Shown: positions 1-28,638 of the stretch, piece after piece
How the letters are laid out: every line of letters begins with the position of its first letter
How positions within the stretch are numbered: position 1 is the first letter of the stretch
IMG/VR virus record: IMGVR_UViG_3300049728_000063
Coordinates: 1-28,638 of that record
Length of the DNA: 28,638 nt
Source of the DNA: a virus
Reading direction: 5' to 3' (one strand)
Program-made: the position numbers and the translations under genes
Notes under the pieces: generated by a model
What the model was told of the DNA's origin: nothing
Seen by the model: only the letters and a program-made list of their open reading frames with translations
The model's database searches: none

Positions 1-24
1 GTTAAATGTTGTGTTATATCCCAT
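1..24 (-). CDS. Start of a further gene, cut by the window edge
   Basis: An ATG at 22-24 follows the A/T-rich leader style (TTATAAATATATG) seen before other genes here and lies 22 bp after the stop of the adaptor-like gene. Eight codons are visible, reading MGYNTTFN, before the window ends. No function can be assigned. It would be the next late gene of the operon. Confidence 0.4.
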
Positions 25-46
25 ATATTTATAAAGTTAATAATAA

Positions 47-1222
47 TTATTGACCGAAGTTACCCTGAAATAAATTCGGGTTCCTCATTTGGCGGGGAGG
101 GTTCAAGTTGACCGAAAGTGACTTTGTGCCACAATATTTGTCAAGTCGTGCAATACCCTCTTTATACCAATTTTTCGCTTCACTTGCCTTTGCTTCGTTT
201 GGTTGAATAGTAGAGAAATAAATTACTAAAGGTTTATAAGCTGGTATGTCGTGGAAGTCTTCTAAGAGTAAAGACATTTGACCGATTACATAATTCGCTC
301 CCGTGCAAGTTGCCCCTTGATATGGATTTACTAAAGTTAATTGAGTAGCACTATCTATGGAAGATATTTTATACCAATTATTGTCGCCTTTCGGTGCGGT
401 AATGCGTATCCATAGATTTAAGTTTAATACTGAGCCTGCGGTAGCGATAAAGTTAGGAGTAGTAAGCCAAGCGGTTGTCGTGCCTGTGATAACACTAGAC
501 TGTGAAATTGCAACTACCATAAAATTAGCTGTGCCATCTCCACCACTAATTGTTAATGTGTCGCCTATTTGATAACCAGAACCTGCGACATTAAGCACAA
601 TAGAAGTGATGACTCCATTTACCGCTGTAGTGTCTACCGTGCAACCTGTGCCATTTCCACCTGTTGTAGCCACTCCTACAGCCGTAGTGTATGAAGTAGA
701 ACCACCAAATAGGTTAGTTGTGCTTGTCACGCCTCCTGTGTTTGTAGCGGCGACTGTGCCTGTCGTATAGTCTGTCAGAGTTAAATCAGGCACTCGGATT
801 TGATAGTTAAAAGTTATTACTTCCGTTGCACTTGATGGAATAGGCCAGAAACCTATTTTATTTCCCCAAATATAGTAGTTGTTAGGAATATTTCCTGCGT
901 AATTTTTCTGAGTATTTAACAAGTCCCAAGCCCTGCGACTTAAAATCTCTGTTGGTGTCCAAGTAAGATTTCCGTTGGTAATCGTGCCAGTTTTTAACTT
1001 TGAATAGTTGTAAGGTAGGGGATAAAATTGCTGTCCTGCGACTGTGTTAATCGTGAAACTACTTTCATTGAAAAAATACTCTTGAAGCAATTTTTTGTGT
1101 TCATCATTTATCATTGTAGCCCCAATATCTAAATTGGCTTGACTAGTATTTTGAGACAACCCAGCATAATAGTTGAGTAAGTCTGTTGGTTTTCCTCCTG
1201 TTCCTGAATAAAATGTTCTCAT
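47..1222 (-). CDS. Probable head-tail adaptor/connector virion protein
   Basis: 391 aa, soluble, no signal peptide or membrane helix. The N-terminal third has the pattern of phage adaptor or stopper proteins: a helical start, then FYPLPYNYSKL and YYIWGNKIGFWPIPSSA. The C-terminal third has WYKISSIDSATQLTLVNPY, then SLLLEDFHDIPAYKPLVIYFS, a combination I associate with head-tail connection proteins. About residues 150-245 form a Gly/Thr-rich insert with the bead-like motif GSGYQIGDTLTISGGDG, found in several phage structural proteins. The protein ends in a basic, Asn/Pro-rich tail. It lies last in the visible late operon, after the large tail protein. Role is inferred from motifs, not from a full fold match; a tail accessory protein is the alternative. 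Confidence 0.55.
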   Translation of the reverse strand: MRTFYSGTGGKPTDLLNYYAGLSQNTSQANLDIGATMINDEHKKLLQEYFFNESSFTINTVAGQQFYPLPYNYSKLKTGTITNGNLTWTPTEILSRRAWDLLNTQKNYAGNIPNNYYIWGNKIGFWPIPSSATEVITFNYQIRVPDLTLTDYTTGTVAATNTGGVTSTTNLFGGSTSYTTAVGVATTGGNGTGCTVDTTAVNGVITSIVLNVAGSGYQIGDTLTISGGDGTANFMVVAISQSSVITGTTTAWLTTPNFIATAGSVLNLNLWIRITAPKGDNNWYKISSIDSATQLTLVNPYQGATCTGANYVIGQMSLLLEDFHDIPAYKPLVIYFSTIQPNEAKASEAKNWYKEGIARLDKYCGTKSLSVNLNPPRQMRNPNLFQGNFGQ

Positions 1223-1245
1223 TGTTTTATAATTATTTTAATAAA

Positions 1246-1866
1246 TTACGACATTGATAAAAAGAATTTAACATACCAATTAGTGGCTAAGGTTGTTTGA
1301 AAGGTAATTGTATTATTAGTCCAACTTATTATTTTCATAGCAGCAACTACAATAGGGGTAGGAGAAGTTCTATCATTAACATAAATAAGATATTCATCTA
1401 TTCCTGTTCCGATACTTCCTGAAGCATTTACTCCTACAGCTGTTGAACCAAAAGCAACTGTTGTATCAAAATAGGTTGAACTACAGGTTTGAATTATGGT
1501 AGAATATTGACCTCCAGTCAAACTTATATAAGAAACATTTGTCCCTCCTTGATTACCATAAGCAAAGCAATTACCAATAAAAGCAGAACCTTGAAGTGTA
1601 GCTTTTCTTCCTAAATTATCAGCGGCAATTCCATAAAGAGAAATATTTGTAACATTTGGGAAAGTTTCTATTGTAAAAGTTTCACTTGAAACTGATTCTA
1701 AACCACACATTGAAAATGTCCCTGTATCAATGTTGTCTTGATTTACTCTAGGAGCGTCTACTCCATTATGAATATGTTTAGGCACAACAAAAGTAGTGTT
1801 CTGGTTTTTTGCCTGATTTTGGTCGTATACTTCTTGTGCTATTTCCCGAAATTTTGTTTCATCCAT
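1246..1866 (-). CDS. Virion structural protein with HIHNGVD motif
   Basis: 206 aa. The first 25 residues are polar and probably helical; the rest is beta-rich, with many Thr, Ser, Gly and Val. HIHNGVDAPRV at about residues 32-42 is the His-x-His-x-Gly pattern common near the N-terminus of phage fibre, baseplate and tail proteins, where the histidines can bind metal on the trimer axis. The gene starts 5 bp after the 697-aa tail gene and ends 23 bp before the adaptor-like gene, so it belongs to the same late unit. A fibre or appendage protein is likely, but the exact part is unknown. Confidence 0.5.
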   Translation of the reverse strand: MDETKFREIAQEVYDQNQAKNQNTTFVVPKHIHNGVDAPRVNQDNIDTGTFSMCGLESVSSETFTIETFPNVTNISLYGIAADNLGRKATLQGSAFIGNCFAYGNQGGTNVSYISLTGGQYSTIIQTCSSTYFDTTVAFGSTAVGVNASGSIGTGIDEYLIYVNDRTSPTPIVVAAMKIISWTNNTITFQTTLATNWYVKFFLSMS

Positions 1867-1871
1867 ATATT

Positions 1872-3965
1872 TTAGCGAAGTCGCAACTGATTTAACCTGA
1901 CAAAACTAGACGAGGAATTGCCTAATGAATTTAAAATAATTTGTAATTGTGTCCACTGGGTGTTTTGAAAATTTATATCAATATAACCAGATAATGCTGT
2001 GGTGCTTTCAACATTTGTTGTTCCACAAATTGCCCAAGCATCCGTTCCGTTTAAACGATAATTTATAACAACACTTTCTCCGTTCGCTAAAGGCGAAGCC
2101 AATTTATATTCAAGCTGTTGAAAAGTTTTCTTTGTAAGGACTGTGCCTGTTGGAATTAAATCAGTTTCAATTATCGCAGTCGTGCAAGGAACAGTATCGG
2201 TAAAGTCTATGCCGTAAGTCGGAGTGTTAATGTCTGAAACCCAACCTGCCCAATATTGAGGAGCAATAGCAGTTTGAACCATACTGTTGATTAAAACTGG
2301 AGCATAACCGTTATAAGTTCCGTAAGAGTTTTGATTTTCAAGTCGTAAAGCTAATCCCGTATCTTGTCCGATGTAAAAGTTTTGAGTGGGAATGAATGAC
2401 CATATACCTCCGCAGTTCCCTGCTTTCGTTGCTGTTTGGTCTAGGACTGAAAAATATACTCGTCCACGACAATACATTGACCCACCCCAAGAGAAGTAAG
2501 GTTCTATGTAAGAAGCGGGAGTGCCTGCGATACCAGCACAATAATCAGGCACTGTGGTTGCGAGTGAAGCTGAAGAGCCGTTAGTAAGATAAATATTTCC
2601 TTTATGCCCTGCAAAGACATACAACATATTATTTACTGTAATCATTCCGTGTGTATCGTTTTCTGGGAGGGGAATTAAATCACCAGGAAGAGGACTAATT
2701 TGGTCCCAAGGATAAAGAACATTTCCTGAACAACCAATAACAACAATATTTCCAAGTTCTGCCATACATTGAGCTGTTTCGTAAAAAGGCAGATTAAGTC
2801 GTTGCGGGGTGAAAGTCAACATTGTTCTTCCGCCCACTGATATAGGATAAAAAGTATTGAAAAACTGTCTACCAACCGCACCAGCACTCATATCTAATGC
2901 TCCACCAACAGTAGGTCCAGTAAAAACTTGGAAAGCTGTTGGTGAAGTAACTGAAGAAATTCCAATCCAATAAATAACTCCAGCACTTATAGCACTTGGA
3001 AGTGTTCCTTGAGTAAAAAATACGACTGGAACTCTAGCAGTTGAACCTGCTCCATAATTAGGATAAGACCCACCAATGACATCAGTAATACTAGAATTAC
3101 CAAGTCCACTCGCACCAGTATATTCACAATAAGATTGGATGTTTGAGTTACCAGTTATAAGTGATGTATTTGGAAAATAACTAGCAATAAATTGTCCGTC
3201 AGTCACATACATTTTTCCTTGATGCCCAACTAGAGAATAGTGCATACCTTGTCCTATTAGACCCAAATTTCCACTTGTGCCAGCAACAGTGCCAAGTCTT
3301 GATGTACTCATCCAGTAATCATTGTTTGTATTAGCATAAGTATTAAAAAAGAATATCCAACCATTCAGTACGGCTAAGCCGCTCGTACCTAGACCTGGAT
3401 TATATACATTAAACCATACCGGAGTATCAACTCCACTTAAGGTAGCTGTGTCGTGGCACCATAGAGAACCCAGTAAATCTAAAATATAATAACGATATTG
3501 TTTATTATTTGAAGCATCAGTATATATTTCAGTAGCAGATTGGAAAGGTGTTCCCATTGGAAAAGCGATTGTAAAGGTAGCAGTCCCAGCAGTTATGCCC
3601 GTTACTACCGTTGCAGTGGCTGGGTTACTTGGCACATTATTACCCGCATATAATTTACCAGTTGAGAGATAGTAATAATTTCCCGATAGACCAGTAGTTC
3701 CAGCGTTTGTGATAGTAATAACTTGTCCAACTAAAAGAGTAATTCCACTAACTGAAACAGTATTTGTGTTGACTTGCGTTAAAGTTCCCGTTGTTCCTGT
3801 TTGGGTTTGTTTGATACGATTAAAAGAACACATCGCTTCACCTGTTTCGGTAGAGATGTTTACATTTTGAAGATTAGCTAGTCCTTTGTGTAAACTTGGG
3901 GCGATTCCATTCTCGAAACCAGAGATTACAATATCCCCCGTTGATTTTTCAATGTTATAAGACAT
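1872..3965 (-). CDS. Large beta-rich tail/virion protein
   Basis: 697 aa, the largest protein in the window. It starts MSYNIEKSTGDIVISGFENG, continues SLHKGLANLQNVNIS, and is then dominated by short beta-strand-like repeats rich in Gly, Ser, Thr and aromatic residues, for example NMLYVFAGHKGNIYLTNG and GSMYCRGRVYFSVLDQ. This looks like a propeller-type structure, as in podovirus DNA-stabilisation and tail-hub proteins. That assignment is inference. Its first 11 bp overlap the end of the HNH gene upstream. A 22-codon stub carrying nearly the same N-terminus lies on the far side of that HNH gene, so this gene was probably split and given a new start. Confidence 0.55.
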   Translation of the reverse strand: MSYNIEKSTGDIVISGFENGIAPSLHKGLANLQNVNISTETGEAMCSFNRIKQTQTGTTGTLTQVNTNTVSVSGITLLVGQVITITNAGTTGLSGNYYYLSTGKLYAGNNVPSNPATATVVTGITAGTATFTIAFPMGTPFQSATEIYTDASNNKQYRYYILDLLGSLWCHDTATLSGVDTPVWFNVYNPGLGTSGLAVLNGWIFFFNTYANTNNDYWMSTSRLGTVAGTSGNLGLIGQGMHYSLVGHQGKMYVTDGQFIASYFPNTSLITGNSNIQSYCEYTGASGLGNSSITDVIGGSYPNYGAGSTARVPVVFFTQGTLPSAISAGVIYWIGISSVTSPTAFQVFTGPTVGGALDMSAGAVGRQFFNTFYPISVGGRTMLTFTPQRLNLPFYETAQCMAELGNIVVIGCSGNVLYPWDQISPLPGDLIPLPENDTHGMITVNNMLYVFAGHKGNIYLTNGSSASLATTVPDYCAGIAGTPASYIEPYFSWGGSMYCRGRVYFSVLDQTATKAGNCGGIWSFIPTQNFYIGQDTGLALRLENQNSYGTYNGYAPVLINSMVQTAIAPQYWAGWVSDINTPTYGIDFTDTVPCTTAIIETDLIPTGTVLTKKTFQQLEYKLASPLANGESVVINYRLNGTDAWAICGTTNVESTTALSGYIDINFQNTQWTQLQIILNSLGNSSSSFVRLNQLRLR

Positions 3966-4467
3966 TTTTTTTATATTTTAAATTACATCCATAATTATCT
4001 GTTTTCTTATGACAATTTATGCAAAGAGTCCGACCATTATCTATCGCAAATCTAAGTTCAGGGTATTCAGCGAATGATTTTATGTGGTCTGCATTTAGTT
4101 TATTTCCTTTATAACCACACCAAATACAAGTAAAATTATCACGAGTAAAAACTGCTGTTCGCCAAAGTTTATATTCAGTTGAATGTCTTATTAAATCATT
4201 CTGACTACTAACCCCACCTCTCCAGTTCGGAACATCTTTACCTTTCCAGTGATGAACAGGTGGTTTGTTACCTATTCTTTTTTGAGTATCACTCATTTTT
4301 TTCTTAGTCGCATCTGAATGTTTTAAAAGACCCTTTTTGCCTTTATTCCAAGGGACTCTCCCAACACAAAAGGTATTACCTTTCATCTGTGGAAAATCTC
4401 TCCCTTTATTCCAAGGTTTTCTACCTACGCATATTTTATTTCCTTTTTGAAATCTTGGTGATGGCAT
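3955..4467 (-). CDS. HNH homing endonuclease 1 (NUMOD3-like repeats)
   Basis: 170 aa. The N-terminal half holds two copies of a KPWNKG/VPWNKG motif (about residues 18-22 and 38-43), the short DNA-contacting repeats of NUMOD3-type homing enzymes. The C-terminal half is a zinc-supported HNH nuclease: Cys114 and Cys117, Asp127-His128, Asn144, Cys149, Cys152 and His153. It should nick or cut DNA at a specific virion-gene target and promote its own spread. Its last 11 bp overlap the start of the 697-aa tail gene. A truncated copy of that gene's N-terminus sits just upstream (4475-4543), which marks the insertion site. Nuclease identity is firm; homing is inferred from context. Confidence 0.88.
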   Translation of the reverse strand: MPSPRFQKGNKICVGRKPWNKGRDFPQMKGNTFCVGRVPWNKGKKGLLKHSDATKKKMSDTQKRIGNKPPVHHWKGKDVPNWRGGVSSQNDLIRHSTEYKLWRTAVFTRDNFTCIWCGYKGNKLNADHIKSFAEYPELRFAIDNGRTLCINCHKKTDNYGCNLKYKKNVL

Positions 4468-4474
4468 ATATTAA

Positions 4475-4543
4475 TTATAACATTTTTAAATAAAATCCTT
4501 CTATCACTATATCTCCTGTTGATTTTTCGTATCTATAACTCAT
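4475..4543 (-). pseudogene. Truncated N-terminal stub of the 697-aa tail gene
   Basis: 22 codons starting 4 bp after the stop of the LamG-like gene and ending just before the HNH gene. The peptide MSYRYEKSTGDIVIEGF matches the start of the downstream tail protein (MSYNIEKSTGDIVISGF) at 13 of 17 positions. It then runs into YLKML and a stop. At DNA level, most shared codons differ at the third base (ACA/ACG, GGA/GGG, ATA/ATT, GTG/GTA, GGA/GGT, TTT/TTC). It is best read as the original 5' end of the tail gene, cut off by the HNH insertion. Confidence 0.75.
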
Positions 4544-4547
4544 AAAA

Positions 4548-5660
4548 TTAAAATACTAAAAGCATATTGCCTGTATTAGTTGCGACCGCTGGTATATACG
4601 CTACTATAACTCCACATTCATAAAGAGAAACTGTTGTAAGTGCTGTGGTTGTTATTATTCCTATATCTGCTCCTGTGCCTGCGGGATAAGTAGTAGAACC
4701 CACAATTTTAGTATAAAGAGTTGCGGTTGATGTAATTGCTTGAGTGGAAGTAGACCCATTAAAAATGGTTGTTAAAGTTTCTCCAACTAATGAACTCATA
4801 CTCCACCATGCCAACCAATCTACAATCGTAGCAGTTGATATGTTTATGTCGCCAGTTGATTTACTTTCTATATTATATTCTTCTGTAACTGCCGAACCTA
4901 CACCTACTTTGGAAACTAAAGCACCTGTGTCTAGTGGTCGTTCACTAACATAGGGAGCGTTTCCAGTTCCTGTTCCCCCTGATGGACTTCCTGAAGTCGT
5001 AAAGCCATTAGTCGTGCCATTGGCATTTGGTCGTTTTGCGGTAACCCAAATATTACCTGGGTCGGTTAGGGAGGAGGAGTTGTCTATGTAGTGGTCGGAG
5101 GTGCGAATATCAAAAGTAGCGTTGCCACTAGAATTTCCCCAACCTGCTTTAGAAGTAACAATAGTAGTTAATGTTGCATTTGTTATTGAAATACTTGAAA
5201 CACCATTAACAAATAATTCAAATCTGTTTACTGATGTTGAAGTAATGGTATAAGCTAAAGAAATTCTATACCATTGACTAGTTGAAAGTGTTGCTCCATC
5301 AGTTCCTATTTGAACTCCACCAGCATCATTTCTTAATTGTAACACTCCTCCACTAGTAATTTGAATTGCTAAACTAGCACCATCGCCTGCAGTAGTAAGT
5401 TGAAAAAATTTGCCAGTTGCATTGGGTAGGGCATTTATATATATATAAAAACTTATCCTTGTACCAGCATCTCTCGCCACCCCTGCGATAGTTTTCACTA
5501 TGTCAAAATTCCCTGTTCTATATTTTATAGATTTCTGATGTCCGCCGTGAACAAAATCAGTAGCAATAGAAGGAGCAGCATTAATAATACCCCAAAAACC
5601 ATTAGTCGTTCCAACTAAGAAGTCTGCATCTCCACCTGGTTCTAAAAATGTTGTTGCCAT
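4548..5660 (-). CDS. LamG/concanavalin-like domain virion protein
   Basis: 370 aa, acidic to neutral and rich in Thr, Ser and Gly. Residues about 60-185 read as a LamG-type jelly roll: RISFYIYINALPN, then KFFQLTTAGDG, QWYRISLAYTITS, and RFELFVNGVSSISI. Such domains bind sugars in phage fibres and bacterial adhesins, so this is a candidate receptor-contacting or capsid-surface protein. A Gly/Thr-rich linker near residue 220 leads to a second beta-rich half. Around residue 265 it contains YNIESKSTGDINIS, closely like the N-terminus of the downstream 697-aa protein. It ends 4 bp before the stub at 4543. The carbohydrate-binding role is inferred. Confidence 0.55.
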   Translation of the reverse strand: MATTFLEPGGDADFLVGTTNGFWGIINAAPSIATDFVHGGHQKSIKYRTGNFDIVKTIAGVARDAGTRISFYIYINALPNATGKFFQLTTAGDGASLAIQITSGGVLQLRNDAGGVQIGTDGATLSTSQWYRISLAYTITSTSVNRFELFVNGVSSISITNATLTTIVTSKAGWGNSSGNATFDIRTSDHYIDNSSSLTDPGNIWVTAKRPNANGTTNGFTTSGSPSGGTGTGNAPYVSERPLDTGALVSKVGVGSAVTEEYNIESKSTGDINISTATIVDWLAWWSMSSLVGETLTTIFNGSTSTQAITSTATLYTKIVGSTTYPAGTGADIGIITTTALTTVSLYECGVIVAYIPAVATNTGNMLLVF

Positions 5661-5669
5661 ATAATTATC

Positions 5670-6269
5670 TTATGCACTCGCTACACATCTCCATTTAGAT
5701 GTGGCGTTGTTATACATAAATCCGACCGTTAATGGTAATGTCGTTGAACCGTTTGATGTAGTTGGTGCAGTTACTGTGCTATTTTCTGTATTTACCCAAG
5801 CTATTGTTTGTGTCGCTGCACTAAAATCTAAAATTCTAACTATAAGTTTCTGTCCGTCTATGGCTCCTGCAGTAGTAATCGTAATCGTTAAAGTTGCGGC
5901 AGAATTATTTGTTACTGTGCTTAGACTTGAAGTTACTGGAACTGTGGCGGCATTTGCTGTGGCGGTTATAGCATTATTAGTGGTATTTACTAAAGGTGTC
6001 GTTACTGAAACTGTAGGTGTAATAGCCCCTGCAATGATGGTAATAGCTGGGGTAGTGGTTGCGTTAGCTACTGTGCCTGAAAAACCGTTAGCGGTGGCTA
6101 CGGACACAGAAGTCACGCTTCCAGCACCACCTCCACCTACAATCATTACTTTTAGACCTTTGGTAGTGTCGTCAATACGAAGTTTTTTAATAAAAGCGTT
6201 GCTGTCGTCTGTGACTGCCCCTGCTATATTTCTTGTATTAGAATCGGGTGTCAATGTTTCTGAACTCAT
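5670..6269 (-). CDS. Fibre-like virion protein with GSVTSVSVATANGFSG repeat
   Basis: 199 aa. The N-terminus (DSNTRNIAGAVTDDS...IDDTTKGLKVMIVG) resembles that of the preceding 88-aa protein. After a GGGGAG linker comes SVTSVSVATANGFSGTVA, a sequence pattern recurrent in tail-fibre and appendage proteins. The rest is low-complexity Ala/Thr/Val beta sequence ending in GFMYNNATSKWRCVASA, a short closing strand pair typical of fibre tips. It starts 4 bp before the stop of the 88-aa gene in the transcribed order and is followed 9 bp later by the LamG-like gene. Likely part of a fibre or surface appendage. Confidence 0.55.
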   Translation of the reverse strand: MSSETLTPDSNTRNIAGAVTDDSNAFIKKLRIDDTTKGLKVMIVGGGGAGSVTSVSVATANGFSGTVANATTTPAITIIAGAITPTVSVTTPLVNTTNNAITATANAATVPVTSSLSTVTNNSAATLTITITTAGAIDGQKLIVRILDFSAATQTIAWVNTENSTVTAPTTSNGSTTLPLTVGFMYNNATSKWRCVASA

Positions 6270-6273
6270 AAAT

Positions 6274-6540
6274 TTATGCTGAAATTATTAGTAAATTGCC
6301 ATTATTATCGCACCTAAATGCTTCTATGCTGGAAGTGGTATCATCCCAACCTCCTAAAGTATTTCTACCATTTTCGTCAATTCCATTTCGGTCATAACTA
6401 GATGGCGTGGCTAAACCAACTTCAGCAATGTAGACAAGCAAAGCACCAGTTACAGGGTCTACTCTCGCAGGCTCTACTTCTTTAGTAGTTTCGTTATAGA
6501 GTAGCCAAGTATTTCTAGTATTTGCGTCTATATCTGCCAT
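6274..6540 (-). CDS. Small virion-associated protein with NTRN motif
   Basis: 88 aa, acidic. It starts MADIDANTRNTWLLYNETT and continues PARVDPVTGALLVYIAEVG, a layout shared with the N-terminus of the next protein (5670-6269). The two probably share an attachment domain, with this one lacking the fibre part. The C-terminus repeats a weaker version (RNTLGGWDDTTSSIEAFRCDNNGNLLI). Its start overlaps the stop of the coiled-coil gene as TAATG, so translation is probably coupled. Function unknown. Confidence 0.5.
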   Translation of the reverse strand: MADIDANTRNTWLLYNETTKEVEPARVDPVTGALLVYIAEVGLATPSSYDRNGIDENGRNTLGGWDDTTSSIEAFRCDNNGNLLIISA

Positions 6541-7022
6541 TAAAAAGTTGAAATGACTTCTTTTAATTTAGCGACCTTTGAATTAAATATTACTTTGTCG
6601 TTTTCGTGTAAAACTTTATTGTTGTTAAGTTCTGCTGACTCTTTATTTAAAGAATTTTGGATAGCAAGACTTTTTGCTTCCCAGTCATTCAAGTCAGTTT
6701 CCCTTTTGTCGTGAACGGCTTTTTTAGCCACCATTTCACTTTCAAGATTAGTAATTTCTGTTTTGGTTTTGTTGTGGGTTTCAGTTAAGCTGTCTACACT
6801 CTTTTTAAGAGTTTCGTTTTGAGTAGTTAAGTCAGCCAATAATGCTTCAGCAGAAATTCTTTCTTTAGCTAATCGGTTAGAATCGTTTGTAATTACTCTT
6901 AGATTTTTATTAGCTACGGCAATTTGAGTATTTAATTCGGCAAGTTTAGTTTCTACTGCATCAATTTGCTGTAGTTGCTCTAAGGTTAGTTTTACGTTTG
7001 AAGTTGTTTCGTTGTTTATCAT
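6540..7022 (-). CDS. Coiled-coil virion-region protein (160 aa)
   Basis: 160 aa, almost entirely helical, with few Gly or Pro and regular hydrophobic spacing from about residue 12 to the end (LEQLQQIDAVETKLAELN, then LKKSVDSLTETHNKTKTEI). A long coiled coil is expected. The second coiled-coil protein (8034-8732) lies two genes upstream, separated by an HNH gene and a 100-aa protein, so the two may act in the same tail or fibre part. Translation of the next gene is coupled by TAATG. No catalytic motif is visible. Confidence 0.5.
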   Translation of the reverse strand: MINNETTSNVKLTLEQLQQIDAVETKLAELNTQIAVANKNLRVITNDSNRLAKERISAEALLADLTTQNETLKKSVDSLTETHNKTKTEITNLESEMVAKKAVHDKRETDLNDWEAKSLAIQNSLNKESAELNNNKVLHENDKVIFNSKVAKLKEVISTF

Positions 7023-7023
7023 A

Positions 7024-7326
7024 TTAGTTTATTTGTTCTAATACTGTATAAGATGGTGTTCCCGCAGAATATACATATATCGGGCCTGTAAAAATTACAC
7101 CATTTTCTTGACCGACCGTTCCTCCACTACCATCTTTACTTCCAGTTCCAGCTTTTAAAACTACGTGAAAAACTGTCGCTGAAGCAGTTGTTCCTAAACA
7201 TACATAAAGAACATTTGTATCTAAATTTTGTATATTCCACGCAATCCTACGTCCCCCTGAATCTGCCAAAGCAGTTGTGCCTGTTTGGATTGTTGGAACA
7301 TTAGCATTACTGGAAGGTTGTATCAT
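7024..7326 (-). CDS. Small beta-rich virion protein
   Basis: About 100 aa from the ATG at 7326 (MIQPSSNANVP). An in-frame TTG at 7335 would add three residues and sits 2 bp from the stop of the HNH gene; I prefer the ATG. The sequence is beta-rich (RRIAWNIQNLDTNVLYVCLG, then TVFHVVLKAGTGS), typical of small decoration or tail-associated proteins that occur once per repeat unit. It begins directly after HNH endonuclease 2. Function not recognised. Confidence 0.5.
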   Translation of the reverse strand: MIQPSSNANVPTIQTGTTALADSGGRRIAWNIQNLDTNVLYVCLGTTASATVFHVVLKAGTGSKDGSGGTVGQENGVIFTGPIYVYSAGTPSYTVLEQIN

Positions 7327-7337
7327 TGTTGCCAAGG

Positions 7338-8012
7338 TTATTCTTTTGATACTGACAATAATTCCTGTAATATTGGAATCATTCGTTTCTCTTCTTCACG
7401 ACCTCTTGGGTGATGAAAGGCACAAAGTGTAATGCCGTTTGTTAATATATATCTTAATTCTGGGTATTCTATCCAGTTAAATATATGGTGTGATTCTAGG
7501 CGACCTTTACAATCATCACTTAATAATCTACATTTCCAATTATCTCTTCTTTTTGTTCCCAACATCCAACATCTATATTGGGTATCTAAATGCTTTTTTT
7601 CAGATTTTTTAACTTTTGTTCTATCTTCAATCCATCTACCATTTTTTTTACCAGACATATTCTTTCCATAATTAGGATGATTTCTACCGACGGGCAAACT
7701 GTCTTTTATATGTTTATTCCATTCAGGGGTATGTTTTCTGCCTGTTCTAGTAATACTCATTTTCTTTTTAGATTCCTCCGTATGATGTCTTCCTAACCAT
7801 AAAGTATTTCCCTTTTTTAATCCGTAAGTATTACCTAAACATTTTCCTTTTCTTGCAATACTTATTTTTCTTTTTTGCTCTTCAGGTAATGGAATACCTT
7901 TATTCCAAGCAATATAAGACATTTTTTTTCCTTTATTCCACGGAACTTTACCCATACGAGCTAAACTCTGTTTTTTCCTAGTTTCTTCAGGTGTAATCTG
8001 TCCTTTACGCAT
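7338..8012 (-). CDS. HNH homing endonuclease 2 (NUMOD3-like repeats)
   Basis: 224 aa, strongly basic. Residues 1-130 hold several short DNA-binding repeats: VPWNKG, IAWNKG, RKISIARKG, KKKMSITRTGRKH and WNKHIKDSL. The HNH core at about residues 172-205 is LESHHIFNW, then Asn192, then His200-His201; Cys161 and Cys168 could support it. The family cuts or nicks DNA and spreads by homing. It lies between a coiled-coil gene and a small virion gene, with 21 bp before and 2 bp after it. I found no convincing stub of the downstream gene upstream of it, unlike HNH 1. Confidence 0.87.
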   Translation of the reverse strand: MRKGQITPEETRKKQSLARMGKVPWNKGKKMSYIAWNKGIPLPEEQKRKISIARKGKCLGNTYGLKKGNTLWLGRHHTEESKKKMSITRTGRKHTPEWNKHIKDSLPVGRNHPNYGKNMSGKKNGRWIEDRTKVKKSEKKHLDTQYRCWMLGTKRRDNWKCRLLSDDCKGRLESHHIFNWIEYPELRYILTNGITLCAFHHPRGREEEKRMIPILQELLSVSKE

Positions 8013-8033
8013 ATTACCATTATAACACTTTAT

Positions 8034-8732
8034 TTATTTTATACCTTTCGCAATTAAGAATATTCTCTGTTGCGATTCAAGGTGTTTACGTTCTGATAAT
8101 AATGCGACCTCTCTTATTTCTAAATCTTTTTCTTTTGTTTCATTGACTGAAATACCGTTTTCGTAAGTTGATATTTTTATAGATAATTCTTTTAGTTTTT
8201 TTTCTTCTAAAGCGGAGTTAGAAATAGTATTTTCCTTAGCGATTTCATATTCTTTTTGAGCCAAATCACGAAGGGTGAAAGTTTCATTGCGGGCTTTTTC
8301 GGCTTCTTCACTTTTGTATCTTGTGTTGGCAATGATAGTGGAGATTTCGTTTTCAGTTTTTTTGATTTGGTTTTCTCTTTCATTGAGTAGAAATTCTTTT
8401 GCTAATAATTCTGTTTTTTGATTAAGGATTTCTCCTATACCTTTATCAACTTTTGCCCACTCCTCATCAAGAGGTTTCAACAATTCTTTACGCCTTACTT
8501 CCAACTCTGTTATCTCTTTAGAAAGAGAATCTTGTTTTTGTTGTAGTGAGCTTAAAGAATCGTTGATTACCTGTTGTGAACCCGCAATAAACTCATCACG
8601 GGTCTTTTGAAGTGTCAATACTTCCTCCCGAAGAGCATCAATCTTTTTTGCAAGGAAAACTCCTGAATCAATTATATTCTTACGTTCTGTTTGCACCCTA
8701 TCGTTGATTTGTTTCTTCTGGAGTAATTTCAT
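8034..8732 (-). CDS. Coiled-coil virion-region protein (232 aa)
   Basis: 232 aa, highly charged and helical over nearly its whole length, for example KKIDALREEVLTLQKTRDEF and KEITELEVRRKELLKPLDEE. No Cys-pair, Walker or catalytic motif is present. It resembles the 160-aa coiled-coil protein downstream in composition and could be its partner or a distant paralogue. It starts 5 bp after the 171-aa gene. A role in a tail, fibre or head-closure part is inferred only from position. Confidence 0.5.
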   Translation of the reverse strand: MKLLQKKQINDRVQTERKNIIDSGVFLAKKIDALREEVLTLQKTRDEFIAGSQQVINDSLSSLQQKQDSLSKEITELEVRRKELLKPLDEEWAKVDKGIGEILNQKTELLAKEFLLNERENQIKKTENEISTIIANTRYKSEEAEKARNETFTLRDLAQKEYEIAKENTISNSALEEKKLKELSIKISTYENGISVNETKEKDLEIREVALLSERKHLESQQRIFLIAKGIK

Positions 8733-8737
8733 AGAAG

Positions 8738-9253
8738 TTATATTCTGCCAGCTAACAATTTATCGTTAGACTCTTTGAACTCTGCGTTTAGGTCTACTGT
8801 TGGAAAATTACTACCATCTGAAGAACCTTTACCGATAGGTTTAGAAGCCTTTAAGTTAAGTTCTTCTTCTTCTATAACTTTAACTTTAGCTTTTCCTGCT
8901 GGTAATGGTTTAAGGCATTGGTCTACCCACGGTTGTAATTCACTCTCGTTATAAGAGGAAGCAATCACATTGTAGCCCATTTCTTTATTCTTTAGACCGT
9001 TTCTAATTTCCTTAAAACCTTTTGTTTTGAAGAACTCACGTTCCGCTAGAGCTTTGGCAGCATATTTTCTAATTTGCTGGACGTGTTCTGGCGTTTCGTT
9101 TTTAATAATCATTGGGACTGTTTGCTTTGCGGGATAAGTGTAAATTACATTATTCCACTTGTAATCAAAGTCCTCGTCTGTTGGGTTAGTAAATCTAAAG
9201 ACTCCGTCAAAGTCTGCATCATACTCTTCTACTTCGTGTTTAAATGGGGGCAT
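8738..9253 (-). CDS. Virion-region protein, 171 aa, function unknown
   Basis: 171 aa, acidic. The start FDGVFRFTNPTDEDFDYKWN, then YTYPAKQTVPMIIKNETPEH, looks like a small beta domain; after it comes the helix VQQIRKYAAKALAEREF. The C-terminal 50 residues are polar and probably flexible. Proteins with this layout sit just downstream of capsid genes in related-looking phages, but I do not know a function. Its leader (9254-9391) holds two hairpins, the longest untranslated gap inside the structural operon after the scaffold leader. Confidence 0.45.
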   Translation of the reverse strand: MPPFKHEVEEYDADFDGVFRFTNPTDEDFDYKWNNVIYTYPAKQTVPMIIKNETPEHVQQIRKYAAKALAEREFFKTKGFKEIRNGLKNKEMGYNVIASSYNESELQPWVDQCLKPLPAGKAKVKVIEEEELNLKASKPIGKGSSDGSNFPTVDLNAEFKESNDKLLAGRI

Positions 9254-9267
9254 ATTTTAATTCGGAT

Positions 9268-9301
9268 GTAACCAGATGTTTCTTGTGAAACCTGATGTTA
9301 C
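9268..9301 (-). promoter_or_regulatory. Small two-part hairpin in the leader of the 171-aa gene
   Basis: On the minus strand GTAAC pairs with GTTAC and, inside, GTTTC pairs with GAAAC around an ACAA loop. The two stems are separated by a 5 by 5 internal loop. It lies 15 nt before the ATG at 9253. It could affect translation initiation or mRNA stability. No U-tract follows, so it is not a terminator. Confidence 0.35.
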
Positions 9302-9324
9302 CCTGATTAGTTTATAAGAGAACT

Positions 9325-9379
9325 GTTCAGCTCTCATACTCGCTCCCTGCGTCGCCAAGGAGCAAAGTGAAAGCTGAAC
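9325..9379 (-). other. Inverted-repeat hairpin between two virion genes
   Basis: An 8-bp perfect stem (GTTCAGCT with AGCTGAAC) encloses a second stem, GCTCC with GGAGC, around a 12-nt loop. It begins 12 bp after the stop of the 289-aa gene. The downstream tract is only CTCTTATAAAC, so termination would be weak. A role as a processing or partial-termination site that lowers expression of genes after the highly made capsid proteins is possible. Confidence 0.4.
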
Positions 9380-9391
9380 TATTAAGTTTTA

Positions 9392-10261
9392 CTACAATAA
9401 CATGTAAACCGCTCCTACTTGTGCTGAAGTCAATGTTTGCATTGCGATAGCGATTTGTGGGGAAGTTGTAAGTGTTGCGATACCAAGACATCCTGCTGTA
9501 GCACATTTCTGTCCAAGAGGATAGCCGACATTGGTAACCGAGTTGTCTATTAAACAACCAACTTGACCGTGTGATACGACAAAGCCGTATACTGGTGTTC
9601 CTAGAACCGTCAAAGCACCTGATGTTCCATCGTAAGTGTTTGCTACTGAAGCTGGCATAGGATAGACCGTAACACCTACTGCTAACCCTGTTGGGGTTGT
9701 AGGCATTATGACTACGTTCTGACCGTGAGCATAAACAAAACTTACTACTGAAGTTGCATCAAGAGTGGTCTGAATAGGGTCTGCAAGAGTAACTGTAATC
9801 TTGCCAGTCGTTGCTGCTGCCGCTGTGTGGGAAGCAATATCAAGCGTCTGACCAAGACCTACACCTGCGGCTACAATGAGCTGTCCACCAGCGAACTGGT
9901 TGGCATTCATTACAGTTCCACCATTAGTAACATACACTTGGTATGTGCCTGCGGTTGCTGGAACTGTTGTTGGAACAGTTATCGCCATTTTTTCAAAGGC
10001 GGTAAGCTGTGGGGAATTTTGAACGAGGTTTCCTGCTACCAAAGCCACTGCGGCATTTGATACAAGAGTCAATGTTTGACCTCCGTCTGTGTTCCACTTG
10101 GAACCCACAAGAGTATCAAGACTAGTATCGGGAACACCATTTACCTGAGTGCCTGTCAAACCGTTGTATAAAGCGGTGGCAGTACCAGAGTAATTAGCGT
10201 TTCCTAGATTACCAGTATTGAAGATTGGGAAAGGGGAACTTTTGAAATCTGTTAAAATCAT
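9392..10261 (-). CDS. Probable head/decoration virion protein
   Basis: 289 aa, very rich in Ala, Gly, Thr and Val, without charged clusters. The N-terminal helix-poor part includes SKWNTDGGQTLTLVSNAAV. The middle (LDIASHTAAAATTGKITVTLADPIQTTLDATS) and the C-terminus (YGFVVSHGQVGCLIDNSVT) recall capsid-associated proteins that follow the major capsid gene in podovirus-like genomes. It starts 23 bp after the 180-aa gene with a leader (TTAAAAATATATG) nearly identical to that gene's. High expression is likely from its position. Decoration protein is the best guess; a minor tail protein is possible. Confidence 0.5.
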   Translation of the reverse strand: MILTDFKSSPFPIFNTGNLGNANYSGTATALYNGLTGTQVNGVPDTSLDTLVGSKWNTDGGQTLTLVSNAAVALVAGNLVQNSPQLTAFEKMAITVPTTVPATAGTYQVYVTNGGTVMNANQFAGGQLIVAAGVGLGQTLDIASHTAAAATTGKITVTLADPIQTTLDATSVVSFVYAHGQNVVIMPTTPTGLAVGVTVYPMPASVANTYDGTSGALTVLGTPVYGFVVSHGQVGCLIDNSVTNVGYPLGQKCATAGCLGIATLTTSPQIAIAMQTLTSAQVGAVYMLL

Positions 10262-10284
10262 ATATTTTTAATGTTAGTTAATAA

Positions 10285-10827
10285 TTAAGCGGCTGTGAAG
10301 ACGCCTGTCTGGGCGACCATCCACCAAGCTGTACCATCACAGACAATTGTAAGAGCATCTCCAACCACTGCTGTTGCTTGTGTGTTCGTTACTGTAGTTC
10401 CTGATACTGCTGTTCCTGTTGCTGATGTTTTTAAGTGAACAGTTCCACCTGTAATGGTGTAACCAGCAAAAGTATTTCCTGTAACAAATGTGAACTCAAG
10501 TCCTGCTGCGGCTGTTGGAAGCGTAAATGATGGAGTGCCACTTGTAGCCGACATAATGTATGTCGTACCTGAATTAGCAGCGGTTAGAACAAGTGTTGCT
10601 CCGATTGCCGCTGTGTCTACAACTTTATAAGTGAGCCCTCCATTAAATACTGGTGTACCAGTAAAGGTAGCTACTCCAGTAACATTTAAGGTGCTTGCCA
10701 TAGTGACTGCACCAGTAATCGCTACAGTTGAACCGAATGTTGCAGGCTTGTTCGTAGCAAAAGCCACACCATTTACTGCATAGTTTGCTTCAGCTTGAGG
10801 TTGTAAGTTTTCGTAATATAAACTCAT
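10285..10827 (-). CDS. Beta-rich virion protein following the capsid gene
   Basis: 180 aa. Residues about 25-65 consist of repeated short strands (FGSTVAITGAVTMASTLNVT, then GVATFTGTPVFNGG), as in trimeric fibre shafts. Residues 75-120 have the pattern TAANSGTTYIMSATSG then PSFTLPTAAAGLEFTFV, seen in head-fibre and decoration proteins. The C-terminus ends GDALTIVCDGTAWWMVAQTG. It directly follows the major capsid gene, which fits a capsid fibre or decoration protein. Starts at an ATG with leader TTAAAAATATATG and no Shine-Dalgarno motif. Confidence 0.5.
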   Translation of the reverse strand: MSLYYENLQPQAEANYAVNGVAFATNKPATFGSTVAITGAVTMASTLNVTGVATFTGTPVFNGGLTYKVVDTAAIGATLVLTAANSGTTYIMSATSGTPSFTLPTAAAGLEFTFVTGNTFAGYTITGGTVHLKTSATGTAVSGTTVTNTQATAVVGDALTIVCDGTAWWMVAQTGVFTAA

Positions 10828-10859
10828 ATATTTTTAACGTGTTAAAGAATATACGACTA

Positions 10860-11789
10860 TTATATTCCTGTTATGCCAGTAATTTTTCCGTTACGGAATG
10901 GAGCGGTGCACACAAGTTGCCCGCCCATAATCATAAAGCCATTGATAGCTCCCTGATTGTAAGCGTGAATCCACTTTGTCCAAGTAAATGCTTTTGTCGC
11001 ACCTGCTGGACTAAAGTTGTAGATATTGCCTTTGATGAGTTCAGTGCCAAGTTTGACTGGCTCACCTTCCCACCAATTAAGTCCATAGAACTCCAAGAAC
11101 TCGCTATTGAGTTCGTAGAATGTTCCAGTAACTACCTTCTTATCTCGGAAGATTTCTAATCCGTCCCAAATCATACCATCGGCTTTGAAACCTGCTCCAG
11201 CATCCATTTTGCGGAAATCGGAATAAGTATTGCGTTGAAAAGCCTGTAATAGTTGTTCAAAGTAAGCCCAAGTTTGGTAATCGGTCAAACAGATATCTGG
11301 TTTAATGCGTCCATCCGAAATATTGTTATTTACTTGACGAACGAGTAAGAGAGATAGTGTTGTGGAAGCGGTCTGATAATCGTTTAAGCCTGGATAGGTA
11401 GCACGTGAAAGTCCACCATAAGTGGAAGCTACTGACCCATTGTCTACTATATTACCAAGTCCAGCAGGAGCTTTTCCACCATAAGATGTTCCATTTCCTT
11501 GAAAGAAATTACCAACATCATCTGCGGCATCTTCTGAACGTGACTTCATAGTCACTTCCAAAAGATTAACTTTCTGCTCATTGGTTTTGTTAATTGATAA
11601 TTCTGAACCTGCTAATGCTACGTTAGTTGCTGTAAATGTTGGATAAAAAGTCATATTCACAGTCGTAGGATTTTGAGATGTAGGAAGTTGGTCAAATCCA
11701 TTGAACGCAACTGTAGAAACGCCTTTTTGATATTTAATACCAAAAAGCATTTGGCTACCATCCCATTTTTTTGTCTTGCCTAGAATCAT
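10860..11789 (-). CDS. Major capsid protein (HK97-like), N-terminus probably longer
   Basis: 309 aa from the first ATG. Long helix-then-strand layout: NEQKVNLLEVTMKSRSEDAADD (spine helix), SSLLLVRQ-type helix region, DICLTDYQTWAYFEQLL and GLEIFRDKKVVTGTFYELNS, as in HK97-fold capsid proteins. It sits after the scaffold gene and before beta-rich head proteins, the usual place. The frame stays open for 35 codons before the ATG (to 11894) and encodes clearly protein-like sequence, including NQYLAPFWIDQTLRDNAFFG. That stretch has no ATG, GTG or TTG; a CTG at 11868-11870 would give 336 aa. The true start is therefore probably upstream and unusual, or the start has been lost by a sequence error. 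Confidence 0.75.
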   Translation of the reverse strand: MILGKTKKWDGSQMLFGIKYQKGVSTVAFNGFDQLPTSQNPTTVNMTFYPTFTATNVALAGSELSINKTNEQKVNLLEVTMKSRSEDAADDVGNFFQGNGTSYGGKAPAGLGNIVDNGSVASTYGGLSRATYPGLNDYQTASTTLSLLLVRQVNNNISDGRIKPDICLTDYQTWAYFEQLLQAFQRNTYSDFRKMDAGAGFKADGMIWDGLEIFRDKKVVTGTFYELNSEFLEFYGLNWWEGEPVKLGTELIKGNIYNFSPAGATKAFTWTKWIHAYNQGAINGFMIMGGQLVCTAPFRNGKITGITGI

Positions 11790-11949
11790 TCCAAAGAACG
11801 CATTATCGCGTAATGTTTGGTCAATCCAAAAAGGAGCAAGATACTGATTTGTCGTTGTCTGTATATTCAGTGATGGAGGGATAAAGTTTGGTCTTTAGTA
11901 TTTTATGGGTATTGTTATTACCTTTATTACTAAATCAGTTATCTAATAA

Positions 11950-12684
11950 TCATTGATTAAGAAGTTTGTCTTTCACTGCGTCCCAGTCTTTCCACGAACC
12001 TCCTTTCGGTGCTTCTTGGTTAGATGCGGGGGCAGAGCGTTCCATACTCCTTGAAGCGAGAGTTTTAGCGGTTGCATTAGACCTACTATTTACCTTTCTA
12101 AAATAATCAAAGGTTTTGATGAAGTCGGGATATTCTTGATAACCACCTTTTGGTTCAATGTCTAACAAGTAATCCTTGTAGGCGTCCCATTGTTTTTCTG
12201 TCAATGGCTTACCAAAGTGGCTTTCAATCTCATCTCGTCCTTCGTCTAGCTCGTCTACTGCTTCCTCTAACTCTACTTGCTCGTTTTGTTCTGCTTCTTG
12301 TTGAGCTTCAAGAATTTCTTTCAAGGCTTCGGATTTCGCTTGTCTGGACATTCCGCTCCAGTCCTCTTTCAAGTCCTTTAGAGCTTGTATCTTTTCAGGA
12401 GTATCGTTGCCTATAATCTTCTCTAAAGAGGATATAAACTTTGGTTCTCCAACTTCTTCTTTGAAAGATTGTTCTGCACTTGGTTTGAAATCCTTTAATC
12501 GTTTTTCAACCTGTCGGTCTATATAACGCTGTACTTTTTCATCTTTATGAAAAGCCACAGGTTTCTCAGGGATTTCTTCTTCTCCCTTTTCTTCGGGGAA
12601 GAGTGCAAGTTCGTCACCGACTTCTACATTCGGCTCTTCCAAACCTGCTAAAAAACTATCTACTACTTTGGTTTCTTTTTCCAT
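11950..12684 (-). CDS. Probable capsid scaffolding protein
   Basis: 244 aa, highly acidic and helical. The first 50 residues are Glu-rich (ALFPEEKGEEEIPEKPVAFH). Residues 110-155 form a charged helical block (AEQNEQVELEEAVDELDEGR). The C-terminus is basic and ends SWKDWDAVKDKLLNQ, fitting the coat-binding tail of scaffolds. It lies directly before the capsid gene, after the portal. It ends in TGA, one of the clear cases showing TGA is a stop here. A long untranslated leader (12685-12804) precedes it and carries short inverted repeats. Confidence 0.65.
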   Translation of the reverse strand: MEKETKVVDSFLAGLEEPNVEVGDELALFPEEKGEEEIPEKPVAFHKDEKVQRYIDRQVEKRLKDFKPSAEQSFKEEVGEPKFISSLEKIIGNDTPEKIQALKDLKEDWSGMSRQAKSEALKEILEAQQEAEQNEQVELEEAVDELDEGRDEIESHFGKPLTEKQWDAYKDYLLDIEPKGGYQEYPDFIKTFDYFRKVNSRSNATAKTLASRSMERSAPASNQEAPKGGSWKDWDAVKDKLLNQ

Positions 12685-12804
12685 AATTATTGCGGGGCTG
12701 ATACGCTCAGTCGAGAGAAGCGATTATGTTAATAAGATTTACACAGGAGCTTTATTTAACGTCCACAGCACCGAAGAGAACGGACAGACTATTTAATTTT
12801 CAAT
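12685..12804 (-). promoter_or_regulatory. Untranslated leader of the scaffold gene
   Basis: 120 bp with no start codon. On the minus strand it can form GTCC...GGAC and CGCT...AGCG hairpins, and it ends in ATCAGCCCCGC (12692-12702), an 11-mer also found in the leader after promoter P1 (17552-17562). No good sigma70 promoter was found in it. A leader with regulatory structure is the most I can say. Confidence 0.35.
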
Positions 12805-12903
12805 TTACGCTACTGTTGCCACTTCGGGTGCTGGTTCGTGGTTTTCAGGAACTTCAGGTAAGACATCAGTTCCTTCCTCTACTGGTTTTACTTCTTCTTC
12901 CAT
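12805..12903 (-). CDS. Short acidic peptide, 32 aa
   Basis: An ATG at 12903 opens a 32-codon frame, MEEEVKPVEEGTDVLPEVPE and then NHEPAPEVATVA. It is rich in Glu, Pro and Val and looks like the acidic start of the scaffold protein downstream. Its leader holds the bipartite TAGATTATC...AACCAATAA element found before two other starts. It could be a real microprotein or a remnant of a scaffold-like gene. No function known. Confidence 0.4.
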   Translation of the reverse strand: MEEEVKPVEEGTDVLPEVPENHEPAPEVATVA

Positions 12904-13031
12904 AACTTTATTGGTTAGCTGATAATCTACTTTTTATCTACTTATTAAATTTCTATTTTAGCCTTATAAATTAACACTTCACTACATTTTTATCTACTAG
13001 ACTACTTTTTAACTAATACTTTCTACTTAAA
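12904..13031 (-). promoter_or_regulatory. A-rich untranslated region with AAGTAGA repeats
   Basis: 128 bp without a usable frame. On the minus strand it contains several close copies of AAGTAGA or GTAGATAAAAA (around 12927-12944 and 12994-13026). It ends with the bipartite leader element (12908-12930) before the 32-aa gene. Possibly a binding or translation-enhancing tract; no promoter or terminator could be fitted confidently. Confidence 0.3.
12908..12930 (-). promoter_or_regulatory. Bipartite leader element, copy 1
   Basis: Minus strand reads TAGATTATC, AGCT, AACCAATAA, ending 4 nt before the ATG at 12903. Copies 2 and 3 are at 26794-26812 and 27460-27482. These starts have no Shine-Dalgarno motif, so the element may help initiation. 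Confidence 0.4.
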
Positions 13032-13157
13032 TTATTGGTGTGTATGGACTGACCTACTTCCACATTCTTTACAAGGTTTTAATTTAACTGCGTCTTTAAA
13101 CTTACTAAAATCTGCTTTCCCTCCTTTTAATGCTTTTGATTTCGCTGTTGTCTTCAT
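13032..13157 (-). CDS. Small basic zinc-ribbon-like protein with AKSKAL motif
   Basis: 41 aa: begins MKTTAKSKALKGGKADF and ends KPCKECGSRSVHTHQ. The CxxC followed by HTH gives a possible Cys2-His2 metal site. TAKSKAL at residues 4-10 is the peptide shared with three other small proteins around the portal gene (13191-13502, 15961-16110, 16222-16410). It follows the 103-aa gene after 33 bp. Too small for recognition by family; coding status is supported by the shared peptide and the metal-site residues. Confidence 0.55.
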   Translation of the reverse strand: MKTTAKSKALKGGKADFSKFKDAVKLKPCKECGSRSVHTHQ

Positions 13158-13190
13158 TTTGTTTAGTTAATTATTACGACCTTTGGTAAT

Positions 13191-13502
13191 TTAATGGTTT
13201 TCTCCTTTCTTAAAATGAGCTGGGCGATAACTGGAAGAAGATTTGTAGTTATCGTGTATTCCATTTTTATCATATTTGAAATAACTTCCACTTAATCTAA
13301 CATTTTCTGCTTTTTTACCTCTTTCATCTCCACCGCTTTTATTAAACATTGCATTATGTTTCTGATGATGTTTAGTAATAGAACGGGCAATAGGATATGC
13401 CTCGTGAGGGGATTTTCCTTTTGCATCTACTCTCCACCCATTCTTTGTTTTGAATGAGTATGTTCCTTCTTTTCCCAATGCTTTTGAACGTGCTGTTGAC
13501 AT
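13191..13502 (-). CDS. Basic small protein with ARSKAL motif, follows portal
   Basis: 103 aa, strongly basic, rich in Lys, His and Ser. It starts MSTARSKALGKEGTYSFKTK and continues NGWRVDAKGKSPHEAYPIAR, then a His/Lys helix (SITKHHQKHNAMF). The C-terminus is Ser/Tyr/His rich and probably flexible. The start codon lies directly against the portal stop. The STARSKAL peptide links it to three neighbouring small proteins. A DNA- or portal-associated virion protein would fit the charge, but nothing catalytic is visible. Confidence 0.55.
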   Translation of the reverse strand: MSTARSKALGKEGTYSFKTKNGWRVDAKGKSPHEAYPIARSITKHHQKHNAMFNKSGGDERGKKAENVRLSGSYFKYDKNGIHDNYKSSSSYRPAHFKKGENH

Positions 13503-15350
13503 TTAAGTTGTTATATTAGGTTGTTGAGCGTTGTCGCTCATTCCGACCTGACCTAGGGACGAACTAGTAGGCGGTGCTGATAAATTTGTATTCGTCGGAT
13601 TTTGGTCTTGTATTTGTCCCGTTGGCGGTTGTTGTTGCATTTGTGCTTGCTGTTCGGGGTTTGGAGATAAGTAGTTTTGAATATATTGTGCTGGGTTGGT
13701 TCTAAATATCATCATTCTTAAAGCTGACTCTTGCGGGTCTGGGTTGTCTATGTCTTCCAAGTAAGTTAATGGGTCGCTTGCACCTGCTTGGAATAATTCT
13801 GTAGCGAGATTTTGCTGACTGACTTCATCTTTTGGCTTCATACTATTCGGGGACACATTTACGATAAATCGTCTTTCTTCGTCCTGCATTTGTAATTGAA
13901 TATAAGACACCGCAGCACCATTACCCATAACAGCAGCAAAGTGAGGTTCGTCATAGAATACATAATACATTTGGGTTAGCTTATTAAAGAAGTTAGCGGC
14001 GACTTGTTCTAGGGCTTCGCCTACACCTCCACCTATTCGGGAACTATCTCGGTTAGTATTGATTACCATTCCGTGAGCTGTTTGGTCTGTGTCTGGTGCG
14101 TCTGCTGTAAGCCCCTGTGTGCCATATACACTCATTAGAGCGTTCTGGGCGTTCTCTTGTGAGGTGAATATACCACTAGGCAAATCGTTAGCTGGAATAC
14201 GCTTTATAGCCCCGTCTACATTTCCATCTGGGACTAAGATGAAGCCTTCTTCATAGAAACTCTGCACTGCTTGACTCGCTGTTTCTTGGTTAAATGATAC
14301 GCCTGAGATTGCTACCGCATTGTTAGCACTCTTTAGGTTCCTATCAATCTGCTCATCACGGACATTGATTTGGTCTTGGTTTGAGATATTCTGCTCTATT
14401 AAGTTCGTGATGTCGTGGGGTTGTTCTTGTAAAGAGAAGATAGAGAGGAGAGTATAAGGCATCTTTGGCTTCGCAAAGTGATTATGACCTTTTAATGTTT
14501 CCTCTCCAGCTTCGCTTTCTTCGGTTGATTGACCTTTCGTATCGTAGTTGTAAAATTCATTCTTGTGTTTGTCCAACACCTTGTCAAAAAAGGTGGTAAA
14601 GCAATATTCATCAGTCCACCATTCTGTGCGGACAACTTTCGTGCCTACTTTGTTATTAACTTTGTCTAAAATATATGCTTTATGTTCTAGGAAGGTGTCA
14701 ATAAGTTTCTGGGCTGTGGTTTCTATCTTCTCTCCCATCCAACCTACAAAGTCACCAAACTCATCTACATAGCCTGTGGGTTCAAATAGGAAGTTTTGTG
14801 GATTCCTGACTTCTACTGTGATGTCCTTAGTAGTTTCATCCCAGCCATATTTAAGAATAGCTGTAAAGTAAATACCCCAATGCCAAACCATAATACCTAG
14901 TTTCTTTCTAAGTAAGAAGTTCTCTGCGTGGAATTGAAGCATTGTCTTTAAGCCCTTGCTTGCTTCCTTGCCTTGTGGTGTGTTATCGCTGAATACTACA
15001 GGTTCAGGGTTCTTGGCTAATGCTTGCGGAACGAATGTAGCGGTGCTTTGGAATAGTAAGTTCTTAGATACTGGCACTTGGCGTCTTGAATTACCAAACT
15101 GTAAGCCTAATAGGTATTTCTTGTTCTCTTTCTGTCTAGCAACTACTTTCGGTGCATATCCAGCATAATCACTTTCGTATTGTTTCTTTAAGTCTAAAAG
15201 TTCCTCATCAGAGAGGTCTAAGGATAGTTCGTCTTGATAGTCGCCTACTACTCCTTCTTCGTCAGAGTTGCCAGTATAAACTTTGTTAGTTTTAGAACTA
15301 ACTAGGTCGTCTACTGCTTGAATGTTGACGGCAAAATTATCTTCATTCAT
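13503..15350 (-). CDS. Portal protein
   Basis: 615 aa. The gene lies between the terminase genes and the scaffold/capsid pair. Residues about 50-120 (LSDEELLDLKKQYESDY, then KKYLLGLQFG) and the block VPVSKNLLFQSTATFVPQAL resemble podovirus-type portal N-domains. The middle has the long helix-rich stem and clip region (LIEQNISNQDQINVRDEQID, then LEQVAANFFNKLTQMYYVFY). The C-terminal 60 residues are Gln/Pro/Asn rich and likely disordered. It forms the DNA-entry ring of the head and docks the terminase. HNH endonuclease 3 sits 2 bp before its start, suggesting a targeted insertion at the portal 5' end. Confidence 0.82.
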   Translation of the reverse strand: MNEDNFAVNIQAVDDLVSSKTNKVYTGNSDEEGVVGDYQDELSLDLSDEELLDLKKQYESDYAGYAPKVVARQKENKKYLLGLQFGNSRRQVPVSKNLLFQSTATFVPQALAKNPEPVVFSDNTPQGKEASKGLKTMLQFHAENFLLRKKLGIMVWHWGIYFTAILKYGWDETTKDITVEVRNPQNFLFEPTGYVDEFGDFVGWMGEKIETTAQKLIDTFLEHKAYILDKVNNKVGTKVVRTEWWTDEYCFTTFFDKVLDKHKNEFYNYDTKGQSTEESEAGEETLKGHNHFAKPKMPYTLLSIFSLQEQPHDITNLIEQNISNQDQINVRDEQIDRNLKSANNAVAISGVSFNQETASQAVQSFYEEGFILVPDGNVDGAIKRIPANDLPSGIFTSQENAQNALMSVYGTQGLTADAPDTDQTAHGMVINTNRDSSRIGGGVGEALEQVAANFFNKLTQMYYVFYDEPHFAAVMGNGAAVSYIQLQMQDEERRFIVNVSPNSMKPKDEVSQQNLATELFQAGASDPLTYLEDIDNPDPQESALRMMIFRTNPAQYIQNYLSPNPEQQAQMQQQPPTGQIQDQNPTNTNLSAPPTSSSLGQVGMSDNAQQPNITT

Positions 15351-15352
15351 AT

Positions 15353-15940
15353 TTAGTATTTAATTGTTTTGGTAAATTTTTTGACATTGCATTTTTTACA
15401 TAAAGGTTGGATATTTTCTATAAAATTACTACCGCCTCGTGATAATGGAATTATATGGTCTCTTGTTAGTTGTATTATTGGTTCGGCTTGATGACAACAA
15501 GGGCAAGTAAAACCATATTGTATTTTCAAAAGTTCCCATTCTCCGTCTGTGTATGAACCTACTGCATTTCTTACTCTATCTCGTCTTATTTTACCGTGTT
15601 CTAATTCGCTTACTCCCCCTTTCCACCTAGCATTTTCCGCTCCCATTCTTTTACCCATAAACCTTTCACTTTGTGCTTTCTTTTGTGCGTCTGTCCAAAG
15701 GTGGTGTATTTTCTTTGGTGTTCTTAATTTTGCTTTCCAACTTTCTGGCATTTTCTTTCCTTTTAATGGATTATGCAACACACCTTTTGTTCCCTTACTC
15801 CAACCTACTTGTCCTTTTATAAATGGCTTACCAAAACTATGGGGTCGTGAACACTTATAGCATAATCCTGTCTTTCCATAATAATTGCCTTTGTATCGTA
15901 GTGGGGTTAAACAATTTTTACACTTTACTTTTTCTTTCAT
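15353..15940 (-). CDS. HNH homing endonuclease 3 (Cys4 zinc type)
   Basis: 195 aa. The N-terminus has a zinc ribbon, Cys7-x2-Cys10 and Cys27-x2-Cys30, then a basic linker with GWSKG and ENARWKGG motifs typical of phage homing enzymes. The HNH core is classic: Cys146/Cys149, Asp161-His162 in TRDHIIPLSRGGSN, Asn176 and Cys181-x2-Cys184-Asn185. It abuts the portal start (2 bp gap). Directly upstream a six-codon frame, MDKDKR, ends inside this gene's start and resembles the portal start MNEDNF, possibly a second insertion scar. Endonuclease identity is firm. Confidence 0.87.
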   Translation of the reverse strand: MKEKVKCKNCLTPLRYKGNYYGKTGLCYKCSRPHSFGKPFIKGQVGWSKGTKGVLHNPLKGKKMPESWKAKLRTPKKIHHLWTDAQKKAQSERFMGKRMGAENARWKGGVSELEHGKIRRDRVRNAVGSYTDGEWELLKIQYGFTCPCCHQAEPIIQLTRDHIIPLSRGGSNFIENIQPLCKKCNVKKFTKTIKY

Positions 15941-15960
15941 CTCTTATCTTTGTCCATTTA

Positions 15961-16110
15961 TTATTTCATTCTTAATGCTTTGGATTTGGCAGACCATTCT
16001 TTTGCTTTTTGAATATCGTGCCTTTTAACTATTCCTTGCTCACCCTCATCACTTTTATGTCTAGCAGAATATGAATATCTTTTTTGAATTGTTTTAAAAC
16101 TTGGTTTCAT
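15961..16110 (-). CDS. Small basic protein ending in AKSKALRMK
   Basis: 49 aa: starts MKPSFKTIQKRYSYSARHKS, passes through DEGEQGIVKRHDIQKAKEW and ends SAKSKALRMK. It is strongly basic. The C-terminal SAKSKALR matches the C-terminus of the 62-aa protein at 16222-16410 although almost every codon differs (GCC/GCT, TCC/AGT, GCA/GCT, TTA/CTA), so the peptide rather than the DNA is conserved. It follows a small membrane protein gene by 1 bp. Function unknown. Confidence 0.55.
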   Translation of the reverse strand: MKPSFKTIQKRYSYSARHKSDEGEQGIVKRHDIQKAKEWSAKSKALRMK

Positions 16111-16111
16111 A

Positions 16112-16216
16112 TTATTTGGTTGTTATTACTACTATTAAAATCGCCCACATTATTGTTAAAGCTACTGATACATAACCTATTCTGTGATATATTTTAGCTA
16201 ACATTTTTTCCTCCAT
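16112..16216 (-). CDS. Single-helix membrane microprotein
   Basis: 34 aa from ATG 16216, reading MEEKMLAKIYHRIGYVS and then VALTIMWAILIVVITTK. Residues about 14-31 form one hydrophobic helix flanked by charges, so an inner-membrane position is expected. A second ATG at 16204 follows GGAGG at good spacing and would give 30 aa; it is one of few starts here with a Shine-Dalgarno motif. It could be a small lysis (holin-like) or membrane-targeting protein, but size and context alone do not prove it. Confidence 0.5.
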   Translation of the reverse strand: MEEKMLAKIYHRIGYVSVALTIMWAILIVVITTK

Positions 16217-16221
16217 ATAAA

Positions 16222-16410
16222 TTATGCTCTTAGAGCTTTACTTTTAGCTGATAATGATTTACGCCTAGCTGATTTTATTGCAGGCGTTGGATGTTTATCT
16301 TCTACTTTTCCTTTAACACCAAACCTACTTAAATCAACTTTGTATTTACCAGTTTTCTTACTGAAATACATATCATCTCTCATTGGGTTATTTATTTTTT
16401 CTAATGCCAT
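16222..16410 (-). CDS. Small basic protein ending in AKSKALRA
   Basis: 62 aa from the ATG at 16410 (MALEKINNPMRDDMYF). An earlier in-frame ATG at 16431 lies inside a terminator-like stem and is less likely. The C-terminus, ARRKSLSAKSKALRA, is highly basic and carries the AKSKAL peptide shared with three neighbours. It is the first gene after the terminator-like hairpin and the tentative promoter at about 16481. Nothing catalytic is visible; a nucleic-acid-binding or virion-internal protein would suit its charge. Confidence 0.55.
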   Translation of the reverse strand: MALEKINNPMRDDMYFSKKTGKYKVDLSRFGVKGKVEDKHPTPAIKSARRKSLSAKSKALRA

Positions 16411-16412
16411 AT

Positions 16413-16441
16413 AAATAAAAAACAGACGCATTTTGTGCGTC
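16413..16441 (-). terminator. Intrinsic terminator-like hairpin in a gene leader
   Basis: Minus strand GACGCA, loop CAAAA, TGCGTC, then TGTTTTTTATTTAT. The stem is perfect, and ACA/TGT may extend it beyond a bulge. The U-tract runs into the ATG at 16410 and the hairpin lies downstream of a possible promoter. It could end the small-gene operon, act as an attenuator for the late operon, or both. Confidence 0.65.
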
Positions 16442-16480
16442 CGCCTGTTGTGTTAGGGTTAGACCTTTTTAATATCTATA

Positions 16481-16486
16481 AGTATA
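16481..16486 (-). promoter_or_regulatory. Tentative extended -10 promoter element
   Basis: Minus strand TGTTATACT gives TATACT with the extended TG motif. The -35 region, 17 bp up, is poor. It would start transcription about 40 nt before the terminator-like hairpin. It lies in the 93-bp gap before the 62-aa gene, next to a TTATCCACA 9-mer (16513-16521). Weak call. Confidence 0.3.
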
Positions 16487-16524
16487 ACACTTTTTTGAAA
16501 TGCAAGCAACTATGTGGATAACTT

Positions 16525-17001
16525 TTAGTATTCAGGTTCTAGACCATTCTTTAATAATTCGGGATTTCTATATATATCTCCAATAACTTCCCATTCTTTG
16601 CTATTTGAGTCCGTTAGTAATATAGGATTTTTTGTATTTTCATCTATATAAATCCACCCATTTTTTCTCACAACTCCTCCGCAAATTCTTCCATAAGCTA
16701 AATGAGGATTTCTTTCTACAAAATCATCGGGATATATTGCTAAATGTTTTAGTATATCTCCTTCAAAGATTTTAATATCATTTTTATCTTTTATGCCTAC
16801 ATATTGCATTTCATCTTCATATCTGTAAGTTTCTCCACAGTGCATAGTAGTGCTATTAAATAAATCTATTAAATCAAAATAAAACATATTTCCACAATAC
16901 CAAGCCCTAAATTGTGGTATTTCTCTTTTACGTATTTTTTGTAAAGGTTCATCTGGTTCTCCTAGAATTTTTGCTATTTTCTTAATAGTTTTTTTATCCA
17001 T
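16525..17001 (-). CDS. YopX-family protein 1
   Basis: 158 aa. The YopX signature is clear: QYVGIKDKNDIKIFEGDIL in the middle, then strands GRICGGVVRKNGWIYID, and the C-terminal EVIGDIYRNPELL. The N-terminus (about 30 residues, MDKKTIKKIAKILGEPDEPL) is an extra helical piece before the usual FRAW motif. YopX proteins are common in phages; their biochemical role is unknown. It overlaps the 32-aa membrane protein gene by 8 bp and ends before the terminator-promoter region. A second YopX gene lies at 25755-26174 but the two are not close copies. Confidence 0.82.
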   Translation of the reverse strand: MDKKTIKKIAKILGEPDEPLQKIRKREIPQFRAWYCGNMFYFDLIDLFNSTTMHCGETYRYEDEMQYVGIKDKNDIKIFEGDILKHLAIYPDDFVERNPHLAYGRICGGVVRKNGWIYIDENTKNPILLTDSNSKEWEVIGDIYRNPELLKNGLEPEY

Positions 17002-17092
17002 ATTTATGAAAGTATTTCATTATTACCATAATTGATAAAGTTATTGAAACTAAATTTAATAATATCCACAATAATGTAAATAATTTTTTCAT
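16994..17092 (-). CDS. Single-helix membrane microprotein
   Basis: 32 aa: MKKLFTLLWILLNLVSITLS, then IMVIMKYFHKYG. One hydrophobic helix fills residues about 4-25 with Lys at both ends. It starts in an ATGA overlap with the 71-aa Cys-rich gene and ends 8 bp inside the YopX gene, so it is translated in a coupled chain. A membrane role is clear; a specific job such as holin or spanin part is not. Confidence 0.5.
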   Translation of the reverse strand: MKKLFTLLWILLNLVSITLSIMVIMKYFHKYG

Positions 17093-17304
17093 CTTAATAA
17101 TTCTAATTCTTGATTACTCCATTTTATAATTAGTTCTAAAAAATCTTTTTTTCTTTCAACAGGTAAAGTTTGGTAATTAGGAAATATTCTAGCGACTTCT
17201 TCTTTAGGTTCACAAGTCGGACAATCTTCCCAACAATCGGGACAAAATGGAACTTTGCATTTTTCACAGATTTTTCTTAAATTAGTATGTGGTGTTTTTT
17301 TCAT
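17089..17304 (-). CDS. Small Cys-rich (zinc-binding) protein
   Basis: 71 aa. Residues 13-32 hold CEKCKVPFCPDCWEDCPTC, several CxxC pairs able to bind one or two zinc ions. The C-terminal half (VERKKDFLELIIKWSNQELE) is a single amphipathic helix. It overlaps its upstream neighbour by ATGA and also passes into the 32-aa membrane gene by ATGA. Both this protein and the upstream one end in ELLR. A small regulatory or protein-binding role is possible. Confidence 0.6.
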   Translation of the reverse strand: MKKTPHTNLRKICEKCKVPFCPDCWEDCPTCEPKEEVARIFPNYQTLPVERKKDFLELIIKWSNQELELLR

Positions 17305-17507
17305 CTTAGTAATTCATAAAGATAATTTGTATCATCTTTTTTTTTAAAAATAGGACAATACTTACCTTCCCCATATTCAACATTTTGTTCTATAAAATTT
17401 TGTAAAATTAAATTTGCTTCGGCAATATCTTTTTCATTGTCTTCCTTATTCCAGCGTTCCACAAAATCTATAACCAACTTTAATGCTTCTATTTGTTTTT
17501 TATTCAT
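17301..17507 (-). CDS. Small helical protein, first gene after promoter P1
   Basis: 68 aa, acidic, helical (EALKLVIDFVERWNKEDNEK, then DIAEANLILQNFIEQNVEYG), ending YLYELLR. No motif recognised. It is first in the small-gene chain 17507-16525 behind promoter P1. Its leader holds a strong two-part hairpin (17526-17559), which may tune translation. Confidence 0.55.
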   Translation of the reverse strand: MNKKQIEALKLVIDFVERWNKEDNEKDIAEANLILQNFIEQNVEYGEGKYCPIFKKKDDTNYLYELLR

Positions 17508-17525
17508 AAAATTATACGCTAAATT

Positions 17526-17562
17526 AGCCCAACCAGAGCGTTGCAGAACTGGCGGGGCTGAT
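17526..17562 (-). promoter_or_regulatory. Two-part hairpin in the leader after promoter P1
   Basis: On the minus strand AGCCC pairs with GGGCT and CCAG with CTGG, with a small CG/TT internal loop and a 12-nt apical loop. The first strand includes ATCAGCCCCGC, an 11-mer also present in the scaffold leader at 12692-12702. It is followed by AATTTAGCG rather than a U-tract, so regulation is more likely than termination. Confidence 0.45.
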
Positions 17563-17602
17563 TTAATTTATAATAAGTTGCAACACTTTTATTCATAGCT
17601 CA

Positions 17603-17631
17603 ATCTTAGCAAATTACTTTCTAAAAGTCAA
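17603..17631 (-). promoter_or_regulatory. Sigma70-type promoter P1
   Basis: TTGACT (17626-17631) and TAAGAT (17603-17608) are separated by exactly 17 bp on the minus strand. The same boxes at the same spacing recur at 24527-24555. It overlaps the end of the 72-aa gene and points at the 68-aa gene. Start of transcription would be near 17596. Confidence 0.65.
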
Positions 17632-17846
17632 GCTAACTTCTGCACTCGTGCGTCAAACAAATTATCGTGTCGTTCTATCTTTTGCACATTACCTAAGTTA
17701 TCTAGGTGGCAAGTAAAACTTCCTCCTTTAATATCAAACGCCCCTGATTTACATAGCAATTCAAAGGTCTTATGGAACTGATTAAACGACTTGAAAAGCT
17801 CGGCATCCTGATGAGTTAAGAAAATTGTTACTTGTGGTTCTGGCAT
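17628..17846 (-). CDS. Conserved-looking small phage protein after terminase
   Basis: 72 aa: MPEPQVTIFLTHQDAELFKS, then FNQFHKTFELLCKSG and the end VQKIERHDNLFDARVQKLA. The gene starts 2 bp after the large terminase stop. The layout is one I associate with short proteins next to terminase genes in phages, without known function. Its tail end overlaps the -35 box of promoter P1. Confidence 0.55.
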   Translation of the reverse strand: MPEPQVTIFLTHQDAELFKSFNQFHKTFELLCKSGAFDIKGGSFTCHLDNLGNVQKIERHDNLFDARVQKLA

Positions 17847-17848
17847 AG

Positions 17849-19471
17849 TTAAAAATCATTATTATCACTCCCTGTTGAATAAAAAGACTTGAATTGTCTA
17901 GCTGGAATAGTGCCGTCTACGCTTGAACCTCTGACTACACCTTGTAAGAAGTTGTCCTTCTTTGAAATGATAGTAGCCAAATCTTCGCCAAATCTATCTA
18001 GGCCGACAAGAGCATACATATCAGCCATAAAAAAGTGGTCTGGTCCTTTACGTCGCCATTCCCACTTCCAGCCATACTGTGGGTCATTTTCCTCTCCAAC
18101 AAAAGTCTTAACACGATAGATATTCAAAGCGTGAGCAAAAAATGGTTTCCAGTCCTCATAAGTTCCATTGTAAACCATTCGCTTTTCATTTATTTGGTCT
18201 ACGGCTAATTGTATTACTCGGTTTCTATCTATCAAGACCTTGCCATATTCTTCATCTTCGCCCCAACGAATGAGTTGTTTGTTGCGAGTCTCTTTTACCG
18301 ACCAGATTAAGAATACTCGCCCTGGATATTTCTGTTGCAACTTTCTAACACCGATTAAGTCCCCACCTTGGTCAGCCATCAATATCCAATTCTTGTTATC
18401 GTGCAAGTGTTTGTCTATTTCATCATAAGGGTCATAGTTCGGGTCTTTCTTTTCTTGGGGGGACATACAATAACCATAATAGAAAGCACCTTGTTTGTTT
18501 CGTATCGTATAGTGAAGATTATATGAAGTGTCTAGTCCGATTATTGCTCTGCCCTCTTGTGTGTTTACATTATCCGATAAACAATTCTTTAATGCTCGCT
18601 CGCTCAATGCGTCATTCGGATTAACATAAGGCAAACCAGCCACGAAGTTATAAAAGTACTCAGGACTACCTCGTTTCTTTTCGGCTATGTAAGTTGCTTT
18701 GATATTAGGATTTAGCCAAAGTGGTATCCAATAGCCAGACCATTTGCCACTTGCTGTCTTGACCCATTCGCCCATTCGTCTTTCTTCATTCGTAATCTCG
18801 CCTTTGCATTTAGGACAGCGATAGGTTTCAGTTTTATAATCAACACAAGTTTCATCCAACGGATAAGTTTCTCCACAAGAGTGTTTTATATGCCATATTT
18901 TCTTATCACTCAAAGCCCAGAATCTATCAACACCAAAGTCGGGTATCGTAGGGTTAGAGAATAGCCATTTCCAACCATACTCTGAGTGCTGTAAACGTGA
19001 GTCATAAGTTTCAAGAATACTTTGTGGACTTTTATCAAACTCATCGCCAACTAGAATATCTAACGACAACATAATTGCTGATAAGTCAGTCTGTGAGCCA
19101 AGATAGTGAATGAAGTTCTCGCCTATCTGTTTTTGCGTAATAGAGTCTTTATCTTTCATCCAACCTTGAATGATAGGATTTTGTTGTGCCATTGGATTAA
19201 CCTTTGAGCCAACAAACTTTTGCACCATTTCTACTGTGGGTAGCACATATCCAACATTTAAGCGTCTGTTCTTGCAGAGCCAAATAGTCTTTAAAATAGC
19301 CATTGTGCTAAATCCTATCTGTCCTGCTTTCAAACAAACTAAATAAGGAGAAGTATCTCTATAAATATCAAATAAATATCTATGTGTAGTAAAATCTAAT
19401 GGCTTGCCATTTTCTGTTTTTATACCATTTTCTTGAATCCAGCTATGGATTGATACTTGGCTTAATAACAT
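17849..19471 (-). CDS. terL: Terminase large subunit (GpA-like packaging ATPase/nuclease)
   Basis: 540 aa from the ATG at 19471 (MLLSQVSIHSWIQENG); upstream in-frame ATGs at 19540 would overlap the 51-aa gene more and lack similarity to the family. The ATPase P-loop-like KAGQIGFST is at 48-56, and Walker B, ILVGDEFD, at 139-146. A zinc site follows (Cys199, Cys209, Cys219, Cys222) with GYWIP, a hallmark of the GpA group. The nuclease half has GLDTS (Asp315), LMADQGGD (Asp368) and GPDHFFMADMY near residue 500. It pumps DNA into the head through the portal and cuts genome units. Confidence 0.9.
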   Translation of the reverse strand: MLLSQVSIHSWIQENGIKTENGKPLDFTTHRYLFDIYRDTSPYLVCLKAGQIGFSTMAILKTIWLCKNRRLNVGYVLPTVEMVQKFVGSKVNPMAQQNPIIQGWMKDKDSITQKQIGENFIHYLGSQTDLSAIMLSLDILVGDEFDKSPQSILETYDSRLQHSEYGWKWLFSNPTIPDFGVDRFWALSDKKIWHIKHSCGETYPLDETCVDYKTETYRCPKCKGEITNEERRMGEWVKTASGKWSGYWIPLWLNPNIKATYIAEKKRGSPEYFYNFVAGLPYVNPNDALSERALKNCLSDNVNTQEGRAIIGLDTSYNLHYTIRNKQGAFYYGYCMSPQEKKDPNYDPYDEIDKHLHDNKNWILMADQGGDLIGVRKLQQKYPGRVFLIWSVKETRNKQLIRWGEDEEYGKVLIDRNRVIQLAVDQINEKRMVYNGTYEDWKPFFAHALNIYRVKTFVGEENDPQYGWKWEWRRKGPDHFFMADMYALVGLDRFGEDLATIISKKDNFLQGVVRGSSVDGTIPARQFKSFYSTGSDNNDF

Positions 19472-19598
19472 TTTTTCTATTATTCGGACACGATTGAGGC
19501 CATAATTTACACCAAATATCACAGCCTTTAAAAGCATCAAGATTAGAATTATACGTCCCTCTTTTTAAATTCTTAAAGCTATTTGTTTTCTTCTTCAT
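19443..19598 (-). CDS. Cys/Trp-rich microprotein between the terminase subunits
   Basis: 51 aa: a basic start MKKKTNSFKNLKRGTYNSNL, then FKGCDIWCKLWPQSCPNNRK and NVIKPSINP. Three Cys and two Trp within 13 residues are unusual for chance. Its ATG overlaps the small-terminase stop as ATGA, and its end overlaps the start of the large terminase by 29 bp, so it is well placed for coupled translation. It may be a small metal-binding or packaging-associated protein; no family is recognised. Confidence 0.5.
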   Translation of the reverse strand: MKKKTNSFKNLKRGTYNSNLDAFKGCDIWCKLWPQSCPNNRKNVIKPSINP

Positions 19599-19942
19599 AA
19601 TTGTTCTTTAAGTTTACTTTCAAACTCATCTACAACTTTTGCTACTGCTGGAGTAAATTCTATCTTCTCTCCTTTAGTTGTTATATCTGTTTTAGTGTCG
19701 GGATTACCTTCCGCCTGTTTCCACACTTCTATTTTGTTTAAGCCATACAAAAACTCCTCCCTCTCATCGTCCGTCATAGTTAGCATTTTATTACGAGCAT
19801 ATTCTTTAAGAGAAATACCCTTAGGACGACCAGATGGATTACCTGTCTGTCCTTTCTTATATTGATAAGGTCTTAATCGTTCTGTCCCATCTTTTGGTTG
19901 TTTGTGCTGTTCCTGAGCACTAATTTCTTCTTCTGTATCCAT
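19595..19942 (-). CDS. Terminase small subunit-like protein (DUF5681)
   Basis: 115 aa. Residues about 25-50 (PYQYKKGQTGNPSGRPKGIS, then LKEYAR) are the DUF5681 signature, found in small proteins just before large terminase genes. The rest is helical, with an acidic C-terminus (VAKVVDEFESKLKEQL). It likely recognises viral DNA and hands it to the large terminase. Its stop overlaps the ATG of the 51-aa microprotein. Assignment relies on the motif plus position. Confidence 0.75.
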   Translation of the reverse strand: MDTEEEISAQEQHKQPKDGTERLRPYQYKKGQTGNPSGRPKGISLKEYARNKMLTMTDDEREEFLYGLNKIEVWKQAEGNPDTKTDITTKGEKIEFTPAVAKVVDEFESKLKEQL

Positions 19943-19945
19943 ATA

Positions 19946-20104
19946 TTATTTACTCTTAGATGTAGTTAATGCTTGATACATTAGTTTCTTTAGAAATTCT
20001 TTATCTTTACCCCTTATCCCGTGACTCATTAAAATTGCCCCAAACAATGCTATATGTCCTGTATGCCACTTTCCTAAATATTTATTTTGTAATTTCTTCT
20101 CCAT
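19946..20104 (-). CDS. Small basic protein before terminase genes
   Basis: 52 aa: MEKKLQNKYLGKWHTGHIAL, then FGAILMSHGIRGKDKEFLKK and LMYQALTTSKSK. Basic, with an amphipathic helix in the centre; hydrophobicity of IALFGAILM is too short for a sure membrane helix. Its stop lies 3 bp before the small-terminase start. No family recognised. Confidence 0.45.
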   Translation of the reverse strand: MEKKLQNKYLGKWHTGHIALFGAILMSHGIRGKDKEFLKKLMYQALTTSKSK

Positions 20105-20140
20105 AATATTTACTAAAAATTGAGGTCAAGAATTATTCTT

Positions 20141-20371
20141 TTAATGATAAATCATACTTTTCAAATCCCTTATTTCTGCGAAGTATCTCTTTGGTTCAAC
20201 TTGTCCTCTCTTGTTGTTGAAATCCATTACGAAATCTTCTATCTTTGTTCCCGTCTTTCTACCGAACACAAACACTTTTTGATTTTTAGTAGCATCACCT
20301 ATTTTTATACTTTCAACAATAAAGTTGTTATAAGTTAAATACGCCGCTAAACACATATCTGATGTTTCCAT
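20141..20371 (-). CDS. DUF5659-like small protein
   Basis: 76 aa. The pattern TSDMCLAAYLTYNNFIVESI, then QKVFVFGRKTG, a polar stretch, and VEPKRYFAEIRDLKSMIYH fits the DUF5659 family of phage and mobile-element proteins: a conserved LAAYL start, FxF strand, and a closing RDLKS(L/M)I helix. Biochemical function is unknown. It lies in the chain of small genes upstream of the terminase. Confidence 0.65.
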   Translation of the reverse strand: METSDMCLAAYLTYNNFIVESIKIGDATKNQKVFVFGRKTGTKIEDFVMDFNNKRGQVEPKRYFAEIRDLKSMIYH

Positions 20372-20392
20372 ATAATTTAATTGACTTAACTT

Positions 20393-20683
20393 TTAATCTC
20401 GACTTAGCTTCTCTCCTTCGTAATATGTCATTGTAGCCCTTTGGATTATTTCTAATGCGTCTGGGGGTACAAATGCCATTTCTTCTTCCCATATACTCCA
20501 AATGTCGTTTTTTAGTATACTTTTAAGAGCATTCTCTTGTTTTTCGGGAAGATTTAAGGTTTCTATGTCCGTTAAAATTCTTCCTTGTAATAGATTAAAT
20601 GCACTTGCAGTACACGCTTTCGTCATTGGCGGTATTTTTGATAAATCTTGCATAACTTTTCTTGACTTGACCTCAATTTTCAA
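20393..20683 (-). CDS. Small helical protein, probable TTG start
   Basis: 96 aa if started at the TTG (20681-20683), which has AGGA seven bases upstream; the first ATG, at 20653, would give 86 aa (MQDLSKIPPMTKACTASA). The sequence is helical and neutral (AFNLLQGRILTDIETLNLPE, then WSIWEEEMAFVPPDALEIIQ). No motif recognised. The start region contains a 15-bp sequence repeated in inverse at 20116-20130. Confidence 0.5.
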   Translation of the reverse strand: MKIEVKSRKVMQDLSKIPPMTKACTASAFNLLQGRILTDIETLNLPEKQENALKSILKNDIWSIWEEEMAFVPPDALEIIQRATMTYYEGEKLSRD

Positions 20684-20705
20684 TGAACATTCCTACTTAA
20701 TTTCC

Positions 20706-20921
20706 CTATACCAGCCCATATATCTTTAGTAAAGCCTTGTTCTCTTCTTCGCCTAGTGGACTAGCATCAGTAAAGAATTGATAACTCTCTGTATCTTTTA
20801 AGAATTGTAAATCTAAACTAGCGTTTCGGTCGGTGGTTCCTAAATGATATCTTATTTCTTTGCACTTTAATATTCTTAGGATAGCCAAATCATTTTTCTT
20901 CTTTTGTTCTAAGTTTGTCAT
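20706..20921 (-). CDS. Small hypothetical protein (71 aa)
   Basis: 71 aa, helical start with charged residues (MTNLEQKKKNDLAILRILKC), middle KEIRYHLGTTDRNASLDLQF, and a hydrophobic end ENKALLKIYGLV. It overlaps the 64-aa gene upstream by 32 bp. No motif recognised. Placement and spacing match the other early small genes. Confidence 0.5.
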   Translation of the reverse strand: MTNLEQKKKNDLAILRILKCKEIRYHLGTTDRNASLDLQFLKDTESYQFFTDASPLGEEENKALLKIYGLV

Positions 20922-21084
20922 AATTTTCTAAATAATTATTTTTATTAACCTTTATAAGTTGCCTTTTAGCCCAGTTTATTACAAACATATCTGTTTCAAT
21001 ATTAAACTCCCACGCCTCGTTTCTTCTAGTTGGGTCGTCTTCATATTCTATATCAACCCTAACCCCTCCTTTATTCATTGCCAT
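20890..21084 (-). CDS. Small hypothetical protein (64 aa)
   Basis: 64 aa: VRVDIEYEDDPTRRNEAWEF, then NIETDMFVINWAKRQLIKVN. A short beta-plus-helix domain is likely. The start is the ATG at 21084, or the one at 21078 (MNKGG). It overlaps the 82-aa zinc-type gene by 14 bp and the 71-aa gene by 32 bp. Function unknown. Confidence 0.45.
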   Translation of the reverse strand: MAMNKGGVRVDIEYEDDPTRRNEAWEFNIETDMFVINWAKRQLIKVNKNNYLENYDKLRTKEEK

Positions 21085-21319
21085 ATTTTTTTATTTTCCA
21101 AATTGTTTTTCCTATGTAAAACTTAATGATAAACCAAACAGGTGGACGAATCTGTTTGTGAGTTCTTCTAATCATAAGCTCCGTCTTTTTAGCACAACTT
21201 CTACATATCTTCTTTTCACTATGAATTATATCTGCTGGTTTAGGTAAGAAAGGAAAGTGTAGTGTCCTTATTCTAGGATAGAAAGCTCGTTGATGACATT
21301 GTTCGCAGGGTTTAAACAT
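21071..21319 (-). CDS. Small basic protein with two Cys pairs
   Basis: 82 aa. CEQCHQRAF at residues 5-13 and CRSCAKKTE at about 39-47 form a C-x2-C...C-x2-C zinc ribbon. The C-terminus is basic and partly hydrophobic (PPVWFIIKFYIGKTIWKIKK), possibly membrane- or nucleic-acid-binding. It starts 2 bp after the cytosine methyltransferase stop. One of a dozen Cys-pair microproteins in this arm. Confidence 0.55.
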   Translation of the reverse strand: MFKPCEQCHQRAFYPRIRTLHFPFLPKPADIIHSEKKICRSCAKKTELMIRRTHKQIRPPVWFIIKFYIGKTIWKIKKYGNE

Positions 21320-21321
21320 TT

Positions 21322-21957
21322 TTATTTTTTATTTAATGCTTCTTTTAAAATATGTAAGCCGATTTCGGGGTAAACACAATTTCGTAATACTTGCCGTTTA
21401 TTTTTTAATTTTATATCAAGCCCATTCAATCCGTGTAAGTCAATTAGTTCTGGTATTTGTGCTTCCCGTATTATTGCTTTTCTTTGTGCTGATTTTGACG
21501 CTTGGCGATTCATTGTGCCTATCTGTGTATAGTTTACACTAATATCAGAAATTGGGAAGTTCGCCCAGAAATAATGTCGCCCGATAATTTGTGGCTCATA
21601 TATAGGTTTGTAATAACTTTTAACATTTTCAATAATATATTTTCCTTTAAAGAAATGTTTTAAGAAAATAATTTCCTGCCAAAGTTTCATATCGGGATAA
21701 CGGAATATACCTTGTCCTTTTAAGAAATGATTAGTCACGGAATGAGTGGGGCAAGGTGGGCTAGACCATATAAAATCATATTCTTGGTGGTGGTCTATAA
21801 GATACTGGTGAGCGTCCGCCACAATTACTTTATCTTCAGGAAATAGTTTTTGATATACATCAGCAATATCTTTAACATTTTCAACCGCAGTAACTTCGTG
21901 TCCTTTCCAAAGTTTACGATTTCCACCAATTCCTGCATAAAGATTAAGTATTTTCAT
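21322..21957 (-). CDS. Short C5-cytosine DNA methyltransferase
   Basis: 211 aa from the ATG at 21957, three bases after the GroEL stop; earlier in-frame codons overlap GroEL and are not family-like. Motif I is NLYAGIGG (5-12), motif IV is SSPPCPTHS with catalytic Cys69, and motif VI is IENV (109-112). Motif VIII-like GRHYFWANF and motif X-like QVLRNCVYPEIGLHILKEA close the domain. It would methylate C5 of cytosine using S-adenosylmethionine. At 211 aa it has little room for a target-recognition domain, so specificity may be loose. No restriction enzyme partner lies nearby; protection of viral DNA is the likely job. Confidence 0.82.
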   Translation of the reverse strand: MKILNLYAGIGGNRKLWKGHEVTAVENVKDIADVYQKLFPEDKVIVADAHQYLIDHHQEYDFIWSSPPCPTHSVTNHFLKGQGIFRYPDMKLWQEIIFLKHFFKGKYIIENVKSYYKPIYEPQIIGRHYFWANFPISDISVNYTQIGTMNRQASKSAQRKAIIREAQIPELIDLHGLNGLDIKLKNKRQVLRNCVYPEIGLHILKEALNKK

Positions 21958-21959
21958 AA

Positions 21960-23519
21960 TTAAAAGTTTCTCATTTGTCTTCCTAAAATCTCCAACTGCA
22001 AATCTTCCTGAGTTCTCTTTGGTAAATCTATAAAGGTGTTGGTGGTTAAAGCACGGCAAGCAATTCCTATTGCATTACGAATGGCATTTTTAGTTACTGC
22101 GGAAGCATCCACTATATCCTTTCCAAAGTCCACTATTTCACCGTTCCAATCTCCTTTTTCTACAACTTTTTTTCTCATATTATCAAGAATTTGAAGATGG
22201 GGAGCTAATAAAATATTATACATAACTTGCCCTACATCTGTTAAATTAAATTCTTTATCTCTGGGCATTTCGCTTGCTATTAAAGCTAGGCATCTTCCAC
22301 CACCTGAAACTACACCATACTCCAAAGCGAGTTTCGCCGAGTGGCAAGCATCAGTAGCTTTTAGGCGAAGCAATGACAACTCTCCTTCGTTCACAGCTCC
22401 TAGTTTAAGTTTGGCAGTTTTACTTGTAAGCCAAAATACTCGTCTTAAACTATCCTCATCGCCTTTTGCTTTCAAATCAGCTATATGTTCGGTTAAATCT
22501 ACACTTGGATTAAGCACGATTTCTTCCTTTTCTATCTCTATTCTATCACAAGTTCCTAAGTCCTCAAAGGTTAAATTCTTAAATGTTTTACCAGTAGCGT
22601 CTTCAATTATCGTAGCACCTGTGGCTTTGGCAAAGTCTTCAAATACCATATCTTTAAAGATTATTGGGGCTTTAACTACACAGATATTTAATACTTTTGC
22701 TTTGTGAGTAGCGATTAACTTTCGCACCATTTCGTTATCCATATCAGAAGCGAAAATGATTAAATCTTTTTTGCCCATTGCTACCATTTTTTCTATGAGA
22801 GGAGAAATGTCAGTTTCGTTGATTTTGTTTTTCGTGACTAGAATAGTCGGCTTCTCATAAATCGCTTTGACTTCTCGCCTACCTTCTTTTACCGCTTGCT
22901 CGTCGTGAACAAACGCTGGGGCAACGAAACCTGTATTTGTAAAGTGAACACCATTTGTGTAAATCACTTCATCATCAAATGTGCCAGAGCTTTCTATGTG
23001 GTTGATTATACATTCCTTGCCTTGTTTTTTATAGACATCACCTATTAGTTTACCTAGTCGGACACTATCACTCGCTGTTCGGGCTACAGCTTCCACTTCG
23101 TCTACTGTAATTGGTCTAGTTTGTTCGTCTATCTTTTGCTCTATGAAAGGTAAGAGTTCTGTTAGTTCTTTTTCCCAGTCTATGTTTTTATCTTGGCAGT
23201 TTTGTATACCTTGCAATATTTCATCAGTTAAGATACACATAGTCGTTCTGCCGTCTTTGCTACGCTTGTTCATTGAGTCGGTAGCGTCTTTCATCATATC
23301 TACGGCTAGACTTTCTAGGGGGTCTTCACATTTAATGGCTTGGATTATAGAATATGCATCTTTTGTTTGCTCGTAAAAAGGATAAAACTCCCTTTTAATA
23401 ATTGCATTACGTCCTCTACCGCCTAGAGTCCCCTCCACTGCGAGCCGACATATATGGATTCCAGTCCCGATACCCCACGAAGCATTATTTAATATATTGG
23501 TTTTTGTTGTGTTAATCAT
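21960..23519 (-). CDS. groEL: Group I chaperonin GroEL/Cpn60, phage-encoded
   Basis: 519 aa, full length apart from the GGM tail. The equatorial domain has TLGGRGRN (31-38), Asp54 in TKD, and KDGRTT (88-93, replacing GDGTTT) with Asp89; the third ATPase aspartate is Asp390 in TDACHSAK, followed by GVVSGGG (402-408). The apical domain aligns along GVHFTNTGFVAPAF, then VVKAPIIFKDMVFEDFAKATG and FEDLGTCDRIEI. Conserved C-terminal signature TNTFIDLPKR is present. All three ATP-hydrolysis aspartates remain, so activity is plausible. The gene follows a GroES gene with one small gene between. It probably folds virion proteins such as capsid or tail proteins (inference). Confidence 0.93.
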   Translation of the reverse strand: MINTTKTNILNNASWGIGTGIHICRLAVEGTLGGRGRNAIIKREFYPFYEQTKDAYSIIQAIKCEDPLESLAVDMMKDATDSMNKRSKDGRTTMCILTDEILQGIQNCQDKNIDWEKELTELLPFIEQKIDEQTRPITVDEVEAVARTASDSVRLGKLIGDVYKKQGKECIINHIESSGTFDDEVIYTNGVHFTNTGFVAPAFVHDEQAVKEGRREVKAIYEKPTILVTKNKINETDISPLIEKMVAMGKKDLIIFASDMDNEMVRKLIATHKAKVLNICVVKAPIIFKDMVFEDFAKATGATIIEDATGKTFKNLTFEDLGTCDRIEIEKEEIVLNPSVDLTEHIADLKAKGDEDSLRRVFWLTSKTAKLKLGAVNEGELSLLRLKATDACHSAKLALEYGVVSGGGRCLALIASEMPRDKEFNLTDVGQVMYNILLAPHLQILDNMRKKVVEKGDWNGEIVDFGKDIVDASAVTKNAIRNAIGIACRALTTNTFIDLPKRTQEDLQLEILGRQMRNF

Positions 23520-23788
23520 TGTTTTCTAAAATTAGGGTATTCACGAAAGAATAAAGTGTGTAATGGAAATAGTGCGTTTCGGATGTGATGTGCAAGGTAG
23601 ATATTATTTTCTGTCGTTCCATTTATGACCTTGAAGTAAACTTGCTTGCCACATATTTCACAGGTTTCTTGCACATAATCGCTGTCTTGACCTGTAATTT
23701 CAAATCTATGGAAATAACTATTCTTGCAGTTGGACTGTTCCCAAGAGAAAGTCGGAATCTTTGTGGATAAAGTGGACTTTTTCGCCAT
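23516..23788 (-). CDS. Zinc-type small protein overlapping groES
   Basis: 90 aa from the only ATG, at 23788. The first 24 codons run through the 3' end of groES in another frame (71 bp overlap); the conserved-looking part starts at about CKNSYFHRFEITG, right where groES ends. CEICGKQVYFKVING is a CxxC knuckle, and NNIYLAHHIRNALFPLHTLF a helix. Its stop overlaps the GroEL start. Such HRFEI...CxxCG proteins occur in phages; role unknown. The true start may be a non-ATG codon nearer the groES stop. Confidence 0.5.
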   Translation of the reverse strand: MAKKSTLSTKIPTFSWEQSNCKNSYFHRFEITGQDSDYVQETCEICGKQVYFKVINGTTENNIYLAHHIRNALFPLHTLFFREYPNFRKQ

Positions 23789-23984
23789 TTATTTCTGGGG
23801 ATTTTAAGCCCCACATTTCGTAAATAATAGTATCACCGACCTTTATCACACCTTCTTGTTCTACATTTGAGCCAATAGCTACAACTTCACCATACAGACA
23901 TAAACTTTTATTGTCCGAAACAAGTATTTGTTTTTTTTCGGCAGGTTTAACGATTAGTTGGTTTGGAAATGGTTTAATTTTCAT
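23718..23984 (-). CDS. groES: GroES co-chaperonin, phage-encoded
   Basis: 88 aa, against about 97 in E. coli. It aligns through KIKPFPNQLIVKP, then GEVVAIGSNVEQEGVIKVGD, TIIYEMWGLKSPEINGEKV and HKDSDFLLGTV. The stretch between LIVK and GEVVA, which holds the GroEL-binding mobile loop, is 18 residues instead of 24; it has QILV in place of the GGIVL motif. It caps the GroEL ring during folding. Whether it serves the viral GroEL, the host one, or both cannot be told. It overlaps the 77-aa gene upstream by 11 bp. Confidence 0.9.
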   Translation of the reverse strand: MKIKPFPNQLIVKPAEKKQILVSDNKSLCLYGEVVAIGSNVEQEGVIKVGDTIIYEMWGLKSPEINGEKVHFIHKDSDFLLGTVQLQE

Positions 23985-24207
23985 CTTTTAATGCCTCTTC
24001 AAGAGGGTCTACTATTACTCTTTTAATAATAATCGCTTGAGGCTTATCTGTGTATTGATAACTTGTTCTCGATAATGGGTGAAATGAGGATAAATAATCT
24101 TCGTCCTTTTCTTCAAGTTCTCTTTGTTTCGCTTTTTTTACCATTTCCTGCAAGAAAGAACTTTCACTTAAAACCAACAAATTACGCAGGCGTTGAATCA
24201 GTGTCAT
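23974..24207 (-). CDS. Small helical protein upstream of groES
   Basis: 77 aa from the ATG at 24207 (MTLIQRLRNLLVLSESS); a TTG at 24222 would add five residues. The first half is an amphipathic helix with many Leu, the second half is acidic and ends VDPLEEALKDEN. It overlaps the 103-aa gene by 26 bp and groES by 11 bp, so it is made with them. No family recognised. Confidence 0.5.
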   Translation of the reverse strand: MTLIQRLRNLLVLSESSFLQEMVKKAKQRELEEKDEDYLSSFHPLSRTSYQYTDKPQAIIIKRVIVDPLEEALKDEN

Positions 24208-24493
24208 TTGGTTGTGGGACAAAAGGACTAATAGTTGGCTCGGCTTTTACATCTGTGATTTTAGGTGCTTCTGGTTCGCTTGTATCAGGAATAGCTACTT
24301 TCTTTTGTAAGATAATAGTTGGCTCGTCTGCGAATACATTTTTTACACTTCCGTCTTCCATTTTAATACCTACTGGGGTTTTAATTATGTTTATTACTAG
24401 ATTAAGTGAAAGTTTATCTAGTAATTCTTTTAGACCATCTTTAAATGCTTGTTGGTCTGTCACACTTGCATCTTGCAATGAAAATTTATCCAT
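24182..24493 (-). CDS. Hypothetical 103-aa protein, first gene after promoter P2
   Basis: 103 aa, acidic. The N-terminal half is helical (FKDGLKELLDKLSLNLVINI), followed by a beta pair (IKTPVGIKMEDGSVKNVFAD) and a Pro/Glu/Thr-rich tail (IPDTSEPEAPKITDVKAEPT) that is likely disordered. It is the first gene of the operon that contains the chaperonins. No motif is recognised. Confidence 0.5.
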   Translation of the reverse strand: MDKFSLQDASVTDQQAFKDGLKELLDKLSLNLVINIIKTPVGIKMEDGSVKNVFADEPTIILQKKVAIPDTSEPEAPKITDVKAEPTISPFVPQPNDTDSTPA

Positions 24494-24526
24494 TTGTTTT
24501 TTATTAGTTATTTATAATTACTTATA

Positions 24527-24555
24527 ATCTTACTCTTATTTTATAACAAAGTCAA
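24527..24555 (-). promoter_or_regulatory. Sigma70-type promoter P2
   Basis: TTGACT (24550-24555), 17 bp, TAAGAT (24527-24532) on the minus strand: the same boxes and spacing as P1. It lies in the 73-bp gap between the 50-aa and 103-aa genes, about 35 bp from the next ATG, and would drive the chaperonin, methyltransferase and packaging genes. Confidence 0.65.
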
Positions 24556-24566
24556 GACAAACCGAC

Positions 24567-24719
24567 CTATTTTGTCCAACTTTTCTTATCCAACCTACAA
24601 TGTTCAGGACTACAATATCTCTGCTTTGCTATATTTATACAACCTCTTAAAGCACATCTCTTTATCTTTGGTGGACTCTCGTTAGGTTGTAGGACTTTTA
24701 CGTATTTAATATGTTCCAT
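24567..24719 (-). CDS. Small basic Cys-rich protein
   Basis: 50 aa: MEHIKYVKVLQPNESPPKIK, then RCALRGCINIAKQRYCSPEH and CRLDKKSWTK. Four Cys in C-x4-C...C-x4(His)C spacing suggest one zinc site of the type that closes around RYCSPEHCR, as in small zinc-finger proteins. Start overlaps the upstream stop as TAATG. Followed by promoter P2. Confidence 0.5.
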   Translation of the reverse strand: MEHIKYVKVLQPNESPPKIKRCALRGCINIAKQRYCSPEHCRLDKKSWTK

Positions 24720-24895
24720 TACTTTCTTTTGTTAGGTAAAAAATCTAATTCTTGTTTTTGTCTAAACATTTTTATACAAGTGCGACAATGATTATTGAGA
24801 TAACAGATAGGAAAGCAGTTTTTCAACATTTCTTCTCTTTCGCCTTTTTTATATTCCACTTTCTTTCCCTTTATTGGTTTTGGTTTATTTTCCAT
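24719..24895 (-). CDS. Small basic Cys-containing protein
   Basis: 58 aa from the ATG at 24895 (MENKPKPIKGKKVEYKKGER). The end, NCFPICYLNNHCRTCIKMF, has four Cys as C-x3-C...C-x2-C. A longer start at 24943 would overlap the 203-aa gene by 59 bp and is less likely. Lys-rich N-terminus. Function unknown. Confidence 0.45.
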   Translation of the reverse strand: MENKPKPIKGKKVEYKKGEREEMLKNCFPICYLNNHCRTCIKMFRQKQELDFLPNKRK

Positions 24896-25496
24896 TTTCT
24901 TTATTGTTAGATTGGATAAGGAAAATAATGTCGTCTTCTTCATTTAGTCCGCAGTTTTTACAGCTATCTCTACCATTCTGTTCTTCGCAATATTCTAGGC
25001 GTTCTTTTATAATTGCATTGTGTTTTTTGATAATTTTTTCATACACCTCCTTTTGTTGTTCTTTCCCTTCTTTTATACCTATCTGATACATTTGTCTACC
25101 AGAATTAAGTATTTTCTTAAATTCATTTTCTTGTTGTTCTTTTTGATGGGCAAGGACTATTCTTTCTCTTTCACATACAAAATCGTATAGTTCTTTATAA
25201 CATTTGCTCGTTGGATAAATTCCGTATTCGTTTGGGTTATCTAACATATTACTTACTATTTTCCAAGCACCCCATTGTGGGGTTTCTGCCAAGTCAGAGT
25301 AATCCTCCATAGGTTGTTCCTCTTTAACTGTTGGTGGGGTAGGCATTTTTGCTCCAAACATAGGAAATCCGTGCAATCCTTCCTCTTTACTCTCTTGTAA
25401 TGGTTTAGATTCAAAACATTGGCGACATTCATTTGTTCCATTTTCCATATTTTTCATAGTATTGCATTTTGAGCACAATCTTAGTTCTTTTGCCAT
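24885..25496 (-). CDS. 203-aa protein with N-terminal zinc ribbon
   Basis: 203 aa. The N-terminus has CSKCNTMKNMENG then CRQCFES, a two-pair zinc ribbon. The middle (WGAWKIVSNMLDNPNEYGIY, then YKELYDFVCERERI) is a compact helical domain, and residues 130-175 form a charged coiled coil. A last Cys group, CEEQNGRDSCKNCGLNE, sits near the end. It follows the structured RNA region, which thus forms its leader. A nucleic-acid or protein-binding regulator would fit, but no family is recognised. Confidence 0.5.
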   Translation of the reverse strand: MAKELRLCSKCNTMKNMENGTNECRQCFESKPLQESKEEGLHGFPMFGAKMPTPPTVKEEQPMEDYSDLAETPQWGAWKIVSNMLDNPNEYGIYPTSKCYKELYDFVCERERIVLAHQKEQQENEFKKILNSGRQMYQIGIKEGKEQQKEVYEKIIKKHNAIIKERLEYCEEQNGRDSCKNCGLNEEDDIIFLIQSNNKENGK

Positions 25497-25534
25497 TTTC
25501 TTTTGAGGGGGATTAACTAATAATCAAACTTGGT

Positions 25535-25610
25535 AATGTAGCTGTGGTGGAGCTCAGCGGGTTCGATATGTACACTCTCTCCCCCGCGTCAACGCCCCCA
25601 GAACTACACT
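25535..25610 (-). ncRNA. Long imperfect RNA hairpin, element A
   Basis: On the minus strand AGTGTAGTT pairs with AGCTACATT. Helices TGG/CCA, GG/CC and GTT/AGC follow with single mismatches between, and an upper stem GCGGG/CCCGC closes a 21-nt loop. Several pairs are G-U in the minus reading only, which suggests a minus-strand RNA. It is much more GC-rich than its surroundings and lies about 40 nt before the 203-aa gene. It may be a leader structure or a small RNA. No known family was recognised. Confidence 0.45.
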
Positions 25611-25630
25611 ATCTAAAACTTAAACCAATT

Positions 25631-25737
25631 AATTAAGGGCAGGAGGGGAAGAATAAGTGAGTCTTTCTACTTATTATCTCAGTTGTTCCTTACTGCGTAA
25701 TACCATTTTATACGACTTCCCCCTTCCACCCTCAATT
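25631..25737 (-). ncRNA. Cloverleaf-like structured RNA, element B
   Basis: Minus-strand fold: a base stem AATTGAGGG with CCCTTAATT (nine pairs, one G-U), continued by wobble-rich pairs and GGGGAAG with CTTCCCC (seven pairs). Inside are three arms: GTA...TAC with a TGG loop, CAGT...ACTG around AAGGAACA, and AATAAGT...ACTTATT with a 10-nt loop. The layout mimics a tRNA, but the anticodon-like loop lacks U33 and the third loop lacks TTCGA, so it is not an ordinary tRNA. A tRNA-like regulatory or decoy RNA is possible. Confidence 0.5.
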
Positions 25738-25754
25738 TTTAATGAACCTCAAAC

Positions 25755-26174
25755 TTAAACTACTGGCTTTGATTGGGGAAGTAACTCTGGGTTTTCATAA
25801 ATGTTGCCGATGATTTCAAGATTTTTGGATATTCCATCTTTTGACCGCATTTCGTGGATGTATTTCTCGCTACCATCATCACTAAGAGAAGTGATTGCAA
25901 AGCCGTGATAATCTGACCACCAAACAATTTCATAATTTATTTCTCCCAGTTTAGTAGCTCTCAGTAAATGTTCAGTCACTATATCCCCCTCATATATCAA
26001 AATACCATTCTTATCTTTCAGCCCCGTTGATTGCATCAGCACACATTTATCATCTCCAACCATATCAAAACCTAAATTATCCACTGAAACTAAACGAAGT
26101 CCGTGAGCAAACTCTAATCTAATCTTATTTGTCATTCTATTACCATCCCAAACCCTAAATAAAATATCTCTCAT
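25755..26174 (-). CDS. YopX-family protein 2
   Basis: 139 aa. It starts MRDILFRVWDGNRM and has the YopX core LMQSTGLKDKNGILIYEGDIV, then strands EINYEIVWWSDYHGFAITS and the closing LEIIGNIYENPELL. Family function is unknown, though it is frequent in phages. Its first 23 bp region (leader, ATG and second codon) and its last 20 bp coding for PQSKPVV are identical to those of the neighbouring MT-A70 gene. That suggests two cassettes with common ends. Confidence 0.85.
   Translation of the reverse strand: MRDILFRVWDGNRMTNKIRLEFAHGLRLVSVDNLGFDMVGDDKCVLMQSTGLKDKNGILIYEGDIVTEHLLRATKLGEINYEIVWWSDYHGFAITSLSDDGSEKYIHEMRSKDGISKNLEIIGNIYENPELLPQSKPVV
25759..25778 (-). repeat. 20-bp direct repeat at gene 3' end, copy 1
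   Basis: Identical to 26204-26223. It encodes PQSKPVV at the C-terminus of the YopX protein. Confidence 0.85.
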
Positions 26175-26191
26175 ATCTCTTATTTGTTATT
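26169..26191 (-). repeat. 23-bp direct repeat over gene start, copy 1
   Basis: Identical to 26776-26798. It covers the leader AATAACAAATAAGAGAT, the ATG and the next bases of the YopX gene. Confidence 0.85.
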
Positions 26192-26193
26192 AC

Positions 26194-26781
26194 TTATAAT
26201 TTTACTACTGGCTTTGATTGGGGGTTAGCTAATTCTATATCATTCTCTACTTCATTCCCCCAAGTATCCCAGTTCTCAAAAGAGTTATTGCCCCATAAAT
26301 CTTTATCATTATTTTTTCGGGCAAAAAGTTCTACTCGGTTTCCTGTTGGATAAAGTGTATTTATAATTTCTCTAAAATAAGATGGTTTTTCACTATGTAT
26401 GGTTCGTGGTATTGAAATTACACTATCATATAATTTCTTTACTTCGGGGACACAACTTCCCTTTGTGGCTATCAATAATAATTCATGCCGAACTGAATTA
26501 TAATGTCCCATATTATGGTCTACCTTATCCCAAACAAAACTACTTTTATACTTAAAACCCCACGTCTTGATTATATCAAACACATCTTCAAAAAGAGGAC
26601 TTGTCACCCAAATAAACAAAACAGCATCTTTTTCAACAAGTTCTTTAATGGGTAATTCACATAATTCCTTTATACTCATTAAATTATAATGCTTTACTGC
26701 TCCGCCAAGAAGTTTAGTATCTTGTTTATCATTATAACTCCATGGAGGGTCTGCATATATAATTTTGTATTTCTTTCTCAT
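26194..26781 (-). CDS. MT-A70-family adenine methyltransferase
   Basis: 195 aa. The catalytic DPPW is at residues 11-14 (IIYADPPWSYND), followed by KHYNLMSIKELCELPI, LFIWVTSPLFEDVFDIIKTW, and a Rossmann-like end with SEKPSYFREIINTLYP and RVELFARK. The family methylates N6 of adenine. Being solitary in a phage, it most likely modifies viral DNA to evade restriction; an RNA substrate cannot be excluded. Start and end are shared repeat sequences with the YopX gene. The last residues, PQSKPVVKL, appear to come from that shared end rather than the family. Confidence 0.88.
   Translation of the reverse strand: MRKKYKIIYADPPWSYNDKQDTKLLGGAVKHYNLMSIKELCELPIKELVEKDAVLFIWVTSPLFEDVFDIIKTWGFKYKSSFVWDKVDHNMGHYNSVRHELLLIATKGSCVPEVKKLYDSVISIPRTIHSEKPSYFREIINTLYPTGNRVELFARKNNDKDLWGNNSFENWDTWGNEVENDIELANPQSKPVVKL
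26204..26223 (-). repeat. 20-bp direct repeat at gene 3' end, copy 2
   Basis: Same sequence as 25759-25778, here at the end of the MT-A70 gene. Confidence 0.85.
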
Positions 26782-26798
26782 ATCTCTTATTTGTTATT
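26776..26798 (-). repeat. 23-bp direct repeat over gene start, copy 2
   Basis: Same sequence as 26169-26191, here covering the start of the MT-A70 gene and the last codons of the 36-aa gene. Confidence 0.85.
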
Positions 26799-26897
26799 GG
26801 TTGATAATCTATCGGGATAAAATTTGTCTAACCATTGGGTAAAAGTTAGTTTTGATTTGCTTATTATCCAACAATTATATAATTCTTTGTATTTCAT
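26787..26897 (-). CDS. Microprotein, 36 aa
   Basis: 36 aa: MKYKELYNCWIISKSKLTFT, then QWLDKFYPDRLSTNNK. It has AAGGAGTT just before the ATG, one of few Shine-Dalgarno-like sites in the window, though only about 2 nt from the start. Its last codons lie in the 23-bp repeat. Small helical peptide, no function known. Confidence 0.45.
   Translation of the reverse strand: MKYKELYNCWIISKSKLTFTQWLDKFYPDRLSTNNK
26794..26812 (-). promoter_or_regulatory. Bipartite leader element, copy 2
   Basis: Minus strand TAGATTATC directly joined to AACCAATAA, upstream of the MT-A70 start at 26781. Here it lacks the 4-nt spacer of the other copies and lies inside the 36-aa frame. Confidence 0.4.
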
Positions 26898-26916
26898 AAC
26901 TCCTTATTCTTCTATG

Positions 26917-27114
26917 TTAATTTTTAATCAAACTTACTTCTTTTTGAAACTTCTTAAATTGGGCTGGCGTAAAAACTATACTTCGTAATTTTCCCTCACT
27001 TTGAATATGAATACGAAATGTTGTTTTTTCTATCTTTTCGCCACGCACTTCTTTCATAATCGTTTCTTTTTCAATAGTTATATCATCTTTTTTTGGCATA
27101 TATGTTTTACCCAT
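26917..27114 (-). CDS. Small basic hypothetical protein (65 aa)
   Basis: 65 aa, basic: MPKKDDITIEKETIMKEVRG, then TTFRIHIQSEGKLRSIVFTP and AQFKKFQKEVSLIKN. A short beta-plus-helix fold is likely. The start may be at 27114 or the second ATG at 27099; both overlap the 58-aa gene upstream. Function unknown. Confidence 0.5.
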   Translation of the reverse strand: MGKTYMPKKDDITIEKETIMKEVRGEKIEKTTFRIHIQSEGKLRSIVFTPAQFKKFQKEVSLIKN

Positions 27115-27254
27115 TTATGAGCTGGGTATTGGCTATCGTGAACAAATAAATACTGCTCGTTATCTGGAGCACCATTACCAGCTTTAACTATCATTATGCC
27201 TTTGCAATTTTTACACTCGTGCGGACCATACCAAACCATATCTTTTTTTCTCAT
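27078..27254 (-). CDS. Small CxxC protein (58 aa)
   Basis: 58 aa from the ATG at 27254 (MRKKDMVWYGPHECKNCKG), just after the stop of the upstream gene; a start at 27290 would overlap it by 35 bp. HECKNCKG, then GNGAPDNEQYLFVHDSQYPA and HKWVKHICQKK, give one CxxC pair plus His/Cys residues able to close a metal site. Function unknown. Confidence 0.5.
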   Translation of the reverse strand: MRKKDMVWYGPHECKNCKGIMIVKAGNGAPDNEQYLFVHDSQYPAHKWVKHICQKKMI

Positions 27255-27255
27255 T

Positions 27256-27453
27256 TCATTTTCCTTCTTCCAGCTTGCGAGCTGTATCAAACTTTTCTAA
27301 TAATATTCTTTTTTCACAGCACCATTGACATTGTTGTGCTTCCCATTCATCATTATTGACTTGCACAGCTATATGTTCGTTATTATCACAATCAGGGTCT
27401 GGACATTTAGACATTCTTAATAATTTTATTGCTTCTTCTAATTGGTTTTCCAT
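27256..27453 (-). CDS. Small zinc-ribbon protein (65 aa)
   Basis: 65 aa. CPDPDCDNNEHIAVQV at about 17-32 and CQWCCEKRILLEKF form two Cys knuckles with a beta hairpin between, flanked by helices (LEEAIKLLRMSK and KFDTARKLEEG). I have the impression of similar proteins in other environmental phages (DxDEWEAQQCQWC), without function. Its leader carries the third copy of the bipartite element. Confidence 0.55.
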   Translation of the reverse strand: MENQLEEAIKLLRMSKCPDPDCDNNEHIAVQVNNDEWEAQQCQWCCEKRILLEKFDTARKLEEGK

Positions 27454-27459
27454 ACGCTG

Positions 27460-27482
27460 TTATTGGTTAATTAATAATCTAT
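27460..27482 (-). promoter_or_regulatory. Bipartite leader element, copy 3
   Basis: Minus strand TAGATTATT, AATT, AACCAATAA, ending 6 nt before the ATG at 27453. Confidence 0.4.
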
Positions 27483-27655
27483 TTTCTTTTAGCTGGTAAA
27501 GATATTTTTAATGGGTAATTACATTTATCATTACCGCAAATACTTCCAAAAATACTAACAACTAAACTTTTTTCTCCACATCTAGGACATTTTTTGAAGA
27601 AGTTCACCACTCTTTCCTTTTTGGAACTCTTTTTAATTGTTGATGGGTTTTTCAT
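27479..27655 (-). CDS. Small basic zinc-ribbon protein (58 aa)
   Basis: 58 aa: a Lys/Ser-rich start (MKNPSTIKKSSKKERVVNFF), then KKCPRCGEKSLVVSIFGS and ICGNDKCNYPLKISLPAKRK. The spacing C-x2-C-G...C-x4-C is a typical treble or ribbon zinc site. Found by reading between the larger genes. Function unknown; nucleic-acid binding would suit the charge. Confidence 0.5.
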   Translation of the reverse strand: MKNPSTIKKSSKKERVVNFFKKCPRCGEKSLVVSIFGSICGNDKCNYPLKISLPAKRK

Positions 27656-27661
27656 GGGGGT

Positions 27662-27811
27662 TTATTTACGACAAATTACTTTGAATAAAAATGAACCACT
27701 ATTGTTTGTGAACCAATCGCCACAGTAAGAAAAATAGCTATAGGCAAAACTTCCGCCGAAGAATAAAACTAAACCGATTACCACTACTGCGCTTGCTAAT
27801 TTGTTTTTCAT
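27662..27811 (-). CDS. Small membrane or exported protein (49 aa)
   Basis: 49 aa: MKNKLASAVVVIGLVLFFGG, then SFAYSYFSYCGDWFTNNSGS and FLFKVICRK. Residues 5-24 form a hydrophobic helix with a Lys N-terminus; SFA-Y could be a signal-peptidase site, leaving a short peptide with two Cys outside. A small membrane anchor or lysis accessory is possible. Confidence 0.5.
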   Translation of the reverse strand: MKNKLASAVVVIGLVLFFGGSFAYSYFSYCGDWFTNNSGSFLFKVICRK

Positions 27812-27836
27812 TATATTTTTACTTATTACTGGGTTT

Positions 27837-28025
27837 TTAATAAAACTTAATATCTAATAATTTCCATGTTATAATTGCTATTCCTATAAAACTTCCTGCC
27901 CAAAAAATATCTGGGGCAAGCCAGGACATGAATGGCGGAAAATCACTTGCATTCGTTGCCATAAAAAAGAATATCCAAAACGGAATCCACATTACTCCTA
28001 TAAATTTTATTATTTTTGTTTTCAT
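27837..28025 (-). CDS. Two-helix membrane protein (62 aa)
   Basis: 62 aa. Hydrophobic helices at about residues 7-24 (FIGVMWIPFWIFFFMAT) and 37-55 (APDIFWAGSFIGIAIITW), joined by a short Pro-rich loop and ending in a Lys/Tyr tail. Size and topology fit a class II holin, but the loop is short and no endolysin gene is nearby, so membrane protein is the safe call. Confidence 0.55.
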   Translation of the reverse strand: MKTKIIKFIGVMWIPFWIFFFMATNASDFPPFMSWLAPDIFWAGSFIGIAIITWKLLDIKFY

Positions 28026-28056
28026 TATATTTATTCTATGTTGTTAGGGGATAAAA

Positions 28057-28230
28057 CTACCTACGGATTGTGCTTCTAATTTTCTTACAATGAAAGCAAA
28101 CTTGGGTTAGTGCAGAATGAAAAGTGCTATAAATTGCTTGTTGCGTGTGAACTCCCTCGCATTTATCAATTTGTTTCATTAAATCTATTTTATCTGGCAC
28201 GTATTCGTAATCAAATATTTTTGGTGTCAT
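28057..28230 (-). CDS. Small CxxC protein (57 aa)
   Basis: 57 aa: MTPKIFDYEYVPDKIDLMKQ, then IDKCEGVHTQQAIYSTFHSA and LTQVCFHCKKIRSTIRR. The C-terminal CFHCKKIR is a zinc knuckle; Cys24 and His28 could complete a site. Basic tail. Function unknown. Confidence 0.5.
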   Translation of the reverse strand: MTPKIFDYEYVPDKIDLMKQIDKCEGVHTQQAIYSTFHSALTQVCFHCKKIRSTIRR

Positions 28231-28256
28231 ATTAGTATTCTGACTTATCTAATTCT

Positions 28257-28439
28257 CTAACGACCTTTATTTTTGATAGTCGCATTGTCAGAAACGTATA
28301 TATACGCATTATCAAAATTTCTATTTATACTTAAACTTTCCTTAGTATTTTTAATGATTATTTGTCCATTAAAATCACTTTTTATTTTATCGAACTCTTT
28401 TTGGGTACTAATTATAATTTCTTTATTATTGTTGAACAT
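28257..28439 (-). CDS. Short beta-repeat-like protein (60 aa)
   Basis: 60 aa: MFNNNKEIIISTQKEFDKIK, then SDFNGQIIIKNTKESLSINR and NFDNAYIYVSDNATIKNKGR. Alternating short strands (GQIIIK, AYIYVSDNATI) look like a few turns of a beta-helix, as in polymer-forming or bactofilin-type short repeats seen in phage small genes. Function not recognised. Confidence 0.45.
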   Translation of the reverse strand: MFNNNKEIIISTQKEFDKIKSDFNGQIIIKNTKESLSINRNFDNAYIYVSDNATIKNKGR

Positions 28440-28448
28440 ATATTTTAA

Positions 28449-28619
28449 TTAACTATTAAATATTACTTCTGTTCCTTGATAAATTGGTTTTCCAGCATTT
28501 CCTTGTAAATCTACAACGGTTTCTATATACGCCTCATCTTTAATCACTAAACTTTTTATGTATTCTTTAGGATTGTAATTAAAGGGACTTGCATATTCTT
28601 TTTTAGTTAGTTTTTTCAT
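28449..28619 (-). CDS. Small hypothetical protein (56 aa)
   Basis: 56 aa: MKKLTKKEYASPFNYNPKEY, then IKSLVIKDEAYIETVVDLQG and NAGKPIYQGTEVIFNS. Mixed charge with a likely beta hairpin in the second half. It ends 9 bp before the 60-aa gene, in the same direction. No motif recognised. Confidence 0.45.
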   Translation of the reverse strand: MKKLTKKEYASPFNYNPKEYIKSLVIKDEAYIETVVDLQGNAGKPIYQGTEVIFNS

Positions 28620-28638
28620 TTTCAATTTCTTGTATTGC

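Follow-up and report, generated by a model that had tools for sequence, protein, structure and literature searches.

The window, the whole 28,638-base stretch analysed here, is an IMG/VR virus record in which every substantial gene lies on the minus strand. It encodes a GroEL and a GroES, with genes for the terminase large subunit (TerL), the portal and the major capsid protein (MCP) downstream of them on the same strand, in line with the original prediction that the chaperonin genes share an operon with packaging genes. The coordinates it gave for the pair were right, but it missed a gene lying between GroES and GroEL, here called ZnR. The features discussed below are these:

24182-24493, minus strand: 103-aa ORF that opens the conserved gene block; the version in L011 (the same contig as L002) is 60% identical
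23974-24222, minus strand: small conserved gene just upstream of GroES, with an RLRNLLVLS motif, overlapping the GroES start
23718-23984, minus strand: GroES (Cpn10 co-chaperonin), 88 aa; PF00166, phrog_3188, AF2 model
23892-23945, minus strand: mobile loop of GroES (residues 14-31, PAEKKQILVSDNKSLCLY), 18 residues long where the E. coli loop has 24
23516-23788, minus strand: ZnR, about 80 aa, encoded between the two chaperonin genes and conserved over 23516-23728; its ORF overlaps GroES and its true start is uncertain
21960-23519, minus strand: GroEL (group I chaperonin), 519 aa; PF00118, AF2 model, structural matches
23241-23258, minus strand: KDGRTT nucleotide-binding motif of GroEL (GDGTTT in E. 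coli; T89 replaced by R)
22098-22349, minus strand: hypervariable cassette in the C-terminal equatorial part of GroEL (residues about 391-474)
17849-19540, minus strand: TerL; phrog_675 (266 bits), PF05876
13503-15350, minus strand: portal protein; phrog_156
10860-11789, minus strand: MCP; phrog_9953

ORFs resembling the small gene at 23974-24222 also stand ahead of GroES in relatives. Elsewhere in the window, HNH or homing endonuclease genes are scattered amid the structural genes (3955-4467, 7338-8012 and 15353-15940), and the protein at 47-1222 has an SU10-type adaptor domain (PF24175), which suggests a head-tail connector. Immediately after GroEL lies a C5-cytosine methyltransferase-like gene (21322-22059) whose real start probably lies near 21957 (MKILNLYAGIGG), which would make the protein about 211 aa long; BLAST matches to it in close relatives are limited to the end that overlaps GroEL.

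The window belongs to a lineage of uncultivated tailed phages of about 40 kb, known from metagenome contigs alone. Closely related GroELs were found on four contigs (L002-L005), and with MCP as the marker viral contigs yielded first 28 and then at least 80 relatives. All 23 lineage phage records searched (the 21 of at least 35 kb and two shorter ones) contain a chaperonin match. A lineage profile recovers GroES in 21/21 records of at least 35 kb, and a similar profile in each of the 30 members whose contig extends upstream of GroEL; the Pfam Cpn10 model fails on many of these proteins, and the window GroES as sole query finds few relatives, a profile (A4) being required. The order GroES-ZnR-GroEL-TerL-portal-MCP, on one strand, recurs in all 33 MCP-bearing loci with GroEL, scored where the genes are present, and in a few members an HNH gene or another small one lies between GroES and GroEL; one relative, G015 (L079), has an HNH-like gene between ZnR and GroEL. 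A search by GroEL or MCP for close lineage members among 50,697 phage records returned none, as did a GroEL scan (A1) of bacterial genomes. The MCP scan of genomes recovered two MAG contigs only, L090 (CAIWDQ010000567.1) and L091 (CAIYET010000064.1), the sources being an uncultured bacterium and a Hydrogenedentes bacterium; these are probably phage contigs binned into MAGs and constitute weak host evidence. One 42.3-kb contig, G036, carries two GroEL copies, one at each end (L188, 3693-5219; L189, 1-1041), which are about 82% identical in protein and reflect either duplication or mixed assembly.

The original prediction had proposed a profile search of both proteins as a check, and both score above the curated Pfam cut-offs: GroEL reaches 76.3 bits against PF00118 (cut-off 34.3) and 200 bits against phrog_5725 (chaperonin GroEL), while GroES reaches 27.4 bits against PF00166 (cut-off 21.1) and also matches phrog_3188 (co-chaperonin GroES). 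The single-chain GroEL model (pLDDT 86.5) has the three-domain Cpn60 fold, with Z of 37-38 to Cpn60 chains, and its best structural matches are chains bound to GroES (rmsd 3.4-3.7 by VIA-align, versus about 11 Å to apo GroEL), a resemblance to be read with the caution that AF2 may pick the open, GroES-bound state without biological meaning. Alignment to E. coli confirms the three ATPase aspartates reported for this 519-residue protein: Asp54, Asp89 and Asp390 correspond to D52, D87 and D398, and are kept in 32/32, 29/32 and 32/32 members. Elsewhere in the ATP site K51 is replaced by N in 28/32 members, and the position held by arginine in KDGRTT (E. coli T89) varies, with R in 18, S in 13 and T in 1 of the 32 relatives; this residue is not fixed. 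The motif is located in the ATP pocket, away from the lid site, and the proposed co-adaptation of KDGRTT with the GroES loop does not hold up: the loop is short in 30/30 members, arginine is present in just 18/32, and the serine-bearing members have the same type of loop. At the lid site itself, most members have a polar residue at L234, and V264 varies; mean apical-site hydrophobicity is lower across the lineage, although not in the window's own protein.

The inter-ring surface is altered too. R452 is present in 34/34 bacterial GroELs versus 3/32 lineage members, E/D461 in 34/34 versus 14/32, and the segment 457-491 spans 33 residues in bacteria versus a mean of 21 in the lineage. At K105, E434, R452, E461, S463 and V464 the window has N, a gap, L, K, V and E. 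The canonical bacterial contacts are thus absent in the window and eroded or deleted in most members, although they are not demanded of every group I chaperonin, mtHsp60 being without some of them. The GroEL core evolves under dN/dS of about 0.02-0.09.

GroES keeps the Cpn10 fold in its AF2 model (pLDDT 85.6; Foldseek TM about 0.7 to Cpn10), with a dN/dS of 0.19. The short, altered mobile loop described for this 88-residue protein is borne out: at 18 residues in the window and 15-18 in all 30 members, it falls below the canonical Cpn10 length of 24 seen in E. coli, in Acinetobacter and in elemo, immuto, Calle and ctfjg026, all 30 members being about 6 residues shorter than E. coli. The loop nevertheless retains its hydrophobic tripeptide, with QILV at the position of E. 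coli GGIVL and ILV at that of IVL, and a hydrophobic pair or triplet occurs in most members. The roof segment comprises 9 residues in the window and usually 6 in the lineage, against 15 in E. coli, and the roof hairpin is missing in nearly all members. ZnR, found in 20/20 lineage genomes versus 0/9 other GroEL-bearing phages, has a dN/dS of 0.10 and would be expected to bind zinc, because a C, an H and a CxxC are invariant in it and a second H nearly so.

Pairwise divergence across 33 common genomes links the chaperonin to the head genes. GroEL tracks portal (r=0.87) and MCP (r=0.81) as tightly as MCP and portal track each other (r=0.84), and on smaller sets GroES follows both GroEL (r=0.81) and MCP (r=0.79). 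This argues that GroEL and GroES form an old, vertically kept module with no recent capture. A module devoted to folding head proteins would be expected to behave in this way. Physical linkage alone appears insufficient to explain the pattern, as it would predict that TerL should follow too, and MCP-TerL divergence correlates at only r=0.36 although TerL sits between GroEL and portal/MCP; mixing of distinct TerL types may weaken this contrast. Several further genes, like TerL, follow MCP less closely.

What would such a pair do? We favor, as the likely reading, a functional, phage-private group I chaperonin system that is itself a core, vertically inherited element of the head-morphogenesis region, with support at the sequence level from the intactness of both genes, the retained catalytic residues, purifying selection, lineage-wide presence and fixed order. 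GroEL, with a presumed folding activity, would capture unfolded phage proteins; ATP binding would bring in the phage's own short-loop GroES, acting on the phage GroEL and not on that of the host; and the client, most likely portal and/or MCP, would fold inside the cage. Head proteins are the candidate clients because GroEL co-diverges with portal and MCP, although that co-divergence may reflect linkage and shared ancestry and not client choice. The cycle might also run independently of the canonical double ring, a step we hold less surely than the others and propose on two grounds: the erosion of the inter-ring contacts, and the short loop, whose binding may be weak enough for release to occur with no second ring to signal it. 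The private folding machine of the original prediction probably stands, with an evolution that follows the head genes, but not the coupling between KDGRTT and the loop.

Two other functions deserve consideration. In one, GroES would be a gp31-like lid for host GroEL and the phage GroEL would work alone, as in phage EL, making two separate machines. There are precedents, in that T4 gp31 and RB49 CocO act on host GroEL (PMC6318259), the chaperonins of EL, OBP and AR9 need no co-chaperonin (PMC9598537), and the lineage GroES is roofless, as is gp31. We nonetheless judge this unlikely, given that GroES lies near GroEL in 30/30 members with upstream sequence, that GroES and GroEL distances correlate (r=0.81), that the lineage loop is shorter where that of gp31 is longer, and that the GroEL model resembles GroES-bound Cpn60. 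In the other, the chaperonin would mainly serve a different role, such as folding of tail or replication proteins or anti-defence, and its linkage to head genes would be positional; SRILMA GroEL does lie between tail sheath and tail tube genes, Calle and immuto GroEL lie near DNA polymerase genes, and the EL chaperonin acts on the endolysin (PMC9598537). The tight co-divergence of GroEL with portal and MCP, which TerL and several other genes do not share to the same degree, makes this improbable and favors the head-linked private chaperonin.

Within GroEL, one segment has a history of its own. Among five close relatives the middle of the protein is mostly 96-100% identical, apart from segments of L004 and L005, whereas the cassette, about 250 bp of the C-terminal equatorial domain, is nearly unalignable; the DNA of these genomes is otherwise mostly about 80-90% identical. 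The cassette boundaries recur at about the same places (22,348-22,381 to 22,046-22,048). In the GroEL core synonymous divergence is 0.43-0.75, whereas in the cassette it exceeds 2 or is saturated, a gap which argues that the history of the cassette goes back further than that of its flanks, as a result of recombination and not mere relaxed selection. The window cassette scores better against the distant members L107 and L098 than against its sisters. In bacteria cassette identity tracks core identity (mean 0.47 to 0.83), whereas in the lineage mean cassette identity stays at 0.24-0.40 whatever the core identity, the L047-L050 pair (0.93) excepted. The inter-ring face falls within the cassette, as does part of the ATP pocket, and the motifs of that pocket (GGG, D495) are kept. 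Could this be an assembly chimera or an alignment artefact? The data are wholly metagenome contigs, and G036 has two differing GroEL copies at its ends, but five contigs from different metagenomes each have their own cassette in an open frame with both flanks kept, the pocket motifs survive within the cassettes, and cassette identity is flat across the whole lineage, so we consider an artefact very unlikely.

The original prediction of a virus-encoded pair had named recent capture from a host as what would count against it, and the phylogeny favors the pair. In a tree that sets the lineage among 34 bacterial GroELs and 17 from other phages, it is monophyletic (support 1.0) on a long stem, and the nearest bacterial and phage sequences are about 28% identical to the window GroEL; together these lead us to reject recent whole-operon capture. 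That the pair is ordinary cargo captured from a host groESL operon is thus extremely improbable: the phage GroELs of DAC19, immuto, SRILMA and LR756501 do nest among bacterial ones, but the lineage stands apart at about 28% identity to anything known, with a chaperonin in every large relative and an extra gene inside the pair.

The phage-private chaperonin might, more specifically, be a naturally evolved single-ring, GroES-dependent one in which the short-loop lid replaces the trans-ring release signal, ZnR is a zinc-binding third component, and the equatorial cassette is swapped again and again by recombination, perhaps blocking the mixing of rings with those of co-infecting phages or the host, or escaping recognition. 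We raise this fuller reading tentatively and think it rather unlikely. Single-ring operation is possible, the short loop and the eroded ring interface together making such a cycle plausible: single-ring GroEL becomes functional once its interaction with GroES is weakened, and mtHsp60 is without comparable inter-ring salt bridges (PMC5575113). In contrast, the chaperonin of phage EL still assembles into double rings although it is about 22% identical to GroEL (PMC7185714).

Those phage chaperonins that have been examined in detail are of two kinds, lids that act on host GroEL and GroELs of giant phages that have no lid. A small-phage lineage whose core includes a complete, much-altered pair tied to the head genes would reveal how much of GroEL-GroES can be lost before it stops working and, if our reading is true, whether natural chaperonins can make do with a weakened lid in place of the second ring, and whether the need to fold capsid proteins drives phages to keep chaperonins. 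If confirmed, the swapped equatorial cassette would be an unexpected type of variation in a chaperonin.

A GroEL-GroES pair in a phage is already on record, and what is new here is its setting. The original prediction that carrying both halves is much rarer was overstated: annotated pairs exist in elemo and immuto, both Flavobacterium phages, in Cellulophaga phage Calle and in the uncultured podovirus ctfjg026, some phages have been described as possessing both proteins (PMC7185714), chaperonins of marine phages and archaeal viruses have been described (PMC5332604), and those of soil viruses are expressed (PMC8390657). The lineage pair is set apart by its short loop, lost ring-ring interface, ZnR and swappable segment, and may work differently from every chaperonin studied so far. 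Elemo, immuto, Calle and ctfjg026 are, like the lineage, tailed phages with GroEL and GroES adjacent or close, but their GroES loop has 24 residues, they are without a ZnR match, their GroELs are about 26-27% identical, and their genomes are larger (60-160 kb).

Closer in genome size, at about 39 kb, are Manatee Spring phage cthkR962 (MW202566.1) and TM7 phage DolZOral124_53_65 (MG269973.1), which have MCP relatives 28-29% identical and, as in the lineage, a GroEL with an adjacent small upstream ORF; cthkR962 shares the order GroES-like, GroEL, TerL, portal, MCP-like. Unlike the lineage, both are without a ZnR match and have GroELs that fall outside it in the tree. The TM7 phage, reported from a Saccharibacteria (TM7) host, encodes a Cpn60 (L015, 14894-16625) and a 100-aa ORF just upstream of it that, on examination, is not recognisable as GroES; its capsid protein is a distant relative of the window's MCP. 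This phage hints at a wider group of chaperonin phages of about 39 kb.

T4 gp31, which serves capsid folding in T4, resembles the lineage GroES in being a phage co-chaperonin without roof loops, but its partner is host GroEL and its loop is longer (22 versus 16 residues, PMC6318259), whereas the lineage has a short loop and encodes its own GroEL. EL, OBP and AR9 likewise have divergent phage GroELs, for which single rings have been reported, but these are giant phages whose chaperonins need no co-chaperonin, whereas the lineage always has GroES, which is present in every one of the 30 members sequenced upstream of GroEL. A functional parallel to the proposed cycle may be human mitochondrial Hsp60-Hsp10 and engineered single-ring GroEL, which combine lost inter-ring salt bridges with a weaker lid (PMC5575113), as we propose for the lineage; they share no recent descent with it, and its own single ring is a prediction.
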